From Thermoplasmatales archaeon SW_10_69_26 (GTDB lineage: Archaea > Thermoplasmatota > SW-10-69-26): a stretch of 64,000 nt of DNA. The stretch lies in NCBI GenBank assembly GCA_003009755.1, contig PXUB01000029.1:13946-77945 (forward strand), read 5' to 3'. The translations under genes were made by a program, and so were the position numbers. Of the stretch, positions 1 to 64,000 are shown in pieces (position 1 is the first letter of the stretch; the number at the start of each line of letters is the position of its first letter). Under the pieces are notes generated by a model that searched no databases, was not told the DNA's origin, and saw only the letters and a program-made list of their open reading frames with translations.

Positions 1-1
1 C

Positions 2-58
2 TGCCAGGTCGGCGTCTTCTACGACGACAACGGCCACGACGACGCGCCGCTGCCGTGA
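2..58 (+). CDS. 3' end of a gene cut by the window edge
   Basis: Frame 2 is open from the window edge and stops at TGA 56-58, giving 18 residues ending DDAPLP. The acidic composition fits the proteins around it, and a TATA-like box for the next gene follows directly. Too little remains to name a family. Confidence 0.35.
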   Translation, partial: CQVGVFYDDNGHDDAPLP

Positions 59-111
59 GGCGGTCACACCGAACCGGTGAGCTTTTAGCCCGCGCAGGGC
101 CTCCCCCGGCC

Positions 112-384
112 ATGGCCATGGGACGCCTCCTGCGCGGCCTCACCGGGCTCGTCGCCTCCTCCGTCGTGCTCATCCTGCTCGGTCTCGTCTACTTCATCGT
201 GACCGCCTGGATCGTCTCCTTCGGCGTCGAGACGGTGATGGGCGCCACGCCCTCGGCCGATTTCGTCGCGCTGTCCGCCGCGCTGTTGTCGCTGGGCAGC
301 CTCGCCGGCTCCAGCTACTCGATGGGTGACCTCGGCTCCCAGGAGGCCGAGACGGACCGCTACGGGACCAGCGAGGTCGCCTGA
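112..384 (+). CDS. small integral membrane protein
   Basis: A 90-residue protein. Residues about 10-40 form a long hydrophobic stretch and residues about 50-70 a second, Ala/Ser/Leu-rich one; the C-terminus is hydrophilic and acidic. I start it at ATG 112 rather than at the longer upstream frame because a T-rich box (gcttttagc, 81-89) lies about 27 nt upstream, as expected for a leaderless archaeal transcript. ATG 118 is an alternative. No family was recognised. Confidence 0.6.
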   Translation: MAMGRLLRGLTGLVASSVVLILLGLVYFIVTAWIVSFGVETVMGATPSADFVALSAALLSLGSLAGSSYSMGDLGSQEAETDRYGTSEVA

Positions 385-421
385 GGGACAGCCTCGATCT
401 CGGGACCGGCGTGGCCGGGCC

Positions 422-763
422 GTGAACCAGGCCAAGCTGGGCCTGATCGTCGCCTTCGTGCTGGCCGCGCCCGTGACCGGGTGCGCCCAGGAGGCCGGCA
501 AACCAGTCCGGCGGCCTCGGCCCGCTCAGAACGTCAGCGTCTCGTCGTTGCGCTTGGCCTGGGAGACGAGGTCGCCGGCGCCGCCGAACTCGGCCCAGTC
601 GACGAGGTCGGCCTCCTCGATGCCGCGCGCGCCGGCGCACGGCTCGCAGACGATCGCGCTGCGGATCGCATCGTTCTCGCGGAGCGCGTCGAGCACCTCG
701 GCCACCGGGGGCAGGCCGGGCGCCGTCAGCTCGCCCAGCTCGGCGCGCTCGGTGCCGAGGTAG
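422..763 (+). pseudogene. possible lipoprotein signal-peptide remnant
   Basis: From GTG 422 the frame reads as a convincing lipoprotein signal peptide: a basic start, a hydrophobic run, and the lipobox PVTGC about residue 20. Beyond about residue 40 it runs antisense through the DsrE gene and looks like shadow coding. I read it as the 5' end of a lipoprotein gene whose body is lost. Low confidence. Confidence 0.25.
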
Positions 764-885
764 GTCGCCTCCTGCATGAGGAACAGGTCCACCTGCTCGC
801 CGTGACCCATCGCGCCCTTCGAGGCCACGAACGGGAGCACCGCTTTCGTCGCGTTGTCGGGACCGATGGTGGAGATGACGTGCAT
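526..885 (-). CDS. DsrE/DsrF-like family protein
   Basis: A 119-residue protein of the DsrE/DsrF fold, a family of small cytoplasmic proteins linked to sulfur relay. It has the N-terminal beta strand and Pro/Gly turn, a central 'VDLFLM' strand, and a cysteine-bearing loop (IVCEPCAGARG, about residues 78-88) where active DsrE proteins carry their sulfur-accepting cysteine. It ends NDETLTF. A T-rich box (gtttagg on the minus strand, near 913-919) is about 30 nt before ATG 885. There are no other Dsr genes nearby, so a role in dissimilatory sulfur metabolism is not implied. Confidence 0.75.
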   Translation of the reverse strand: MHVISTIGPDNATKAVLPFVASKGAMGHGEQVDLFLMQEATYLGTERAELGELTAPGLPPVAEVLDALRENDAIRSAIVCEPCAGARGIEEADLVDWAEFGGAGDLVSQAKRNDETLTF

Positions 886-929
886 GGGATCGGCGACCGA
901 AGGCGCGGGCGGCCTAAACGGTTGAGGGT

Positions 930-1286
930 GGGACCGTCGGTCCCGCGGTCACTGCGATGGGAACATCGAGCCCGGTCGACGGGTATCCAGCTATCGACGC
1001 CGGTGATCGCGCATGCACGGCCGCATCGCGTTCCCGTCTCACTGCGATGCGAGCATCGAGGCTAGCGGTATCCCCAAGCCTAGCGATGCTCGCAATTCGG
1101 ACGGGCTCGGCGGTTTCTGTGGTCGCCCGTCCTCTCGCCAGAGACCGCGTTCCCCGTCCCCGAGATCCCCGATGGCGGGCGGTCTCTGGCGATTCGTACG
1201 AACGCCTCGCCTGACGGCTCGCCGTTCGTACTCTCGGCGTGAAGTACCTCGAACGCTGCGGTCTACCCTTCTCGGTACTTCACGCC
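930..1286. repeat. array of distinct perfect inverted repeats between dsrE-like gene and fixX
   Basis: Five non-homologous inverted repeats follow one another. Arms are 930-935/939-944, 1049-1058/1084-1093 (GCGAGCATCG), 1136-1148/1179-1191 (CGCCAGAGACCGC), 1196-1204/1223-1231 (GTACGAACG) and 1236-1248/1274-1286 (GGCGTGAAGTACC). All arms are perfect matches. A direct repeat CACTGCGATGnGAnCATCGAG occurs at 951-971 and 1040-1060. The last hairpin overlaps the fixX stop codon, so in the fixX transcript it would fold across the 3' end and could act as a terminator or stability element. No reading frame in the 376 bases between the flanking genes looks coding. Confidence 0.8.
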
Positions 1287-1565
1287 GAACCCACCACGAG
1301 GATGGTTCCAGTCGACGCTGCCGGGGGTGCACACGATGTCGCAGGTGCCGCACTCCACGCAGTCCTCGTACTGGAACGTCATCTTGCCGTCGACGAGCGT
1401 GAAGCAGTTCACCGGGCACGAGTACATGCACATCCGGTGGGTGCACGTCTCGCAGATCTCGGGATCGATCGAGATGTGGGCGTGCTCCTCGTCGTCGAAG
1501 TTGTAGCTGGTCGCCCCCAGGCGTGCCTTGATGTCGAACTTCTCGTCGGTTAGTTGCTGGCTCAT
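1263..1565 (-). CDS. fixX: ferredoxin-like protein FixX
   Basis: A 100-residue ferredoxin of the FixX type, the small Fe-S partner of the FixC flavoprotein that passes electrons from electron-transfer flavoprotein towards quinone. Cysteines sit at 38, 41, 46, 50 and 54 and in a CxxCxxCxxxC array at 69-79. Its ATG overlaps the fixC stop (ATGA), so the two are translationally coupled. No fixA/fixB (ETF subunits) are in the window. The 3' end forms a perfect 13-bp hairpin with the DNA beyond the stop. Confidence 0.9.
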   Translation of the reverse strand: MSQQLTDEKFDIKARLGATSYNFDDEEHAHISIDPEICETCTHRMCMYSCPVNCFTLVDGKMTFQYEDCVECGTCDIVCTPGSVDWNHPRGGFGVKYREG

Positions 1566-2869
1566 AGGTTCTTCCCCGCGTTCAAGGCGTCCTTGATCAT
1601 CGTGAGCGGGCTCACGCCCTTCTCCTTCATCTGGTTGCGAACGACGTCCCGGGTCTTCTCCTTCGGCGTCTCATCCTGTGTGAACATTTCGGTGAACACC
1701 CCTTCCACTAATTCGGGGTACAGGTGGTGGATGCGTTGGTTCCAGACGACCTCCTCCATGTCGGAGAACCGCTGGAAGTCCTTCCAGATGTAGGACTGCT
1801 GCAGACGCCGCTTGTACTCCTGCATCGTCTTGCTGGAGAAGTCGCCGCGCTCCTTGGCATCGAGCACCGTCTCGGCGGCCCGGATGCCGGACCCGACGGC
1901 GTAGTTCATGCCCTGGATGACCATGCCGTTCGAGAAACAGAAGCCGGCCGCGTCGCCGACGAGCATCCAGCCGTCGCCGTGGCGCTTGTCGACGTAGTCG
2001 AGCCCGCCCTCGGGGATCAGGTGGGCCCCGTACTCGATCAGCTCGCCGCCCTCCAACAGCGGCTCGATCGAGGGGTGCAGCCGGAACTCCTCCATGATGT
2101 CGTGGCTGACCTTCTCCTGGTTCCACAGGCTCTCGACGCGGACGACCACGCCCAGGGAGATCGACTCCTTGTTCGTGTACAGGAAGCCGCCGGCCATGAC
2201 GTCGCCCTCGGTCCAGCCGCACACGTACTCGTGGGCGACGCCGGAGCTCCCGTCGACGTTGAACCGCTCGTCGATCGTGTCCTCGCCGAGCTCGACGATC
2301 TCCTTGATGCCGAGCGCGGCGTTCTCGATCGGGATCTTGTCGTCGGTCTCCTCGCGGAGCCCCATGTCGATGGACAGACGCGAGTTCGCGCCGTCGGCGA
2401 TGACGACCGCGTTCGCGCGGATCGTCTCGCCGGCCTGCTCGACGCCGACCGCCTTGCCGTCCTCGAAGACGACGGACTCGACGTTCACGCCCTCGACGAC
2501 CATGCCGCCTTGCTCCTCGACCTTCCCGGCGAACCAGGGATCGGTCTTGGCGCGCAGCACGATCCAGCCGGGGTGCGGGGGTTCACGCCATTCCCCCCGA
2601 TCGAAGTTCACACCGAAGTCCGAGCCCTCGGTCAACATGTGCACGCCCTTGCGGGTGACCGGGCGCTCCACGGGTGCCTCCTTGTACCAGTCCTCGCCGA
2701 CCAGGTCGTCGAGCTCGTGGCCCCAGATGACCCCTCCGGAGAGGTTCTTGGAGCCGATCGGTTTGCCCCGGTCGACGAGGAGGACGCTGGCCCCCTTCTC
2801 GGCCAGCCGGTAGGCGGCCGCGCAACCGCCCATGCCGGCGCCGACGACGATCGCGTCGAAATCGTCCAT
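1562..2869 (-). CDS. fixC: FAD-dependent oxidoreductase FixC (ETF-quinone oxidoreductase family)
   Basis: A 435-residue flavoprotein. The N-terminus has the dinucleotide-binding motif GAGMGGCAAA (residues about 10-19) and then the FixC/ETF-QO motif SKNLSGGVIWGH; a second FAD-contact motif, GDAAGFCFSNG, is near residue 305. It should accept electrons from ETF and deliver them to the membrane quinone pool, with FixX as the Fe-S partner. Length matches bacterial FixC. First gene of the fixCX operon; the region upstream holds only a decayed reading frame. Confidence 0.92.
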   Translation of the reverse strand: MDDFDAIVVGAGMGGCAAAYRLAEKGASVLLVDRGKPIGSKNLSGGVIWGHELDDLVGEDWYKEAPVERPVTRKGVHMLTEGSDFGVNFDRGEWREPPHPGWIVLRAKTDPWFAGKVEEQGGMVVEGVNVESVVFEDGKAVGVEQAGETIRANAVVIADGANSRLSIDMGLREETDDKIPIENAALGIKEIVELGEDTIDERFNVDGSSGVAHEYVCGWTEGDVMAGGFLYTNKESISLGVVVRVESLWNQEKVSHDIMEEFRLHPSIEPLLEGGELIEYGAHLIPEGGLDYVDKRHGDGWMLVGDAAGFCFSNGMVIQGMNYAVGSGIRAAETVLDAKERGDFSSKTMQEYKRRLQQSYIWKDFQRFSDMEEVVWNQRIHHLYPELVEGVFTEMFTQDETPKEKTRDVVRNQMKEKGVSPLTMIKDALNAGKNL

Positions 2870-2896
2870 CGTGTGCCTCTACGTGGCTCGGTCATT

Positions 2897-3222
2897 TCAG
2901 TACTGCGCTGGGGAGCACCTGCGCGGTCCCCGTTCGGCCCAGCCTCTGCCGGGCCGTGCCCCCAACCCGGCTCGGCCGCCGACCTCGAGCAACCGGTCGG
3001 TCCGGCCGACCTTGACGCCCTCCTGCCAGATCGCCTCGACCGCGGCCTCGTGGTGGGCCCGGAACCGGTCTGGACCCCGCCGGCGAGCGTGCTCCCCGCC
3101 GACCAGGATGCGGCGCGTGTTCGGGGACCGGCGGCCCGTAGAAGGTCTCCCCCAGCTCCTCGGCGAGCCGACCGGTTGCCCACCCAGCTCCAGGCACGGT
3201 TGTCATCGAAGAAGACGTACAT
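2897..3222 (-). pseudogene. decayed gene with frameshift, family unknown
   Basis: Starting at ATG 3222 the frame reads FFDDNRAWSWVGN. Sensible, acidic coding then continues only by changing frame (AEELGETFYGPP, then GEHARRRGPDRFRAHHEAA and EAIWQEGVKVGRTDRLLEVGG) and stops at 2897-2899. The pieces join into one plausible protein of about 105 residues if one or two indels are allowed. No family recognised. The gap between fixC and the DUF1097-like gene holds nothing else I can support. Confidence 0.4.
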
Positions 3223-3330
3223 CCGAGGCGAGGGGGTCACGGTAACCCACATCTGCGCCGAAGGCCTCGAACACCGGGTGAGGTCGCGGCAACCGGGACC
3301 CTGAAGTCCCACCCTGCCTTCGCCGGCACG

Positions 3331-3855
3331 ATGACCTCCCAGGCCTCCGAGGACGGCCGAGCCCTCGCCCTGGCCGTCGTGTTCGGCCTGCTGTCCGTGC
3401 CCTGGACGTTCGGTTTCGAGCTCGTCCCCGGGCTGCCGCTGTGGCCCGCGTTCGTGGCCTCGGCCAGCGTCTTCGCCGCCGGCGGCGGTGCCGACGGGTT
3501 CGCCCGCAGCCTCACGAACAACGCGCTCGGCGCTGGCTACGCTGCGGCCACGCTGCTCGTCGTCGCTTGGGCCGGTGCCGGCATCGGCGGGCTCAGCCTC
3601 GCCGTGGGCGCGTTCATGTTCCTCGCCAGCCTGCACGCGCTCGTCGACGCGCTGTCGTTCACGCCGGCCGTGTTCCTCGGCTACGCCTCGCTGTTCGGCG
3701 TGGACGCCGGGATCTACGGTCTCGTGTGGGCCGGGCTGGCCGGGACGCTGACGGCCGCCCTGGCTGCGATGGCGATCGGGGCCGGGCTCGGGTGGCTAGC
3801 CGAGACGCTCGCTGACCGGCTGGCCGCCCTTACAACACCAGGTCGTCGAACGTGA
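3331..3855 (+). CDS. DUF1097-like membrane protein
   Basis: A 174-residue hydrophobic protein with about five to six membrane segments, little charge between them, and repeated Gly/Ala-rich helices. The pattern, including the AGGGADGFARSLTNN loop, resembles the DUF1097 family, whose function is unknown. Starts at ATG 3331. Its 3' end overlaps the convergent nicotinamidase gene by 26 bp. Confidence 0.6.
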   Translation: MTSQASEDGRALALAVVFGLLSVPWTFGFELVPGLPLWPAFVASASVFAAGGGADGFARSLTNNALGAGYAAATLLVVAWAGAGIGGLSLAVGAFMFLASLHALVDALSFTPAVFLGYASLFGVDAGIYGLVWAGLAGTLTAALAAMAIGAGLGWLAETLADRLAALTTPGRRT

Positions 3856-4411
3856 GTCCGATCGCGCCCTGCTCGAGCAGGTGCGCGATCGCCTGCTCGC
3901 CGTCGTCGGGGTCGACCGGCTTGAACGCGTCCATCAGCAGGAACACGTCGTAGCCGTGGTCGAGGGCGTCCTGGGCCGTGTTCTTCACGCAGTACTCGGT
4001 CGTGAGGCCACCGACGAACACGCGCTCGACGTCGTTGTCCTGCAGGAAGGCGTCCAGATCCGGACCGCCCTCGAACGCGCTGTAGTCCTCCTCGTCGGCG
4101 TCTCGGCCCTTCTTGACGTGGTGGGTGTCGGCGGGCAGCTCGAGATCGGGGTGGTACTCGGCTCCCTGGGACCCCTGCAGGCAGTGCGGGGGCCAGGGGC
4201 CGCCCTCGCCCTCGAAGGACATGTGATCCTCCGGATGCCAGTCCCGGGAGGCGGCGATCGGCAGCTCGGCCCGGTGGAAGTGCGTGATGTACTCGTTCAG
4301 CGGCGGAACGACCTTGTCCCCGTCCGGCGCGGCCAAGGCTCCGCCGGGCGTGAAGTCGCTTTGCACGTCCACGACGATCAGCGCGTCACCGCCGGTGATG
4401 GAGGCGCGCAT
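3830..4411 (-). CDS. pncA: nicotinamidase, isochorismatase family
   Basis: A 193-residue cytoplasmic hydrolase that converts nicotinamide to nicotinate for NAD salvage. The catalytic triad is visible: Asp in VVDVQSDF (about residue 15), Lys in HHVKKGRD (about 100) and Cys in TTEYCVKNTAQDA (about 142). The metal-binding motif SRDWHPEDH is at about 55-63. Length is normal for archaeal PncA. It converges on and slightly overlaps the membrane protein gene. Confidence 0.93.
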   Translation of the reverse strand: MRASITGGDALIVVDVQSDFTPGGALAAPDGDKVVPPLNEYITHFHRAELPIAASRDWHPEDHMSFEGEGGPWPPHCLQGSQGAEYHPDLELPADTHHVKKGRDADEEDYSAFEGGPDLDAFLQDNDVERVFVGGLTTEYCVKNTAQDALDHGYDVFLLMDAFKPVDPDDGEQAIAHLLEQGAIGLTFDDLVL

Positions 4412-4446
4412 CGGAGGTCACCACCCGTGCTAGGGGGGTCGCAGGG

Positions 4447-4683
4447 CTAAATAGCCTGCGCCGACCGCTGGCGACGCCACGCCCGCGCCTCGCGGACCCC
4501 GCCACCGAACAGCAGGCTGAACGCGATCGGCGGGACCAGCGTCGCCGCGGCCAGCTGGCCGCGCAGGAGCCGAGCGACCGCAGCCGGCACCGTCCACACG
4601 AGGAACGCCGCGAGGACGAACAAGCCCCCCGCTGCCAACCCGTGCAGGTGAGCCCGCCGACGGTCGATGGCCGGATCGGTCAC
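4447..4683 (-). CDS. small two-helix membrane protein
   Basis: Starting at GTG 4683 (VTDPAIDRRRAH) it encodes 78 residues with two hydrophobic helices (GLFVLAAFLVWTVPAAV and AAATLVPPIAFSLLFGG) and a basic C-terminus. The longer frame reaching 4749 would add a Cys-rich N-terminus that looks non-coding. Lies just upstream of nicotinamidase in the same direction, 35 bp apart. No family recognised. Confidence 0.5.
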   Translation of the reverse strand: MTDPAIDRRRAHLHGLAAGGLFVLAAFLVWTVPAAVARLLRGQLAAATLVPPIAFSLLFGGGVREARAWRRQRSAQAI

Positions 4684-4790
4684 GCTATCCAGATGACCGC
4701 GACAGCACTTCAACCCCTCGCCGTCCCCCCAAGGCCCCACCTGGCCCACGTGGTGAACGCCTCGACCGCGGCTTGGCTCTCCCGGCCCGG

Positions 4791-4956
4791 CTGTCTGGTT
4801 AAGCAGGGGCCGCGGAGGACACGAGGGATCGCCAAGGCCACGAAGGGCCTGTGCACTCGCCGCCGGGCGGCGTTGTCACGGCAGCTGCTCCCCGTTGTGC
4901 CCTGGCGTCCCTTCGCGTACTTGGTGGTCCCCCCCCCGTTTCTTATCCTTACAGCG
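4791..4956 (-). repeat. 165-bp dispersed repeat, copy 1 (inverted)
   Basis: Reverse complement of the repeat at 39572-39735 and 56461-56624. On the minus strand it begins gctgtaaggataagaaa, passes through the GGCCACGAAGG-type core, and ends with CTGC.TAA followed by CAGACAG. It fills the 5' region of sufS, so the sufS promoter may lie inside it (tttcttatcc, 4939-4948). Confidence 0.85.
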
Positions 4957-5016
4957 CGGCTCCCCCGGGACCCACACTTGAAGTACGAGGCTGACCCATC
5001 CCAGGACGGGCCCGAG

Positions 5017-6273
5017 GTGGACGACCTGCTCGATGCCGAGCTCGTGGACGCGATCCGCAAGGACTTCCCCATCCTGGATCGGAAGATGAGGGAGGACCAG
5101 CGGCTCGTCTACCTCGACAACGCAGCGACCTCGCAACGCCCCACGCAGGTCGTCGAGGCGATGCGCCGCTACCAGCAGGAGTCCAACGCCAACGTCCACC
5201 GCGGGATCCACCAGCTCGCCGAGGAGGCCACCGAGACCTACGAGCAGGCCCACGCGGACGTCGCCGCGTTCGTCGGCGCCGAGGGCATGGAGTGCGTGGC
5301 GTTCACGAAGAACACGACCGAGGCGATCAACCTCGTCGCGCAGGGATGGGGTCTCACCAACCTGGAGCCCGAGGACGCGATCCTCGTCACCGAGCTCGAG
5401 CACCACGCCAACCTGGTGCCCTGGCAACAGGTCGCCGACCGCACCGGCGCCGAGCTGCGCCACGTGGCCCTCACCGACGACGGCCGCTTGGACCGGGCCT
5501 CGTTCCACGACCAGCTCGACGAGGACGTGGCCCTGCTCGCCGTCAGCCAGGTCAGCAACGTGCTCGGCACCGTGAACCCGGTCGAGGCGATGACCGAGGC
5601 CGCCCACGACGTGGACGCCCGCGTGCTCGTCGACGCCGCCCAATCCGTGCCCCACATGCCCGTCGACGTCGGCGAGATCGGCTGCGATTGGTTGACGTTC
5701 TCGGGCCACAAGATGTTGGGCCCGACCGGCATCGGTGTGCTCGCGGGGCGCCGCGAGGCGCTCGAGGAGACCGAGCCGCTGTTGTTCGGCGGCGAGATGA
5801 TCCGCCGCGTCACCAAGGACGAGGCCGAGTGGGCCGAGATGCCGTGGTGCTTCGAGGCCGGCACGCCCCCGATGACGGAAGCTGTGGGTCTCTCGCAAGC
5901 GATCGACTACGTGGAACGCATCGGCCGCGAGGCGATCCACGAGCACAGCCGCGAGCTGGCGGCCCGCTGCCAGCGACGCCTCGAGGAGGTCGGCTGCGAG
6001 GTCTACGGGCCCGCGCCCGAGCACCGCAGCGCGCTGGTGAGCTTCAACGTGCCCGGCATCCACCCGCACGATCTCGCCAGCATCATCGACGACGACGGGG
6101 TCGCGATCCGCGCCGGTCACCACTGCGCGATGCCGCTGATGGACCACCTGGGCGTGGCGGCCACCGCCAGGGCCAGCTTCTACATCTATAACACGGAGGA
6201 GGACATTGACGTGCTCGTGAACGGGATCGAACGCGCCGAAGAGGTCATGAGCGTCGAGGAGGACGGCCGGTGA
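5017..6273 (+). CDS. sufS: cysteine desulfurase SufS
   Basis: A PLP-dependent desulfurase of about 418 residues that takes sulfur from cysteine for Fe-S assembly. The PLP lysine is in SGHKMLGPTGIG and the catalytic cysteine in RAGHHCAMP, both typical of the SufS group; HHANLVPW is also present. I chose GTG 5017 because upstream residues are not conserved and come partly from a dispersed repeat; TTG 4978 is an alternative. The stop overlaps the sufU start (GTGA), indicating an operon. Confidence 0.95.
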   Translation: MDDLLDAELVDAIRKDFPILDRKMREDQRLVYLDNAATSQRPTQVVEAMRRYQQESNANVHRGIHQLAEEATETYEQAHADVAAFVGAEGMECVAFTKNTTEAINLVAQGWGLTNLEPEDAILVTELEHHANLVPWQQVADRTGAELRHVALTDDGRLDRASFHDQLDEDVALLAVSQVSNVLGTVNPVEAMTEAAHDVDARVLVDAAQSVPHMPVDVGEIGCDWLTFSGHKMLGPTGIGVLAGRREALEETEPLLFGGEMIRRVTKDEAEWAEMPWCFEAGTPPMTEAVGLSQAIDYVERIGREAIHEHSRELAARCQRRLEEVGCEVYGPAPEHRSALVSFNVPGIHPHDLASIIDDDGVAIRAGHHCAMPLMDHLGVAATARASFYIYNTEEDIDVLVNGIERAEEVMSVEEDGR

Positions 6274-6692
6274 GCGACAGCGGCTCTTCGATGTACCGTC
6301 AGGACATCCTCGAGCACTACAAGAACCCGGACAACTTCGGGACGCTGGAACCTCACACGCTCGCGCACAACGGCGAGAACCCGCTTTGCGGGGACACGCT
6401 CGAGATCACGCTGAACCTCGGCGACGACGGTACGATCGAGGCCGCCCGCTTCGAGGGCCAAGGCTGCGCGATCTCGCAGGCCGCCACCGACATCCTGCTC
6501 GGCCGGATCGAGGAGATGGAGGCCGACGAAGTGCTCTCCATGGACGAGGACCAACTGCTCGACGTCCTCGGCATCGACGTCTCCCCGCTGCGCGTCAAGT
6601 GCGCCTGCCTGCCGCTCGTCACCGTGCAGGACGGCATCGAGATCCACCGCGGCACGATGGACCCGGTGGACGTCACCCGGACCGAGGATTGA
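6270..6692 (+). CDS. sufU: SufU/NifU-like Fe-S scaffold or sulfur-transfer protein
   Basis: A 140-residue NifU N-terminal-domain protein. Conserved cysteines lie in NPLCGD, GQGCAISQ and VKCACLPL, and the NFGTLE motif precedes the first. It receives sulfur from SufS, with which it is co-transcribed (4-bp overlap). The SufS-SufU pairing is the Gram-positive type of SUF system. Start is GTG 6270. Confidence 0.92.
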   Translation: MSDSGSSMYRQDILEHYKNPDNFGTLEPHTLAHNGENPLCGDTLEITLNLGDDGTIEAARFEGQGCAISQAATDILLGRIEEMEADEVLSMDEDQLLDVLGIDVSPLRVKCACLPLVTVQDGIEIHRGTMDPVDVTRTED

Positions 6693-6705
6693 GCGATCGC
6701 GATCG

Positions 6706-6748
6706 GCGCGGACCACACAGAGCCACGGAAACACAGAGGCACAGAGGG
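6706..6748 (+). repeat. CACAGAG-type repeat, left copy
   Basis: Contains GGACCACACAGAGCCAC followed by ACACAGAGGCACAGAGG. An inverted, nearly identical copy is at 8157-8208. Short CACAGAG-type repeats are dispersed in many environmental genomes; their function is unknown. Here the pair brackets a 1.5-kb segment. Confidence 0.8.
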
Positions 6749-6979
6749 AAACCCGATCGAGTCGTCTAGCTCGCTGGTCGTCCCACCCGTCATGCGGACG
6801 AGGGCCGTCATGGCGGCCAGGTCGGTCACGACCGAGCGGGCGAGCTCGTAGCCGTCGACCAAGTCGTCGGGAAACACGACGCCGACGCGGTCCTCGACGA
6901 AGGCCTGCTGGTCGGCGATGAACTCCTCGATGCGGTCGTCGGTGAGGTCCTCGGTCGTGAACCCCATCCGGCCGCGCAC
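6749..6979 (-). pseudogene. gene truncated at its 3' end by the CACAGAG repeat
   Basis: From about 6979 the minus strand reads well-behaved, acidic sequence (MGFTTEDLTDDRIEEF, later VFPDDLVDGYELARSVV). It loses protein-like character at TSELDDSIGF, where it enters the repeat, and then runs antisense through sufU without a stop. I infer that the original 3' end was lost when the repeat arrived. Upstream residues (LSDLRTTVHRVRGR) suggest the true start may also be missing. Family unknown. Confidence 0.45.
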
Positions 6980-7158
6980 GCGGTGGACGGTGGTGCGGAG
7001 GTCGCTCAGCGCCGGTGCCTCCCGCGGTGGGCTATCACGGGAGAGGAGTGGGCGGAGAGGGTGAAGAAGGATTCAGAACAGGAGAACCCCCGATTGGGAG
7101 CCTCGGCCCGAATTGCTGGGAAGGGGTTTAGAACGCGGCCGCCGCGTGTACCAAGCTG

Positions 7159-7806
7159 ATGATCAGACGGTTGGCTCTCGTCGCCATGCTCGTTTCGGTA
7201 GCGATGGGGGGATGCCTCACCGAACCCGGCAACGTCCGCTGGTCCAACCGGATCGTCGATGGGGAGGGGGTATTCTCCCCGGGGGAAACGATGCGGTTCG
7301 AGGTGACGAACGACGTATCTGGTCCGGGACAGTTCTCGTGGGATTTCGGTGACGGTAACGTTGCCACAGGGAGGACTGTCGAGCATACTTGGTCGAGCCC
7401 TGGAAGCTATCTGGTCACCGTCGAATCTTGGATGGGCTCGTCCATGGCGAGGATCGGGGTCGCCAATGAGACCGAGATCAGTGGGTTCGCTCCACTATCT
7501 GGCGGCCATGCGTCCGGGACGGTGAACAATTCATCGTCCCGCACGCTCGAACTGGATGAGCGGAACGAACGAACAGCAGCGAAGCTCGAATTCGATCGAG
7601 GTGGACCGACGAACCGCTACGAAGGCCGTCTGGTCGCTCCGAACGGTTCGGTCGTCAAGGCGGCCTGCTGTCCTACTTCCGAGTTAACCGTGACTGTCGA
7701 ACGACCTCTGCCGCCGGGCGAGTATGTGCTGGAGGTTGGGACCAGAGAGGGGGCCCCAAGTGATTACGCCGGACAGATCGAGATCCTTTACGAAAACCCG
7801 CCATGA
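7159..7806 (+). CDS. PKD-domain lipoprotein
   Basis: A 215-residue secreted lipoprotein. The signal peptide ends in lipobox VAMGGC (Cys about residue 19). Residues about 45-95 form a PKD domain with the hallmark WDFGDG and the closing HTWSSPGSYLVTV; the rest is a beta-rich domain with CC near residue 170. PKD domains usually mediate extracellular binding. The gene uses more A/T at third codon positions than its neighbours and lies inside a repeat-bracketed segment, so recent acquisition is plausible. Confidence 0.8.
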   Translation: MIRRLALVAMLVSVAMGGCLTEPGNVRWSNRIVDGEGVFSPGETMRFEVTNDVSGPGQFSWDFGDGNVATGRTVEHTWSSPGSYLVTVESWMGSSMARIGVANETEISGFAPLSGGHASGTVNNSSSRTLELDERNERTAAKLEFDRGGPTNRYEGRLVAPNGSVVKAACCPTSELTVTVERPLPPGEYVLEVGTREGAPSDYAGQIEILYENPP

Positions 7807-7908
7807 TTTCTTGAATCCACGGCCGGCCGGATCAGGGGCTGGAGAAGATAAGAAAGGAAAGGAGGGGGAGGGCCGGCCCCCTCCCCGCGAAGCGTTGCTG
7901 CCGGAACG

Positions 7909-8139
7909 CTATGCGCACATACCGTTCACATCGTGGGCGCAGGGGTATTCTCCCGTGTTCCCGATCTCGTCGAACTCAAGGCCGCTATACTTATCGCCAT
8001 CGCGCGAAAGGACAGTGTCGAGGTGGTAGGAGCGGTGATCGGCGTACCAGCCCCAGTCGACGTACCAGACGTCCCCGTCGGGTTTCGGGTCGCTCTCGAC
8101 CTGAGGACATGCCGGCCGCCTACGCCTGCACTGAATCAT
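7909..8139 (-). pseudogene. 3' fragment of an unknown gene
   Basis: The minus frame reads GDVWYVDWGWYADHRSYHLD, continues to a Cys-containing end (CAHDVNGMCA) and stops at 7909. The aromatic, acidic sequence looks genuinely coding, but the N-terminal part (MIQCRRRRPACPQ) does not, and the CACAGAG repeat lies just upstream. It appears to be the C-terminal remnant of a gene cut off at the repeat. Between it and the lipoprotein (7807-7908) is a G-rich/C-rich inverted repeat that might terminate transcription. Confidence 0.45.
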
Positions 8140-8156
8140 GGATCTCTACGCCTCCC

Positions 8157-8208
8157 CAGCTCTGTGCCTCTGTGCCTCTGTGTCTCTGTGGCTCTGTGTG
8201 GTCCGCAC
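8157..8208 (-). repeat. CACAGAG-type repeat, right (inverted) copy
   Basis: Reads CTCTGTGCCTCTGTG repeated with a 9-base period, then GGCTCTGTGTGGTCCGCAC. It is the inverse complement of 6706-6748 with only a few differences. Confidence 0.85.
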
Positions 8209-8234
8209 CCACACCGAGCCGCTCTGAGCCTTCT

Positions 8235-8765
8235 CTACTCGGGCTTGACGGCGCGCAAGCGGACGAGCTCGCTGGCGTCGGGGAAGAACTGCAACCGGCG
8301 CTCGGCGGCGTGCTCGAACCCGGCCTCCTCCAGCATTGGCACCGCCTGCGGCGGCAGCTGGCGTGGAGCGTCCGGGTTCCGGGAGTTGGGTGCGCGGAAC
8401 AGGAACATCAAGCGACCCGCCGGCGCCAGCACGCGGAACCACTCCTCGAGCACCGCGGGCTTCCACGCCCGGATCGGCTCGTCGATCCAGACGCCGACGA
8501 TCGCCGCCAGCTGGTCGTCGTCGAACCGGAGGTCGCTGAAGGAGTCGATCGTCACGGTCTCGAGGTTGTCCGGCGCCTCGTCGACCTCGTTGGTGGTGCA
8601 GACGGTCCAACTGGGGACGTCCTCGGCGATCTCGCGGCCGACGTAACCTCGCGGGGAGCCGAGATCGAAGAGCTCGGTGCCCGGGAACCGGCCGGCCTGC
8701 ACGCGGATGCGGTCGGCCAACGGTTCGAGGAACCGCGGGGCGAGCAACTCCTCCTGCGGCAGCAT
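8235..8765 (-). CDS. class I SAM-dependent methyltransferase
   Basis: A 176-residue Rossmann-type methyltransferase. SAM motif I is LFDLGSPRGYVG, and the motif IV/post region is IVGVWIDEPIRAW followed by EEWFRVLAPAGRLMFLF, as in Methyltransf_11-type enzymes. Substrate unknown. ATG 8765 is preferred over the longer frame because a T-rich box (cgcttttccc) lies about 28 nt upstream and the extra N-terminus is Cys/Arg-rich noise. Confidence 0.75.
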   Translation of the reverse strand: MLPQEELLAPRFLEPLADRIRVQAGRFPGTELFDLGSPRGYVGREIAEDVPSWTVCTTNEVDEAPDNLETVTIDSFSDLRFDDDQLAAIVGVWIDEPIRAWKPAVLEEWFRVLAPAGRLMFLFRAPNSRNPDAPRQLPPQAVPMLEEAGFEHAAERRLQFFPDASELVRLRAVKPE

Positions 8766-8910
8766 CGTCACGGGCCACGCGCAGCACAGGGAAAAGCGTT
8801 CGCGGTTCACGGCGGCTGGCCCCCGGCTACACTCGCGCTGTGCGCCGGTTCGACAGTCCCCGAACTGGGCGATCCAGCGGTTGGCCGCCACGGCCGGGCG
8901 GCGGATGGCG

Positions 8911-9678
8911 CTACCCGATGTACTGCAGGTCGCCTTCCTCGCCGGGGCTGCCGGCTTGGCTCTCGATGTCCCGCAGCTGTTGGGTGAGCTTGTCCATCTG
9001 CTGGGCGCGGTCCTCGAGGTCGGAGAAGTCGATCTCCATCTCGAAGATCTCGGCCAGCACCTCGAGCAGGGCGCGCGCCGACCGGGGGTCGACGAGGTAG
9101 CCGCTCGTCTCGCCCATCAGGCAGATGCCCTCGATGTCGCGCGACTTGCCGAGGCCGAGCAGCAGGCCGGAGGCGCCGACGATGCCGCCGCCGGGCTCGT
9201 CCTTGCTGAACACGACGCCGTGCTCCTTCATCTCCTCGACCAGCGGCTCGTGCGTGGCGGCGCCGAGCACGCGGGCTTCGTCCAGGATCTGCCCGGTGCC
9301 GTAGCCGCCCAACGTGTAGAAGCGACCCACGGAGAGCTCGTCCATGATGTCGAGGATGGCGTTGGCGAGCGCGTACTGGCCCTCGCCGGTCAGGCCCTGG
9401 TAGTCGCCGATGAGGATGACGAGATCGCGGCCGCCGTCCGGGTTCTCCCAGACGTGCACCTCGTTGTTGACGAGGCGTACGGTCCCGTTCTCGTGCATCA
9501 GGACCTGGGGCGGGAAGTGCGGGGAGTGGATCTCGGCCACCTGTTCGGCGTCCAGCTCCTCGATGAGGTGGTCGGCGGCCAGCTTGCCGACGTTGCCGAC
9601 CCCCGGCAGGCCCTCGATCAGGATCGGATCGTTCAGTTCGCCGGGCTCCTCGAGCCACTTGATGTCGATGTCCTTCAT
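8911..9678 (-). CDS. PAC2 family (proteasome assembly chaperone-like) protein
   Basis: A 255-residue PAC2-domain protein. The N-terminal motif LIEGLPGVGNVGKLAADHL and the later LGGYGTG and GLLLGLG match the archaeal PAC2 group, related to eukaryotic proteasome assembly chaperones. The C-terminal 40 residues are helical and acidic, as usual. Its ATG overlaps the nop10 stop by 4 bp. In euryarchaea this gene commonly follows nop10 and aIF2-alpha. Confidence 0.92.
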   Translation of the reverse strand: MKDIDIKWLEEPGELNDPILIEGLPGVGNVGKLAADHLIEELDAEQVAEIHSPHFPPQVLMHENGTVRLVNNEVHVWENPDGGRDLVILIGDYQGLTGEGQYALANAILDIMDELSVGRFYTLGGYGTGQILDEARVLGAATHEPLVEEMKEHGVVFSKDEPGGGIVGASGLLLGLGKSRDIEGICLMGETSGYLVDPRSARALLEVLAEIFEMEIDFSDLEDRAQQMDKLTQQLRDIESQAGSPGEEGDLQYIG

Positions 9679-9857
9679 GAGGATGCCTCGTCGTCGCTGT
9701 CGTCAGCTTCCTCCATGCGCTTCAGCTTGCGCCTGTAGGAACCGTACTTGTCCTCCGGCGAGAACTTCGCCGGCTGGGGGTCCTCGGTCTCGGCCCCGCA
9801 GCGCGGACACGTTCCCGAGAAGGTGTAGCGTCCGCACTCGGAGCAGCTGCGCATCAT
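9675..9857 (-). CDS. nop10: H/ACA RNP protein Nop10
   Basis: A 60-residue protein with the zinc ribbon CSECGRYTFSGTCPRCG at the N-terminus and the RNA-contacting PAKFSPEDKYGSYRRKLK segment. It is part of the H/ACA pseudouridylation complex with Cbf5, Gar1 and L7Ae. It overlaps the PAC2 gene by 4 bp and follows aIF2-alpha closely. Confidence 0.97.
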   Translation of the reverse strand: MMRSCSECGRYTFSGTCPRCGAETEDPQPAKFSPEDKYGSYRRKLKRMEEADDSDDEASS

Positions 9858-9866
9858 GGACCGAGG

Positions 9867-10658
9867 CTACTCCTCGTCGAGCTCGCGGTGGAAGGAACCT
9901 TCGCCGCCGGTGTCGGCGATCGTCTCGATCGCTCGATCGGCGGCCTCCTCGAGCTCGTCCTCGGCGATCTTGTAGTCGGGCGCGGTCACGCGGACGCGGT
10001 AGCGGGGCGCGCCGACGTACTGGACCTCGATGTCGACGTCCTCGTACTCGGTCTCGCCGGCCGCCTCGAGCGCCGCCTGGACCTTGCGGACACCGTCGGA
10101 GGCGGGCGAGGTGACGTCGACGTACCCGGTGATCTGGACGAACGGGATCGAGATGTTCTCCTCGGCGAGCTCGGCGAAGCGGTCGAACCAGGGGCCCTCG
10201 AACCCGTCCTCCGCCAGCAGGGACGGATCGATCGCCGCCGTCTCGAAGGCCGCATACAGGGACCCGTAGGTCTCCTCCAGGTCGTAGCCGAAGTCCTCGT
10301 AGAGACCCTCGAGGTCCTCGTCGCGGTCCTCGGACAGGATCTCCATCAGCTTGCCGGCCTTCTGCTCGTTCTTCCACTCGTTGATCTTCTCGCTCTTCTG
10401 GTGGTCGTTGACCTGCTTGAACGAGAGGTCGACCTGGTCCTTGCCCTCGTTGACCTCGAGGACCTTGCAGACGACCTTCTGTCCTTCCTTGATGTGGTCG
10501 CGGACGTACTTCACCCAGCCCGAGGCGACCTCGGAGATGTGGATGAAGCCCTCCTTGCCATCGAACTCCTCGAGCTCGACGAACGCGCCGAAGTCCTCGA
10601 CCTCGGTGACCGTGCAGACGACGAGCGCTCCGGGATCGGGGTACTCCTGGCGCTTCAT
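9867..10658 (-). CDS. eif2a: translation initiation factor aIF2, alpha subunit
   Basis: A 263-residue protein with the N-terminal S1 domain (residues about 10-85; EDFGAFVELEEF and GFIHISEVASGWVK), the central helical domain, and the C-terminal alpha/beta domain. It forms the aIF2 heterotrimer that brings initiator tRNA to the ribosome. Placed between S27e and Nop10, a classic euryarchaeal order; 6 bp from the S27e stop. Confidence 0.97.
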   Translation of the reverse strand: MKRQEYPDPGALVVCTVTEVEDFGAFVELEEFDGKEGFIHISEVASGWVKYVRDHIKEGQKVVCKVLEVNEGKDQVDLSFKQVNDHQKSEKINEWKNEQKAGKLMEILSEDRDEDLEGLYEDFGYDLEETYGSLYAAFETAAIDPSLLAEDGFEGPWFDRFAELAEENISIPFVQITGYVDVTSPASDGVRKVQAALEAAGETEYEDVDIEVQYVGAPRYRVRVTAPDYKIAEDELEEAADRAIETIADTGGEGSFHRELDEE

Positions 10659-10664
10659 GGAAGA

Positions 10665-10874
10665 TCAGTCCAGATAGTCGATGAACGTGCTGCCCGTCAG
10701 ATCGGCCAGGCCGCCTCGCGGCTGGGCGAGCTCCGAGCCGCAGACCTCGCAGGTGATCGGGTTCGAGGGTCGGGCGAAGATGACCTGCTCGTTGCCGCAG
10801 TCCTCGCACTCGACCTCGGCGAACGTGCCGCGCTCCCGGGTTTCGGGTTTCTCTTGGGTTTGCTCCTCCGGCAT
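10665..10874 (-). CDS. rps27e: ribosomal protein S27e
   Basis: A 69-residue zinc-ribbon ribosomal protein. Cysteine pairs are CEDCGNEQVIF and CEVCGSELAQPRGG, the S27e signature. The N-terminal 20 residues are an extra, acidic extension compared with many archaeal S27e. It is 2 bp from L44e upstream and co-oriented with aIF2-alpha. Confidence 0.96.
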   Translation of the reverse strand: MPEEQTQEKPETRERGTFAEVECEDCGNEQVIFARPSNPITCEVCGSELAQPRGGLADLTGSTFIDYLD

Positions 10875-10876
10875 GG

Positions 10877-11161
10877 TCAGGACTCCGTGAGCTCGAACTT
10901 ACCGGCGCGGAAGCACTCGGATGGCTGGTGCGCCTTGCGGCATTCCTGGCACCGGTAGCGCAGCTTGACTCGCTGCGTGGGCTTGCGGAGGCCCTCCGGC
11001 TTCGGCCGCGGGAAGCCCCGGTAGCCTCGCATGACGCGACGGAAGCGACGCTGGCCCTTCTTCATCTCGGAGGCAGGCTTGGTTCGGACTCGCTCCACGT
11101 CGTGATCGTGGTGCGCGTTGCAGAACGGGCAGTGTCGCTTAACGACCCTCGGCATCTTCAT
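10877..11161 (-). CDS. rpl44e: ribosomal protein L44e
   Basis: A 94-residue large-subunit protein. Zinc-binding cysteines are in HCPFCNAH and [12 protein letters not shown]; the middle is strongly basic ([16 protein letters not shown]). Start is set at [10 protein letters not shown] (11161), the usual L44e N-terminus, and an AGGTGGT Shine-Dalgarno-like stretch lies 8 nt before it. A box gcttaaatga at 11212-11221 could serve as promoter for the L44e-S27e-aIF2-Nop10-PAC2 operon. Confidence 0.96.
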
Positions 11162-11291
11162 TGGATGACCACCTGCGGGAACGGTTCGGGCGGTGGTAGG
11201 GCCGTCCTTCATTTAAGCATTACGCGGCGTCGCGGGAGCCAGCTGCCGGAGACCGGAACGTTTACCGCCCCGTCGGCGTTCGCCACCGGTT

Positions 11292-11795
11292 GTGGCTGAT
11301 CCCAGCGCGCCCGAGCCCGGCGAGGAAGCCACGCCGGACTCGCTGTCCACCTTCGAGACCGGGACCGAGCCCGAGGAGCCCTCGCCCGACCCGGAGCCGG
11401 CGGAGGACGAGACGGACGACCGCGGCCGTCGGACCCTGATCGCGATCGGGTTGGCCCTCGCGGTGAGCCTGGGGACGGTGATCGCCGCCCGTTCGTTGTT
11501 GATCGACACCGGCGTCGAGGTCGGCCTCGGCGAAACCGCCTCCGTCGGTCTCGTCGCCACGATCGTCGGCTTGGCGGCCTTCCTCCCGCTTCGGTGGGGG
11601 TTCTGGGTCGCCCCGCTCGTCGCGGGCGCCCACTACGCGCTGAACTTCTACAACATGCTGTTCACCGACGAGTCTGTGTACCAGTTCGTCGAAGGGTCGG
11701 CCATGGGTTACGCCGTGCTCACCCCCGCGATCGGCGTCGTCCTCGGGTTCGTGCTCGAGGGGGTCTACCGGTTGATCGTCCCGAGTGACGGGTAG
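11292..11795 (+). CDS. membrane protein with acidic N-terminal tail
   Basis: A 167-residue protein. The first 50 residues are a Pro/Glu/Asp-rich cytoplasmic tail; four hydrophobic helices follow from about residue 52 (LIAIGLALAVSLGTVIAA, GLVATIVGLAAFLPL, FWVAPLVAGAHYAL, VLTPAIGVVLGFVL). GTG 11292 has a gtttacc box about 30 nt upstream. Divergent from the ribosomal operon. No family recognised. Confidence 0.65.
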   Translation: MADPSAPEPGEEATPDSLSTFETGTEPEEPSPDPEPAEDETDDRGRRTLIAIGLALAVSLGTVIAARSLLIDTGVEVGLGETASVGLVATIVGLAAFLPLRWGFWVAPLVAGAHYALNFYNMLFTDESVYQFVEGSAMGYAVLTPAIGVVLGFVLEGVYRLIVPSDG

Positions 11796-11858
11796 CGGAG
11801 GTTCCAACGACCCGGCCGCAAAATTAAACCGTTACGGAGGGTCATTCGGGAACGCTGC

Positions 11859-12242
11859 ATGGATCCCCTCCCCTGGGTCATCGACTGGAACCCTGATTTC
11901 GAGGACGATCCCCGGATGAAGCGAGCCGTGCTGACCGCGCTCCGCAAGGACGGGGTCGCCGATGCGATCCGGCGGCTGGCTCGCCGCGCTATCGAGGAGG
12001 TCGTCGAGAACGGGTTCGAGACCGAGCACCTGCTCTGGCTCGAGACGCGCGACCGGTTCGCGCTCTTCGTGCGCGTCTGGTACGAGCAGACCCAGGACAA
12101 GGTGTTCGCGGTCGTCGAGGAGAACGACCTCGGCGACGTCTGCTTCCTGATCCTCGAGGACTACGACTGCGCCAGCTACGAAGGCGAGGACGTCCTCAAG
12201 GTCGAGTTCGAGGATCCGGAGACGCTGGGCGTCGAGCCCTGA
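11859..12242 (+). CDS. hypothetical protein
   Basis: A 127-residue acidic, soluble protein with a helical N-half (RMKRAVLTALRKDG, IRRLARRAIEEVVENG) and a beta-rich C-half with many aromatics. An aaattaaaccgtta stretch lies about 34 nt before ATG 11859, a plausible promoter. Not recognised. It ends 126 bp before the convergent SMC-operon gene. Confidence 0.6.
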   Translation: MDPLPWVIDWNPDFEDDPRMKRAVLTALRKDGVADAIRRLARRAIEEVVENGFETEHLLWLETRDRFALFVRVWYEQTQDKVFAVVEENDLGDVCFLILEDYDCASYEGEDVLKVEFEDPETLGVEP

Positions 12243-12368
12243 CGCGCGCGGACCCCGGCGGCCGCCGAGGCCCGCTTGGCAGCGTTCACCTCTTCGCCGG
12301 CAACGACAGCTGCCGCTGCGAGGCAGGCGGCGGTCGGCGGGCCGGCGGCGGCCGATCCGCGCGTCCGA

Positions 12369-12773
12369 TCAGGAGACCTCGCGCGAGATCTCGACGATCG
12401 CGGCCGTGGCCTCGACGGCGTCGGCGCCCGCGAGCTCGGGGCCCAGCAGCTCGGCGCCGGCCTCGGCCCAGGCGCTCAGCGCCTCGGTGAGCGGCTCGTC
12501 GTCGGCGAGCACCTCGACGATCGCCAGCTGCTCGCGGTCCTCGGCCTGGCTGTCGTCCACCGGGCCGAGCTCGGCGGTGGGTTCGCCGCGCTCGTCGGCC
12601 CCCAGCGGCTCCTCGTCGTGGGCGACGGCGAGCCCGACGAGGAAGAGCCCGGCGTCCACGCGGGTCTCCCACAGATCCAACCCTAGCATACGGTCGACGA
12701 CCTCTTCGGTGGCCTCGCTGACGGCGAGGACCGGCTCCTCGTCGGCCTCGATCGGGGCGGCGGTCTGCGTCAT
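12369..12773 (-). CDS. small acidic protein coupled to SMC-like ATPase
   Basis: A 134-residue, very acidic protein. It starts MTQTAAPIEADEEP, and its ATG overlaps the stop of the SMC-like ATPase gene (ATGA), so it is translated with it. The sequence alternates helical and beta stretches (VVDRMLGLDLWETRVDAGLFLV, then EQLAIVEVLADDEPLTEAL). No cysteines or catalytic motifs seen. By position it may be an accessory subunit of the ATPase, comparable to kleisin-like or DndE-like partners, but this is only inferred. Confidence 0.6.
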   Translation of the reverse strand: MTQTAAPIEADEEPVLAVSEATEEVVDRMLGLDLWETRVDAGLFLVGLAVAHDEEPLGADERGEPTAELGPVDDSQAEDREQLAIVEVLADDEPLTEALSAWAEAGAELLGPELAGADAVEATAAIVEISREVS

Positions 12774-14767
12774 GCCGATCCCCCCTGCAGGCGGAGGGCC
12801 TCGACCTTGCCGGGCCGGATCCGCGTGTAGCCCTCGCGGTCGCCGCCCTTCTCCTGCATCCAGTCCATGCGGTAGACGTCGGGGTCGGCGGCCTCGACGG
12901 CGTCGTACCACTTGCCGTCGGGGAAGGCGTCCTTCGTGAACACGACGACCTGGCCCTCGTGGTCGCCGATGAGCTCGAGCAGGCGGTGGACGCCCTCGTC
13001 GTCGAGGGTGCTGAACGGCGCGTCGAGCAGCAGGAACGGGTGCTCGGCGGCGACCTCGCGCAGGGCGAACAAAAGCGCCAGGCCCAGCCGGGTCTTCTCG
13101 CCCTCGGAGAGAGGCACGATCTCCTCCTCGTCGCCGACGTCGCGGACGACGCGCGGCACCATCGAGGAGCCGCTGAGCGTGATCCGGTAGTCGGCGTCCT
13201 TCTGGAAGAGATGGTCGAAGATGCCCTGCGTGCGGTCGAGCAGGTCCTGGCGAAGCTTCGGGAGCGCGGCGTCGATCGTGCCGCGGATCGCATCTCGGTA
13301 CTTGCGGGCCCGTGAGAGCAGGGTGCTGTCGACGGAGACGTCGTCCATGTCGGCCAGTTTGGATTTGATCTCGTTGAGCCGCTCCTGGGCGTCGAGGTGC
13401 TTGCGGACGACCTTGGACTTCTCGTCCTGGATCGAGTTGACCTTCATCTTCTTGGCCTTGATGCGGCGCTGGATGAGGTCGCGCTTCTCCTCGACGTCCG
13501 TCTCGAGCTCGGCGTCGAGCTCCTCGAGCCGCTCGCGCTTGGCGCGCAGGTCCTCGGTGACCTCGGCCAGCCGTTGGCGCTGGGTCTCGATCGTCTCCGC
13601 CAGCTCGTCGGTGCCGTCCCCGCTGGCCCACTCCTGGAGCCGCCACTCGGAGACCGGCAGCTCGGGGACCTCGGGCTCGCCGGCGGTGAGGGCGTCGATC
13701 GTGCCGCGGATCTCCTCGCGGTGGTCGGCGTCCATCTCGGTCCCGCACCAGCACGTGTCCGCCTCGAGCCGATCCTCGAGGAGCTGGGCCTTCGTGACGT
13801 CCTCCTCCCACGCCTCGTGGGCTTCGACGGCTTCCTCGTGCTCGGCCAGCAGGGCTTCGACGGCGTCCTCGCAGCCGGCTTCGAGAAGCGTGGGCCAGCT
13901 GGGGGTCAGCTCGGCCCGGATGGAGGCCAGCTCGCGCTCGCGGCGCTCCTCGAGGTTGCGGACCTCCTCGCGCAGCTCTTCGCGCTCGGCCTCGCGCTCC
14001 TCGGCCTGGTCGAGCTTGGCTTGCTCTTGCTTGAGCTCCTCGACGTCGTCCTGCAGCTGGTGCTCCTCGATCTCCTTCTCGCGCTTCGTCTCGCGGAAGT
14101 TCTCCTCCCGCTCCTTGAGGTCGGCGCGCTTGTCCCGCAGCTTGCGGCGGCGCCGGTCGGCGCGTTCCTCGGCCTCGGCTTGCTTGTCGAGGTCGTCGAC
14201 GATGGCCTCCAGGGACTCGTCGAGGCTGACGATCTCGGGGTTCTGCAGCTGGCGCTCGACGCTCTCCTTCACGACGGGTCCGCTGAGTTCGGCGACGAAG
14301 TCGCGCACGTGCTCGCCCGTGAGCAGGTTGAAGCCCAACCGCTCGTGGGGGAGCAGCTCGGCGAGGAAGCCCTCGGGGTCGTCGATCGGGGCCCAGTCGC
14401 CGTCCTCGTCCCTCTCGACGACGAGGTCCGAGCTGGGCGAGGTGCCCCACTCGATCGATCGCTCGACGCGGTAGAGCCCGTCGTCGCCGACCTCCAGAAT
14501 CGCCTCCACGCGGCCGCCCTCCATGTTGCGGAACCGGTGGTGGTTGATGACGTTCTTCTCCTGCTTTTGCTTCAAGGAGCGGAACTCGTCGGCGTCGACG
14601 GCGGCCTTGCCGCGGATCAGCCAGCGGACCAGATCGATCGACGAGGTCTTGCCGTGACCGTTGGGAGCGTAGACGTAGGTGACGCCCTCGGTCGTCAGGT
14701 CGAAGACCTCCTCCTCGCGGAACGGGCCGACGCCATCGAACGTCAGCTTGCGGAGCAGGATGTCCAT
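12770..14767 (-). CDS. SMC/Rad50-like coiled-coil ATPase
   Basis: About 665 residues. Walker A is APNGHGKT (residues 34-41); the ABC signature LSEGEKTRLGLA starts near 553, and Walker B is FLLLDAPF near 578-585. Between them lie long Glu/Arg/Lys coiled coils, interrupted near residue 338 by a CWCG motif that could act as a hook. This is the layout of RecF/RecN/SbcC and DndD-like ATPases, but no close named family was recognised and there is no Mre11-type nuclease beside it. ATG 14767 is chosen because Walker A sits at the usual distance from it. Flanked on both sides, 2 bp and overlapping, by small acidic genes. Confidence 0.85.
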   Translation of the reverse strand: MDILLRKLTFDGVGPFREEEVFDLTTEGVTYVYAPNGHGKTSSIDLVRWLIRGKAAVDADEFRSLKQKQEKNVINHHRFRNMEGGRVEAILEVGDDGLYRVERSIEWGTSPSSDLVVERDEDGDWAPIDDPEGFLAELLPHERLGFNLLTGEHVRDFVAELSGPVVKESVERQLQNPEIVSLDESLEAIVDDLDKQAEAEERADRRRRKLRDKRADLKEREENFRETKREKEIEEHQLQDDVEELKQEQAKLDQAEEREAEREELREEVRNLEERRERELASIRAELTPSWPTLLEAGCEDAVEALLAEHEEAVEAHEAWEEDVTKAQLLEDRLEADTCWCGTEMDADHREEIRGTIDALTAGEPEVPELPVSEWRLQEWASGDGTDELAETIETQRQRLAEVTEDLRAKRERLEELDAELETDVEEKRDLIQRRIKAKKMKVNSIQDEKSKVVRKHLDAQERLNEIKSKLADMDDVSVDSTLLSRARKYRDAIRGTIDAALPKLRQDLLDRTQGIFDHLFQKDADYRITLSGSSMVPRVVRDVGDEEEIVPLSEGEKTRLGLALLFALREVAAEHPFLLLDAPFSTLDDEGVHRLLELIGDHEGQVVVFTKDAFPDGKWYDAVEAADPDVYRMDWMQEKGGDREGYTRIRPGKVEALRLQGGSA

Positions 14768-14769
14768 CG

Positions 14770-14937
14770 TCAAGCCTCCTCCTGCAGGATCTCGCGGACG
14801 GTATCCTCGAGCTCTTCGCCTTCCACACGCTGCGCGGCTTGCAGCATGGATTCGACGACGTCCATCTCGAGGTCGCGCTCCTCGAGCTGATCCTCCAGGA
14901 GCGAGCGCACGCGCGGATCGAGTGTCGGTTCGGTCAC
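14770..14937 (-). CDS. small helical protein upstream of SMC-like ATPase
   Basis: From GTG 14937 it encodes 55 residues (VTEPTLDPRVRSLLED onward) that are almost entirely predicted helix with heavy Glu/Asp content. Its stop is 2 bp before the ATPase start, so the three genes form one operon. GTG 14970 would add 11 residues. A strong TATA-like element at 15005-15015, readable on either strand, is the nearest promoter candidate. Confidence 0.5.
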   Translation of the reverse strand: MTEPTLDPRVRSLLEDQLEERDLEMDVVESMLQAAQRVEGEELEDTVREILQEEA

Positions 14938-15004
14938 GATCGATCGGGCCTCTGGCTCCACCGGGCCCACAGGGGTCCGATGGGACCCCCGCCAAGCCCC
15001 AAGG

Positions 15005-15015
15005 GGTATAAAAAC
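15005..15015 (+). promoter_or_regulatory. strong TATA box (ggtataaaaac)
   Basis: The best TATA consensus in the window. On the plus strand, transcription would begin near 15032, about 105 nt before trxB, where no leaderless start codon fits. On the minus strand the same element could serve the SMC-like operon. It may drive both. Confidence 0.6.
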
Positions 15016-15102
15016 AGCGGGGAGTCACCCCTCGTGGTCGGGCGGCCAACGTGCCACGCCCTGCCGTGAAGTGCCGGGGGGCTGGCGCGTGCCCCGACGC
15101 AA

Positions 15103-15113
15103 CGTATTTCTAT
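15103..15113 (+). promoter_or_regulatory. TATA box of trxB (cgtatttctat)
   Basis: Centre is 29 nt before GTG 15137, the position expected for a leaderless archaeal transcript; this decided the trxB start. Confidence 0.6.
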
Positions 15114-15136
15114 CGGTCCCCGCTCATCGCTCGGGT

Positions 15137-16117
15137 GTGACCGTCCGCGACGTCGTCATCGTCGGTTCCGGCCCCGCCGGCCTCACGGCCGCGCTGTACA
15201 ACGCTCGCGCCAACCTGGACGTCCTCTGCATCGCCGGCTACGAAGCCGGCGGCCAGCTCATGCTCACCACGGACGTCGAGAACTACCCCGGCTTCCCCGA
15301 GGGCATCCAGGGTCCAGACCTCATGCAGAAGTTCCGCGACCAGGCCGCCCGGTTCGGGACCGACTTCATCGACCGCGACGCCACGGACGCCGACCTCTCT
15401 AGCCGTCCGTTCACGATCGAGGTCGAGGACGAGACGGTGAAGGCCCGCTCGGTCATCATCGCCACCGGCGCCAGCGCCCGCTGGCTGGGCCTCCCCGACG
15501 AGGAATCCTACCGCGGCAAGGGCATCTCGACGTGTGCCACCTGCGACGGCGCGTTCTTCAAGGACAAGGAGGTCGTCGTCGTGGGCGGCGGCGACTCCGC
15601 GATGGAGGAGGCGCTGTTCCTCACGAAGTTCGCCGACCAGGTCACGATCGTCCACCGCCGCGACGAGTTCCGCGCCTCGCAGATCATGGCCGACCGCGCC
15701 CTCGAGCACGAGGACATCGAGGTGCTGTGGAACACCGAGGCGATCGCGTACCTCGGCGACCCGACGATCGAGGGCCTCCGCCTCATCAAGCACCCCGACG
15801 GCCGGCCGAAGAAGCGCATCCCCGACGACGAGTGGGCCAACGCCGACGAGCACGGCGGCAAGGTGTACGACTTCGCCACCGACGGCGTGTTCATCGCGAT
15901 CGGCCACGACCCGAACACGCCGTTCCTCGAGGGCGAGATCGAGCTCGACGAGAAGGGCTACGTCGAGGTCGAGGGTCACACGCGCACGGACGTGGACGGT
16001 GTCTTCGCCGCCGGCGACGTCCACGACAAGCACTACCGGCAAGCCGTCACCGCGGCCGGGCTGGGCTGCCGGGCCGCGATGGACACCGAGCAGTGGCTGG
16101 AAGCCCAGGACGACTGA
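15137..16117 (+). CDS. trxB: thioredoxin reductase
   Basis: A 326-residue FAD/NADPH enzyme that reduces thioredoxin. It has the FAD motif GSGPAGLTAA near the N-terminus, the redox-active CATC in TCATCDGAFF (about residue 135), the NADPH motif VVGGGDSAMEEA, and the C-terminal FAD motif VFAAGDVHD. The loop KRIPDDEWANADEHGGK is a small insertion. GTG 15137 gives the normal N-terminus. Single gene; no thioredoxin beside it. Confidence 0.95.
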   Translation: MTVRDVVIVGSGPAGLTAALYNARANLDVLCIAGYEAGGQLMLTTDVENYPGFPEGIQGPDLMQKFRDQAARFGTDFIDRDATDADLSSRPFTIEVEDETVKARSVIIATGASARWLGLPDEESYRGKGISTCATCDGAFFKDKEVVVVGGGDSAMEEALFLTKFADQVTIVHRRDEFRASQIMADRALEHEDIEVLWNTEAIAYLGDPTIEGLRLIKHPDGRPKKRIPDDEWANADEHGGKVYDFATDGVFIAIGHDPNTPFLEGEIELDEKGYVEVEGHTRTDVDGVFAAGDVHDKHYRQAVTAAGLGCRAAMDTEQWLEAQDD

Positions 16118-16127
16118 CCTGGGCTGG

Positions 16128-16420
16128 CTCCTCGGGGGTTGGACGTCGATCTCGCCGCCATGAGGTTCGACGATCTTGCGGCAGATCGCCGAGCCGACGC
16201 CGTGATTGGCGGACTCCTCCTCGGTGCCGCGGGCGAGCATCTCGAAGATGCTCTCGGGATCATCGAGACCGAGGCTCTGCCCGTTGTCGCGGACGGCGAA
16301 GGTGTGCTTCTGGTCGCCGGCTTCGTCGAAGATCTCGACACGGGGCGGCTCATCGTCCCGTCGGAACGTGATCGCGTTCTGGATGAGGTTCTGTGGCTGG
16401 CTCGCCTGGCCGTGCAGAGC
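16128..16420 (-). pseudogene. histidine kinase ATPase-domain remnant
   Basis: Reading the minus strand with one frame change gives a HATPase_c core: QNLIQNAITF (N box), VEIFDEAGDQKHTFAVRDNG (G1 box, normally DNGxG), IFEMLARG, and HGVGSAICRKIVEPHGGEI (G2 box). The catalytic tail after GGEI is missing and the frame runs into trxB. There is no sensor or HisKA part upstream. This is a two-component kinase reduced to part of its ATPase domain. Confidence 0.65.
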
Positions 16421-16534
16421 ACGATCAGGCTCCTGTCCTAACCTGCCAGGGAATCCGTCAGCCTTGGCGGATGGTCCGGTCCCTTCCGCAGATCGAAGCT
16501 CCCGACCGGTCGGCGGAGGCGTGGTTGCGGCGGT

Positions 16535-16546
16535 AAGCTTTCAACC
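16535..16546 (+). promoter_or_regulatory. TATA-like box of mdh (aagctttcaacc)
   Basis: Centred about 31 nt before ATG 16572; fits the short- or no-leader pattern seen elsewhere in the window. Confidence 0.45.
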
Positions 16547-16571
16547 TTGACGCTACTGGACCGCTGATACC

Positions 16572-17459
16572 ATGACGAAGCTCGGCTTCGTGGGCGCCGG
16601 CCAGGTCGGCGCCACCGCTGCGTTCTCGTGCCTGCACCAGCTCGACGTCGACGAGATCGCCATCGTCGACATCCAGGAGGATCTGGCCGAAGGCCAAAGC
16701 CTGGATCTGGCCGCCGCCGCGGCCGGCCTGGGCGAGGTCCCCGAGGTCAACGCCGGCGGCGACTACGAGCTGCTCGACGGCGCCGACGTCGTCGTCTCCA
16801 CCGCCGGCTCCCCGCGCAAGCCCGGCATGGACCGGCTCGACCTCCTCGAGAAGAACGTCGGTATCACGCGCAACGTCGTGGAGGACACGTTCGCGCACGC
16901 GCCCGGCGCGCATCTGCTCATGGTGGCCAACCCGGTCGACGTGCTCACCTACGCGGCCTGGACGATCTCGGACCTGCCGCGCAACCGCGTGTTCGGCATG
17001 GGCAGCTGGCACGACAGCCTGCGCCTGCGCTTCGTCCTCTCCGACGAGGGCTACGGCACCGACGCCTTCATGCTCGGCGAGCACGGCGAATCGATGCTCG
17101 TCGCCAAGTCCGCCGCCGACGTCGGCGACACCGAGCCCGACTGGGCCGACATCCAGGACAAGATCTGCGGCCTGGCGATGAACATCATCGAGAAGAAGGA
17201 CTACACGAACTGGGCGCCCGGCGTCGCCACCGCCAACATGGTGAAGGCGATCGTCGAGAACGAGAAACGCGTCCTCCCGACCAGCACCGTGCTCCAGGGC
17301 GAGTACGGCATCGAGGGCGCCAGCCTCGGCGTCCCCGCCGTCCTCGGCCAGAACGGGCTCGAGCGCGTCCTCGAGTACGACCTCGCCGACGAGGACCGCC
17401 AACAGCTGCAGGACAGCGCGGACAAGCTCAAGAAGCAGATCGGCGAGCTGGACTTGTGA
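16572..17459 (+). CDS. mdh: malate dehydrogenase (lactate/malate dehydrogenase family)
   Basis: A 295-residue NAD(P)-dependent dehydrogenase. The nucleotide fold begins GFVGAGQVGATAA, and the substrate-binding arginines and the MVANPVDVLTY motif follow. The catalytic histidine is in GEHGESM (about residue 177). The RKPGMDRLDLL loop places an Arg next to Met/Asp, as in malate-specific enzymes. It catalyses malate/oxaloacetate interconversion in the citric acid cycle. Stands alone. Confidence 0.93.
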   Translation: MTKLGFVGAGQVGATAAFSCLHQLDVDEIAIVDIQEDLAEGQSLDLAAAAAGLGEVPEVNAGGDYELLDGADVVVSTAGSPRKPGMDRLDLLEKNVGITRNVVEDTFAHAPGAHLLMVANPVDVLTYAAWTISDLPRNRVFGMGSWHDSLRLRFVLSDEGYGTDAFMLGEHGESMLVAKSAADVGDTEPDWADIQDKICGLAMNIIEKKDYTNWAPGVATANMVKAIVENEKRVLPTSTVLQGEYGIEGASLGVPAVLGQNGLERVLEYDLADEDRQQLQDSADKLKKQIGELDL

Positions 17460-17554
17460 CGGTCGCGGTCGGCTCCCGTCGCCGGTTGTTTCACTGACCC
17501 CCCGCAGCGACGTTGATACCTGTCGCCCACCTCTCCGGAGTTGCCTCGCTTGGA

Positions 17555-17665
17555 GGGATGGAGGCACCATGGGAGGTGCCCTTCGAGCACGGCGCGTCTC
17601 GACCGGGAACGGTTCGAGCCTGTGGGCCCCGGAGGCCACGCCCCCGGGGCCCCACTTCTCCCCCT
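17555..17665. repeat. GC-rich inverted repeats downstream of mdh
   Basis: A 6-bp hairpin (GGCACC/GGTGCC) lies about 17563-17580, and a long near-perfect inverted repeat (GTGGGCCCCGG with CCGGGGCCCCAC) spans about 17619-17652. They precede the dispersed element at 17666. They might end mdh transcription. Confidence 0.5.
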
Positions 17666-17888
17666 GAAGATCCTCTTTTCGACGGGGCCTAGCCGCCTCT
17701 CGACCGGGGAAAAGGAAAATCGCTGTTAAGGAAAACCCCGGTCGGCAGCGTCCGGAGGCGCCGGTGCCGACCGTCTGGCGCCTCCGGAGAAGACGGATCT
17801 TCGATCCGTCCGAAACGCAGGCCCCAGCGCCGCTGACCTTGGGCGCTGTTGGATCCTCGCGCAGGGCTATGTCCGCCTGACGGGCAAC
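17666..17888 (+). repeat. dispersed structured element, copy 1
   Basis: Matches the reverse complement of 33031-33352 over most of its length and part of 42181-42322. Perfect stems: 17752-17763/17778-17789 (TCCGGAGGCGCC), 17794-17800/17804-17810 (ACGGATC) and 17826-17832/17843-17849 (CAGCGCC). It ends with a shared ttggatcctcgcgcagggct stretch. No coding frame is conserved between copies. The remaining gap to 18131 holds nothing else I can identify. Confidence 0.8.
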
Positions 17889-18131
17889 GACACCATCGCT
17901 CGTCGTGGGTCCCCGACGACCGCCGCCGTGCCTCCGCGACGAAGGACGAGAACCCACAGGCGCAGGGCAACGCTGACGCCGGAGCCCTCAGGCGTGCTGT
18001 CTGCCCCGCCGGCTTCGGCGCGCCGCCGGCGAGGACCTCCAACATCTCCTACCGCCGTCACGTCGTCGCGGATCAGGGGTGTGAACCCGTTCGCGTCGAT
18101 GGCCGCACCAGCCGTGGTACCGTCCGGTCCG

Positions 18132-19289
18132 TCAACCTCTGTCGACCACGAGCAGGTGGATCGTCAACCGGCCGTGCTTGACGGTCTCGTCCTCGGCGAC
18201 CGTCAACCCGCGCTCGTCGGCGATGCGGTGGACGAGGTCGGCTTTCGGCGTTAACAGGCCGATCCTGCCGTCGTCGGCGAGGCTGGCGAGGCCGGCATCG
18301 ATGAGGTCCCGGTAGGTGTCCGCGAGCGGGGCCTCGCCCGAGCGGATGCCGTAGGGTGGGTTGGTGGCGACGAGCTCGGCGTCGTCGACGTGGTCGGGAA
18401 GTTGGCGGGCGTCGCCGGCGTAGGTGTCCACGAGGTCCGCGACGCCGGCGGCCTCGAGGTTGCGTTGGGCGCCCTCGACGTGGTTGGGGGCGTGGTCGCC
18501 GAGCACGAAGGCGGGCGCTTGCTCGCGGTCGACGAAGGCCTCCGGCGCGCCCAGGTTGGCCTGGTGCTCGGCGAGCGCGGGGGCGTGCCAGGCGAGCAGC
18601 TCGTCGCCGCGCAACCGCATCGGGGACAGGCCCAGCGCCCGGCCGACGGCCTCGGTGACGAGCGTGCCGCCGCCGGCCATCGGGTCGGCGAACGGGCCCC
18701 TCGCGCGGTGGTCGGCCAGCTCGAGCAACGCGGCGGCCAGGGAGGCTTTCATGCCGGCGGGGTGGTCGTAGTCGCGGTAGCTGCGTCGGTGCAGGCCGGC
18801 TTGGCCGGCCAGGTCAAGCCACAGGCGGGTGTGGCCGGCGTCGTCCACGTGCACGCGGACGATCGCGTCGGGGGCCTCGAGGTCGACGGGAGGTCGGGTG
18901 CCGAGCTCGGTCGCGAGGTGGTCGTGCAGGCGGTCGCCGACGCGGGCGGCCAGCTCCATGCTGGTGAACTCGTGGTCGCCGGTGCGGTGGCCGCGCACGG
19001 CGAAGGGGCCCTCGGCGAACCACGGGTCGACGTCGATCTCGTCCACGAGCGCGTCGAGCCCGTCCCAGGGGTCGTCGGGATCGAGCGAGCCGGCGGCCAG
19101 GACGAGACCGAGCCGGTGCAAGGTGCGCAGGCGGCCGATCGCGTCGGCGAGGTCGAGGGGTCCGTCGACGGTGAAGGTGGTCCAGCCGGCGTTGTCGAGC
19201 GCGTCGTCGACGGGGGTGAAGCCGTTGCGCTCGAGCTCGCGGTGGACGACGGGCCGGAGGCCGGGCGCGATCGTGGCGCAGGCGCGCAC
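18132..19289 (-). CDS. THUMP-domain RNA methyltransferase (Trm14/TrmG10/RlmL-like)
   Basis: About 385 residues. The N-terminal half resembles a THUMP RNA-binding domain (CATIAPGLRPVVHRELERNG at its start). The C-terminal half is a Rossmann methyltransferase with FADPMAGGGTLVTEA (SAM motif I) and the N2-guanine-type catalytic motif TNPPYG. It probably methylates a guanine in tRNA or rRNA. GTG 19289 gives the family's usual start; the longer frame adds a non-conserved leader. Confidence 0.85.
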   Translation of the reverse strand: MRACATIAPGLRPVVHRELERNGFTPVDDALDNAGWTTFTVDGPLDLADAIGRLRTLHRLGLVLAAGSLDPDDPWDGLDALVDEIDVDPWFAEGPFAVRGHRTGDHEFTSMELAARVGDRLHDHLATELGTRPPVDLEAPDAIVRVHVDDAGHTRLWLDLAGQAGLHRRSYRDYDHPAGMKASLAAALLELADHRARGPFADPMAGGGTLVTEAVGRALGLSPMRLRGDELLAWHAPALAEHQANLGAPEAFVDREQAPAFVLGDHAPNHVEGAQRNLEAAGVADLVDTYAGDARQLPDHVDDAELVATNPPYGIRSGEAPLADTYRDLIDAGLASLADDGRIGLLTPKADLVHRIADERGLTVAEDETVKHGRLTIHLLVVDRG

Positions 19290-19417
19290 AGCGCGGGCAA
19301 CGGGGGCCCCGGCAAGAAGGCCTCGGTTGCGGGGCCCACGATCGTCCGCCTGCACCGCCAAGCGTGCCTGAACCGCCTTGTGCGGGTCCTCGGGGGAGGC
19401 GGCTCGGGAGGGCCGAG

Positions 19418-19513
19418 GTGACGGCGATCCCGGTCTTCGGTCACCCGACCCTCGTCGGGCTCGCCGCGTTCGCCGGCGTGGGCGTCGTGGCCCTCGTCGG
19501 TCGGCAGCGCTGA
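19418..19513 (+). CDS. 31-residue single-span membrane peptide
   Basis: GTG 19418 opens a frame encoding VTAIPVFGHPTLVGLAA and then FAGVGVVALVGRQR, stop 19511-19513. It is one hydrophobic helix with a basic end, typical of a micro-membrane protein. It lies in the gap between the THUMP methyltransferase and the kinase. Evidence is composition only. Confidence 0.4.
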   Translation: MTAIPVFGHPTLVGLAAFAGVGVVALVGRQR

Positions 19514-19606
19514 GGGGACCGACCCTCCGCGTAGCCGCGGGCTCGGCCCACGGCCTCCCACCGTCTGCCGTCCTCTCGCGACCTCGTCGCCGGCCAGGAC
19601 CCGGTG

Positions 19607-19616
19607 GCTCTTAGGA
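19607..19616 (+). promoter_or_regulatory. TATA-like box (gctcttagga)
   Basis: Centre 27 nt before ATG 19638 of the kinase gene; leaderless arrangement. Confidence 0.5.
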
Positions 19617-19637
19617 GGCGAGGGGATTGGGCCCACG

Positions 19638-20180
19638 ATGCGCGTCGTCGCGACGACGGGGATGCCCGGTTCCGGCAAGTCGTTGGCCGTGGACGTGGCC
19701 GAGGAGCTGGGCTTCGAGATCGTCGCCATGGGTGATCTCGTCCGGGAGGAGACCTGCAAGCGGGGGCTGCCGGCCGACCCGGAGAGCTTCGGCCAGGTCG
19801 CCAGCGAGGTCCGCGAGGACGAGGGCCCGGGAGCCTGGGCCAAGCCGACGGCCGACCGCGTGGCCTCGCTCGAGGCCGAGGGCGCGCTCGTCGACGGGCT
19901 GCGCAACCTCGAAGAGTTGGAGATTCTGCGCGAGGAGCTGGGTCGGCACGTGCCCGTGATCGCGGTGCTGGCCTCGCCGGAGACCCGCTACCGGCGCATG
20001 CTGGCGCGGGGCCGTGCCGAGGACGCCGAGAGCGAGGACGAGCTGCACGAGCGCGACCTGCGCGAGCTGGGCTACGGGCTCGGCGACGTGATCGCGATGG
20101 CCGACGTCTACGTCGACAACGAGGGCGATCCCGCCCAGACGAAGGCCACGCTGCGCGGCGTGCTGGGCGACGAAGGCTAG
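19638..20180 (+). CDS. archaeal nucleoside monophosphate kinase-like P-loop protein (UPF0200 type)
   Basis: A 180-residue P-loop kinase. Walker A GMPGSGKS is at residues about 8-15, followed by FEIVAMGDLVREE, the DGLRNLEE motif, and the lid region RYRRMLARGRAEDAESEDE with the ERDLRELGYG motif. This layout matches the archaeal UPF0200 (AAA/adenylate kinase-like) family, related to dephospho-CoA kinases. The exact substrate is not settled. Confidence 0.85.
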   Translation: MRVVATTGMPGSGKSLAVDVAEELGFEIVAMGDLVREETCKRGLPADPESFGQVASEVREDEGPGAWAKPTADRVASLEAEGALVDGLRNLEELEILREELGRHVPVIAVLASPETRYRRMLARGRAEDAESEDELHERDLRELGYGLGDVIAMADVYVDNEGDPAQTKATLRGVLGDEG

Positions 20181-20189
20181 ATCGAACCC

Positions 20190-20471
20190 ATGGCGTTGGG
20201 TCTCCCGGAAATCCCGCAACGTTTCCATGAACCGTTTGGCATCGTGGTAGGGATTGGTCCCGGGGCCGATATCCGCGACGACCGCCCGTGCAGGCGGCTC
20301 GGTCTCTTCGTTCGTCGCCCCCTCGCTCTGGGGCGACTCCGTCGCCGCTGGGGGTCCCTCCTCTCCGCCGATGCATCCCGCGAGGCCAGCCACCGCGAAA
20401 GCGGCGACCAGCATCGAGAGGCGAAGCGTAGAGAGGGGCCCGCGAGGGCCTCTCGGCCGACCCGTTAACAC
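20190..20471 (-). pseudogene. collapsed copy of the neighbouring subtilisin-like lipoprotein
   Basis: The N-terminus is a lipoprotein signal (VAGLAGC) followed by acidic linker and VVADIGPGTNPYH, nearly as in the intact protease at 20566-21939. It then jumps directly to AKRFMETLRDFRET, the last residues of that protease. About 390 codons, including the catalytic His and Ser, are missing. The frame has no stop of its own and runs into the kinase gene's antisense. A duplication followed by internal deletion explains it best. Confidence 0.75.
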
Positions 20472-20565
20472 ATCGTTGCAGAACCGCGCAGCCTCGGACT
20501 TGCGTATTCACTGGTCGGTAGAAGAACGCTGCCCACCTGTCCTACAAAAAGGGACAAGACTCCCC

Positions 20566-21939
20566 TCACGACTCGGATTCATTCGGCCACGGGTACAGTG
20601 TCTCGCGGAAATCCCGGAAAGCCTGCATGAACCGCTTGGCATTCTCGGACTTCTCCGGCAGCTCGCCGTTCCCCAAGACCACGTTCAACGCCCTCTCGGT
20701 CTCGTTGTCTCCCACGTATCCCCAACCCATCTGCACGTAGGGGCCCGGACCAGCGGGGGTTCTGAGCTGGGTTCCACACTCGTGCCTGTAGTCGCCCGTT
20801 TCGAAGTACGTTGCGGAGTGGTGGATCGCGGTTCGTAGCTCGGGCAACTGCAGGCGTCCGTCTGCCAAGGGCGAGTCCGGGACCGGGCTCCCCTTCCACA
20901 TCGTGGCGTTCTCCGAGTTCGAAGGCGGACCAGGGCCCTGAGACCGACGGAGCTCGAGGAGCAGCTCGCCGAGCTCGCCGGCGATCTGAGGGGCCGCGAA
21001 CGAGGTTCCGGATATGTTGGATCTTGCGGTCACGTGCGCGGGCTCGGGCAAGCGCTGGGTGAAATCGCCGACCACCTCCGGCGGTTTACCCGCCAGGCTC
21101 TCACTGCTATCGCATTCGGGGTGGGCTCCCCCAGCCAGATAGACCCAGGGTGGGAACTGGACCTCGGCAAGCGGGAACGGGTTCACATTCGGTCGGAACC
21201 CGGTCACGACCTGGTTGCCGGAGAAGGCCACGAACGGGGTCCCTGACTCCCAAACTTCGTACGTCGCCTCTGCGAACTCGCGATCCCCCTGGAAGGCGGT
21301 CTCGCTCCGATCCCCGAGAAGGAAGCTCGAGGTGGCGACGTCCACGTAGGTGAGGTTTCGAGCCATTTCCCGGACTGATCCGCCATCGAGACTGTTGCCA
21401 TCTTGGACAGCCAGGACGTAGCAGCGCTGGCAGGCATCGTTCACCGCCCCCGCCGTTGCCGCCCCGTGGGAACCCGTGCCGTCGTCCGAAGCTCGGCCGG
21501 TCGGTTGTTCCGAACACCTTACACCCTGGTCCTCACAGTCCCACGGCCGCGCCGTCCACAGGAGAAGGTTGGTTTGCTCGACCCAGTAGACCTGCCCGCG
21601 TTCGTAGGCCTCCCAGACCTTCTCGTCGGCTCGGAGGTTCTCGGTGTAGTCCCCCGAGAACGTCAGGTTCAACGTCGGGATCGAGCACGGCAGACCCGGC
21701 ACGCTGTGACAGGGATGCGCCGTCCAGTTCGGGCGGCGGAACGCCTCGTGGTAGGGATTCGTGCCCGGCCCGATGTCCGCGACGACCGCGCGCTCGGGCG
21801 CATCCGGTGCGGCTTGCGTATCGTTGGTGGAGGGCTCGACGGGTGTTGTCGAATTGGTCTCCGTGCCGACGCAGCCGCTCAGCGCGGACCCGACAAGCAA
21901 CGCCGCGATCAGCACAGGCACCCAGCTCTCGGAGGCCAC
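20566..21939 (-). CDS. subtilisin-like (S8) serine protease, lipoprotein
   Basis: About 457 residues. Lipobox SALSGC (Cys about residue 23) anchors it outside the membrane. Catalytic motifs: Asp in VVADIGPGTN, His in GTGSHGAATAGAV, oxyanion Asn in VAFSGNQ, Ser in SGTSFAAPQIAG. Several Cys pairs and NxS/T sites fit an extracellular protein. GTG 21939 is chosen so that the signal peptide starts directly; the longer frame adds a 50-residue hydrophilic leader. A degenerate copy follows it at 20190-20471. Confidence 0.85.
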   Translation of the reverse strand: MASESWVPVLIAALLVGSALSGCVGTETNSTTPVEPSTNDTQAAPDAPERAVVADIGPGTNPYHEAFRRPNWTAHPCHSVPGLPCSIPTLNLTFSGDYTENLRADEKVWEAYERGQVYWVEQTNLLLWTARPWDCEDQGVRCSEQPTGRASDDGTGSHGAATAGAVNDACQRCYVLAVQDGNSLDGGSVREMARNLTYVDVATSSFLLGDRSETAFQGDREFAEATYEVWESGTPFVAFSGNQVVTGFRPNVNPFPLAEVQFPPWVYLAGGAHPECDSSESLAGKPPEVVGDFTQRLPEPAHVTARSNISGTSFAAPQIAGELGELLLELRRSQGPGPPSNSENATMWKGSPVPDSPLADGRLQLPELRTAIHHSATYFETGDYRHECGTQLRTPAGPGPYVQMGWGYVGDNETERALNVVLGNGELPEKSENAKRFMQAFRDFRETLYPWPNESES

Positions 21940-22113
21940 TGTAGCTCTCAAATAGTTCAAAGAACCGTATGAACTTTCCGTACGACCTCTTGTCGGACGG
22001 GATACCCGCCGGGGAGGACTGTCCCCGGCGGACCCGTCTCCACGCCTCTGTAGCCCGAACTCCCGGAAGTTGCCCGACGTGGAAGCCATCCACCAGTGAG
22101 CCTCGGCCGCCGG

Positions 22114-22929
22114 TCACACGGGGTCCGGCACCGGTCGGGCCGCCCGCGCCGTCGACAGCGCCCACGCGACCCCACCCCAGGCGAGGTAGGCCAGCAGGCC
22201 GGCGGCCACGAGCGGCAGGTGGGGCAACGACAGGTGCAGGCCGAGCAGGAACGCGCCGGCGGCGGCCACGCCGTCGGGCACGCTGGCGGCCTGGTCGAAG
22301 GCGTCCTGCGGGTCGAGCACGAGCGCCCCGCCGACGACGATCGTCGTCACGTTGGCGGGGAACACGGACGCGATCCCGCCCCACACCGGGCCCAGCAGGT
22401 CGGCCGCCAGCGTCGCCGCCAGCACGAGCAAGCCCCCGACGAGCGCCGGCACCCCGTAGCGGAGCACCGCGCCCCCGGCGACCCCCGGCGACCGGGAGGA
22501 CAGTCCCGGCTGGGCGGCCCGGGCCCGGCGGACGGCGAGCACCGAGAACGCGTAGGCGAGCCCGACGAGGCCCAGGTTCAGGCCCAAGGCCAACCCGGCC
22601 CCGGCCCACAGGTAGGGCCCCACGATGGCCGCGTAGACCGCCAGGCCGCCGGCCAGCGCCCCCCAGGGGTGATCGGGGCCGCGAGCGAGCAGCAGGGCCA
22701 GCGCGGTCGCGTAAACGATCACGGCCGCGATCCCGAACAGGGACGAGACCGCCGTCTCGGCCGCGAAGGCGCCGCCGTGCTCGTAGGCGATGACGAACAG
22801 GCTGACGGCCGAGGTCTTCGGCACGGCGCTGACGACCCCGCCGACGCGAGCGTCCACGTTGTCGCTGATCCAGAGGGCGAGCCCGACGACGGTCGCGCCG
22901 AGGGCGAAGCGGACGAGCAGGGCGAGCAC
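22114..22929 (-). CDS. DUF3147/GlpM-like membrane protein
   Basis: A 271-residue protein with about eight membrane helices arranged as two similar halves. The segment VGGVVSAVPKTSAVSLFVIA in the first half and GGIASVFPANVTTIVVG in the second share the pattern GGxxSxxPxxxxxxxx, suggesting an internal repeat as in GlpM/DUF3147-type proteins. Function unknown. GTG 22929 follows a ggctttaggctg box by about 33 nt. Co-oriented with Pelota. Confidence 0.6.
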   Translation of the reverse strand: MLALLVRFALGATVVGLALWISDNVDARVGGVVSAVPKTSAVSLFVIAYEHGGAFAAETAVSSLFGIAAVIVYATALALLLARGPDHPWGALAGGLAVYAAIVGPYLWAGAGLALGLNLGLVGLAYAFSVLAVRRARAAQPGLSSRSPGVAGGAVLRYGVPALVGGLLVLAATLAADLLGPVWGGIASVFPANVTTIVVGGALVLDPQDAFDQAASVPDGVAAAGAFLLGLHLSLPHLPLVAAGLLAYLAWGGVAWALSTARAARPVPDPV

Positions 22930-22956
22930 GTGGCAGCCGCCTTCAACCAGCCCAGC

Positions 22957-24108
22957 CTAAAGCCTTGGGTCTCGTGCAGTCGAGGGCCGATCGCGGCTCG
23001 GGGCGCCGGTCGAGAGCGCAACGTTTCCCAGCCCACGGCGAGCTCCGAACCCGTGCGAGGCCTGGGCCCGAGTGGGGCTGGCGAGAGACGCGAGGGACCC
23101 CCGACCCGTGAGGAGGGACCGGCGGGCGAGGAGCCCCCGGGCGCTCACCCCGGCGCCGGTCTGCAGGGCCGTCTCCATGAGCTCGTCGATCTCGGGGTCC
23201 TTGGCGAGCTCGTCGGCGACGAGCAGCGTCTCGACGGCGCCGAGGTCGAGCGCGTGCTCGACCTGGTCGGGGCCGTAGGTGGCCAGGCCGTCGGTGCCGA
23301 TGCGTTCGAGCAGCTCCTCGACGGCTTGGGTCTCCTCGCTGATGCGCGAGGACTCGGCGACCTGTTCGACGAGGCCGCGGTTCATCGCCTCGTGCACGCC
23401 CCGCATGCCGGGGTGGGCGGCGGCCTCGGTCACGATCTGCTCGACGCCCTCGACGGGGTCGTCCTCGAGGTAGGTGACGAAGTGCTCGCGCGCGAACCCG
23501 GGCCCGACGATGATCAGCGGGCAGTCGTCGGGGGCGGTCGTGGCCAGCACGTTGCGGATCGCCTCGTGGTAGGCCTTGTCGTCGCGCTCGGCGTCGTACA
23601 TCTTGCCGCCGCCGTGCCGGGTCTGGGTGGCGATCTCGCGGGGCCCGAACTGGTGGAGCACGGCCACGGTGGCCTCCTCGTCGTCCATGGCGACGATCAC
23701 GACCGTGGGCTCGGTGGTGGCTTCGACGGCCTCGTCGACGCGTTCGAGCTGGTGCTGGGGCCAGCCCTCGGGTTTGAAGATCTCGACCCAGTCGTGCTCC
23801 TCGAGGCTGATCGTGTGGTGGGTGCCGCGGGCGACCTCCTCGGGGCCTTCCTCGATGACGCCGAGCACGCGCAGGCGCTGGGTGGCCTCGTGGAACTCGA
23901 CGCTTTCGACGTCGATGCCGAGGGTGACGGTGACGCGCTGGGATTCCTTGTCGCGCACCATGTCGCGGTCGTCCTCCAGGCGGCGGTCGGTGACACCGCG
24001 CACGCGGTCGCCGGGGCGGATGATGTGGGACAGGTGCCACAGGTCGTCCATCCGGTCGACGCGCAGCTTGATGCGCCCGGTGTCCTTGTCCTGCTCGAGG
24101 ACCTTCAC
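22957..24108 (-). CDS. pelA: mRNA surveillance protein Pelota, aberrant C-terminus
   Basis: A 383-residue Pelota (Dom34), which with aABCE1 splits stalled ribosomes. The N-terminal domain (LWHLSHIIRPGDRV) and central domain (VAMDDEEATVAVL, IIVGPGFAREHF) are typical. The third domain runs normally to ETALQTGAGV (about residue 321), but the usual ending (a HEEG-containing loop and GGIAALLR) is replaced by 62 basic, low-complexity residues. I checked the other two frames and did not find the missing end. Its ATG overlaps the rqcH stop. Confidence 0.9.
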   Translation of the reverse strand: MKVLEQDKDTGRIKLRVDRMDDLWHLSHIIRPGDRVRGVTDRRLEDDRDMVRDKESQRVTVTLGIDVESVEFHEATQRLRVLGVIEEGPEEVARGTHHTISLEEHDWVEIFKPEGWPQHQLERVDEAVEATTEPTVVIVAMDDEEATVAVLHQFGPREIATQTRHGGGKMYDAERDDKAYHEAIRNVLATTAPDDCPLIIVGPGFAREHFVTYLEDDPVEGVEQIVTEAAAHPGMRGVHEAMNRGLVEQVAESSRISEETQAVEELLERIGTDGLATYGPDQVEHALDLGAVETLLVADELAKDPEIDELMETALQTGAGVSARGLLARRSLLTGRGSLASLASPTRAQASHGFGARRGLGNVALSTGAPSRDRPSTARDPRL

Positions 24109-26108
24109 TGGTCCACCTCGGACAGCGCCTGCTCGTTGATGCCTTTCGAGCGGACGATGCGCAGGTCGCCGGGCGGGAGCACGCGTTGGATCTCCTCGAC
24201 GGGGACGTCGAACAGCTCGGAGAGGATCGAGGCGAGCTTGCCGGGGCGGGTGTTGCCGGGCTCGAGCACGAGGTAGCTCTCGGAGTGGTGCTCGACGCTG
24301 GCGACGGGGCCGCCCATGATCTTGAGGTGGCCATCGTGGCGGACGCGGCCGACCCCGATCTGGACCGGGGCGCGGATGTGGTTGCGGGTGCCGCGGATCA
24401 TGAACGAGCCGGTGGGCAGGTACTCGCCGGACTCGGGCGTCTTCGAGACCTGGGGTGGGGTGACCCAGTAGGCGGTGCCGCGGCCGACCTTGTTCGTCCA
24501 GGCCTTCGAGTAGGAGACGGCGAACTGGGCGGCCTCGGTCAGGGCTTCCTCGGGCACGTCCCCGTCCTCGGCTTTGATGACGACGCTGGGGGCGCCGGGT
24601 TCGCTGCTGTGGACGTAGCGGTCGTCGTTCTCGAGGTGCTTTTTGACGACCTTCTCGTTGCTCTTGGCGTCGCGGCCGCCGACCACGAGGTGGCCGGTGG
24701 AGGCCTTGGTCCAGCGGAACTTGTCGAACCAGAACTGCTGGGTGGGTTCGGGCTCGGCGCGCTTGGCCTCGAGCTCCTCGACGATCTCCTCACCGCGCTC
24801 CTCGACCTCCGTCAGGCGTTGCTTGGTCTCGGCCAGCGCCTTGCGAGCGCCGTCCTGCTTCTCGCGCAGCTCCTTGGCTTCCTCGTAGAGGCGCTCGGCG
24901 TTGCGGCCGACGTTGTCCTGGAAGTCGACCTCGATCTCGTGCATGGTACCCTCCCGGTCGGGCATGGCGAGCACGATGGCTCCGTTCTCGGGCTTGGGCT
25001 GGCTAAGACGGACGTTGCCGGATTCGATGTCCTCCTCGAACACCGGGCCCCAGCCCTCCTCGTCGTGCAGCTCGCGCGTGTGCTCGAGCACGGCCTCGAC
25101 GTCCTGGAAGTGGGCGTACAGCAGGTCGCCGTGGTCTTGGCTGATCTCCTCCTGCTCGGCGAACCCGCGGATCCGGTCGCCGATGTCCTCGATCTGACGC
25201 TCGAGGCGCTGTTTCATCTCCTCGACCTCGTCGAGGCGCTGGTCGCCGATGCCCTCCTCGACGTGGGGGCCGAACAGCTCGTCGTGGGCGGCCGAGAGGG
25301 TCTCGACGCGCTCCTGCTCGAGGTGGCTGTGGATCTCCAGGGGCAGCGGGGTGGCGGTCAACGGCTCGCCGTCCTCGTCGCGCACGAGCACGGGCTCGGG
25401 GTCTTCGACGACCTGATCGATCATGTCCATGACCTCGCGCGTCACGGTGGCCAGATCGTCGCTGGACAGCTCGTCGGGTTCGGCGGTCTTGGGCACGCCG
25501 GTCCGCTCGCAGACCTCCTCGGCGTAGACGGGGCCGAGGTTGCCGAGGCTGGACAGGGTGCGCACCATGTCGCTGTCGGAGTCGCGCAGCACCTCGATGT
25601 ACTGGGGCTCGGTCGCGGTGCGCGGGTTGATCTCGCTGGGCGGGTAGCGCCACTCGGCGTTGGGCCGGATCTCGCGCTCGGCCCACTCGGTGTGGATCAA
25701 CGGCAGCACGATCTCGTCGTCCTTGGCGAGGATCACGTTGCCGTCGTGGAAGCTCTGGACGATGATCTTGTACTCGCCGTCGCGCTTGCCGACGGTGAAC
25801 TCGAGGATGCGGTCGAACTCGTGTTGTTGGACGTCGAGCACGCGGCCGCCGGCGATGAACTCGCGGACCTGCTTGCTGAACTCGGGCGGTTGCTTGGGGT
25901 TGTCGCGGGAGCGGGTGGTGTGCGTGATGTAGCGGCCGAGGCCGATGGCGACGTCGTAGCGGCCCTCGCCGGGGGCGCGGAACGACAACAGGACCTCGTC
26001 GCGGCTGGGTTGGTAGCACTTGTCGAAGTTGCCGTCCACGAGCGTCTGGAACTCCCGTTCCAGGCACAGCAGGTCGAAGCCGGACATCTCGCGCTTGCGG
26101 TTGGTCAC
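24105..26108 (-). CDS. rqcH: ribosome quality control factor RqcH (NFACT family)
   Basis: About 667 residues. The N-terminal NFACT-N fold starts SGFDLLCLEREFQ; the middle is a long coiled coil (RLYEEAKELREKQDGARKAL); the C-terminal NFACT-R domain contains WFDKFRWTKASTGHLVVGGRDA. It binds split 50S subunits and recruits tRNA for tailing of stalled peptides. GTG 26108 follows a GGAGGTG ribosome-binding sequence by 6 nt, which decides the start. Followed by Pelota with a 4-bp overlap, so both ribosome-rescue factors are in one operon. Confidence 0.93.
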   Translation of the reverse strand: MTNRKREMSGFDLLCLEREFQTLVDGNFDKCYQPSRDEVLLSFRAPGEGRYDVAIGLGRYITHTTRSRDNPKQPPEFSKQVREFIAGGRVLDVQQHEFDRILEFTVGKRDGEYKIIVQSFHDGNVILAKDDEIVLPLIHTEWAEREIRPNAEWRYPPSEINPRTATEPQYIEVLRDSDSDMVRTLSSLGNLGPVYAEEVCERTGVPKTAEPDELSSDDLATVTREVMDMIDQVVEDPEPVLVRDEDGEPLTATPLPLEIHSHLEQERVETLSAAHDELFGPHVEEGIGDQRLDEVEEMKQRLERQIEDIGDRIRGFAEQEEISQDHGDLLYAHFQDVEAVLEHTRELHDEEGWGPVFEEDIESGNVRLSQPKPENGAIVLAMPDREGTMHEIEVDFQDNVGRNAERLYEEAKELREKQDGARKALAETKQRLTEVEERGEEIVEELEAKRAEPEPTQQFWFDKFRWTKASTGHLVVGGRDAKSNEKVVKKHLENDDRYVHSSEPGAPSVVIKAEDGDVPEEALTEAAQFAVSYSKAWTNKVGRGTAYWVTPPQVSKTPESGEYLPTGSFMIRGTRNHIRAPVQIGVGRVRHDGHLKIMGGPVASVEHHSESYLVLEPGNTRPGKLASILSELFDVPVEEIQRVLPPGDLRIVRSKGINEQALSEVDQ

Positions 26109-26160
26109 GGACGGCACCTCCGGTGGAGGGCCCAGGCGGGCCGACGGGCGGTTGAGAGGG

Positions 26161-26364
26161 TCACTGGAAGACCATCGGGCCGACGACGAGCAGCAGGAAG
26201 CCGAGCGCGAGCAGGCCGTAGGTGATGTACATCATGCGCTTGCGCTTGTTCTCCTGCTCGGCGACCTCGTCGGCGCATTCGTCGCTGCAGGTCTCCTCGC
26301 CGAAGGGGATGGCCTTGTCGCACGTGACGCAATGGGAGTGGTTGGCTACCTTGGGGACCGCCAT
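26161..26364 (-). CDS. DUF2116-type zinc-ribbon membrane protein
   Basis: A 67-residue protein: an N-terminal zinc-ribbon-like segment (HSHCVTCDKAIPFGEETCSD, ECADEV), a basic stretch KRKRM, and one membrane helix to the C-terminus. Matches the archaeal DUF2116 family of small tail-anchored proteins; function unknown. A tttttgg box on the minus strand is 28 nt before ATG 26364. Confidence 0.75.
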   Translation of the reverse strand: MAVPKVANHSHCVTCDKAIPFGEETCSDECADEVAEQENKRKRMMYITYGLLALGFLLLVVGPMVFQ

Positions 26365-26388
26365 CGATGGCAGTGAGCCCGCGGTCTG

Positions 26389-26398
26389 CCAAAAAGGC
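26389..26398 (-). promoter_or_regulatory. TATA-like box (cctttttggc)
   Basis: On the minus strand, centred about 29 nt before ATG 26364; leaderless arrangement. Confidence 0.5.
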
Positions 26399-26411
26399 TG
26401 GGTTGGCGTAC

Positions 26412-27098
26412 TCAGGGTGCTTCGACGACCGTCGTGCCCTCGAACGCGACCCCGTCGACGGCGCTGGCGACGTTGGCTTGGTCGTCGCCGTCGACGACGC
26501 GGGTCTCGATGCCGGAGCGTTGGATGATCTGGGCGGCCAAGGGGTCGACGACGGCGGAGTGCCCGGCCTCGCGGCCGGCGCCGGTGATGCCGACGAGGTC
26601 GCTGAACGAGATCTCGTCCAGGCGGTCGGCGTCGGGATCGCGCTTGGGGTCGCTCGTGTAGACGCCGTCGACGTTCGTGACGACGACGAGGCGCTGGGCG
26701 CCCAGGCGTTCGGCGGTCATCGCGGCGACGGCGTCGGTCGTGTGCCCAGGGTGGGTGCCGCCCATGCACACGCGGTCGTAACTGCGGAGGGCGGTGGCCG
26801 CCTCGTCGAAGTCCTCGGCCGGTTTCGGATAGGCTTGGTCGCCGAAGGCGGCGACGAGCAGGCGAGCGTTGGCGCGCGTGAGCTGGATGCCCAGCTCGTC
26901 GAGGCCGGATTCGTCGAGCCCGAGCTCGCGGGCGGCCGAGATGTAGGTGCGGGCGGCCGCGCCGCCGCCGACGACGATCGCCAGCGGTGCCTCGATCCGC
27001 TCGAGCGTGGAGGCGAAGGCCTCGATCGGTGGGGCCTTCACCTGCTCGCCGGCGAGCACGCTTCCCCCGACGGAGACGACGACCGGTGGCTGGGACAC
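26412..27098 (-). CDS. pyrH: UMP kinase, archaeal type
   Basis: A 228-residue amino-acid-kinase-fold enzyme that makes UDP from UMP. N-terminal VVVSVGGSVLAG, then VVGGGAAARTYI, the CMGGTHPGHTTDAVAA loop, and VVTNVDGVYTSDPKRD match archaeal PyrH. The C-terminal GHSAVVDPLAAQII motif is also present. GTG 27098 is chosen because the fold starts there and a cttttctt box lies 27 nt upstream. Confidence 0.93.
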   Translation of the reverse strand: MSQPPVVVSVGGSVLAGEQVKAPPIEAFASTLERIEAPLAIVVGGGAAARTYISAARELGLDESGLDELGIQLTRANARLLVAAFGDQAYPKPAEDFDEAATALRSYDRVCMGGTHPGHTTDAVAAMTAERLGAQRLVVVTNVDGVYTSDPKRDPDADRLDEISFSDLVGITGAGREAGHSAVVDPLAAQIIQRSGIETRVVDGDDQANVASAVDGVAFEGTTVVEAP

Positions 27099-27120
27099 GC
27101 GTGGTCGTATCGGCCGGGCC

Positions 27121-27130
27121 AAGAAAAGAC
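27121..27130 (-). promoter_or_regulatory. TATA-like box of pyrH (gtcttttctt)
   Basis: On the minus strand, centred about 27 nt before GTG 27098. Confidence 0.5.
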
Positions 27131-27139
27131 TGCCGGCCT

Positions 27140-27540
27140 CGCGCCGCTCGTCGTGGTATCCGGTCGAGATCTCCTCGCACGCTCCACCCCCTCCTCCACC
27201 CACCGCGCAAACGATGCAACAAGGGACGGCTGGGCAAGCCGACCGAACGCCTCAGCCGGCGTCTGGAACGCCTCCCGGGCGAATCCAGGACGAGCCGTTC
27301 CTGGCTCATTCTCCGAGAACAACTACAACAGAGCCGGCGACCACCCGGGAAGCCAATTGCCGGGGGACCTCCATTGACTCCGGTCACCTCGCAACGCCAG
27401 GACCCGCCAGCCGTTCACCGAGGAGCTCAGAGGCCCACGCGCGATCCACCGGACGATGCTTCTCAATCGCTATCCAGGGGACATGACCTATCCGATGCGG
27501 GTCCGCCAGAGAGATCGTTTCGGGAGCGACCTAACGAGTC
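27140..27540. other. intergenic stretch with no supported gene
   Basis: About 400 bases between pyrH and the next secreted-protein gene. A minus frame (FQTPAEAFGRLAQPSLV) has some protein-like character but lacks a credible start and runs over the pyrH promoter. Otherwise I see only short inverted repeats. Confidence 0.4.
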
Positions 27541-27544
27541 CCTG

Positions 27545-27553
27545 GTCTTTATT
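27545..27553 (+). promoter_or_regulatory. TATA-like box (tctttattc)
   Basis: Centred 28 nt before GTG 27577, the probable original start of the secreted protein that now appears frameshifted near its N-terminus. Confidence 0.45.
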
Positions 27554-27613
27554 CGGCTGAGTCCGGTGGCTGGAATGTGAGGGGTCGTACCCATTCGCTA
27601 TATCGTTCTCATC

Positions 27614-28609
27614 TTGGTCACGATTGCATTCATTCCGGGGCTCGCCTCGGCGGCCAATCACAGCGACGAGCTCGGGACCTTCGAAAGGGAGGGGGATCGG
27701 TTCGTCGGAGAGGAGACTGCGTTCGCTCTCGACGAGGACCTTCCCGGGATACGGAACCTGACGGACCAGACCACGGGCGAGGTCGTCTTCGACGAGGTTC
27801 GTCTGGCGGAGCCGGGGGCGATGGACTGGACGATCGGCTTCGATACTTTCACGCTCTCGGCTCAAGACCGCCCGGGCCTGCTCATGGTCCAGGACGACGC
27901 CCCGCCCACCTTCCGCGCCTGGTTCCCGGGAGACCAGCAGGGAGTCTGGAACCTTTCCCTCGCGCCCGGGATCTCGGTCCAGCCAGTGGACGAGAGCAAC
28001 CAGAAGACGCTGATGTCCACCCACGACACATCCTACGAGCTGGACTTGACTAGCAGCAGGATCACCTACCTCGTCGGACAGGGGATCGAGTACGACCCCC
28101 CAAAGCGGGTCTTCACCGTTCGCGACCTCTCGCTCGTATACCAGGCAGACCGCGTCACCGTCGAGGGCGACGACGAGGGCTGTCGGGAGGGGCCGGTATG
28201 CATGCGGTTCCAGGGGTTCCCAAAGAACCCGGCGCCCGGGGATTCGGTTCAGCTCCGCTTCGAGAACGAGGGAACCGACACGCATGGCCTCTGGGTGGCC
28301 GCCAGCGAACCCCTCGACGGGACGAACGCGTCCCCAGAGGAGGCGATCGCAAGCATCGAGGAGGTACCTCCCGGCCAGACAGCATCCGTCAACTTCACCG
28401 TTCCCGACGGCGCCGAGAGACTGTACCTGTGGGACGACCGAGACGACCACGAACAGCGGGGGGAATCTCTGCGGTGGGAGCTCGAGAGCGCCTCGCCCGG
28501 CGGAAACTCCGGAGAGGTGGAGGATCGGACGAGTACCCCTTCGGCGGGCTGGCTTGCGTTCGCTGTCTCCTCGATCTCGGCCGCGATCCTCCGGACCCGA
28601 TGGACGTAG
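27614..28609 (+). CDS. secreted, C-terminally anchored protein; N-terminus probably frameshifted
   Basis: About 331 residues as read from TTG 27614. The frame is open further back, where it reads IRYIVLILVTIAFIPG and LASAANHS, a good signal peptide without a start codon. GTG 27577, correctly spaced from a TATA-like box, is one base out of frame; removing one C from ccc at 27590-27592 would join them. The body is beta-rich with Asn-glycosylation-type sites. The C-terminus (GWLAFAVSSISAAILRTRW) is a membrane anchor with a basic end, as in archaeal surface proteins. Family unknown. Confidence 0.65.
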   Translation: MVTIAFIPGLASAANHSDELGTFEREGDRFVGEETAFALDEDLPGIRNLTDQTTGEVVFDEVRLAEPGAMDWTIGFDTFTLSAQDRPGLLMVQDDAPPTFRAWFPGDQQGVWNLSLAPGISVQPVDESNQKTLMSTHDTSYELDLTSSRITYLVGQGIEYDPPKRVFTVRDLSLVYQADRVTVEGDDEGCREGPVCMRFQGFPKNPAPGDSVQLRFENEGTDTHGLWVAASEPLDGTNASPEEAIASIEEVPPGQTASVNFTVPDGAERLYLWDDRDDHEQRGESLRWELESASPGGNSGEVEDRTSTPSAGWLAFAVSSISAAILRTRWT

Positions 28610-28651
28610 GTCTGGTCCCGACAGGATCCCCCAGCATAACCGCCATACCCA

Positions 28652-29001
28652 GTGGCCTCGATTCCAGATGCAGGGGACTTGGGTGGTGAGAGCGAGCCGG
28701 GTCCGACGCGTGGCGCAAGGAGTGGGAGATCCACGCAGGTGCCTACAATCGTTACATCAACTGGTCCCTCCAAGCGGTCGGAGGTTCCCCCTCGGGCGCC
28801 ACCCTCATCGGAGTCTATCTATTCCTCCGGGGCGGCGCCACCACAGCGTCACGGACACCGGTGGCCCCGTTCGTGGCTGGCCCTGCTGGCGTCGGGGTTT
28901 ACTTCTATAGCCACGATATCGGTTACGAGGCTGGTGTGAATCTCGCCGAATGCGGGGTTATCATCAATATCCCTGCTGATTTCGTCGAAATCGGGGGCTA
29001 G
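28652..29001 (+). pseudogene. frameshifted gene fragment
   Basis: GTG 28652 starts VASIPDAGDLGGESEPGP, and the sequence then makes sense only one frame over: WRKEWEIHAGAYNRYINWSL, VGGSPSGATLIGVYLFLRGG, VAPFVAGPAGVGVYFYSHDI, ending IPADFVEIGG with stop 28999-29001. The second frame has no usable start codon. The C-half is hydrophobic and Gly-rich, perhaps a small membrane or lectin-like protein. No family recognised. Confidence 0.45.
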
Positions 29002-29070
29002 GCTGGCGAGACTCCGCTGAAGTAGCCGGGCAGGCGGCTGGGTGGCTCCTGCCATCTTCCCCAGTTTTCA

Positions 29071-29080
29071 TCTTTTTTCC
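29071..29080 (+). promoter_or_regulatory. T-rich promoter box (tcttttttcc)
   Basis: Centred 25 nt before ATG 29100. Confidence 0.5.
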
Positions 29081-29099
29081 ATTCTCGTTACTCGTGTGA

Positions 29100-29633
29100 A
29101 TGGTTCGGCCTGAATTGATCCTCGCTGTCGCAACCATCCTGGCCTCAGCCGGATGCATCGGCACCCCGGGCCAGGATACGCCAGCGGAAGCCGAACCCGC
29201 GGACGTCAACCAGGATCGAACCACGAACGCGAGTCGGCCCTCGAACACGACGATCGCCAAGCAGACGACGATCCTCGTCGGCTTCGAGGCGACCACCTGC
29301 GCCGACCAGGTTCCGCGGTGTGGCGGCGCGTTCTGGTCTTCCCAGACGCGCCCCTTCACCGTGTTCGGCATAACCGGCGAGAACGCGACCGTGAACGTCA
29401 CCGCGAACTGGACCCCGAGCACACCGCTCTCGGAGACGCTGCGCCTCACCGTCACGAACGCCGAAAACGAGATTCTGGTCGACGAGGCGGGACCCAGCCC
29501 GCTCGCCGCGACGTTCCAGGCCTCGGCCGGCGAGTGTACGGCCTCCGTCGGAACCGATCCCCAACCCCTGGCCAGCGCGACCGTGGACCAGGAGATCGCC
29601 TACGCGATCCGCGGCCCCGTCGACGAACGCTGA
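29100..29633 (+). CDS. lipoprotein, unknown family
   Basis: A 177-residue protein. Signal peptide MVRPELILAVATILASAGC puts the lipid-modified cysteine at residue 19. A Thr/Asn-rich linker with several NxS/T sites follows, then a beta-sandwich-like domain with paired cysteines (TTCADQVPRCGG and SAGECTAS). It is likely attached outside the membrane. A T-rich box lies at the leaderless distance. Confidence 0.75.
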   Translation: MVRPELILAVATILASAGCIGTPGQDTPAEAEPADVNQDRTTNASRPSNTTIAKQTTILVGFEATTCADQVPRCGGAFWSSQTRPFTVFGITGENATVNVTANWTPSTPLSETLRLTVTNAENEILVDEAGPSPLAATFQASAGECTASVGTDPQPLASATVDQEIAYAIRGPVDER

Positions 29634-29767
29634 CCACCACGCACCCCGGTCGCTAGCCCTCCCCCGTGAGGGGTCGAGCAGGCCTCCGCGCCGGCTCCGG
29701 CGAGCCCGTCCCCGACTTGCGCATAGAGGCAAGCGCCTGCTCGGGAAAGCCGACGGGGCCTTCCCCT

Positions 29768-29777
29768 AACTATACGA
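29768..29777 (+). promoter_or_regulatory. TATA box (aactatacga)
   Basis: Centred 29 nt before GTG 29801; an intact promoter in front of a truncated gene. Confidence 0.55.
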
Positions 29778-29800
29778 ATACGAGGCTCGTCGCCGCCCCC

Positions 29801-30003
29801 GTGGACGCGCCCCTGGCCGCCGAGCGCACGATCGTCGACGACCGGCAAAAGCTCGCCATCTGGGCCAACGGTGAGCGCCACGTCGTCGAACCGCCGATCC
29901 TGCCCTACTGCTGCGCGAAGACGCCGTTCGACGAGGGCCCGGTGCGGGAACGCCAGCTGACGCGCAAGGCCCTGTCCACGCCCGAACCCGCCGAGTGGAC
30001 GAA
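29801..30003 (+). pseudogene. truncated 5' gene fragment, possibly DNA polymerase B-like
   Basis: GTG 29801, with a well-placed TATA box, opens VDAPLAAERTIVDDRQKLAI, then WANGERHVVEPPILPYCCAK and ERQLTRKALSTPEPAEW. The alternation of a short strand (KLAIWANGERHVVE) and PYCCAK recalls the N-terminal domain of family B DNA polymerases (LWxxxxG...PYFY), but similarity is weak. Protein-like character ends near 30003; downstream frames are broken. The rest to 30138 holds no supported gene. Confidence 0.35.
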
Positions 30004-30138
30004 GGCCATGACCCGATCATCTAGTCGCGGCACTACGTCCTCCGAGTCTGTGGAACGGCGCTCGCCGAAGCGCATATTGGCGGACAGCATAGCTCTTAGC
30101 CATGGGCGAGGCTCACGGGCTCGCGACGGCTCTGGAGG

Positions 30139-30753
30139 TCAGTGGTCGGCGCGGATCCGAGCGCCCACCTCGATCAGGCGCGGGGCGGGCTCGGTCTCCA
30201 ACAACTCGGCCAGCCGGTCCCACGTCCACGCCAGCGTGCGTTCCTCGACGCTGGGATCGTCGACGACGAGTTCGTCGTCGTCCTGGCGGAGGACGAGCAG
30301 GAACGGCGGTCCATCGCCCGGGCCCGACACGATGACGGGGCGGCGAGCCGCGAGCGCGGTCTCGACGGTGACCGTGTCGGCGGCCTCGTGGACCTGGAGC
30401 CCGGCCGAGCGCGCCTCGTCCGGGACCTCGTCGGGCTCGGGCGTGTGCAGATGGACGTGGTAGCCCAGCCCCAGGGCACGGTGAGCCAGCGCGGCGGCCG
30501 TCCGCGTGGCCTCGATCCGCTCGACGAGCTGGGCGGCCTCCCGCCCGTCGAGCGCGGCGGCCGCCATCGCGAGCGTCGCCGGGCCGGTCTCCTCCTCGGC
30601 TGCCCCGATCGGCGACGGCACCGTCAGGTTCGCGAGCGCGGGCTGCACGGACCGGGGAACCCGCGGGAGCGGCTTGAGGCTTTCCCACGGCCAGCGCAGA
30701 CCGGATGCGCCGGCCGGTTGTAACTCGATGCGAACCGTCGATGGTCTTTTCAT
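30139..30753 (-). CDS. C39-like peptidase fold protein lacking the catalytic cysteine
   Basis: About 204 residues. The segment EEETGPATLAMAAAAL has the shape of the C39-like active-site helix (normally CGPA), but Thr replaces the catalytic Cys. A helix-rich middle with ALGLGYHVHLHTP follows, then RPVIVSGPGDGPPFLLVLRQ and VVDDPSV, which occupy the usual His and Asp strand positions. This suggests an inactive C39-type domain, perhaps a binding protein. ATG 30753 is uncertain. Divergent promoter region shared with the next gene. Confidence 0.5.
   Translation of the reverse strand: MKRPSTVRIELQPAGASGLRWPWESLKPLPRVPRSVQPALANLTVPSPIGAAEEETGPATLAMAAAALDGREAAQLVERIEATRTAAALAHRALGLGYHVHLHTPEPDEVPDEARSAGLQVHEAADTVTVETALAARRPVIVSGPGDGPPFLLVLRQDDDELVVDDPSVEERTLAWTWDRLAELLETEPAPRLIEVGARIRADH
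30743..30752 (+). promoter_or_regulatory. TATA-like box (ggtcttttca)
   Basis: Centred 28 nt before GTG 30775 on the plus strand. It overlaps the start of the divergent C39-like gene. Confidence 0.5.
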
Positions 30754-30774
30754 CGACTCGGTGGATACGGAGCC

Positions 30775-31185
30775 GTGTCGAGGAACCGTTCGGGAGGCTC
30801 GGCCGGAGGAGCTCGTCGATCGATCGTCCCTCTCGTGCTGGCGATCGGTCTCGTCGCGATGACGATGGCGCCCGTCGCGGCCGCCGACCACCAGGACATC
30901 GTGATCAGCATCTCCGTCCCGGGGGGAATAGTATGCGTCGGGACGATCGAGGACGATCAGACGGTCGGTCAGGCGGACCGCCCCGGCCCGAACGCGACCG
31001 TGACGGTCCAGGGCGAACCCGTGGTCGCCTCCGAGGGCCCCGAGGGAAGCACGGTCTGGGTGAGCACGCCTTCGTTCGGCCTCGCCGTCGACGGGTCGGT
31101 CACCGCGGAGGCGACGACCCCGAGTGAGACGGTGTCGTCGACCACGGTCGTCGACCCCGTCTCCGTCGGTGTCTGCATCCGATAG
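30775..31185 (+). CDS. small secreted protein
   Basis: A 136-residue protein. The Arg-rich N-terminus and hydrophobic run (IVPLVLAIGLVAMTMAPVAA) end at an AAA-D cleavage site, giving an exported beta-rich protein of about 98 residues. Two cysteines (IVCVG and the C-terminal GVCIR) could pair. Thr/Ser-rich near the end. Family unknown. Confidence 0.65.
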   Translation: MSRNRSGGSAGGARRSIVPLVLAIGLVAMTMAPVAAADHQDIVISISVPGGIVCVGTIEDDQTVGQADRPGPNATVTVQGEPVVASEGPEGSTVWVSTPSFGLAVDGSVTAEATTPSETVSSTTVVDPVSVGVCIR

Positions 31186-31236
31186 CGACCGTCGCCCGAA
31201 CAACCTTGAAGCCCCCGACCCCATGCCCGGCCACGG

Positions 31237-32451
31237 ATGTCCTCGACCGTGGCCTGGACGCGGAAGCTGCTGCGCCACTACTACCGGCGCAACCCCGTCT
31301 ACCTGCCGCCGCGGTTCGGCCGGCGGGAGTACGGGTTCCTGTTCGTGGGCCAGGACGGCATGAAGCGGCACACGACGTTCGCCACGCGAGAGGACATCGG
31401 CGAGTTCCTCGCCGAGCGCGGTCCCGCCCACGCCTACTACTCGGCCGCCTACTACGAGCAGCCCGAGGCCTCCCGCATGGACGACAAGGGCTGGCTGGGG
31501 GCGGATCTCATCTTCGACCTCGACGCCGACCACATGCCCGGGCACGAGGAGATGACGAAGGCCGAGATGCTCGAGCAGGTGCGCGTCGAGGCCCTCAAGG
31601 TCGCCGAGGAGTTCCTCGTCGGCCACTTCGGGTTCGATCCCGAGGACATGAAGATCGCGTTCAGCGGGGGACGAGGCTACCACATCCACGTCACCGACCC
31701 CGTCGTGCACGAGCTCGGCAGCGCCGAACGGCGCGAGATCGTGGACTACGTGACCGGGAACGGGATCGCCATCAGCCGGCTCGTGCGCCGGGAGACGTTC
31801 AGCACCGAGGAGGTGGCCGGCCACGTCGACGAGAAGCAGCGCTGGCGGTTGCCGGCGGTCGGCGACCCCGGGTGGGAGGGGCTGTTCGCCCGCGAACTCG
31901 TCGACCTGTTGGACGAGTGGCGGCAGCTGCCGCGCGAGGAGGCCCTCGAGGCGTTCGGCGACCTGCACGGCGTCGGCGACAAGCGGGCCGAGAGCCTGGT
32001 CGACCAGCTCGACGAGGACGCGATGGCGGCCGTGCGCGAGGGGCGGGTCGACAGCGTGCCGGCGCTGGCGAACAAGACCGTGATCGAGGCGGTGACCGAC
32101 CGCGTCCGGCGGGCGGCGATCGGGGAAGCCGACGAGCCCGTGACCGCCGACGTGCACCGGCTGATCCGGTTGCCGGGCAGCCTTCACGGGCGCACGGGGC
32201 TGCGCGTGACGCCGTTGACGCTGGAAGGACTCAAGGACTTCGACCCGCTGGTGGACGCGATCGCGTTGCCCGCGAAACCCGTCACGCTGGAGCTCGAGGA
32301 GCCCGAGACCGGTCAGATCGGTGGCGAAAGCTACGATCTCCAGCCTGGCACGCACGAGGTGCCCGGCTACCTGGCCGCCTTCGTCGCCTGGCCCAGCGTA
32401 GGGACCACCAAGCCCGACCGACCCGTCGTCCGGGAGGGAGCCCCAGCGTGA
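31237..32451 (+). CDS. priS: DNA primase, small (catalytic) subunit
   Basis: A 404-residue archaeo-eukaryotic primase. Metal-binding aspartates are in LIFDLDADH (about residues 90-98); the nucleotide-binding SGGRGYH is near 148-154; later VHRLIRLPGSLHGRTGL is the conserved C-terminal motif. It makes RNA/DNA primers with PriL, which is not in the window. The stop overlaps the GTG of the GINS gene (GTGA), a common archaeal arrangement. Confidence 0.96.
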   Translation: MSSTVAWTRKLLRHYYRRNPVYLPPRFGRREYGFLFVGQDGMKRHTTFATREDIGEFLAERGPAHAYYSAAYYEQPEASRMDDKGWLGADLIFDLDADHMPGHEEMTKAEMLEQVRVEALKVAEEFLVGHFGFDPEDMKIAFSGGRGYHIHVTDPVVHELGSAERREIVDYVTGNGIAISRLVRRETFSTEEVAGHVDEKQRWRLPAVGDPGWEGLFARELVDLLDEWRQLPREEALEAFGDLHGVGDKRAESLVDQLDEDAMAAVREGRVDSVPALANKTVIEAVTDRVRRAAIGEADEPVTADVHRLIRLPGSLHGRTGLRVTPLTLEGLKDFDPLVDAIALPAKPVTLELEEPETGQIGGESYDLQPGTHEVPGYLAAFVAWPSVGTTKPDRPVVREGAPA

Positions 32452-32996
32452 GCGACGACGAGGACGGCGTCAGCTACGAGACGATCAAAAGCCACCTCGA
32501 CCAGCAGAAGCGCTCCAACAAGCCGATCGAGGTCGCGGCGACGTTCTACGAGGAAGCCCAGGCCTACCTCGACCAGCTGCGGGAGGAGTACGAGGACGTG
32601 CACGCCCGCGATCCGGCCAGCAAGGAGGTGCAGATCCTGCGCGACGAGCTGTTCCGGGCCCGCGAGGCGCTCAACGACCTGTTCGACCTGCGCGCCAAGC
32701 GCATCCTCTCCCACACCTTGTCCGAGGACACCGAGATCGACGAGGCGGACCTGACGGCCGAGGAGCGGCTGCTGTTCGACAACGTGCAAGAGCAGGTGAG
32801 CAGGACCCGCGAGCAGGCGCTCGAGCGCGCCAAGCGCAGCAGCGAGCTCCGGGTCGTGCGCGTGCTCGAGGACATGCCCTCCTTCACCGGCGCCGATTTG
32901 CGCATCTACGACCTGGACGCGGAGGACATCGTGTCCCTGCCGGGCGAGACGGCCGAGCTGCTGATCGGCGAGGGCAAGGCCGCCGAGCTCGGCTAG
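32448..32996 (+). CDS. GINS complex subunit
   Basis: From GTG 32448, 182 residues. An N-terminal helical A-domain (SYETIKSHLDQQKRS to about residue 135; many helices, LFRAREALNDLFDLRAKRI) is followed by a small beta domain (VRVLEDMPSFTGADLRIYDL and EDIVSLPGETAELLIGEGKA). This order is that of the archaeal Gins51/15 type. It links MCM helicase to primase at the fork. Co-transcribed with priS. Confidence 0.88.
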   Translation: MSDDEDGVSYETIKSHLDQQKRSNKPIEVAATFYEEAQAYLDQLREEYEDVHARDPASKEVQILRDELFRAREALNDLFDLRAKRILSHTLSEDTEIDEADLTAEERLLFDNVQEQVSRTREQALERAKRSSELRVVRVLEDMPSFTGADLRIYDLDAEDIVSLPGETAELLIGEGKAAELG

Positions 32997-33030
32997 GGCG
33001 CGGGACCCACGCGGGTCCGCTCGCGTCGAA

Positions 33031-33352
33031 GCTCGTCAGGCGGACATAGCCCTGCGCGAGGATCCAACAGCGTCTAAGGTCAGCAACGCTGGGGTCTGCG
33101 TTTCGGACGGATCGAAGATCCGTTCTCTCCCGAGGCGCCAGACGGTCGGCACCGGCGCCTCCGGACGCTGGCGACCCCAGTTTTCTTCCGGAGATCGGCG
33201 ACACCGTTCGGTCTCCGGAGAGGCCGAAGCTCCGCTTCGGCCGGATTGCGAGGGTTCCTGCCGCCAGGCGAACCCTCCATCTTAACAGCGAAGATTTCTT
33301 TTCCCCGGTCGAGAGGCGGCTGGGCCCCGTCGAAAAGAAGATCTTCTATTCG
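33031..33352 (-). repeat. dispersed structured element, copy 2 (inverted)
   Basis: Reverse complement of the element at 17666-17888, with about 100 extra bases inserted between its two halves; the insert carries its own inverted repeats (CTCCGGAGA-type and GGCCGAAGC/GCTTCGGCC). Stem 33068-33073/33086-33091 (CAGCGT/ACGCTG) replaces CAGCGC/GCGCTG of copy 1, a paired change. It overlaps the stop codon of the YbaK-like gene. No coding frame. Confidence 0.8.
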
Positions 33353-33822
33353 ACGAAGTCGCCCTTCGAGACGTCGGGCAGCTTGCGGAGGTCGGCGGCC
33401 TTGATCTCGAGCATGACGTCCTCGCTGCCGCCGCCGACGTACACCATGTCCTGGTCGAGCACGCGCTGGTCGATGAGCGTGCGGAGCGGGCGTTCGTGCC
33501 CGATGGGCGGTACGGCGCCGACGGGGTAGCCGGTGAAGGACTGGATCTCGTCGGGTTCGGCCAGGCGCACGTTCTCCTCGGCGTCGACGCTGACGTGGTC
33601 GGCGACCTTCTCGAGCGAGACGACGTCGGGGCCGCGCACCAGCACGACCACGGGCTCCTCGTCGGCGACCATGAGCACGATGCTCTTCCCGATCTGGTCG
33701 GCCTCCACATCGAGGGCGTCGGCTGCGGCTTGCACCGTGCTGGCATCCTGGAGCTGCGCGTGGAGGTCCGCCTGGATGCGGAGCTCCTCCGCTGTCCGTT
33801 CGACGTCCGAGGAGTCTCGCAT
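33346..33822 (-). CDS. YbaK/ProX-like aminoacyl-tRNA deacylase
   Basis: A 158-residue YbaK/EbsC-family protein, which hydrolyses mischarged tRNAs. Seen: the substrate-pocket lysine in ADQIGKSIVLMV, then VVLVRGPDVVSLEK, and TGYPVGAVPPIGH (GxxPPxG motif), all typical. ATG 33822 (MRDSSDVERTAEEL) is chosen; the longer frame adds Ser/Ala-rich noise. Its stop codon lies inside the dispersed element. Confidence 0.9.
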   Translation of the reverse strand: MRDSSDVERTAEELRIQADLHAQLQDASTVQAAADALDVEADQIGKSIVLMVADEEPVVVLVRGPDVVSLEKVADHVSVDAEENVRLAEPDEIQSFTGYPVGAVPPIGHERPLRTLIDQRVLDQDMVYVGGGSEDVMLEIKAADLRKLPDVSKGDFVE

Positions 33823-33895
33823 CGCAGCAGCCGTACTCGTCGATGCGAGAAGAGGTCTTCGGTTGCCGCCCTCGCAGGCGGCTGGCGCTGGGCCC

Positions 33896-35287
33896 TCACT
33901 CCTCGACGAGCTCGGCTTCACGCTCGGCCAGCGACAGGCGGACGGATTCGAGATCGAGCACGGTCGGGTCGGCGTCGGGATCGACGATGACGAGCGGGAC
34001 CTCGAGCTGGGATCGCAGCCGGCCGACGATGTCGTGCTCGCGCCAGGTCATCACGGTGTGCTTGCGTGGCGGCCCGAGCGCGACGGCGCCGCACGCGTGG
34101 CGGTCGACGAGCTCGGGGATCCGCTCGACGAAGTTGCCCGACTCCATGACGAGATCGATCCCGACGTCGCGACCGGCGGCGGTCGCTTGGAAGACCTCGG
34201 CGGCGCGCTCGCCCGCCCGTCGATCGTGGAGGGATGGGCGGGTGGGGATGTGGGCGAGCACGATGTTGGCGTCGAGGTGCTCGGCGAGGTCGATGATCGC
34301 GTCCGCCTTGCGGCGGGCCGGGCTGGGCCCGGACGTGGCCACGAGCAAGCGCCGAGGGCCCAACGTGGGTTGGCCCAGGTCCTGGGGGATCCCGGCCGCC
34401 GGCTCGTCCTGATCGGCCTTGTCGACCAGCGTGCGGTGGGGGTAGGGTACGGCGACACCGTTCTCCTCGAAGGCCTGCAGCGTGGCCTTGCGGAGGTCGG
34501 AGGCGATCTGGTAGCGGTTGCGTGTCTCCGAGGTGTGGCACCAAAGCTCCAGCTCGACGCCGCTGTCGCCGGCCTGCTGGACGAGGACGCGGGGTTCGGG
34601 GAACTCGAGCACGTGGTCGTGCTCGCGGGCGCCCTGCAGCATCAGGCGCTCGGCGAGGTCGACGTTGCTCTCGTAGCTGATCTCGACGGCGACCTCGATC
34701 CGCAGCTCGGGGTAGCCCTTGGTGAAGTTCCAGATCTCGCGCTCGTCCATCAGGCGGTTGGGGACGATCACGTACTCGCGGCGAGCGGTGAGTATGCGCG
34801 TCGAGCGCAGCCCGATCTCCTCGACGTCCCCCCAGTAGTCGCCGATCTGGATCCGGTCGCCGACCTCGAAGGGGCGGTCGGTGGCGAGCGCGATGCCGCC
34901 CATGATGTTGGCGACCGATTCGCGTAGGCCCAACGCCAGCCCGGCGCCGACGAGGCCGAGTGTGACGGCCAGGTCGAGGATGTTGATGCCGACGTAGGTC
35001 AACGAGAGGCCGATCCCCACGAACATCGTGAGCCCGAAGATCAGCCGGTCGGCGATCGAGGCGACCATCGGCCGCACCCGCTCCTCGGTCAAAAGGGTCC
35101 GGTCGAGGATCCAGACGATCCCTCGTGAGAGCAGGTAGAAGAGGACGAGGACGGCGACCAAGCGGGGGAACCGGTCGACGAACCAGGAGATCTCGCCCGG
35201 CGTCACCTCCAGCGGGCCGAAGAAGTACCGCTGGAGCCCCGTCACGAACCGGTCCCACAGGGAGCCCAGCGACACGGCGCCGTCCAC
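33896..35287 (-). CDS. MscS-type mechanosensitive channel fused to a universal stress (Usp) domain
   Basis: About 463 residues. Three membrane helices come first, including the pore helix (LGLVGAGLALGLRESVANIMGG), then the MscS beta domain (FEVGDRIQIGDYWGDVEEIGLRST in part) and the alpha/beta cage (to about residue 310). Residues about 325-463 form a separate UspA domain (RRLLVATSGPSPARRKA, VMESGNFVERIPELV, ALGPPRKHTVMTW, VIVDPDA). The Usp domain would sit in the cytoplasm and could sense nucleotide. Start GTG 35287 or 35275 is undecided. Confidence 0.85.
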   Translation of the reverse strand: MDGAVSLGSLWDRFVTGLQRYFFGPLEVTPGEISWFVDRFPRLVAVLVLFYLLSRGIVWILDRTLLTEERVRPMVASIADRLIFGLTMFVGIGLSLTYVGINILDLAVTLGLVGAGLALGLRESVANIMGGIALATDRPFEVGDRIQIGDYWGDVEEIGLRSTRILTARREYVIVPNRLMDEREIWNFTKGYPELRIEVAVEISYESNVDLAERLMLQGAREHDHVLEFPEPRVLVQQAGDSGVELELWCHTSETRNRYQIASDLRKATLQAFEENGVAVPYPHRTLVDKADQDEPAAGIPQDLGQPTLGPRRLLVATSGPSPARRKADAIIDLAEHLDANIVLAHIPTRPSLHDRRAGERAAEVFQATAAGRDVGIDLVMESGNFVERIPELVDRHACGAVALGPPRKHTVMTWREHDIVGRLRSQLEVPLVIVDPDADPTVLDLESVRLSLAEREAELVEE

Positions 35288-35357
35288 CGTGCGGGGTCGG
35301 CAAAGACCTTCCGGGTTCGCCCCGCCCCGTCGGGTAGCGAGGGTCAGCTCGGAGACG

Positions 35358-36452
35358 TCACCGGGGGACCGACGCGCACAGCTTCTCCAGGGTCTCGAGG
35401 TTCTCCTTCTCGCCCAGTGCGACGAGCTGGTCACCGTGGCGCAGAGGCTCGCCGGGATCGGGGTTGAACGTCATCTCGCCTTCGGAGCCCTTGATCGCGA
35501 CGACGATCACGCCGGTGCGGTTGTTGATGTCGCCCTCCTGCAGCGTCAGCCCGTCGAGCGGGCTGCCGTTCTCGACCTGGATCTCTTCCAGGCTGAGCTG
35601 TAGGTGGTCGCGGGGCGTGGCGAGCTCGGTGAACTCGACGACGCTGGGCTTGATGGCGACCTGCACGATGCGGTTGCCGGCCGCCTCGAAGGCGGAGACG
35701 ACCTCGTCGGCTCCGCCGCGGCGCAGGTTCATCGCGGCCTTCTGATCGCTGGCCTGGGCGATCACCCGGATGTCCGGGTTGCTGTTCTTGGCGCTCATCG
35801 TGACGTACAGGTTGTCGGCGTCGGAGGGCAGCATCGCCAACAGCGAGTCGGCCCGGCGCACGCCGGCCCCCTCGAGCACGTCCTCCTCGGTGGCGTCCCC
35901 GATCAGGTAGGGGTGGCCGTCCTCCCGGAGCTCGGTCTCCCGGGCGGTGTCGGCCTCCACGATGCAGAAGTCCTCGCCGGCCTCCATGAGGCCGCGGACG
36001 ACCGGTTGGGCCGTCTTGCCGTAGCCGCACACGATGTAGTGATCCTCGAGTTCCTCGAGCTCTCGTCGCATCCTTCGTCGCCCCAGCATGTCCGCGAGCT
36101 CGCCCTCGACCACCATCTGGCCGATGCTCGTGAACGCGTAGAACACGGTCCCGATGCCGGCGAGGATGAGGAAGCTCGCGAAGAAGCGCGCTTCGCCGGT
36201 CAAGGGCGGGTTCACCTCGCCGTAGCCGACCGTCGAGAGGGTGATGACGGTCATGAACGCGGCGTCGGAGAAGCTCCAACCCATCGCCATGAAGCCGCCC
36301 GTCCCGACGACGACCCAGAGCAACAGCAGGAGCGTGGGTGGCCACAGCCCGCCGCCGCGCACGGACGCCAGGTCGGCGATCTTCTCGCCGAGCCACGAGC
36401 CGTTGCCGGGCCGGTGATCGTCGCGATCGGGGTCGGCGATGGCGTCGTCCAT
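35358..36452 (-). CDS. potassium channel with TrkA-N/TrkA-C (RCK) domains
   Basis: A 364-residue channel. Two membrane helices (about 38-60 and 88-112) flank the selectivity filter TLSTVGYGE. An RCK/TrkA-N domain follows (HYIVCGYGKTAQPVVRGL, dinucleotide-binding GxGxxA-like), and a TrkA-C domain closes it (GLTLQEGDINNRTGVIVVAI, ending LVALGEKENLETLEKL). It is probably a ligand-gated K+ channel of the MthK type. Lies next to the MscS-Usp channel in the same direction, consistent with osmotic or ion control. Confidence 0.93.
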   Translation of the reverse strand: MDDAIADPDRDDHRPGNGSWLGEKIADLASVRGGGLWPPTLLLLLWVVVGTGGFMAMGWSFSDAAFMTVITLSTVGYGEVNPPLTGEARFFASFLILAGIGTVFYAFTSIGQMVVEGELADMLGRRRMRRELEELEDHYIVCGYGKTAQPVVRGLMEAGEDFCIVEADTARETELREDGHPYLIGDATEEDVLEGAGVRRADSLLAMLPSDADNLYVTMSAKNSNPDIRVIAQASDQKAAMNLRRGGADEVVSAFEAAGNRIVQVAIKPSVVEFTELATPRDHLQLSLEEIQVENGSPLDGLTLQEGDINNRTGVIVVAIKGSEGEMTFNPDPGEPLRHGDQLVALGEKENLETLEKLCASVPR

Positions 36453-36625
36453 GAGCGGTCTCCGTCGGCGGTCGGAACCGTCAGCGGCTCAGGCCGAGGT
36501 GCTGGGAAAAGCGTTCCGTCTCGTCCCCGGCCCGGGGGTCGGCGTCCTGCAGACGAACCCTGGTACGAAGCCTTATGCCGACCCGGCTCCTTGGATTGCC
36601 ACCCTGGCTTCCAGGGGTGGCCTCC

Positions 36626-37357
36626 ATGGTGGACGTGCGCCTGCTCGCGATGACCGACGACCCCGAAGAGCTCGTTTGCCGTTGCGCTCGCAACGACTAC
36701 TACGACGGCAAGATCCCCGACGACGATTTCCCGACCGTCATGAACGGCGTCGGCGGGGACACGGTCGACGAGAAGCAGGCCACGCTCGTCAAGAAGCTCA
36801 TGCTGCGGGGTCACTGGGGCGTCTTCGAGCACCCGCAGATGACGCTGTGGTTCCGCGTCTCTCGCTCGTGCATGGCGCAGATCACCCGCCACCGCCACGT
36901 CAGCTTCGACATCCAGTCGATGCGCTACGTCGACTTCTCCGAGGTCGACCCGACGAGCGAAGAGGACATCAAGCGCCCGCGGACCTGGGATCAGGAGAAG
37001 GTGTCCACGCGGGAGGGCACGCGAGCGATCGAGGGGCCGGTCGAGGAGCGCCGCGAGCTCATCGACGAGACCTACGAGCGGTGCGTGGAGGCCTACAACC
37101 AGCTCGTCGACGCCGGCATGCCGAAAGAGGACGCCCGCATGCTGTTGCCGATCGGGACGAAGGTCAACATCACGGCCAGCATGAACGTGCGCGCGGCCCT
37201 GCACATCATCAGCATGCGGGGGGCCGGCGACGCGCAGGCCGAGATCCAGGAGCTGGCCGACGGGGTCCGCGACGTGCTCGAGGAGCACATGCCGACGACG
37301 ATGCGCATCTGGAACGAGAACCAGAAGGCGATCGAGCGGCAGCGCTTGTCGCCATAA
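36626..37357 (+). CDS. thyX: flavin-dependent thymidylate synthase ThyX
   Basis: A 243-residue FAD-dependent enzyme making dTMP from dUMP. The ThyX signature RHRHVSFDIQSMR (RHRxxSxNxxSxR with Asp in place of Asn) is near residue 88. FEHPQMTLWFRVSRS precedes it, and the C-terminal MRGAGDAQAEIQELA is conserved. ATG 36626 is preceded by GGGGTGG 5 nt upstream. Slightly unusual is the Asn-to-Asp change in the signature. Confidence 0.94.
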   Translation: MVDVRLLAMTDDPEELVCRCARNDYYDGKIPDDDFPTVMNGVGGDTVDEKQATLVKKLMLRGHWGVFEHPQMTLWFRVSRSCMAQITRHRHVSFDIQSMRYVDFSEVDPTSEEDIKRPRTWDQEKVSTREGTRAIEGPVEERRELIDETYERCVEAYNQLVDAGMPKEDARMLLPIGTKVNITASMNVRAALHIISMRGAGDAQAEIQELADGVRDVLEEHMPTTMRIWNENQKAIERQRLSP

Positions 37358-37431
37358 GGGCAGAGAGCGGCGGGCCCGAGCCCTCAGATAGGAGCGAACA
37401 GACACCCAGGATGCACACGGCCAGGAAGCCT

Positions 37432-37463
37432 CGGACACAGAGGGGCCAGAGGACGACAGAGGT
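37432..37463 (+). repeat. CACAGAG-type degenerate repeat
   Basis: CGGACACAGAGGGGCCAGAG and GACGACAGAGG, a degenerate relative of the repeats at 6706 and 8157, in the gap between thyX and the next gene. The rest of that gap (37358-37524) shows nothing else. Confidence 0.5.
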
Positions 37464-37524
37464 CGGCGACGGTGACTGGGGCCGTCGTTAAGTAGGAGGG
37501 GTTGGCAAGCCTTGCTCGTGGCTT

Positions 37525-37812
37525 ATGTCCTCACCTGTTTCCTCCCTCAGCTCCAAGCCCGTGCGCGATGCCCGTGACCGTCCCTTCGGCCGCGTCGCCG
37601 GGTCCCAGGTCCAGCCCGACACGCGCGGGCCCTCCTGGCTCCTCGTCGAGCTCGCTCCGGAGGCCGCCGGGGAGCTGAACGGCGAGGGCCGGTTCTGCTG
37701 GCTCCCCTATGCGGCGGTGGGCGGCATCCGCCGGGATGCGGTCAGGTTGGCCGAAAGCGCCGGCCTGGTGCTCGAGGAGGTCGACGGACCGGTCTCGCGG
37801 CCGCAGCCCTAA
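37525..37812 (+). CDS. hypothetical PRC-barrel-like protein
   Basis: A 95-residue soluble protein. After a Ser-rich start it reads [20 protein letters not shown], then LLVELAP and [19 protein letters not shown], a small beta-barrel pattern reminiscent of PRC-barrel proteins (which bind RNA, DNA or membranes in archaea). A cgttaagtagg box lies about 35 nt upstream. Overlaps the convergent purT stop by 4 bp. Confidence 0.5.
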
Positions 37813-39011
37813 CCCTGATCGGTCGGCTCGACGGCGTCGGCGGACCGCCGGGCGCGCTCGCGAGCTTCGTCGGTGGAGTCGCCGCGAGCCACGGCCACAC
37901 CCATCCGCCGGCCGGGGTAGGCTTCCGGCTTGCCGAACAGTCGCAGCTCGCTGGTGGGCACCGACAGCGCCTCGGCCACGCCGTCGTAGGCGGGCATCGC
38001 CAGCTCCTCGTCGGCGAGCACGACGGCGCTGGCCGCCGGCGAGGTCGCCTCGATCTCGGGGATCGGCAGGCCGAGGATCGCGCGGGCGTGCAGCTCGAAC
38101 TGGCTGGCGGGCTGGGAGGCCAGCGTCACGAGCCCGGTGTCGTGCGGGCGCGGCGAGAGCTCGCTGAACAGGACCTCGCCGTCGTCGACGAAGAACTCGA
38201 CGCCGAAGATGCCCCATCCGCCCAGGCCCTCGGTGACCTCCCGCGCCATCTCTTGGGCGTCGGCCAGGGCCTGATCGGGCAGATCCGCCGGCTGCCAGGA
38301 TTCGCGGTAGTCGCCGTCGCCCTGCGTGTGGGCGACCGGCGGGCAAAAGCTCGTCCCGTCGGCGTGCTGCACGGTCAGCAGGGTGATCTCCCGATCGAAG
38401 TCGACCAGGTCCTCGACGATGACGCGCCCCGTGTCCGACCGGGTGCCTTCGACCGCCGTCGTCCACCCGTCCTCGATCTCGTCCTCGGTCTCGACCACGC
38501 TTTGGCCCTTGCCCGACGAGGACATCGTCGGTTTCACGACGACCGGCAGGCCGATCTCCTCGACGGCCTCGCTGTAGGCTTCGGGACCGTCGGCGAAGGC
38601 GTAGTCGCTCGTCGGCAGGCCCAGGTCGTCGGCGGCGAACTCGCGGATCCACTGGCGGTCCATCGTCAAACGGGTCGCTTTCGCGGTCGGGATGACGTTG
38701 TGGCCCTCGTCCTCGAGGGCCTGGAGCTCGTCGGTCGCGATCGCCTCGATCTCGGGCACGATCAGGTCCGGGTCCTCGCCTTCGACGATCTTGCGGACCT
38801 GGCCGGCGTCGGTCATGTCGATGACGTGCGATCGGTGGGCGACTTGCATCGCGGGCGCATTCTCGTAGCGGTCGACCGCGACGGTCTCGACGCCCAGCCG
38901 CTGGGCCTCGATCAACAGCTCCTTGCCCAGCTCCCCGGAGCCCAGCAGGAGCAGCTTCGTGGCGTTCCCGGCGCGCGGCGTTCCGAGCTGGTCGAGGTCC
39001 GAGGTGGGCAT
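37809..39011 (-). CDS. purT: formate-dependent phosphoribosylglycinamide formyltransferase
   Basis: A 400-residue ATP-grasp enzyme of purine synthesis, using formate and ATP. N-terminal [33 protein letters not shown], the ATP-grasp loop [12 protein letters not shown], and late [20 protein letters not shown] with PRPHDTG are all PurT hallmarks. ATG 39011 is preferred to GTG 39014; a ggcttttgacc box is 28 nt upstream. Confidence 0.96.
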
Positions 39012-39033
39012 CACCGCCGCGACAGGGGTGGAC

Positions 39034-39044
39034 GGTCAAAAGCC
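39034..39044 (-). promoter_or_regulatory. TATA-like box of purT (ggcttttgacc)
   Basis: On the minus strand, centred 28 nt before ATG 39011. Confidence 0.55.
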
Positions 39045-39065
39045 TGCCGGCAGCGGCGAACCGGA

Positions 39066-39449
39066 CTAGGCGGGGGCGTGGCGCTCCTCCTCGAGCTCCT
39101 CGAACAGCGCCTCGACCTCGCGCTGGCGGATCGGCTTCTCCAGCACGTCGAAGGCGCCCAGGGCGACGAGCTGCCGCACGCGGCCATCCTGGGGGTCCAG
39201 CGCGGTCATCGGGACCAGACGCAGGTCGGGAGCCTCCTCCATGAGCACGGCGCCGATCTCCTCGCCGGGGATGTCGGGCAACACGAGGTCCAACAGCACC
39301 AGGTCGGGCGATCGAAGATCGCAGAACGTCAACGCGTCGCGAGCCGCGTCGACCTCGTGGATGTGGTCGGCGGGCACACCGATCTCCTCCAGGATGGCTC
39401 GGACCGTGTTCCGGACGCTCTCGGCGTCGTCGACGACGAGCACGTCCAT
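39066..39449 (-). CDS. response regulator, receiver domain only
   Basis: A 127-residue CheY-like receiver. Acidic pocket VVDDAES at the N-terminus, phosphorylatable Asp in LVLLDLVLPDIPGEE (about residue 53), Thr/Ala switch in PMTALDP, and Lys in VLEKPIRQRE (about 105). No output domain. No intact histidine kinase in the window; two kinase remnants are at 16.1-16.4 and 58.7-59.2 kb. ATG 39449 is chosen because the beta-1 strand starts there. Confidence 0.92.
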   Translation of the reverse strand: MDVLVVDDAESVRNTVRAILEEIGVPADHIHEVDAARDALTFCDLRSPDLVLLDLVLPDIPGEEIGAVLMEEAPDLRLVPMTALDPQDGRVRQLVALGAFDVLEKPIRQREVEALFEELEEERHAPA

Positions 39450-39571
39450 CGCGACCGGTCGATCCCAACCCTGGCTCGGCATAAGCGAAGGTTGTCAGGT
39501 CCCCCTACATGCGGGCCTGTGTGCCCGAACATGTTCGGGACCAGCGCGGCCGAGCGGGCCTGCAGACGGGG

Positions 39572-39735
39572 GCTGTAAGGATAAGAAATGGGGGGGACCA
39601 CCATGTACGCGAAGGGACGCCAGGGCACAAAGGCGAGCAGCTGCCGTGACAAAGCCGCCCGGCGGCGAGTACACAGGCCCTTCGTGGCCTTGGCGATCCT
39701 TCGTGTCCTTCGCGGCCCTGCTTAACGAGACAGTC
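39572..39735 (+). repeat. 165-bp dispersed repeat, copy 2
   Basis: From gctgtaaggataagaaatg to cttaacgagacag; about 90% identical by eye to 56461-56624 and to the inverse of 4791-4956. Its right end overlaps the beginning of the lipoprotein gene, supplying its start codon. Confidence 0.85.
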
Positions 39736-40947
39736 CTCGCCATCTCCCTGGTCACGGTCGGATGCGCCGGCCCGGCCGGGGAGCAGGTCGAGGACGCCGA
39801 GGCGATGACGCTATCGCCCGGCACCGACGCCGGCATGCCGCTCGTCCTGAACGAGACCAACAACACCGAGGACGTCACCGTCTCGACGAGCGAGGCGGGC
39901 GTCGAGGCCTCCCTGTCCGAGCCCGGCGAGGACGCTCCCGAGGGCTTTGCCGGCTGGCTCACCGTGTCCGCCAGCAAGGATGCCGAGGACGGGCAGCGGA
40001 TCATCGAGGTCAGCGTCGACGACGAGGAGCGCGAGCTCCCCGTCACCGTCGACGAGGCCGACGAGCCGGTCGAGATGGGCCAGACCGCCAACCTCACCTT
40101 CTCGGCTCGCACGCTCGAGGGCGAGCTCGTGCTGACGAACGACGCCAACGCGACCTCGGCCCCGATCCCGCAGGCGGCCTCCTTCCAGGAGCCCCGCAGC
40201 TTCGGTCCGACGTCGGTGCAGATCTCCCAGCGCAGCCAGCTTCCCACCGAGCTCGTGCAGGCGATCAACGGCTCCGAGGTCGGGCACAGCCTCACCGTCG
40301 AGGTGCCCGAGGTCTTCGGTCCCGAGAAGGTCGAGGATCAGACCGCCCGCGAGGAGACGATCGAGCGCGAGACGGAGATCCCCAACCAGCTCGACCTCCC
40401 CCGCCGCCAGGCCCAACAGCTGATCCCCCAGGACGCTCAGGAGGGCGACGAGGTCGACGTGCCCGTCACCCGGGACGGCCAAGGCGTCCCCTACGTGATC
40501 GAGAGTCTCGGTGAGCGCCAGGTGAGCCTCGCCATGGCCCTCGACGAGGGCGCCAACGTGACCCTCTACGAGGCCTGGCCCGACCAGGCTCAGGTGACCA
40601 ACACCACCGGCGAGAACGCCACGATCCAGCTCTCGCCCGACGTTAAGGAAGGCCACACGCTCACCTGGAACGAGAACTGGGGCAACGTGACCGAGGTCAC
40701 CTCCTACACGAACGAGACGATCGTCCTCCGCCACACCCCGGAGATCGGCACCACCTACGAGACGACCGACCGCCGCTCGCAGCAGGCGATCGAGACGGAG
40801 GTCGTCGACCTGACCGAGGATCAGGTCATCCTCGAGCAGACGAACCCGCACCCGCTCGCCGGGCAGACGATCGTCTTCGACGTCACGATCGAGAGCGCCC
40901 AGGACGCGCCTCAACAGCCCCGCCCCCCGCAACGACCGCAGCGCTGA
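39703..40947 (+). CDS. FKBP-like lipoprotein
   Basis: About 414 residues from GTG 39703. The signal peptide reads SFAALLNETVLAISLVTVGC, with Cys as the lipid site; its first ten residues are encoded by the dispersed repeat. A long acidic linker and beta domains with several NxS/T sites follow. The C-terminal 180 residues resemble a SlyD-like FKBP: TPEIGTTYE, then TNPHPLAGQTIVFDVTIES at the end. It may fold proteins outside the membrane. Without the repeat no start codon precedes the signal peptide. Confidence 0.7.
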   Translation: MSFAALLNETVLAISLVTVGCAGPAGEQVEDAEAMTLSPGTDAGMPLVLNETNNTEDVTVSTSEAGVEASLSEPGEDAPEGFAGWLTVSASKDAEDGQRIIEVSVDDEERELPVTVDEADEPVEMGQTANLTFSARTLEGELVLTNDANATSAPIPQAASFQEPRSFGPTSVQISQRSQLPTELVQAINGSEVGHSLTVEVPEVFGPEKVEDQTAREETIERETEIPNQLDLPRRQAQQLIPQDAQEGDEVDVPVTRDGQGVPYVIESLGERQVSLAMALDEGANVTLYEAWPDQAQVTNTTGENATIQLSPDVKEGHTLTWNENWGNVTEVTSYTNETIVLRHTPEIGTTYETTDRRSQQAIETEVVDLTEDQVILEQTNPHPLAGQTIVFDVTIESAQDAPQQPRPPQRPQR

Positions 40948-40951
40948 TGCC

Positions 40952-41197
40952 TCACCCGGGTGAGGCCGGCCGCTCGCGGGTGGCCCCAGCGGCCGCCTGC
41001 AGGCTCGGCCACGCGCTCGACGGGATCGAACCCGTGCTCGGCCGCCACCGGCCGGCGGGGGTCGAGGTCGCCTTGACGTCGTAGAGGACCCGCCGGCCCT
41101 CGGGCGTCTGGAGGGACTCGACGGCGACCACGTCGGTCCCGGCCGCCTCCACGATCCGCCGGCCAGTCTCGACGGCTTCCTCGGGCTGGGCGTCCTT
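40952..41197 (-). pseudogene. C-terminal remnant of an ATP-grasp ligase
   Basis: With two frame changes the minus strand reads RRIVEAAGTDVVAVESLQTP, EGRRVLYDVKATSTP, AAEHGFDPVERVAE, then LQAAAGATRE. This matches the C-terminal end of RimK-like ATP-grasp proteins (metal-binding VYDVNA, then GFDP). The rest of the gene is missing, cut where the tRNA-Leu-like sequence begins (41201). Confidence 0.5.
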
Positions 41198-41200
41198 GTC

Positions 41201-41334
41201 GCAGTGGGACCCTGGTCTGGGCAACGGGGCTGGCCTGGACAGCCGGTGGCGTCCCGAGACGCGGGGAAGATCGTTCGCGTCTCGGCAAAGGACGACCGCC
41301 GAGCGGTCGTCCGGACAGGCCTCCGCAGGTTCGA
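41201..41334 (+). pseudogene. degenerate tRNA-Leu copy with a hairpin insert in the variable arm
   Basis: 41201-41251 matches the 5' part of tRNA-Leu at 41536-41586, and 41316-41334 matches its variable/T-arm part; 64 bases made of two perfect hairpins lie between. Homology extends 18 bases upstream (gggctgggcgt.cttgtc). The anticodon position reads GGA instead of UAA. The T-arm and 3' acceptor strand are absent, so it should not be functional. Confidence 0.65.
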
Positions 41335-41446
41335 TCACGAGAGCCGAAGGGGGGTGGCCCGGCTCTCGTGAGAGCCCGAGGGCGGCGAGGTCGCTCGCCT
41401 TCGGGCGGATCGCCAGGGCGCGGCGGCCACGGTTCGGGCCTTGGCG
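41252..41446. repeat. second array of perfect inverted repeats
   Basis: Arms: 41254-41263/41276-41285 (CCGAGACGCG), 41290-41299/41303-41312 (GGACGACCGC), 41335-41345/41361-41371 (TCACGAGAGCC), 41374-41379/41401-41406 with inner 41384-41389/41394-41399, and 41411-41419/41438-41446 (one G-U pair). Sequences differ from each other and from the array at 930-1286 but have the same architecture. No coding frame. Confidence 0.75.
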
Positions 41447-41476
41447 AGAGCAGGTCCGGCCGGAGGGAGGACGTGC

Positions 41477-41494
41477 GGAATCCTGCCCCCTGCA
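41477..41494 (+). repeat. tRNA-Leu 3'-end fragment (possible att remnant)
   Basis: ggaatcctgccccctgca equals the last 18 bases of the tRNA-Leu gene (41603-41620) except for its first two positions. Confidence 0.6.
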
Positions 41495-41535
41495 TCGCAG
41501 GGTTCTTCCAACGCGCTGGGCTGGGCGTGCTTGTC

Positions 41536-41620
41536 GCAGGGGTACCCTAGTCTGGGCAACGGGGCTGGCCTTAAGAGCCGGTGGCGCAGGCCTCCGCAGG
41601 TTCGAATCCTGCCCCCTGCA
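41536..41620 (+). tRNA. tRNA-Leu (anticodon UAA)
   Basis: An 85-nt type II tRNA. Acceptor GCAGGGG pairs with CCCCTGC, discriminator A at 41620, CCA not encoded. Anticodon stem CTGGC/GCCGG with loop CTTAAGA gives UAA; the long variable arm is GGCGCAGGCCTCC region; T-arm GCAGG-TTCGAAT-CCTGC. No intron. Partial copies of the gene lie on both sides. Confidence 0.95.
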
Positions 41621-41738
41621 CTGACGGACTCGAGCCAAGGATGGCGGGGCAGGATGAGAACCCTGGTTCGATCCGGAGATTCGGCGGAGAAGGGGATGAA
41701 TCTGCGGAGCGGCCGAACGAGCACCGCGAGTTCGGCCA

Positions 41739-41767
41739 GAATCCTGCCCCCTGCACTGACGAACTCG
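41739..41767 (+). repeat. tRNA-Leu 3'-end and flank duplication (possible att site)
   Basis: Repeats the last 16 bases of tRNA-Leu and the next 13 bases (41605-41633, one difference). The 105 bases between the two copies contain more inverted repeats (GGCCGAAC/GTTCGGCC and AGATTC/GAATCT) and no gene. Confidence 0.65.
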
Positions 41768-41870
41768 ACGAGGGCCCGCACCCCCTTCCGAGGCCGTTTC
41801 GACGAGAGCATCGCCTCCCGAGGCGGTCTTCTCGGCTGAGACGAGCTGTGGGACAGGACCGAGAAGCGAA

Positions 41871-41880
41871 GGCTTATGAA
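41871..41880 (+). promoter_or_regulatory. TATA box of cold-shock gene (ggcttatgaa)
   Basis: Centred 27 nt before ATG 41902, a textbook leaderless archaeal promoter. Confidence 0.6.
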
Positions 41881-41901
41881 CGGAGCGCGCGTGGCCCTCG
41901 C

Positions 41902-42096
41902 ATGGCCACCGGCAAGGTCGCGTTCTTCCACGATCGGAAGGGCTACGGTTTCATCGAGACGAGCAGTGCCGACGACGACGTTTTCTTCCACGCGGAGGAC
42001 TTCGACGGCCCCGACCCCGAAGAAGGACAAGAGGTCGAGTTCGAGATCGAGCAAGCGGACCGCGGTCCCCGGGCAGTGAACCTCGAGTTCGCGTAG
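41902..42096 (+). CDS. cold-shock-domain protein
   Basis: A 64-residue CspA-like OB-fold protein that binds single-stranded nucleic acid. RNP1 is KGYGFIET and RNP2 is DDVFFHAEDF; the start MATGKVAFFHD is typical. Acidic overall. The long upstream frame is an artefact of the tRNA-rich region; the TATA box fixes ATG 41902 as the start. Confidence 0.95.
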   Translation: MATGKVAFFHDRKGYGFIETSSADDDVFFHAEDFDGPDPEEGQEVEFEIEQADRGPRAVNLEFA

Positions 42097-42180
42097 CGGC
42101 TCCTTCCGTCCGTCTCGGCCTTCCCGCCGGCCCCTCCCGGGTGCCCGGTGCGGCTCCCATCGAACATTTTTCGTTCCGAG

Positions 42181-42440
42181 GGCCTTGGCGTCTCTCGACA
42201 GGGTGAAAAAGACGGATCTTCGGCAACGAGGAAACCTCCTCGGGAGCGACCCAGCCGCCAGCGTCGCTGGTCTCGGGCGCGGTTGGATCCTCGCGCAAGG
42301 CTCCCTCGGCTTGACGGGCAGTGGTGTAAGTCCTGGCGTGGGGGGTCCGACGCCGGGAAACGAGATCCTCGGCGAGGAGGGGAACGGGGGTCCGGCGTCC
42401 GTCGGCCGGCGCCTTGGACTTCGTGGAGGACCATCCCCCC
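42181..42440 (+). repeat. dispersed structured element, copy 3 (partial), with further inverted repeats
   Basis: 42181-42322 shares tctctcgac, gacggatcttc and cagcg-gctg...ggttggatcctcgcgca with the copies at 17666 and 33031 but lacks the long GGCGCC stem. 42340-42440 holds a GACGCCGG/CCGGCGTC pair around TCCTCG/CGAGGA. No reading frame looks coding in 42097-42503. Confidence 0.65.
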
Positions 42441-42470
42441 GGGCGACCGTCCGCGGCTTCGAGACCCCTC

Positions 42471-42480
42471 AGGCTTTCAT
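42471..42480 (+). promoter_or_regulatory. TATA-like box (aggctttcat)
   Basis: Centred 28 nt before ATG 42504. Confidence 0.55.
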
Positions 42481-42503
42481 AGCTCGGTTGCGGTGGCTCG
42501 CTC

Positions 42504-43532
42504 ATGCGCGCGTTCGGCTTCGAACAGCACGGCGGTCCCGAGGTCCTCGAGCACTTCGAGGTCGACCGGCCCGAGCCTGGCCCTGGCGAGGTCCGGGTCA
42601 AGACGGAGGCGGTGGCTCTCAACCACCTGGACATCTGGGTGCGCGAGGGCTGGCCGGGTCTGGATCTCGAGCTCCCCCACGTCCTCGGCACGGACACGGC
42701 CGGCGTCGTCGCCGAGACCGGTCCCAACGTGCAGGGCCTCGACCGTGGCGACCCGGTCGTCGTCAACCCGGCCCTGTGGTGCGGGTTCTGCCGCGCTTGC
42801 GAGCGCGGCGAGCAGTCGCTTTGCGAGAACTTCACGATCCTCGGCGAGCACGTGCGCGGCAGCCTCTGTGAGGAGGTCGTGGTGCCGGCCCGCAACGTGC
42901 TCGTCCGACCGGGGCGCCTGGAGACCCACGAGGCGGCGGCCGTTCCGCTCGTGTTCCAGACCGCTTGGCGGATGGCCAACCGCGGCGACATCCGGCCCGA
43001 CAACATCGTGTTCGTGCCGGGCGCCGGCGGCGGCGTCGCCACCGCCTCGATCCAGATCGCCAAGCACCTGGGCGCGCAGGTCATCGCTTCCACCAGCAGC
43101 GAGGAGAAGGCCGCCAAGGCCGAGAAGATCGGTGCCGACGACGTCGTCGACTACACCGAGGACGACTGGGGCGAGCAGGTGTACGACCTAACGCAGGGTG
43201 AAGGCGTCGACGTCGTGCTCGACAGCGTCGGCGAGGAGGTCTGGGCCGAAGCCCAGCGCTTCCTCACGGACGGCGGCGACCTCGTCTGCTGCGGCGCCAC
43301 CAGCGGCCCCCAAGCGCAGCTGGATCTGCGCTACGTGTTCTACAACCAGCTGAGCTTCGTCGGATCCACGATGGCGTCCGCCAGCGAGTTCGACGAGATC
43401 ATGAGCCTGGTCTTCAACGGCTGGATGGAGCCGATCGTCGACTCGACGTTCAGCTTCGAGGAGGCGAACAAAGCCTTCGAGTACCTGGAGGACGGCCGCC
43501 AGTTCGGCAAGGTCGTCGTCGAGACGGCCTGA
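42504..43532 (+). CDS. zinc-type alcohol dehydrogenase/quinone oxidoreductase
   Basis: A 342-residue MDR-family NAD(P)H oxidoreductase. The N-terminal GroES-like domain includes NHLDIWVREGWPG and a structural zinc site CGFCRACERGEQSLC; the cofactor motif is GAGGGVATASIQIAKHLGAQ (AxGGxG type). The catalytic zinc His-Glu pair is not complete at HVLGTDTAG, so it could be either an alcohol dehydrogenase or a quinone reductase. Substrate unknown. Confidence 0.88.
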   Translation: MRAFGFEQHGGPEVLEHFEVDRPEPGPGEVRVKTEAVALNHLDIWVREGWPGLDLELPHVLGTDTAGVVAETGPNVQGLDRGDPVVVNPALWCGFCRACERGEQSLCENFTILGEHVRGSLCEEVVVPARNVLVRPGRLETHEAAAVPLVFQTAWRMANRGDIRPDNIVFVPGAGGGVATASIQIAKHLGAQVIASTSSEEKAAKAEKIGADDVVDYTEDDWGEQVYDLTQGEGVDVVLDSVGEEVWAEAQRFLTDGGDLVCCGATSGPQAQLDLRYVFYNQLSFVGSTMASASEFDEIMSLVFNGWMEPIVDSTFSFEEANKAFEYLEDGRQFGKVVVETA

Positions 43533-43544
43533 CGGATCGCGCCG

Positions 43545-45074
43545 TCACGGGACCTGGGTTCCGTCCTCCGCCCTCGGGGGATCGAACGTGGGCCAGGTGG
43601 CGATCTCGACCTGGCGCCCGGTGGTTTCCTCGAGGTTCGCCATCGAGAGGGCGAGGTTCGAGATCCCGACCGCACCCGGCGGGACCACGTGCAGCGTGAC
43701 GATCGTCCCGACGGCGTCGCCCTCGGCGTCGATCACCGGGCTGCCCGAATCGCCGCCGGTCGGGGGCATGCCGAAGTGCGCCATGGTCGAGTCCTCGTTC
43801 TGCTGCAGCACGACGCCGGTCCGCGAGTCGCCGACGTTGGCGTCCTCGCCGGCGTCGCGGACGGGCGAGTTCGCGTACGGGTAGATCTGGGACCCCACGC
43901 TCGGCGGTTCGGCGATCCCCGTCGGTCCACCCCAGACGCGCAGCGCGGGATGCCCCTCGTCTCGGGCCTGATCGGGGATCTCGAGGAGGGCGAAGTCGTC
44001 CCAGTAGCCGGGATCGGAGGGCCGCGTCGTCGGGCACGTGAGCAGATCGAGGAGGGCGGCGTGGCTGCAGTGGGCCAGCCCGGCCTGGATCTGCCCGTCC
44101 GCGATGCCAACGGGATCGCCGAGGTCGAGGCCGCGCACGCAGTGGGCGGCGGTGCCGACGTAAAGCGTCCGATCGTCGGGGGTCGAGAAGACGAAGTTGC
44201 CGGTACAGATCGGCAGGCCCTGGACGTCGCGCTCGCCGAGCGTGACTCCGGGGCGGAACGTGGCCTCGTCGAGGTTGGGCCAGCCGGGGTCGACGGTGTC
44301 GTTGCCGGCCTCGGGGACGAGCGTGGGGACATCGGGGGCCTCGGGGTTGGCTTGCACGGTCAACGTGGCCGTGAAGGCGACCGGCTCGGCGGCCGCCTCA
44401 GGTGTGCGTGGTCCCCCGTCGTGAACGCAGGGGTCGCCTCCGGTCGGCGCTTGCTGTTGGGGGCACCGCGTGACGTGGACGCTCCAGTTCGTCGGCTCCT
44501 CCCGAGCGAGCGCGGAGACTCCACAGCTCGCCTGTTCCTCGCCGGCGTCCTGGCAGAGGAACGTCGTGTCGGGGGCGTCCAACTGCGTGGCCAGCGCCGC
44601 CGGGCTCTCCAAGGCCAGCTCGGCCTCGACGGTGTAGGCGGTCGTCGTGGGGACCTCGATGGCCGCCTGCTTGCCCAGCGAGGTGTTCGCGGAGGCGAGG
44701 CGCTCGTTGGCGGCGGGCAGCTCGTCCTCCCAGGTGAACACGATCGTCGAGTCGTTCACGCGCTCGCGATCGGCGCCCTCCATCGAGAGGTTGCCCAGCC
44801 GGGGCTCGTCCTCGTCCGTGTCGTTCCCGGCGTCGCCGTCGTCGGCTGATTCGTTCGCCGTAGCGTTGTGATCGGTGGGGGCGGGCTCGGGATCGGCCTC
44901 CCCAGTTCTGTTGGACCCAGCGTACCTCTCCCCGTCGGCGTTGGCGTCCTCCTGGTCTGTCGTCTCCTCGGACGCGAGGGGATTGACAGGAGCACGAACG
45001 TCCAGAGGAGGGCCCCCGGCGCCTCCGGCAACGATCAGGACAGCCAGGCCCAGGGCCAGCAGGCGTCGGTACAT
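43545..45074 (-). CDS. secreted trypsin-like (S1) serine protease
   Basis: A 509-residue exported protein. Signal peptide (MYRRLLALGLAVLIVAGGAG), then a Thr/Asp/Asn-rich linker with many NxS/T sites, a beta domain with paired cysteines (about 165-215), and a C-terminal S1 protease domain (about 290-490). Triad: His in GTAAHCVRG, Asp in YWDDFALLEIP, Ser in TGGDSGSPVID. Chymotrypsin-type proteases are uncommon in archaea but known in surface-degrading ones. The gene converges on the oxidoreductase. Confidence 0.9.
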   Translation of the reverse strand: MYRRLLALGLAVLIVAGGAGGPPLDVRAPVNPLASEETTDQEDANADGERYAGSNRTGEADPEPAPTDHNATANESADDGDAGNDTDEDEPRLGNLSMEGADRERVNDSTIVFTWEDELPAANERLASANTSLGKQAAIEVPTTTAYTVEAELALESPAALATQLDAPDTTFLCQDAGEEQASCGVSALAREEPTNWSVHVTRCPQQQAPTGGDPCVHDGGPRTPEAAAEPVAFTATLTVQANPEAPDVPTLVPEAGNDTVDPGWPNLDEATFRPGVTLGERDVQGLPICTGNFVFSTPDDRTLYVGTAAHCVRGLDLGDPVGIADGQIQAGLAHCSHAALLDLLTCPTTRPSDPGYWDDFALLEIPDQARDEGHPALRVWGGPTGIAEPPSVGSQIYPYANSPVRDAGEDANVGDSRTGVVLQQNEDSTMAHFGMPPTGGDSGSPVIDAEGDAVGTIVTLHVVPPGAVGISNLALSMANLEETTGRQVEIATWPTFDPPRAEDGTQVP

Positions 45075-45127
45075 GCCCTGGGGTGGGTGTGTGGGCTGTT
45101 GAGTCGTGAGGCCACGGGGTTAAAATT

Positions 45128-45424
45128 TCACGATCCGCCGTTGCGTTTCGAGGTTCGACGCGTCCGATCGCTGATGGTCGGCGCCTCGCCCAGTCGCGCC
45201 TCGATCTCGGCTTGCCGGTCCTCGTGGCTGCGCTTCTTCTTCAGCAGCCGCTCGGCCTGCGGGTTCAGGGACGTCGGGCAGCGTTGGCAGTTGACGGTGC
45301 CCAGCTCGCCCTCGATCCGCTGGATCTTCTCCTCGAGGCGCCGGTACTCGCGCTCGAGGGTTTCGCGCTCGTACTCGTCGGGCTCGTCCAGGCCGAGCCA
45401 CCGCTTGACCGTCGCGAACACCAC
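45128..45424 (-). CDS. coiled-coil protein, paralogue of next gene
   Basis: A 98-residue protein: MVFATVKRWLGLDEPDEYER, then a strongly charged helix (REYRRLEEKIQRIEGEL), a CQRC pair, and a second charged helix. The N-terminal 40 residues align with the upstream neighbour at 45468-45749 (KxWLGLxxExxxYERExLxREYxRLExKIQR). An AGGAGG ribosome-binding sequence precedes GTG 45424. Function unknown; the hydrophobic, amphipathic N-terminus might bind membrane. Confidence 0.65.
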   Translation of the reverse strand: MVFATVKRWLGLDEPDEYERETLEREYRRLEEKIQRIEGELGTVNCQRCPTSLNPQAERLLKKKRSHEDRQAEIEARLGEAPTISDRTRRTSKRNGGS

Positions 45425-45467
45425 GTCGTGGTCCTCCTAAGGCCTCTTCAACTCTCGCTTGAACGGC

Positions 45468-45749
45468 TCAGTCCCGGCGCCGGGCCTGCCCGCCGGTCTT
45501 CGGGGGCCCGCCGAGCTTGGTCTCGACCTCGTCCTGGCGCTTGCGGAGCTTGCGCATCTCGTCGATCAAGCGCCGCGCCTTCGGGTTCTGCTTCTTCTTG
45601 CTCTTGGCGGTGGGCGTGTCCTCGAGCTCGCGCTCGCGGCGCTGGATCTTGCGTTCCAGGCGTTTGTACTCGCGCTTCAGGGCCTCGCGCTCGTAGCCTT
45701 CGGCTTCGTCCACGAGCCCGAGCCACTGCTTGAGCTTCCCGAGCACCAC
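45468..45749 (-). CDS. coiled-coil protein, tandem paralogue
   Basis: From GTG 45749, 93 residues: VVLGKLKQWLGLVDEAEGYE, then KREYKRLERKIQRRERELED and a Lys/Arg-rich second helix. It lacks the CxxC of its paralogue (TPTAKSKKKQNPKARRL at that place). The pair looks like a tandem duplication with divergence at the C-terminus. An accttcaagg box sits 25 nt upstream. Function unknown. Confidence 0.6.
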   Translation of the reverse strand: MVLGKLKQWLGLVDEAEGYEREALKREYKRLERKIQRRERELEDTPTAKSKKKQNPKARRLIDEMRKLRKRQDEVETKLGGPPKTGGQARRRD

Positions 45750-45856
45750 CCCAAGCAGGCCGGCGGATGCGCCTTGAAGGTTGCGCCTTGCACCCGCCCA
45801 CCCCCGGCTGGGCCGCTCGGGGCTGGCGGCGTGGGGAGCCAGGGCCTCGTCTTCCC

Positions 45857-46324
45857 CTAACCTCCCGAGGCCCTCATCCGAGCGGCGATGACGCCGTTGA
45901 TCACGAGCTCGACGCCGCCCTCGGCGCCCTCGACCTCGACGTGTTCCTGGGGGGCCGCCGCCGGCAGCACGGCCTGGCCCTCGGTCGCGTTGAGGTAGGC
46001 GTCCGGCGTCTCGAAGTCCAGCGGGATCAGCCGGTAGGCCTGGCGCTTGACGTAGGGGATGGGCTGACCTTCGGCTCGCGTCGTGATCGTGACGCGGTCC
46101 CCCGGCTCGAGGTCCGTGTTCTCCTGCAGCGCCTGGCGGTGGAGGCCGAGCGCGTCCTCCGGCAGCTCCTCGGAGAACCCACCGAGCACCGTCAGGTAGG
46201 CGTGCCGCGTGGTCTCGACGGGCCAAGGCAGGCCGCCGAACTGGTAACCGTCGATCTGGTCGGGGTCCGAACACCAGGCCCCACTCGTTCGACGCTCGCC
46301 GTCGGGGTTCCGGGGCAGCTCCAT
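45857..46324 (-). CDS. hypothetical soluble protein
   Basis: A 155-residue acidic protein beginning MELPRNPDGERRTSGAWCSD. Aromatic/Pro-rich N-half (DGYQFGGLPWPVETTRHAYL), beta-rich C-half (DRVTITTRAEGQPIPYVKRQ, VEVEGAEGGVELVINGV). No motif or family recognised. Promoter box aacccttaac is centred 29 nt before ATG 46324. Confidence 0.6.
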   Translation of the reverse strand: MELPRNPDGERRTSGAWCSDPDQIDGYQFGGLPWPVETTRHAYLTVLGGFSEELPEDALGLHRQALQENTDLEPGDRVTITTRAEGQPIPYVKRQAYRLIPLDFETPDAYLNATEGQAVLPAAAPQEHVEVEGAEGGVELVINGVIAARMRASGG

Positions 46325-46348
46325 CGCGTGGTATTGTCTTGCACGGAC

Positions 46349-46358
46349 GGGTTAAGGG
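46349..46358 (-). promoter_or_regulatory. TATA-like box (cccttaaccc)
   Basis: On the minus strand, centred 29 nt before ATG 46324; leaderless arrangement. Confidence 0.55.
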
Positions 46359-46425
46359 TTTCGAAAAGCCTCCGAGTTCTTTCCGCACGAACGCCACATC
46401 GGGCTGATAGCACGATGTTGGTTCG

Positions 46426-47196
46426 TCATACGTCCGAAACGGGGGGCCGAGCCGGCCGACGGCGGTGGCCGGAGGTGCGCTGGCAGTCCGGGCACCAGAA
46501 CGTGATCCGATCCCACTCGCCGACCCGAGCGCGTTCGACGTCGGCCCCGCAACCGGGGCACTCGCTGGCCCGGTAGATCCGACGACCCCCCTGGTTCGGG
46601 TAGGGACCGCCGCGCTCGTACCAGGCCTCGGTCACGGAGATCGCCTCCTCCAAGACCCGCTGGCGATCGCGCTCGGGGATCTCGCAGGCGGGCGTCCTCG
46701 GGTGGACGCATGCGTTGTACAGCGCCTCGTTCTTGATGATGTTGCCCACGCCGCCGAACACCGACTGGTCCAACAGCACGCTGGCGACCACGTCCTCTCG
46801 GGCCGCCAGCGCCTGCAGCGCCCGCGCCTGATCGAAACAGGGCTTGAGCACGTCGCCGGTGGGATCGAGCTCGTTCGCGAGCTGGTCGGGCTCCCAGACC
46901 TTCGCCGAGCAGTTGTAGGTGGAGAACTCGTCCTCCTCGCAACGCAAGGAGAGGCGCGGCGGCTGGTCCTCGCGCCGCTCGTTGACCCGGTAGGTCCCGT
47001 ACATGTAGAAGTGGAACACGACCGCGGGCCCGTCGGTCTCGATCACCAGCCGCTTCTTGACGGGACGGACGGTCTCGATCGCGCGGCCGGCGAGCTGTTC
47101 GATCGGCTGGCGGGCGTTGCCGGCGACCTCCTGGATGCGCTGGCCCTCCAACGGCGACAGCCGGTCGGCCAGCGCGTGGATCGGGGGTCCCTCCAT
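46426..47196 (-). CDS. Fpg/Nei-family DNA glycosylase (endonuclease VIII-like)
   Basis: A 256-residue base-excision repair enzyme. It begins MEGPPIHALADRL, so Glu2-Gly-Pro replace the Pro-Glu of Fpg, as in Nei types. The helix-two-turn-helix contains SVFGGVGNIIKNEALYNA, and the C-terminal zinc finger is CPGCGADVERARVG...FWCPDCQR. It removes oxidised bases and cuts the backbone. The residue after the initiator Met should be its Schiff-base nucleophile after processing; in the family this is Pro, here Glu follows Met, so the numbering needs care. Confidence 0.88.
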   Translation of the reverse strand: MEGPPIHALADRLSPLEGQRIQEVAGNARQPIEQLAGRAIETVRPVKKRLVIETDGPAVVFHFYMYGTYRVNERREDQPPRLSLRCEEDEFSTYNCSAKVWEPDQLANELDPTGDVLKPCFDQARALQALAAREDVVASVLLDQSVFGGVGNIIKNEALYNACVHPRTPACEIPERDRQRVLEEAISVTEAWYERGGPYPNQGGRRIYRASECPGCGADVERARVGEWDRITFWCPDCQRTSGHRRRPARPPVSDV

Positions 47197-47331
47197 CGGG
47201 GATCGACTCCCGGCAGGCTCTCCTCCCTGTTAACCCGTGTGGGAACGGCCTTCCCCGCCGCCTGGGCCAGCCCAGGTCTCGCGGCCGAGCCACTTATCAC
47301 GGGCCCACGGCCTCCCCTCGTCGAAGCCCGC

Positions 47332-48684
47332 ATGCCCGTGCACGACAGCATCCTCGACACCGTCGGCCGGACGCCGCTGGTCCGCCTGGACGAGGTCGTG
47401 GCCGAGGGGCCCGAGGTCCTGGCCAAGGTCGAGAGCTTCAACCCTGGCGGCAGCGTGAAGGACCGGATCGGTCGCTCGATGATCGAGGCCGCCGAGGAGG
47501 CCGGCGATCTCGAGCCCGGCGGCACGATCGTCGAGAGCACCAGCGGCAACACCGGGATCGGGCTCGCCATCGCGGCCACGCAGATGGGCTATGATGTCGT
47601 GTTCACGATGCCGGACAAGATGGCGGTCGAGAAGGAGCGCATGCTGCGCGCCTACGGCGCCGACGTCATCCGCTGCCCGACCGGCGTCGAGGCCGAGGAC
47701 CCCCGCTCGTACTACTCCGTCGCCGAACGGATGGCCGAGGACCTGGACAACGCCATCTACGTCAACCAGTACTACAACGAGGCCAACCCCGAGGCCCACG
47801 TCCGCTCGACGGGGCCGGAGATCTGGGAGGCCACCGACGGCGAGGTCACCCACTTCGTCGCGGGCGTCGGCACCGGCGGCACGATCTCGGGCACCTCGCG
47901 GTTCCTGAAGGATCAGGACCCCAGCCTGACGACGATCGGGGTCGACCCCGAGGGCTCGATCCTCGCCCACAAGCACGAGACCGGCGAGACCGAGCCCGAT
48001 CTGGCCGAACCCTACCTCACCGAGGGCATCGGCGAGGACCTGGTCCCCTCGACGGTCTGGTTCGAGGAGATCGACGAGTTCGTGCGCACCGACGACGAGG
48101 AGAGCTTCGCCATGGCTCGCCGCCTGGCCAAAGAGGAAGGCATCCTCAACGGCTCCTCGTGCGGGTCCGCCGTCGTCGGCGTCAACCGCGCGATCGAGCA
48201 GGGCCTCATCGACGACGACGCCACGGTCGTCGTCATCCTGCCGGACACCGGCGAACGCTACCTCTCCACCGCCTACGACGAAGCCTGGCTGCGCGGCAAG
48301 GGCCTCATCGAACCGGCCGAGACCGTCGGCGAGGCGGCCGCGACCCCGATCCCGAAGGTCACCCCCGACGACGGGCTCGAGGCGATCTTGCGCGTGGCTC
48401 AAGCCCGCGAGGTCCCCAGCGTGCCCGTCGTCGAGGACGACGAGGTGCTGGGCCTGGTCGTGCTCGACGAGGTGTACGGCGAGCTGCTGCAGTCCACCCG
48501 ACCGCGCGAGCGCAACGCCCACCAGCTGGCCAGCCAGACGCCGCCCAGCGTCGACGCCGACACCCCGCTGGGCTCGGCCGTCGCCACGCTGTCCAAGGAG
48601 CACACGCTCGTCGTGACCGACGAGGGCACCCCCCACGGCCTCCTGACGCGCGAGGCCGCGCTCCGCCACATGGGCCGCCTGTAA
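47332..48684 (+). CDS. cystathionine beta-synthase/cysteine synthase with CBS pair
   Basis: A 450-residue PLP enzyme. PLP lysine in PGGSVKDRIG (about residue 42), phosphate loop GVGTGGTISGTSRFLK, STSGNTGIGLA, and the late GSSCGSAVVG. Residues about 335-450 form a CBS-domain pair (IPKVTPDDGLEAILRVAQ, PPSVDADTPLGSAVATLS). This is the eukaryote-like cystathionine synthase or a regulated cysteine synthase. ATG 47332 gives the usual short N-terminus. Followed closely by a methyltransferase gene. Confidence 0.9.
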   Translation: MPVHDSILDTVGRTPLVRLDEVVAEGPEVLAKVESFNPGGSVKDRIGRSMIEAAEEAGDLEPGGTIVESTSGNTGIGLAIAATQMGYDVVFTMPDKMAVEKERMLRAYGADVIRCPTGVEAEDPRSYYSVAERMAEDLDNAIYVNQYYNEANPEAHVRSTGPEIWEATDGEVTHFVAGVGTGGTISGTSRFLKDQDPSLTTIGVDPEGSILAHKHETGETEPDLAEPYLTEGIGEDLVPSTVWFEEIDEFVRTDDEESFAMARRLAKEEGILNGSSCGSAVVGVNRAIEQGLIDDDATVVVILPDTGERYLSTAYDEAWLRGKGLIEPAETVGEAAATPIPKVTPDDGLEAILRVAQAREVPSVPVVEDDEVLGLVVLDEVYGELLQSTRPRERNAHQLASQTPPSVDADTPLGSAVATLSKEHTLVVTDEGTPHGLLTREAALRHMGRL

Positions 48685-48698
48685 GCCGAGGTGGTCGC

Positions 48699-49769
48699 CT
48701 GGCCCTCAAGGACCGCGTCCTGGCTGAGATCGACCGCGAGGGCCCGATGACGTGCGCCCGGTTCATGGAGCTGGCCCTCTACGACGACGAGACGGGCTAC
48801 TACATGGTCGACGAGGTGCGAGCCGGGCGCGAGTGGGTGACCGCGCCCACGCTGTCGCCGATCTTCGGCCGCGTGCTCGCCCGGCTCGTCGAACCCGGGC
48901 TGACCGGCCGCCAGGCACCGATGCTCGTCGAAGCCGGCACCGGCGGCGGCGAGCTCGTCCGCGACCTCGCCTACGGCCTCCACGACGAGGCCCCCGACGT
49001 GTTCGGCGACCTCGAGCTGGTACCCGTCGACCGCAGCCCGAGCGCCCGCCAACGCTGCCGGGACACGCTCGAGGAGGCCGGCATCGACCTCGCCGACGTC
49101 GACCTGCGGGACACGCTGCCGGAACGGGTCGAGGGCGTGCTCGTCACGAACGAGCTGCTGGATGCCCTCCCCACGCACGTCTGCCAGCACACCGAGCAGG
49201 GCCTGGCCGAGATCCACCTCGAACCCGGCGACCCCACGCTGGCCCCCACGCTGCGCGGCCCCTCCCAAGAGGCGATCATGGAGCTGGCGAGCCGCTTCCA
49301 GACCCAGCTCGAGCCCGGGTTGCGCTTCGAAGCGCCGCTGGCCGCCTACGACTGGTACCGGGAAGCCGCCTCGCGCCTCGACGAGGGCCTCATCGTCACC
49401 GTCGACTACGGCGCCCGGCGCCGCAAGCTGCTCGAAGACCACCCCAAGGGCACGATCCACGCCTACCGGCAGGGCCAACGCGTCGAGGAGTTCTGGTACG
49501 ACCCTGGCCGCATGGACCTCACCTACCGCGTCCCGTTCGACGAGATCGCCCGGGTCGGCGAGGAGGAAGGCCTCCAGACGCTCGTCTACGGCTCCCAAGG
49601 TCGCGTGTTGACCGATCTGGGCATCCGCGAGATGGCCAGCGAGGTCGGTGCCGGCGCCCCGCTGGCCGCCAAGAAGCTCGTCGACCCCGACGGCGCCGGC
49701 GGCACGTTCCGCGTGCTCGTGCAAGGCCGCGGCGTCGATCCCGACCGGCTGCCTCTCGCCTCACGATAG
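48699..49769 (+). CDS. MidA/NDUFAF7-like SAM-dependent methyltransferase (COG1565)
   Basis: About 356 residues. Conserved start region ALKDRVLAEIDREGPMTCAR, then FMELALYDDETGYYM, SAM motif I VEAGTGGGELVRDLA, TNELLDALPTHVC, and VTVDYGARRRKLL match the COG1565 family (methylates a protein arginine in mitochondria). No ATG/GTG/TTG precedes the conserved N-terminus in frame after the upstream stop; the nearest ATG (48747) would remove it. A GTG at 48691 is one base out of frame. I therefore give the CTG at 48699 as lower bound. Confidence 0.8.
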   Translation: MALKDRVLAEIDREGPMTCARFMELALYDDETGYYMVDEVRAGREWVTAPTLSPIFGRVLARLVEPGLTGRQAPMLVEAGTGGGELVRDLAYGLHDEAPDVFGDLELVPVDRSPSARQRCRDTLEEAGIDLADVDLRDTLPERVEGVLVTNELLDALPTHVCQHTEQGLAEIHLEPGDPTLAPTLRGPSQEAIMELASRFQTQLEPGLRFEAPLAAYDWYREAASRLDEGLIVTVDYGARRRKLLEDHPKGTIHAYRQGQRVEEFWYDPGRMDLTYRVPFDEIARVGEEEGLQTLVYGSQGRVLTDLGIREMASEVGAGAPLAAKKLVDPDGAGGTFRVLVQGRGVDPDRLPLASR

Positions 49770-49811
49770 GGGCTCGAGGGAGGGCTTGGCCGGCCCAGGA
49801 GAGGCTTGTCT

Positions 49812-49824
49812 GTTCATCGTGAAC
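49812..49824. promoter_or_regulatory. palindromic operator candidate (GTTCAtcgTGAAC)
   Basis: A perfect 5+5 palindrome 38 nt before the start of a ribbon-helix-helix protein. RHH regulators commonly bind such sites in their own promoters; the link here is inferred from position. Confidence 0.45.
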
Positions 49825-49861
49825 AACCGACGAACCATCCTCCCGGACGTGGTTGGTCAAG

Positions 49862-50059
49862 GTGGAGTGGAGCCCCGTGTACATCGAACCCGACGATTCG
49901 GACGAGGAGACCAAGACCGTGAAGGTGAAGCTGCCCGCCGACCTCTACCTCAAGCTGCACAGCTTGAAGGTCCTCGAGGGCGGCACGATCAGCGAGCGCG
50001 TCGAGACGGCTCTCGACTCGCACTTCGAGGGCACGCCCTTCGCGGATCTGGAAGGCTAG
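49862..50059 (+). CDS. ribbon-helix-helix DNA-binding protein
   Basis: From GTG 49862, 65 residues. After an acidic start (EPDDSDEETK) comes the RHH unit: strand TVKVKLPADLY, helix LKLHSLKVLEG, turn GTIS, helix ERVETALDSHFE. It probably acts as a dimeric repressor. TTG 49853 or GTG 49877 are alternative starts. A palindrome lies upstream. Confidence 0.7.
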   Translation: MEWSPVYIEPDDSDEETKTVKVKLPADLYLKLHSLKVLEGGTISERVETALDSHFEGTPFADLEG

Positions 50060-50340
50060 ACTGCCGGCCGTGCTTGGGTTAAGCTCTCGCTCGGCCTCAG
50101 GTGCGTGAAGGCAAGGAGCCGAGATGAGGGAGGGGCCGCAGGCCCTTTCGAATCGCAGGCGACACCGCCTGAGGGACGGAAGCCTCGCTTCGTCCAGGCA
50201 GTCACCTCCCGAGGGCGACCCCCTGGGCGTCGGCCCGAGCCCCTCCGTCCATCGAGCTTCCATCGAAGAGCGGAGAGAGCCGAGAGCGTGCTCCTTCTGG
50301 CCGACAGGCCTTCCACTGGCTCAGGCCGACGCCAGAGGCG
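50057..50340 (+). repeat. 3'-flank repeat and inverted-repeat region downstream of RHH gene
   Basis: TAGACTGCCGGCCGTGCTTG (50057 onward) and ggttaagctctcgc match 63888-63930, starting in both cases at a stop codon. Further on are inverted repeats: GGGCC/GGCCC, CAGGCG/CGCCTG, and a near-perfect 18-bp pair spanning about 50226-50336 (GGCGTCGGCC with GGCCGACGCC). No coding frame. Confidence 0.65.
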
Positions 50341-50343
50341 GGT

Positions 50344-50355
50344 AACCCTTTTGCC
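50344..50355 (+). promoter_or_regulatory. TATA-like box of thpR (aacccttttgcc)
   Basis: Centred 29 nt before ATG 50379. Confidence 0.55.
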
Positions 50356-50378
50356 CGCTGGTGGCCATCCCCACCCCG

Positions 50379-50918
50379 ATGCCCCGACTGTTCGTCGGCG
50401 TACCCGCCCCCGGCTCGCTGGATCTCTCCGGCGTCCGGGGCAGCCTCGAGGACGAGGGTGGCGTCAAGCTCGTCGACCCCGCCAACTACCACGTCACGCT
50501 GGCCTTCCTCGGGGATACCCCCGAGGGCCGGGTCGACGCCGCGCTGCAAGCGATCCGCGAGGTCGTCGAAGGCACCGGCGCCCACGAGGGCCGCGCTCGC
50601 GGCCTCGGGGCCTTCCCGAGCGAGGAGAACGCCAGCGTCGTCTGGACCGGCATCGAGGAGACCGAGCTGGACCCGCTGGCCAACGGCATCCGCGAGAGGC
50701 TGCGCTCGCGCTCGATCGACGTCGACGACCGCAACGACTTCCACCCCCACCTCACCCTCGGGCGGCTGCGCGACAAGCGCGACATGACCCACCTGCTCGA
50801 ACCGCACGCCTCCACCGACTTCGGCGGCTTCCCCGTCGAGCAGGTCCACCTCTACGAATCCACCCTCACGCCTGAAGGCCCGGAGTACGAGATCCGCGGC
50901 ACCGCCGAGCTGGGGTGA
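50379..50918 (+). CDS. thpR: RNA 2',3'-cyclic phosphodiesterase
   Basis: A 179-residue 2H-phosphoesterase. The two catalytic HxTL motifs are YHVTLAFLG (about residue 39) and FHPHLTLGRLRD (about 125). It opens 2',3'-cyclic phosphates and is historically linked to tRNA ligation. ATG 50379 is fixed by the promoter box. Four bp separate it from cca, the usual archaeal partner. Confidence 0.93.
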   Translation: MPRLFVGVPAPGSLDLSGVRGSLEDEGGVKLVDPANYHVTLAFLGDTPEGRVDAALQAIREVVEGTGAHEGRARGLGAFPSEENASVVWTGIEETELDPLANGIRERLRSRSIDVDDRNDFHPHLTLGRLRDKRDMTHLLEPHASTDFGGFPVEQVHLYESTLTPEGPEYEIRGTAELG

Positions 50919-50922
50919 CCCG

Positions 50923-52308
50923 ATGGGCGAGGACTGGCGAGCGCGCGTCCTCTACGAGATCGAGCCGACACCAGCGGAGGATCAGGCCGTCCAAGAGGAC
51001 GCCCGTGCCCTGGAGAACGCCGTCGAGGCGTTCCTCGAGGAGAAGGGCTGGACGGGCGAGGCCCGCGTCGAGGGATCGCTGGCCAAGGGCACCTACCTCG
51101 CCGGCGACGCCGACATGGACTGCTTCGTCGCCTTCCCCCCCGACGTCGACCGCGCCGAGCTCGAGCGCCGAGCCCGCGCCATGGGTGGGATCCTGCCCGA
51201 CGCCGTCGTCGCCTACGCTGAACACCCCTACGCCGAGGGCACCTGGCGCGGCCAGGACACCGAGATCGTCCCCTGCTACGACCTCGACGACGCCAGCCAG
51301 CTCAAGTCCGCCGTCGACCGCACCCGGTTCCACACCAACTACGTCAACGAACGCCTCGACGACGGGACCCGCCGCGAGACCCGGCTGTCGAAGGCCTTCC
51401 TCCGCGGCGTCGAGGTCTACGGCGCCGAGGAGAGCGTGCTCGGCTTCTCCGGGTACCTCGCCGAGCTGCTCGTGCTCGGCCTCGGCGGGTTCGAGGACGT
51501 GCTCGCCTGGGCCCGCGAGGGCTTCCCCCACCCGCTGGAACCCGGCCCCGAGGCCCAGCGCCGCTTCGAGGAGGACCCCCTGGTCGTCGTCGACCCCGTC
51601 GACCCGACCCGGAACGCGGCCGCCGCCGTGGCCCGCTCGTCGCTGGTCCGCCTGCGCGAGGCCGCGGCCGCCTTCTGGGCCGATCCCGGCCCCCGGTTCT
51701 TCGGCGACCCCCCCCAGCCTCGCCTCGAGCCCGAGGAGGCCCACGATCGCTGCCAGGCCCGGGGGACCCGACCGCTGGCGGTCGAGATCCCGACCCCCGA
51801 CGAGGAGCTGGCCGACCCCGTGCACGCCCAGCTGCGCCGGGCGTTGACCTTGGCCGTCGAGGAGATCGAACGCAAACAGGTCCCCGTCGCCGCCAGCGCC
51901 CTCCACGTCGAGACCGACGACGAGGGCCGCCCCGAAACCGGCTGGCTGCTCGTCGAGGCCGAGGAGCAACCGCTCCAGGAACCGCTGCTCCACGAGGGCC
52001 CGCCGGTCCACGTCGGCGACCACGCCGACAGCTTCCGCGAATCCTGGGAGGACGAGCCCCGTGCCGCCGGGCCCGTGTTCGAGGAGGACGGCCACCTGTT
52101 CGTCCGCATCGAACGCGAGGCCGTCAGCCTGATGACGATCGTCGAGCCCCACTTGCGCGGCGCGAAGGCGGGCAAGGTCGTCGACCGAGCGATCGAGGAC
52201 GACGCCGTGCTGGCCCTCGAGGGACCCCAGGCCGTCGCTCGCGCTCCCGAGGAGCCGCTGGGGCGGCTGCTGGACCGTCGCCCTCCGTGGGAACGAGCCT
52301 CACAGTAG
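50923..52308 (+). CDS. cca: CCA tRNA nucleotidyltransferase, archaeal class I
   Basis: A 461-residue enzyme that adds CCA to tRNA ends. Nucleotidyltransferase motif VEGSLAKGTYLAGDADMDCF, later DTEIVPCYDL (third acidic residue), and the RETRLSKAFLRGVEVYGAE, GFSGYLAELLVL helical motif are characteristic. It fits with the tRNA-Leu gene here, which does not encode CCA. Overlaps the convergent small membrane gene by 9 bp. Confidence 0.95.
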   Translation: MGEDWRARVLYEIEPTPAEDQAVQEDARALENAVEAFLEEKGWTGEARVEGSLAKGTYLAGDADMDCFVAFPPDVDRAELERRARAMGGILPDAVVAYAEHPYAEGTWRGQDTEIVPCYDLDDASQLKSAVDRTRFHTNYVNERLDDGTRRETRLSKAFLRGVEVYGAEESVLGFSGYLAELLVLGLGGFEDVLAWAREGFPHPLEPGPEAQRRFEEDPLVVVDPVDPTRNAAAAVARSSLVRLREAAAAFWADPGPRFFGDPPQPRLEPEEAHDRCQARGTRPLAVEIPTPDEELADPVHAQLRRALTLAVEEIERKQVPVAASALHVETDDEGRPETGWLLVEAEEQPLQEPLLHEGPPVHVGDHADSFRESWEDEPRAAGPVFEEDGHLFVRIEREAVSLMTIVEPHLRGAKAGKVVDRAIEDDAVLALEGPQAVARAPEEPLGRLLDRRPPWERASQ

Positions 52309-52434
52309 GCCGACGCCGGCCGCCAGGTAGGCGCCCGCGCCGGCGACGACCAGCAGGACGAGCAAGGCCGCCAACGCCCGCAGCGTCGGCCGGACCCTGG
52401 AGCCCGCGCCCGCATGACCCGTGTTGCGTGACAT
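52300..52434 (-). CDS. 44-residue single-span membrane protein
   Basis: ATG 52434 to stop 52300. MSRNTGHAGAGSRVRPTLRA is a basic, Gly-rich cytoplasmic part; LAALLVLLVVAGAGAYLAAG is a membrane helix ending at the C-terminus. The size and tail-anchored form resemble archaeal Sec61-beta, but the motifs are too few to be sure. A cccttgtacc box is 27 nt upstream. The last 9 bp overlap cca. Confidence 0.5.
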   Translation of the reverse strand: MSRNTGHAGAGSRVRPTLRALAALLVLLVVAGAGAYLAAGVGLL

Positions 52435-52641
52435 GGACGGAACTGGACGCCCGTGGTACAAGGGACCGCCGCAAGCGTTCCCTCGCCCCCGAACAGATGC
52501 GGTCCCGCGCTGGCTGGGCCTCGGACCGAAGGGCCGCTTGGCCGCTGGTGCCCTCCGGCCCAGAACGATCCGAGTCCGTCACCGGCCCGCCCGGCCTCGG
52601 CCGGAGGCTTTACAACCCCCAGTCGCTTGCGCGAGCCGCGC

Positions 52642-53019
52642 ATGGCCATGGCCGAGGCCGCCGAGAACGAGGAAGTGGACCCGGAAGGCGAAGAGGAGGT
52701 CCAGCTTCCCGAGCCCGACTTCGACGATGTCGACCACATGCAGGAGGAGGTCGAGAAGGGCAAGCTGGCGGTCATGAACACCGGCTACGGCATCTTCCTC
52801 GCCGCGATCACGGTCGTCGTCCAGTCCCTGTACACCGTCGACTGGAAGGTCGGCTGGATCGTGCTCGCGGCCGGCGTCAGCCTGCTGAGCTACGTCTACC
52901 GGCTCGGCGGTGTGCGCTCCCACGAGTGGGGCGCCAAGGAGTGGCTGGCCCGCTACGTCACCCTGTTCTTCACGTACCTGGCGTTCTGGTACATCTTCTC
53001 GAACCCGCCGTTCGTGTAG
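52642..53019 (+). CDS. membrane protein with acidic N-terminus
   Basis: A 125-residue protein. About 40 acidic residues (EEEVQLPEPDFDDVD) are followed by three hydrophobic helices (TGYGIFLAAITVVVQSL, VGWIVLAAGVSLLSYVY, TLFFTYLAFWYIF). A gctttacaac box lies 33 nt before ATG 52642. No family recognised. Confidence 0.6.
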   Translation: MAMAEAAENEEVDPEGEEEVQLPEPDFDDVDHMQEEVEKGKLAVMNTGYGIFLAAITVVVQSLYTVDWKVGWIVLAAGVSLLSYVYRLGGVRSHEWGAKEWLARYVTLFFTYLAFWYIFSNPPFV

Positions 53020-53199
53020 GCGAGAGGGCCCGGCGAGAGCCTTGGATCCGCCTCGACCCGGTGAAAGCGCCCGATGGAGGGAGGTCGAGCCGCCCGAGAC
53101 GTGGAGCGGCCGCTGGCCGACCGTCGTGGGTCTGTCCGTGATCTCGGTCCCTCCCCGCGGTGCCGAGGCGCTGATCTGCTCCTTCGGCTTCCCCCCTTC

Positions 53200-53676
53200 G
53201 TGGCCCACGTCGAGGTCACCCGCGAACGCGAGCTCGCCCACCCGCTCGAGGCCTGCTACGACTGGTTGACCACCGACGTGGGCAGCGACCCGGCCCGCGC
53301 CGGGGCGGTCATCGAGGCGCGAGACGTGGTCACCGAGGACGAAAAGGCGGGCCAGACCGAGCTGGCCGACCGCATCAGCGCGCTCGGCTTCCAGCGCCAG
53401 GTCCGCACGATCGTCGACCTCGACCCGCCCGACACCTGGCGGGCCCGCGTCTTCGAGAGCACCGACGACGCGCCCGACGTGTTCACCTACGAGCTGGAGC
53501 CGGTGACCGAGGACCGCACCCGGCTGAGGGCCACCTACCGCTTCGAGGGGCTCGACGGGCTCGAGACCCTGCTCGTGCGCTTGCTCTCCCCGGTGGTCCG
53601 CCGGCGTCTGGACCGGATGTGGGACGGCTTCGAGCAGGCGATGGACCGCGAGCTGGACCGCGAGCACGTCGTCTGA
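53200..53676 (+). CDS. SRPBCC/START-like ligand-binding protein
   Basis: From GTG 53200, 158 residues. It begins with VEVTRERELAHPLEACYDWL (beta-1 and small helix), contains a long beta-sheet with RVFESTDD and TYELEPVTEDRTRLRATYRF, and ends in a long helix (RRRLDRMWDGFEQAMDREL). This is the polyketide-cyclase/SRPBCC fold that binds hydrophobic ligands. The role is unknown. Upstream 53020-53199 has no supported gene. Confidence 0.7.
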   Translation: MAHVEVTRERELAHPLEACYDWLTTDVGSDPARAGAVIEARDVVTEDEKAGQTELADRISALGFQRQVRTIVDLDPPDTWRARVFESTDDAPDVFTYELEPVTEDRTRLRATYRFEGLDGLETLLVRLLSPVVRRRLDRMWDGFEQAMDRELDREHVV

Positions 53677-53700
53677 GCCCGGCCCCTCCTACGAGCCCAC

Positions 53701-53710
53701 CCTTATACGA
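53701..53710 (+). promoter_or_regulatory. TATA box (ccttatacga)
   Basis: Centred 28 nt before ATG 53733. Confidence 0.6.
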
Positions 53711-53732
53711 GAGCGATGCCTTGGGGCCGGCG

Positions 53733-55613
53733 ATGATCGAGAAGGTTGCCGTGCTGGGAGCCGGGACGATGGGCGCCGGCATCGCCCAGGCGTGCGCGCA
53801 AAGCGAGTTGGAGGTCACCCTGCGAGACGTCGAGCAAAGCTACCTCGAGTCCGGGATCAAGCGGTTGCGGCAACCGCTCGAGGAGCGCGTCGAGAAGGGC
53901 AAGACCGACCGCGAGACCGTCGACGCGATCTTCGCTCGCATCACGACGACGACGGACCTGCAGGAGGCCGTCGAGGACGTCGACCTCGTGATCGAGGCGG
54001 TGCCCGAGGAACTCGAGATCAAGCACGAGGTCTTCAGCGAGGTCGAGGAGCACGCCGACGAGGACACGATCTTCGCCACGAACACCAGCTCCCTGCGGGT
54101 GTCGGACATCGCAGAGGCGACCGACCGGGCCGACCGGTTCGGCGGTTTGCACTTCTTCTACCCTGCCCAGATCAACAAGCTGCTCGAGGTCGTCGCCCAC
54201 GAGGGCACCAGCGAGGCGACGCTCGAGGCGCTCGAGCGGTTCGGCACCGCGATCGGCAAGATCGCCGTCGAGACGGCCGATCGGGCCGGCTTCTGCGTGA
54301 ACCGCTTCTTCGTGCCCTGGGTCAACGAGGCCGTGCGGATGCTCGACGAGGGCGTGGCCGACGTGCCCACGATCGAGGCCGCCGCAACGGACGCCTTCGA
54401 CGTCCCGATGGGCCCGTTCGAGCTGATGAACGAGACCGGCGTCGCCATCAGCCTGCACGCCCAGCGCTCCCTGCACGGGGCCTTCGGCGACTTCTACGAG
54501 CCCGCCCGGGGCCTCGTCGAGCAGGTCGAACAGGAGAAGGGCGACTGGGAGATCCACGGCGAGCCCGACGAGGACCGCATCGCCGACGTGCAGCGACGCC
54601 TGAAGGCCGTCGCCTACGGCGTCAGCGCCCAACTCGTCGACGAAGGCGTCGCCACGCCCGTCGACACCGACAAGGGCGCCGTCGTCGGTCTGCGCTGGTC
54701 CAAAGGCCCCTTCGCGATGATGAACGAGGACGGTATCGAGCAGGCCCGCGACACCGTCGCCGCGCTCGGCGACGAGTTCGGCCGCTCGTTCCCCGTGCCG
54801 ACCCTCCTCGAGGAGAAGGCCGAGGCCGGCGAGGGCTTCGATCTCCCCACCGTCGGGCTCGAGCTCAAGGACGAGGCCGCGTTGGTCCGCATCCAGCACC
54901 CGGCCACGCGCAACGCCTTGTCCACGCGCGTGCTCGAGGACCTGGAAGCCCGCATCGAGGAGGCCGAGACCACCGACGCCCGCGCCATCGTTCTCACCGG
55001 CGAGGGCACCACGTTCGTCTCCGGCGCCGACATCGCCGAGATGAAGGACAAAACGCCCCAGGGGGCCCGCGACTACGCCGAGCTCGGGCAACGCGTCAGC
55101 CAGCGGCTGGAGGACTCCCCGCTTGTGACGATCGCCGCCATCAACGGGTACGCCTTCGGCGGCGGCCTCGAGATCGCGCTCGCCTGCGATCTGATCTACG
55201 TGGCCGAGGACGCCACCTTGGGCCTGCCGGAGACCAGCCTGGGCATCCAGCCGGGCTTCGGCGGCACCCAGCGCCTGCCCGTCCACGTCGGCGTGCAGTG
55301 CGCCAAGGAGCTGATCTTCACCGCCGACCGGATCTCGGGACCTGTCGCCGACGACATCGGGCTGGCTCGCAACGTGTTCAAGCGCGCCGAGCTGCTGCCC
55401 GAGGCGCTCGCCATCGTCGACCGCGTCGCGCAGAACGCTCCGCTGGCCGTCGAGGCGGCCAAGCGCTCGATCGAGCGCGGCATCGACGTCGACCAGGAGA
55501 CCGGGCTCGCCTTCGAGCTCGAATCCAGCTCCAAGCTGTTCGGCACCGACGACCAGGTCGAGGGCATGGAAGCCTTCGTGGAGCGCCGCGAGCCCGACTT
55601 CACCGGCGAATAG
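53733..55613 (+). CDS. fused 3-hydroxyacyl-CoA dehydrogenase / enoyl-CoA hydratase
   Basis: A 626-residue two-domain enzyme. Residues 1-380 are 3-hydroxyacyl-CoA dehydrogenase: NAD motif VLGAGTMGAGIAQACAQS, TNTSSLRVSDIAE, catalytic-His motif FGGLHFFYPA, and NRFFVPWVNEAVRML. Residues about 390-626 are enoyl-CoA hydratase: RNALSTRVLEDLE, oxyanion motifs SGADIAEMKD and NGYAFGGGLEIALACDL. Dehydrogenase-first order is the archaeal form of this fusion and differs from the bacterial FadB/FadJ order. It performs two steps of fatty-acid beta-oxidation or the reverse. Confidence 0.95.
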   Translation: MIEKVAVLGAGTMGAGIAQACAQSELEVTLRDVEQSYLESGIKRLRQPLEERVEKGKTDRETVDAIFARITTTTDLQEAVEDVDLVIEAVPEELEIKHEVFSEVEEHADEDTIFATNTSSLRVSDIAEATDRADRFGGLHFFYPAQINKLLEVVAHEGTSEATLEALERFGTAIGKIAVETADRAGFCVNRFFVPWVNEAVRMLDEGVADVPTIEAAATDAFDVPMGPFELMNETGVAISLHAQRSLHGAFGDFYEPARGLVEQVEQEKGDWEIHGEPDEDRIADVQRRLKAVAYGVSAQLVDEGVATPVDTDKGAVVGLRWSKGPFAMMNEDGIEQARDTVAALGDEFGRSFPVPTLLEEKAEAGEGFDLPTVGLELKDEAALVRIQHPATRNALSTRVLEDLEARIEEAETTDARAIVLTGEGTTFVSGADIAEMKDKTPQGARDYAELGQRVSQRLEDSPLVTIAAINGYAFGGGLEIALACDLIYVAEDATLGLPETSLGIQPGFGGTQRLPVHVGVQCAKELIFTADRISGPVADDIGLARNVFKRAELLPEALAIVDRVAQNAPLAVEAAKRSIERGIDVDQETGLAFELESSSKLFGTDDQVEGMEAFVERREPDFTGE

Positions 55614-55616
55614 CAG

Positions 55617-55690
55617 CTCACAGAGGCACGGAGCTCCCCGCGGCGCAGACCGGCGCAAGCGGTTCGGCGAAACCAGTCCGGCAGTCTAAG
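55617..55690. repeat. short shared 3'-flank motifs downstream of nep1
   Basis: On the minus strand the nep1 stop reads TAGACTGCCGG, the same as after the stops at 50057 and 63888, and is followed by ACTGGTTTC, similar to the dsrE-like 3' flank at 503-515. CACAGAGGCACGGAG at 55619-55633 is a CACAGAG-type piece. Confidence 0.45.
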
Positions 55691-56408
55691 GCTCCGGTTC
55701 GGGTCCGCGGTGGACGCTCATCCCTTGCGTGATGTGCCGCCAGTGGACGAGGACCTCGCTGGCGGCGGTCCACACGCTGAGGGGCTTGGGGTGGATGCTC
55801 CACGTCTCGTCGGCGAGTCGGTCGACGGAGCTGGTGTAGGAGCCGGAGGGGAACCCGCCGAGGACGAGGCACACGTGGTCGTGTTCGCCGGCGTGCCAGG
55901 CCAGCTTCTCGGCCGGGTCGGTCGCCTGGCCCTCGGGGTCGAGCGCGATCACGCGGTCGGCGTCGATGCGGTCGAGCACGGCGGCCAGCGGGGCCGGCTT
56001 GGCCAGCTGCATCAACGGGTCGCGGTCGGGCGGGCCGACCTCGCCTTCGGCGAACAGTTGGCCCATCAGGCCCTTGAAGCGCGGGTAGGCGCGGATGATG
56101 CGCGTGGCGGGATCGATGCGGACGTGCTCGTCGTTGCGGGTGTGGATGTGCGTCTGCAGGCCGCCCTCGAGGTTCAGGGCGGAGTCGAGCGCGTTCAACA
56201 GGAACAGGTGTGCCAGGTCGGGCCGTCCGCGGCCCTCGCGCTCGTCGAGATCGTGCTCGTCCATCGCCCAGTGGTGGATGCTGGCGTCCAGCAGCATCCG
56301 CTCGGGGTCGACGTCCTTGCGCTGGGCGGGCTTGGTCACGGTCGGGTGGTCGCGCAGCGGCTCGGGCACGGGCTCGAGCTCGCTGTCCGCGAGGACGAGG
56401 GAGAGCAC
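55686..56408 (-). CDS. nep1: rRNA small-subunit pseudouridine methyltransferase Nep1
   Basis: A 240-residue SPOUT-fold enzyme that N1-methylates pseudouridine in 16S rRNA. N-terminal LSLVLADSELEPVPEPL, then LLDASIHHWAMDEHD, RGRPDLAHLFLLNALDSALN, and the knot region LVLGGFPSGSYTS are Nep1 features. GTG 56408 is the start. Lies upstream of a repeat-rich gap. Confidence 0.9.
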   Translation of the reverse strand: MLSLVLADSELEPVPEPLRDHPTVTKPAQRKDVDPERMLLDASIHHWAMDEHDLDEREGRGRPDLAHLFLLNALDSALNLEGGLQTHIHTRNDEHVRIDPATRIIRAYPRFKGLMGQLFAEGEVGPPDRDPLMQLAKPAPLAAVLDRIDADRVIALDPEGQATDPAEKLAWHAGEHDHVCLVLGGFPSGSYTSSVDRLADETWSIHPKPLSVWTAASEVLVHWRHITQGMSVHRGPEPEP

Positions 56409-56460
56409 GGGTGGGCAATCCCCGCATCTGCCATCATCCTTGGTCCCCGCCGGGAGGCGC

Positions 56461-56624
56461 GCTGTAAGGATAAGAAACGGGGGGGGACCACCAAGTACGC
56501 GAGGGGACGCCAGGGCACAACGGGGAGCAGCTGCCGTGACAAGGCCGCCCGGCGGCGAGTCACAGGCCCGTCGTGGCCTTGGCGATCCTTCGTGTCCTTC
56601 GCGGCCCCTGCTTAACGAGACAGC
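56461..56624 (+). repeat. 165-bp dispersed repeat, copy 3
   Basis: gctgtaaggataagaaacgg to cttaacgagacag. Same orientation as copy 2. It occupies most of the gap between nep1 and the ABC transporter genes. On its minus strand each of the three copies keeps an open frame with LSRQLL and VPWRP, which may be chance. Confidence 0.85.
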
Positions 56625-56667
56625 CGGCCGGTGGGCAAGAGGGCGCCGGCGCCGCCGCGGCCCCGGT

Positions 56668-56677
56668 CTTCATATAG
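56668..56677 (+). promoter_or_regulatory. TATA box (cttcatatag)
   Basis: Centred 27 nt before GTG 56700, deciding that start. Confidence 0.6.
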
Positions 56678-56699
56678 GACGGCGCCTGCTGGGCCCGCC

Positions 56700-57950
56700 G
56701 TGCCCGTCGAGCGCACCTGCCACCTGTGCAGCTCCCCGATCCGCGAGGGCGTCGCCTACACGCGGACGGGCGCCTTGGACGAGGGCCATCGTCGCCTGTA
56801 CGTGCACGCCGAGTGCTACTTCGAGCACGTTCCCGAGGATCGGCGAGACGACTACTGGCGCGAGCTGTCCAGCCAGCTCGCCCAGGGCTCCTCCCTCGGC
56901 ACGGGGGCCTCGGTCACCACCCAGTCCAGCGCGCGAGCACGCACCGACGGCGGCTCCGAGCCCAAGCGACCCACGGCGATCGAGGTCGACGGCCTCGCCA
57001 AAACCTACCCGGACGGGACCCAGGCCGTGCGCTCGGTCTCGTTCACCGTGCAAGAGGGGGAGGTGTTCGGCGTACTGGGCCCCAACGGCGCCGGCAAGTC
57101 CACCCTGATCGGCATGCTCGGCACGCTCGTCGAACCAAGCCAGGGCCAAGGCACCGTCGCCGGCGTCGACGTCCGCGAGGATCCCGACCAGCTCAAGCCC
57201 AGGCTCGGGTTCGCGATGCAGGACGTCGGGGTCGACGAGCTGGCCACCGGCCGCGAGTTCCTGCACCTGCAGGGCCGCCTGTACGGCCTCTCCAAGCAGC
57301 AGACCCGCGAACGCAGTGACGAGCTGTTGGCGATCTTCGACCTCGAGGACGCCGCCGACCGCCGCATCGAGAGCTACTCCGGCGGCATGCAACGCCGCGT
57401 GGACCTCGCCGGCGCCTTGATCCACGAACCCGAGATCGTGTTCCTCGACGAGCCGACCGAGGGCCTCGACCCCCGCGGTCGCCGGGAGATGTGGCACCTC
57501 CTCGAGGACCTGAACGAGCGGCTGGGCGCCACGATCCTCCTCAGCACCCACTACATGGAGGAAGCCGACGCCCTGTGCGACCGCCTGGCGATCATGGACG
57601 AGGGCCGCATCGTCGCCCGCGGCCGCCCCGAGGAGCTGAAAGCCACCGTCGGACCCGCCTCGATCCAGCTGCGATGGACGCCCGAGCGCACGCCCGAGGC
57701 TCTCGACGAGGCGCGGGAGCTCATACAGAGTCGAGGCGTCGCCGAGCGGCTGCAACGCTCCGGCGACCAGCTGTACGTCTACGTCCACGACCCGCCGCGA
57801 GCGATCCCGGGCCTGTTGCGCCGGCTCGGGGCCGCCGACCTCGCCCCGGATAGCCTCTCCGTCGAGGAGGCCAGCCTCGACGACGTCTACCTCGCCTACA
57901 CCGGACGCTCGCTCGAGCAGGCCGAGCAAGCCCAGGAGGGGTCGGGGTGA
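56700..57950 (+). CDS. ABC transporter ATPase with N-terminal zinc domain
   Basis: From GTG 56700, 416 residues. Residues 1-50 carry a treble-clef-like zinc site (TCHLCSSPIREG, later YVHAECYFEHV), followed by a Ser-rich linker. ABC ATPase: Walker A GPNGAGKST, Q-loop FAMQDVGVDE, signature YSGGMQRR, Walker B IVFLDEPTEGLD, and H-loop LSTHYMEEAD. The C-terminal 90 residues are a DUF4162-like extension. The zinc domain is unusual for this family. GTGA overlap with the permease gene. Confidence 0.92.
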   Translation: MPVERTCHLCSSPIREGVAYTRTGALDEGHRRLYVHAECYFEHVPEDRRDDYWRELSSQLAQGSSLGTGASVTTQSSARARTDGGSEPKRPTAIEVDGLAKTYPDGTQAVRSVSFTVQEGEVFGVLGPNGAGKSTLIGMLGTLVEPSQGQGTVAGVDVREDPDQLKPRLGFAMQDVGVDELATGREFLHLQGRLYGLSKQQTRERSDELLAIFDLEDAADRRIESYSGGMQRRVDLAGALIHEPEIVFLDEPTEGLDPRGRREMWHLLEDLNERLGATILLSTHYMEEADALCDRLAIMDEGRIVARGRPEELKATVGPASIQLRWTPERTPEALDEARELIQSRGVAERLQRSGDQLYVYVHDPPRAIPGLLRRLGAADLAPDSLSVEEASLDDVYLAYTGRSLEQAEQAQEGSG

Positions 57951-58723
57951 GCCAGCTGTGGAAGCCGACCTGGCAGCTCACCCGCCGCGCGCTCGTCCAG
58001 TTCCCGCGCATCCCGACCGTGCTCGTCTTCTCGATGATCCCGCCCCTCGTCCAGTTCCTGCTGTTCGGCTCGATCTTCGGTGACCTGCCCGACCAGCTGG
58101 CGACCTTCCCCACAGACAACTACCACGCCTACCTGGCCCCGGCGATCGTGTTCTTCACCACGATCATCGGTGTCGCCAACGCCGGCATGGCGCTCGTGCG
58201 CGACTTCCGCAACGGCTACTTCCGCAAGCTGTTGCTGGCGCCGATCAACAAGTGGGCGATCCTGTTGGGGCGGCTGCTGGCAGACGGCGTCCGCGTCTAC
58301 GTCCAGGCCGGCTTGATCTTGCTGCTGGCCTTGGCCTTCGACGCCTCCGTCGTCACCGGCGTCGCCGGCGCGCTCGTCATGCTCGCCATCTCGACGCTGT
58401 TCAGCTTGTTCACCGTCGGCGTGCTGGTGGCCAACGTCGGCCTGCGCACGAAGAACGAGGAGGCGGTCCAGTCGATCTTCCCCGTCTTCTTCATCGGCAT
58501 CTTCCTGACGACCGCCTTCCTTCCGAAGGCCAGCATCGGCTCCGACCTCGTCAAGACCTTGATCGATGCCAACCCCGCCGAGTACGTGATCCGGCCGATG
58601 CGCGAGCTGATGCTCGTCGGCTGGGACCCAAGCGGGTTGCTGCTGGCCGCCGGCATCACGGTCGCCTCCGCCGTCGTCGGCGTGGCGATCACGGCGCTGA
58701 ACTTCCAGACCGTGTACGAGTGA
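57947..58723 (+). CDS. ABC-2 type transporter permease
   Basis: A 258-residue permease with six membrane helices and the ABC-2 motif near AEYVIRPMRELM. It starts MSQLWKPTWQLTRRAL, overlapping the ATPase stop. Together the pair forms a DrrA/DrrB-like exporter for lipids, drugs or polysaccharide; substrate unknown. Confidence 0.92.
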   Translation: MSQLWKPTWQLTRRALVQFPRIPTVLVFSMIPPLVQFLLFGSIFGDLPDQLATFPTDNYHAYLAPAIVFFTTIIGVANAGMALVRDFRNGYFRKLLLAPINKWAILLGRLLADGVRVYVQAGLILLLALAFDASVVTGVAGALVMLAISTLFSLFTVGVLVANVGLRTKNEEAVQSIFPVFFIGIFLTTAFLPKASIGSDLVKTLIDANPAEYVIRPMRELMLVGWDPSGLLLAAGITVASAVVGVAITALNFQTVYE

Positions 58724-58734
58724 CCGGGTCGGCC

Positions 58735-59175
58735 TCAGCCCGGGTCCCCGCGGCAGGCGGACCCGGACCACGGCGCCTGAGGGGTCGGTGTCCTCCTCGA
58801 CCTCGCCGCCCAGGCGCGCGACCAGGCGCCCTGCCAGGGACAGGCCGCCGCCCGTGGGCGACCGCTCGCGGTCGTCGAAGACATCCATCCTCCCCTCGTC
58901 CGGCACGCCGGGGCCATCGTCCTCGATCCAGAGGCCGCCCGGCTGTCGGCCTCACCGGTGACCGTCCCAGCGATCGTCCGCGTCTCGTCGAGCAGGTCGA
59001 CCGCTTCCAGCGCGTTGCCCTGCATCACCTGGGCCTGGTCTCGGACCTCCTCCGGCCCAGGCGGGTCCTCACCCGGGTCCGCTTCGAGGAGACCGGCGGT
59101 GCTCGAGACGGCCGCCAGGCGGTTGCGACGGTCGCGAGGGATCACGCTGTCGACCAACGGCTCGAGCCAACGCCT
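58735..59175 (-). pseudogene. histidine kinase remnant
   Basis: On the minus strand, DRRNRLAAVSSTAGLLEADP and QVMQGNALEAVDLLDETRTI resemble a His-kinase dimerisation region, but the N-box part is missing. After a frame change WIEDDGPGVPDEGRMDVFDD, SPTGGGLSLAGRLVARLGGE and VRVRLPRG form the C-terminal ATPase half. A deletion and a frameshift have destroyed the gene. It lies between the exporter and the permease gene; 59176-59256 has no other feature. Confidence 0.6.
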
Positions 59176-59256
59176 CGCGATCGAGGACGACCCCGTTCGG
59201 CCGACAACAGAGGGTCGGCTCGAGCGGCCGCGATGAGGGCGGTCCCCGGGGCCCGG

Positions 59257-61485
59257 TCAGCGCATCCGTCCACCCAGCCGTTCGACGACGGCCTGCTTCA
59301 GCGTGCGGCGGGTCTGCTGGGCGCCGCGCGCCATCAGCACGGTGCCGGAGGCCTGCCCGGCGATCGACTGCGGGATCGAGCCGTACAGCGCTTGCGCGAC
59401 GAGGTTGCGGCCGGTCACGCCCACGCACACGGTGTCGACGTCTGCGACGGCGTCCAGCAGCGTGCCGGAGACGTCCTCGGCCACGCGCACGTCGGCCTCG
59501 TACTCGTCCTCGCCGATCGCGGCCACCTCGGCCACGTCCTCGATGATCGCTCGCCCGTCGGCCTCGGGGTCGTCATCGTCGTCCTCGGTCGCCGGTTGCA
59601 CGTTCAGCAACCGCAGCGGGGCGTCGAACGAGCGAGCCAGCTGGACGGCGTGGCGGGCCGCGGCCGGAGCGTTGTCGCCGCGCCCGGCCAGGGCCACGAT
59701 CTCGTCGACGTCGCGCGGGTTGCGGACCAGCGTCACCTCGCAGGGCGCCCGCTCGAGGATCGGGTCCACGGTCGTGCCGAACACGACGTCGCGCCGTCGC
59801 CGCGGCGTCCAGCCCAGCATGACCTGGTCGGCGTCCTCGTCCTCGATGACGTCGAGCAGCGCCTCCGGCGCCGAGCGGCCGATCAGGGCCCGCGTGCGGA
59901 CCGGGATGTCCAACCGCTCGCCGGCCTCGCGCGCCCGCTCGAGCAGGTGCTGTTGCAGCTGGACGCGCTTCTCCTCGGCCTCGGCCTCTTGCGTCAAGGA
60001 GGTCTGCGGGGGGACCTCTTGAACGTTGACGGCCACGACCTCGGCCTCCTGCCCGGTGCCGGCCGAGCTGGCCGCGGCGACGCGCAGCAGCATGTCCTCG
60101 GTGGCTGGGTTCGCGACCGGGACGACGACCGTGTAGCGGTCGGTGGCCTCCTCGCCCTCGCGGGCCTCGGGCGCGATCGCCTCGCCCAGCAGGCTGTCCA
60201 CCTCGGCCCGGTCGCGGGCGTAGAAGACGTACCATGCGACCCCGATCGCGACGATGCCGGCGCCGGTCAGCTGGACGACCAACCGCATCTGCACGATCAC
60301 GCCGATGCAGGCCAGGAAGCCCAGGGCCGGAACGATCGGGTACAACAGCGAGGGGATCGCGAAATCCGGCTCGTAGTTCTCGGGCCCGGCCTCGCGGAGC
60401 ACGATGACGCTGACGTGCACCAGCGCGTACGTGACGAGGTACATGAACGCGGCCACGTCCGCCAGCGTGCTGATCGGGACGGGGCCGGCGATGAGGATCA
60501 AGATCACGACGCCGGTCGTCATGATCGCTCGGTAGGGGGTGCGGAAGGTGTCGTGGATGCGGTTCAGCCAGTCGGCCAGGATCTTGTCCCGGCCCATGGC
60601 GAAGTTCACGCGGGCCGCGGAGAGGATCGAAGCGTTGGCAGAGGACACCGTGGCGAGAACGGCGCCGACGATCATCGCCAGCGACCCGGCGTCACCGAGG
60701 AACTGGCGGGCGACGTCGGCGACCGGGATCTCGGAGGCTTCCAGCGCGTCGACCGGCAGGATGCCCGTCGAGACGAGCATGACGAGCACGTACAGCAGCG
60801 TCGGCGTCACGACGGCCGCGATCATCGACAGCGGCAGGTTGCGAGCCGGGTCCTCGATCTCCTCGGCCGAGGTGGCGATCACCTCGAACCCAATGAAGCT
60901 CACGAACACGGTCCCGGCCGTCAAGCCGACGGCGCTCCAGCCGTGGGGGTTGAACGGCGTCAACAGCGAGGTGTCGAGGATCGATAGCCCGAACGCGATG
61001 AAGCCCACGATCATCACGACGAGCAGGATGACGATCACGTTCTGCAAGGAGCCGGTCTCCTTGACGCCGCGGTAGTTCACGATCGTCAACAGGGCCGCCA
61101 TCGCCAACGCCGACCCGATCACGGGCAACACGGGGCTGAGCCCGGCCAGGTACTGGCCGAAGCCCAACATGTAGAACGCTGTGGCGAACATGAGCCCGCC
61201 CCACATCCCCCAGCCGACGATCGACCCGGCCAAGCCGCCCAGGGCCTGGTTCACGTAGTAGTAGCTGCCGCCGGCCTTCGGCATGCCGGTCGCAAGCTCG
61301 GAGAGGGACAACGCGGCCAGCAGGGCCACGACCCCGCCCAGCGCGAAGGAGACCATGCTGGCGGGTCCGGCCTGGCCGGCCACGATGCCGGGCAGGACGA
61401 AGATCCCCGCCCCGATCATGGTGCCGAGACCGAGCGTGTAGGCTTCCAGGAAGCCGAGGTCGCGTGCGAGCTCGGGTTCGCTCAT
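59257..61485 (-). CDS. APC-family amino acid permease with two C-terminal Usp domains
   Basis: About 742 residues. Twelve membrane helices (residues about 10-440) begin with LGFLEAYTLGLGTMIGAGIF and include YYYVNQALGGLAG, typical of cationic or general amino acid permeases. A region of about 270 residues follows with two UspA-like units (TVVVPVANPATEDMLLRVAA with MLGWTPRRR; IVALAGRGDNAPAAARHAVQ with VCVGVTGRN). The same architecture is known in archaeal and bacterial transporters. ATG 61485 is chosen; a gaacttatccc box lies about 70 nt upstream. Confidence 0.9.
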   Translation of the reverse strand: MSEPELARDLGFLEAYTLGLGTMIGAGIFVLPGIVAGQAGPASMVSFALGGVVALLAALSLSELATGMPKAGGSYYYVNQALGGLAGSIVGWGMWGGLMFATAFYMLGFGQYLAGLSPVLPVIGSALAMAALLTIVNYRGVKETGSLQNVIVILLVVMIVGFIAFGLSILDTSLLTPFNPHGWSAVGLTAGTVFVSFIGFEVIATSAEEIEDPARNLPLSMIAAVVTPTLLYVLVMLVSTGILPVDALEASEIPVADVARQFLGDAGSLAMIVGAVLATVSSANASILSAARVNFAMGRDKILADWLNRIHDTFRTPYRAIMTTGVVILILIAGPVPISTLADVAAFMYLVTYALVHVSVIVLREAGPENYEPDFAIPSLLYPIVPALGFLACIGVIVQMRLVVQLTGAGIVAIGVAWYVFYARDRAEVDSLLGEAIAPEAREGEEATDRYTVVVPVANPATEDMLLRVAAASSAGTGQEAEVVAVNVQEVPPQTSLTQEAEAEEKRVQLQQHLLERAREAGERLDIPVRTRALIGRSAPEALLDVIEDEDADQVMLGWTPRRRRDVVFGTTVDPILERAPCEVTLVRNPRDVDEIVALAGRGDNAPAAARHAVQLARSFDAPLRLLNVQPATEDDDDDPEADGRAIIEDVAEVAAIGEDEYEADVRVAEDVSGTLLDAVADVDTVCVGVTGRNLVAQALYGSIPQSIAGQASGTVLMARGAQQTRRTLKQAVVERLGGRMR

Positions 61486-61632
61486 CGTGCATCCCACCGA
61501 CCGCGCGGTCGAGGCCCGCTCGGGCGGGGAACGAGCGACGCCACGTCGGCCAAGGGATAAGTTCGTTGGCACCGCGAGGCCTTACCTCGAGGGGGACAGC
61601 CTTCATCGGGGACGGCGCCGCTGACGGCCACG

Positions 61633-62061
61633 ATGACGGCGAGCTTGCTCGAGCGCGTGCTGGTGCCCGTGGCCAACGAGGAGGACACCGAAGCCACGTG
61701 CGCGGCGATCGAGCCCTACCTCGACGAGATCGGCGAGATCGTGCTGGTGCACGTCGTCGAGCAGACGCCCGGCTACATGGACCACGGTTCGCCGGAGGCC
61801 CTCGCCGAGGACGCCCAGCGGTTCCTCGCGATGGCCCGACGCGAGCTCAGCGAGGACACCGTCGTCCGCGCCGAGGTGCGCTACGGAGACGACGTGGCTG
61901 CCGAGATCGCCGACGAGGCTGACGAGGTCGAGGCGACCGCGATCGTGTTCCATCCGCGGGACAAGGGCCTGCTGGCTCAGCTCGTCGACGGCGACCACGA
62001 GGGCCAGCTGATCCGCGCCGGCCCGGTGCCCGTGATCGCGCTCACTCGGTCGGCCCGCTGA
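61633..62061 (+). CDS. universal stress protein (Usp) domain protein
   Basis: A 142-residue single-domain Usp. LLERVLVPVANEEDTEATCA resembles the start of the permease's Usp units, and it ends GPVPVIALTRS. The ATP-binding GxxGx(9)GS motif is not clear: DKGLLAQLVDGDHEGQLI is in its place. Divergently transcribed from the APC-Usp permease, so probably linked to it. Confidence 0.85.
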   Translation: MTASLLERVLVPVANEEDTEATCAAIEPYLDEIGEIVLVHVVEQTPGYMDHGSPEALAEDAQRFLAMARRELSEDTVVRAEVRYGDDVAAEIADEADEVEATAIVFHPRDKGLLAQLVDGDHEGQLIRAGPVPVIALTRSAR

Positions 62062-62066
62062 CCTGG

Positions 62067-62819
62067 CTACCCTCGCAGGTAGCTTGCTCCGTTCACGTCG
62101 AGCACGGCGCCGGTCGTGAACGGGCACTCCTCGCTGGCGAGGAACGCGACCGCGGCCGCGATCTCCTCGGGGCGTGCGACCCGATCCATCGGGCTCTGGG
62201 CCCGGATCGCGTCCCCTTGCTCGCCCTCGAGCACCTGCTCGACCATCGGCGTCCTCACGAACCCGGGGGCCACCGCCGCCACGCGGATGCCCTGCTCGCC
62301 CAGCTTCCTGGCCAACGATCCCGTCAGCGAGCTCAGGCCGGCCTTGCTGGCGCCGTAGGCGGGCGCGTCGGGTTCGCCGCGGTAGGCGCCCCGCGAGGAG
62401 ACGTTGACGATGGCGCCTTGGCCGTCGGCGAGCTCGTCCTGGGCCAGGAACGACAGGTGGGCCGGCGCCGCCAGGTTCAACGCCAGCGTGCGCTCGAAGT
62501 CCTCCCGCCACCGCGCGTAGGACACCTCGTCGGGCGGATGCTCGACGAAGCGGCCGGCGTTGTTGACGAGGACCTCGAGCCCGCCCCATCGAGTCTGGAC
62601 GCGATCGATCAGCTCCTCGGGGCCGGTCTCCTGCATCACGTCGACGTGGAGCACCTCGTGCTCGCCGGGCAGCTCGTCGGCCAGCTCGTCGGCTTCCTCG
62701 GCTCGGCTGTACGTGTGCAGGCCCACGCGGGCGCCTTCCTCGGCCAGCCGGCGGGCGATCGCTTCCCCGATCCCGCCGGTGGCTCCCGTCACCAAAGCTC
62801 GCTGCTCCTCGAAGCGCAT
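62067..62819 (-). CDS. short-chain dehydrogenase/reductase (FabG-like)
   Basis: A 250-residue classical SDR. Cofactor motif TGATGGIGEAIA, NNAG, catalytic Ser in IVNVSSRGAYRG, and YxxxK in YGASKAGLSSL are all present; the end is PFTTGAVLDVNGASYLRG. FabG-like or related alcohol oxidoreductase. ATG 62819 is chosen because cttaaccgg is 29 nt upstream. Converges on the Usp gene, 5 bp apart. Confidence 0.92.
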   Translation of the reverse strand: MRFEEQRALVTGATGGIGEAIARRLAEEGARVGLHTYSRAEEADELADELPGEHEVLHVDVMQETGPEELIDRVQTRWGGLEVLVNNAGRFVEHPPDEVSYARWREDFERTLALNLAAPAHLSFLAQDELADGQGAIVNVSSRGAYRGEPDAPAYGASKAGLSSLTGSLARKLGEQGIRVAAVAPGFVRTPMVEQVLEGEQGDAIRAQSPMDRVARPEEIAAAVAFLASEECPFTTGAVLDVNGASYLRG

Positions 62820-62840
62820 CGCGCCGGGCAAGCAGGGCCC

Positions 62841-62851
62841 CGGTTAAGGCC
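62841..62851 (-). promoter_or_regulatory. TATA-like box (ggccttaaccg)
   Basis: On the minus strand, centred 27-29 nt before ATG 62819. Confidence 0.55.
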
Positions 62852-62924
62852 CCATCGACGCCGGCTTCGGTGGCGGCCGAACGCATCCGGGGTTTACATG
62901 GTGCTCGGCGGGTACGTGGGCGCG

Positions 62925-63890
62925 ATGCGGAACCACCACGTGCTGCTCGCGGCCGCGTTGCTCCTCGTCCCGCTGGCCGGCTGCATCGACGGAGCCCAGG
63001 GCGCTCCCGAGGGGGCGGTCGCGTTCGAGACGATCGACCGAGGCCCAAACTCGGGCATCGAGGAGGAGCGCACCGTCGTCGTCCGCGACCAGGCGGCCTT
63101 CGAGGACCTGTGGGCCGAGCACCAGGCCAACCGGTCCGGCGAGCCCGACGTCCCGAGCGTCGACTTCGACGAGCAGGTCGTCGCGGCGATCTTCAAGGGC
63201 GAGAGCCCCGACGGTTGCCACGGCGCCCAGATCGAGAACGTGACCGGGGACGGGGACCAGATCACCGTGTCGGGCGCCTTCTTCGAGGTCACCGACGCCT
63301 ACTGCACCCAGCAGATCACGCACCCGTTCCACATCGTCGCCTTCGACCGGTACGACGCCGAGACCACGTTCGCCATCCGAGAAGAGACCCGCCAGCAGGG
63401 CAACGGCACCGATGGCGACAACGGCACCGACGAGGGGGCCGCCGACCAGGGCAGCTACACGTGCCGCGAGCCCGGCCCAACGGACGCCTCGACGACCGGC
63501 GCCAACGTGACGTTCGCGACGATCGAGGGGGGCGAGCAGTCCGGCATCGAGCAGCCCTGCGTCACGGTCGCCCGCAACGAGACCGCCTGGCGGGACCTCT
63601 GGCGCGACCACTACCCGACCTCGACGGCCGACGACGAACGCCCCGAGGTCGACTTCGACGAGAGCATCGTTGCGGCGATCTTCAAGGGTGAAAGCCCCGA
63701 CGCCTGCCACGGCGCCGAGATCGAGGAGGTCACCCCCGAGGGCCAGGACCTCGTCGTCCACGGCGTCTTCTACGTCGTCGAGGACCAGGCCTGCGCCGAG
63801 GTCGTCACCTACCCGTACCACATCGTCGAGCTCGAGCGCCCCGAGGGCGGTCTCGTTTTCGACGTCCGCGAGGAGACGCGCCAAGGCTAG
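62925..63890 (+). CDS. lipoprotein with two tandem PrcB-like domains
   Basis: A 321-residue lipoprotein. MRNHHVLLAAALLLVPLAGC puts the lipid-modified Cys at residue 20. Two similar domains follow: FETIDRGPNSGIEEERTVVV...VDFDEQVVAAIFKGESPDGCHG in part and FATIEGGEQSGIEQPCVTVA...VDFDESIVAAIFKGESPDACHG in part, joined by an Asn/Gly/Thr linker. Each resembles the PrcB_C protease-inhibitor-like domain. A gggtttacatgg box lies 30 nt upstream of ATG 62925. Confidence 0.75.
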   Translation: MRNHHVLLAAALLLVPLAGCIDGAQGAPEGAVAFETIDRGPNSGIEEERTVVVRDQAAFEDLWAEHQANRSGEPDVPSVDFDEQVVAAIFKGESPDGCHGAQIENVTGDGDQITVSGAFFEVTDAYCTQQITHPFHIVAFDRYDAETTFAIREETRQQGNGTDGDNGTDEGAADQGSYTCREPGPTDASTTGANVTFATIEGGEQSGIEQPCVTVARNETAWRDLWRDHYPTSTADDERPEVDFDESIVAAIFKGESPDACHGAEIEEVTPEGQDLVVHGVFYVVEDQACAEVVTYPYHIVELERPEGGLVFDVREETRQG

Positions 63891-64000
63891 ACTGCCGGCT
63901 GTGCTTGGGTTAGGCTCTCGCCGCCCTCAGGCGGTGAAAGCGCGGAGCCGAGACGAAGGTTCGCCCGGATCGAAGATCCGGACTCTCGCGAGGATCCGCC
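63888..64000 (+). repeat. 3'-flank repeat, second copy, running off the window
   Basis: From the stop codon, TAGACTGCCGGCTGTGCTTG and ggttaggctctcgc match 50057-50098. It continues with hairpin CCGCC/GGCGG, a CGGATC-gaa-GATCCG hairpin like that of the dispersed structured elements, and tcgcgaggatcc. Confidence 0.7.

Follow-up and report, generated by a model that had tools for sequence, protein, structure and literature searches.

What kind of element recurs between the genes of Thermoplasmatales archaeon SW_10_69_26, folded but without a shared reading frame? The window analysed here is a stretch of 64,000 nucleotides (69% GC) from a 2.8 Mb assembly, whose gene content includes Gins51, the DNA primase small subunit (PriS), eIF2-alpha and ribosomal S27e and therefore identifies the host as an archaeon. 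A sequence-only reading of the window had described three intergenic copies sharing long blocks, and had proposed a structured RNA or a non-autonomous mobile element, perhaps an undescribed one.

Copies and distribution of the element

A BLASTN run of the window against itself bore out the three related sites (Table 1). Copies 1 and 2 match in two segments (17731-17913 with 33185-33002, 88% identity, E 4e-62; 17666-17730 with 33346-33281, 91%, E 3e-20), and the insert that interrupts the match is present in copy 2 only. Copy 3, which follows a cold-shock protein gene at a distance of 65 bp, aligns with copy 1 over 17815-17886 and 42249-42320 (81%, E 9e-14); its fold is no better than that of shuffled sequence (z -0.03), and the corresponding value for copy 1 is -2.95. 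The start at 17666 proposed for copy 1 is the true 5' end for the whole family, but copy 1 ends at about 17908 and not at 17888, and the 3' boundary of the family is fuzzy. An element without inserts would measure about 170-190 nt, and one with inserts 210-345 nt. As had been supposed, the copies do not share a uniform translated frame.

The family extends well beyond the window. A genome-wide DNA search returned 28 matches in the element's own genome, and a covariance model built from 15 copies trimmed by hand returned 35, which correspond to approximately 25 sites because some sites, being split, tandem or insert-bearing, account for several matches each. At C32:56124-56523 the 3' half of the element is repeated two further times in tandem, decaying as it goes. 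There was no match to the element in 388 further genomes from the same phylum, in 40 relatives, in plasmids or in the same-family genome (75% complete), and a deeper scan of the three nearest relatives yielded noise only, the best E value of 0.15 falling in genomes outside the family. Scans for the exact core pattern gave no matches in viral contigs or in GTDB r220, from which the own genome may be left out. A match of 73 nt in a phage collection (E 7e-3) was taken as chance, and matches in L024 and L028 belong to a separate small hairpin repeat. The only Rfam match in the window at the gathering threshold is a tRNA elsewhere; the best match of copy 1 falls below gathering, and none of the eight best copies matches a family at E<=1, group I/II introns, HEARO and the known ribozymes included.

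Other repeats share this genome. A second dispersed family of 165-190 nt, with copies 93-95% identical, runs from GCTGTAAGGATAAGAAACGGGGGGG to GCTTAACGAGACAG (Table 1), and a short repeat, CACACAGAGCCACAGAGRCACAGAGG, occurs at 6705-6747 and 8167-8209 of the window and in L057. At L028:1440-1640 the last codons of a gene make up the loop between two inverted arms; these codons recur about 100 nt further on, where the stem is changed.

Table 1. Positions of the element copies, of the parts of copy 1 and of associated features (window coordinates unless a contig is named)
Feature	Position	Strand	Basis
Copy 1, complete, with an optional insert where c' meets b'	17666..17908	+	BLASTN; model match G000:C29:31625-31834, 99.5 bits
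Copy 2, with a further insert separating the two BLAST segments; stem c degraded	33002..33346	-	BLASTN
Copy 3, decayed	42162..~42325	+	BLASTN; model match, 116.3 bits
Stem S1, U-rich 5' strand	17666..17680	+	sequence; cognate duplex test
Stem b, 5' strand GGGGCCT	17684..17690	+	covariance model
Stem c, 5' strand, helix covarying most strongly	17694..17708	+	covariation; cognate duplex test
Stem S1, A-rich 3' strand, crossing stem c	17706..17721	+	cognate duplex test
Stem c, 3' strand	17736..17750	+	covariation; cognate duplex test
Optional insert with hairpins TCCGGAGGCGCC/GGCGCCTCCGGA and ACGGATC/GATCCGT (stems 1 and 2 of the sequence-only reading)	17751..17818	+	
Stem b, 3' strand AGGCCCC	17819..17825	+	covariance model
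d hairpin CAGCGCC/GGCGCTG (stem 3 of the sequence-only reading)	17825..17848	+	
Tail conserved in sequence (TTGGATCYTCGCGCAGGGCTATNNYCGCYTGACGGGC) and small 3' hairpin	17849..17908	+	
Aminoacyl-tRNA editing domain protein, host of copy 2, ends F-V-E-stop	33346..33822	-	Pfam tRNA_edit, E 3.6e-28
GCTGTAAGGATAAGAAACGGGGGGG ... GCTTAACGAGACAG family	4782-4972	-	
GCTGTAAGGATAAGAAACGGGGGGG ... GCTTAACGAGACAG family	39572-39733	+	
GCTGTAAGGATAAGAAACGGGGGGG ... GCTTAACGAGACAG family	56461-56640	+	
GCTGTAAGGATAAGAAACGGGGGGG ... GCTTAACGAGACAG family	L052:1103-1276		

A covarying pseudoknot

From 5' to 3' the element is composed of the U-rich strand of stem S1, the 5' strands of stems b and c, the A-rich strand of S1 and an A-rich linker, followed by the 3' strands of c and b, the d hairpin and a conserved tail. 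Since S1 crosses b and c, the arrangement is an H-type pseudoknot, made of stem c (12-14 bp) and the U-rich/A-rich stem S1. Stem c shows two-sided change in 8 of its 14 pairs, and C-G to G-C swaps recur at many positions. For the model as a whole, which omits S1, the covariation score is 0.245 as compared with 0.128 after shuffling (0 of 500 shuffles as high), and sliding the stem partners against each other lowers pairing from 90% to below 50%. When each copy's own strands were compared with strands swapped between copies, the cognate duplexes were the more stable for both stem c (-21.8 against -12.8 kcal/mol) and S1 (-11.2 against -7.7 kcal/mol), with 0 of 20,000 permutations as good in either case, although these duplex tests, like the covariation score, overstate independence because the copies are related. 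The S1 pairing of copy 1 itself is weak (-6.1 kcal/mol). Copies of class GAR typically form S1 from GAGCATTTTTCTTT and AAAGAAAAATCCTC, or from GAACATTTTC and GAAAATCTTC, and in GACCC copies the 5' end pairs with GGTC. The fold thus carries compensatory change strongly above chance, as had been anticipated, and both the covariation and the dispersal of the copies are solid.

If sense RNA alone were selected, G.U pairs and A.C mismatches should differ in number; the counts are 7 and 6, nearly equal, in stem c, the helix that covaries most, 0 and 8 in stem b, 6 and 1 in d, and 17 and 3 in the tail. The original proposal of a structured RNA or a non-autonomous mobile element fits the covariation, the confinement of the dispersed copies to their own genome and the lack of an Rfam match; the fold may function in RNA or in single-stranded DNA. 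A pairing of the upstream TTC with a GAA in the loop before c' showed no covariation by eye.

The stems on which that proposal had been built turned out to be largely peripheral. All three that it named in copy 1 (TCCGGAGGCGCC, ACGGATC and CAGCGCC) are present, but its case for folding was weak, being drawn from one stem in two copies; two of the three sit in inserts, and the most strongly supported stems are ones that it left unnamed. The third does vary in copy 2 with pairing kept, but only partly so as a general rule, its outer pairs at alignment columns 88-111, 89-110 and 90-109 holding in 15, 9 and 7 of 15 copies. Insert hairpins of the copy 1 type are missing from most copies, and optional hairpins occur at two fixed places, in the linker before the c 3' strand and between the c and b 3' strands. 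The ACGGATC/GATCCGT hairpin is also found outside the element. A mobile-looking hairpin, GAGAGGACGGATCTNCGATCCGTCCGAA, lies at 17793-17809, 33102-33135 and 63960-63993 of the window and in L024, L028 and L078, and some of its occurrences fall within copies of the main element. In L024 it adjoins a tRNA gene on whose flanks some 100 bp are duplicated. The sequence-only reading did not include the pseudoknot, the start of the element next to stop codons and in sense, the TTC motif ahead of it, or the fact that copy 3 has decayed.

Gene ends and the preferred site

Genes near the copies were called with a simple codon-usage gene finder, and none of them is interrupted by the element. Among the 20 copies with an intact 5' end (the contig-end copies L038, L043 and L044 being left out), 11 begin within 0-2 nt of the upstream gene's stop codon, all on the same strand, with the GA of the element supplying the end of the stop codon (TA/G or T/GA, the slash marking the junction). 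In copy 1 the GA completes TGA in ...TTCTCCCCC T/GA, and copy 2 starts at the TAG stop (33348-33346) of its host gene. The stop-adjacent host genes, mostly named by their sequence rather than by profile (that of copy 2 by Pfam), include S27ae, PheS, RtcB, archease, NMD3, a peptidyl-prolyl isomerase and the tRNA-editing-domain protein. The element begins with GAR(C/G) or GACCC, and these two starts differ in their surroundings: none of the five GACCC-ended copies lies at a stop codon as opposed to 11 of 14 others (p 0.005), and all five adjoin a divergent gene. Inspection by eye for promoters of their own upstream of the GACCC-type copies showed no consistent TATA box.

The sequence preceding the element was compared with a sample of 464 kb containing 376 genes, or 375 without the host of copy 2. 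Phenylalanine, encoded by TTC, stands three codons before the stop in 8 of 11 host genes and in 3 of the 375 others (Fisher 2e-12; 4 of 376 when the host of copy 2 is counted), and the stop is TAG in 9 of 11 hosts against 96 of 375 (26%) in the sample (p 2e-4). TTC-N6-TGA also precedes two non-coding copies, L040 and L007, and GACCC-type copies lack the TTC motif except for L035, where TTC stands at the right spacing. GAR copies therefore sit in sense at gene ends and prefer a site resembling TTC-N6-T(A)/, and the use of TAG rather than the usual TGA of this genome argues for a DNA site and not for a role of the stop codon.

Comparison with the same-family genome is in keeping with such a site. 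At the NMD3 locus 229 nt separate the start of the element from the convergent neighbour, whereas in the relative the stop codons of NMD3 and that neighbour abut. The archease gene of the relative ends TTCGACGTT TGA (F-D-V-stop) without an element, and therefore the motif there is older than the insertion. Taken with the enrichment of Phe/TTC and TAG, the archease end and the NMD3 gap favour insertion at a preferred DNA site, and mobility of the element is likely. The sole clear empty site is in a genome only about 57% identical at the protein level, so that loss in the relative is possible.

Mobile element or regulatory RNA

On balance, the element is probably a lineage-specific, non-autonomous mobile element. 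The enzyme that moves it would most likely recognise the fold, as RNA or as single-stranded DNA, and stop codons may be favoured because they contain the preferred site and tolerate insertion without harm, by analogy with the IS630 copy of this genome. That transposon (HTH and DDE_3 domains) and many short relatives have the ends TAGACTGCCGG...CCGGCAGTCTA and occur at L085:9545-10676, at 50057, 55688 (-) and 63888 of the window and in L090, L098, L099 and L102. The transposon lies precisely within the stop codon, TAG, of a helicase gene, and many of the 17 IS630-type ends in 464 kb are at TAG stops, which indicates that adjacency to stop codons can arise from target choice and tolerance alone. 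Against mobility stand the fuzzy 3' boundary and the lack of terminal inverted repeats and target-site duplications: the longest 5'/3' inverted match is 4-6 nt, no longer than for unrelated copies, direct repeats in the flanks (4-5 nt) equal those of non-cognate flanks, and nothing of at least 6 nt exceeds chance, in a test that a 2-bp TA duplication would escape. So do the searches for a mobiliser, with no matches to a reverse transcriptase (PF00078) or, with controls detected, to a Y1 transposase (PF01797) in the 95% complete genome, and TnpB (PF07282) matches that number four, all below the cut-off (E 0.02-0.08); three tyrosine recombinases are encoded. The GACCC copies, mostly without TTC and upstream of divergent genes, also speak against it, as do hosts that look rich in translation and RNA functions, needlessly so for a mobile element.

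These hosts are the starting point for the strongest competing explanation, a host 3'-UTR regulatory RNA that controls mRNA 3'-end formation, stability or U-tract termination for translation and RNA-processing genes. Archaeal terminators employ U-tracts together with aCPSF1 (PMC8716108). T-tracts follow 1 of 39 stops in the window, that of copy 2, and 4 of 376 in the 464-kb sample, copy 2 again being one; they are otherwise rare, so that the tract comes with the element, which brings it to gene ends normally lacking one. The invariably sense orientation of the stop-adjacent class, the U-tract and the RNA-related hosts (S27ae, PheS, RtcB, archease, NMD3 and the tRNA-editing-domain protein, mostly named by sequence) leave this explanation some weight, but it is nevertheless judged unlikely, given that the same-family genome has the host genes without the element, that GACCC copies lie upstream of divergent genes, that hosts are biased towards TAG, and that copies have decayed and been duplicated in tandem.

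More doubtful is a new class of archaeal mobile element in which a pseudoknotted RNA, either ribozyme or guide, would direct insertion to stop codons at a TTC-N6-TA site, served by a mobilising enzyme of unknown family. A self-cleaving or self-processing ribozyme, analogous to those that R2 retroelements carry at their 5' ends and with the cleavage site at its 5' G on the stop codon, is very improbable: the first stem of the pseudoknot does begin exactly at the host junction and the peripheral hairpins are optional and confined to two places, but no Rfam ribozyme matches at E<=1, the genome lacks a reverse transcriptase and the stem order, judged by eye from general knowledge, is unlike that of HDV-like ribozymes. 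HDV-like ribozymes have a P3 hairpin between the P1 strands, which is missing from the element. Descent as a MITE from a TA-targeting transposon such as the IS630 copy, whose ends (TA/GACTGCCGG) also lie on TAG stops and which the element resembles in having GA after TA, is largely refuted by the missing terminal inverted repeats, the 5' end having no inverted counterpart at the 3' end, with no direct duplication and many insertions away from TA, and hardly merits consideration.

Known systems match the element only in part. The bacterial repeats ERIC/IRU, RU, NEMIS and BOX are likewise intergenic, folded, lineage-specific repeats of 100-200 nt in tens of copies without coding capacity; most form long hairpins and have terminal inverted repeats, whereas the element has a crossing pseudoknot, no such repeats and a precise 5' end next to stop codons. 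REP/RAYT and IS200/IS605 elements share a folded structure without target-site duplication, a short motif 5' of the structure and a frequent location near gene ends, but no Y1 transposase is encoded here and the pseudoknotted fold is larger. IS630-type MITEs enter TAG stops in this same genome, but the element lacks both their terminal inverted repeats and their TA target. The attC sites of integron cassettes are selected for structure and directly follow a stop codon in sense; they contain R and L boxes in a palindrome of 57-141 nt and are served by an integron integrase. A GTTGGAT string in the d region resembles the attC GTTRRRY box, but it is the one attC-like string seen, its hairpin spans only about 30 nt and the copies are dispersed behind housekeeping genes rather than arrayed. 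HEARO/omega RNAs and TnpB reRNAs are also pseudoknotted RNAs attached to mobile elements, but the element has no Rfam match and the genome no TnpB above the cut-off.

Small folded repeats are common, and among them a strongly covarying pseudoknot that starts exactly at stop codons behind a fixed upstream motif is unusual; this one comes from a lineage of archaea for which very few genomes exist. Were the element a host regulator, it would constitute an archaeal 3'-UTR RNA regulon; if it is mobile, it points to a mobilising enzyme able to recognise either folded RNA or single-stranded DNA.
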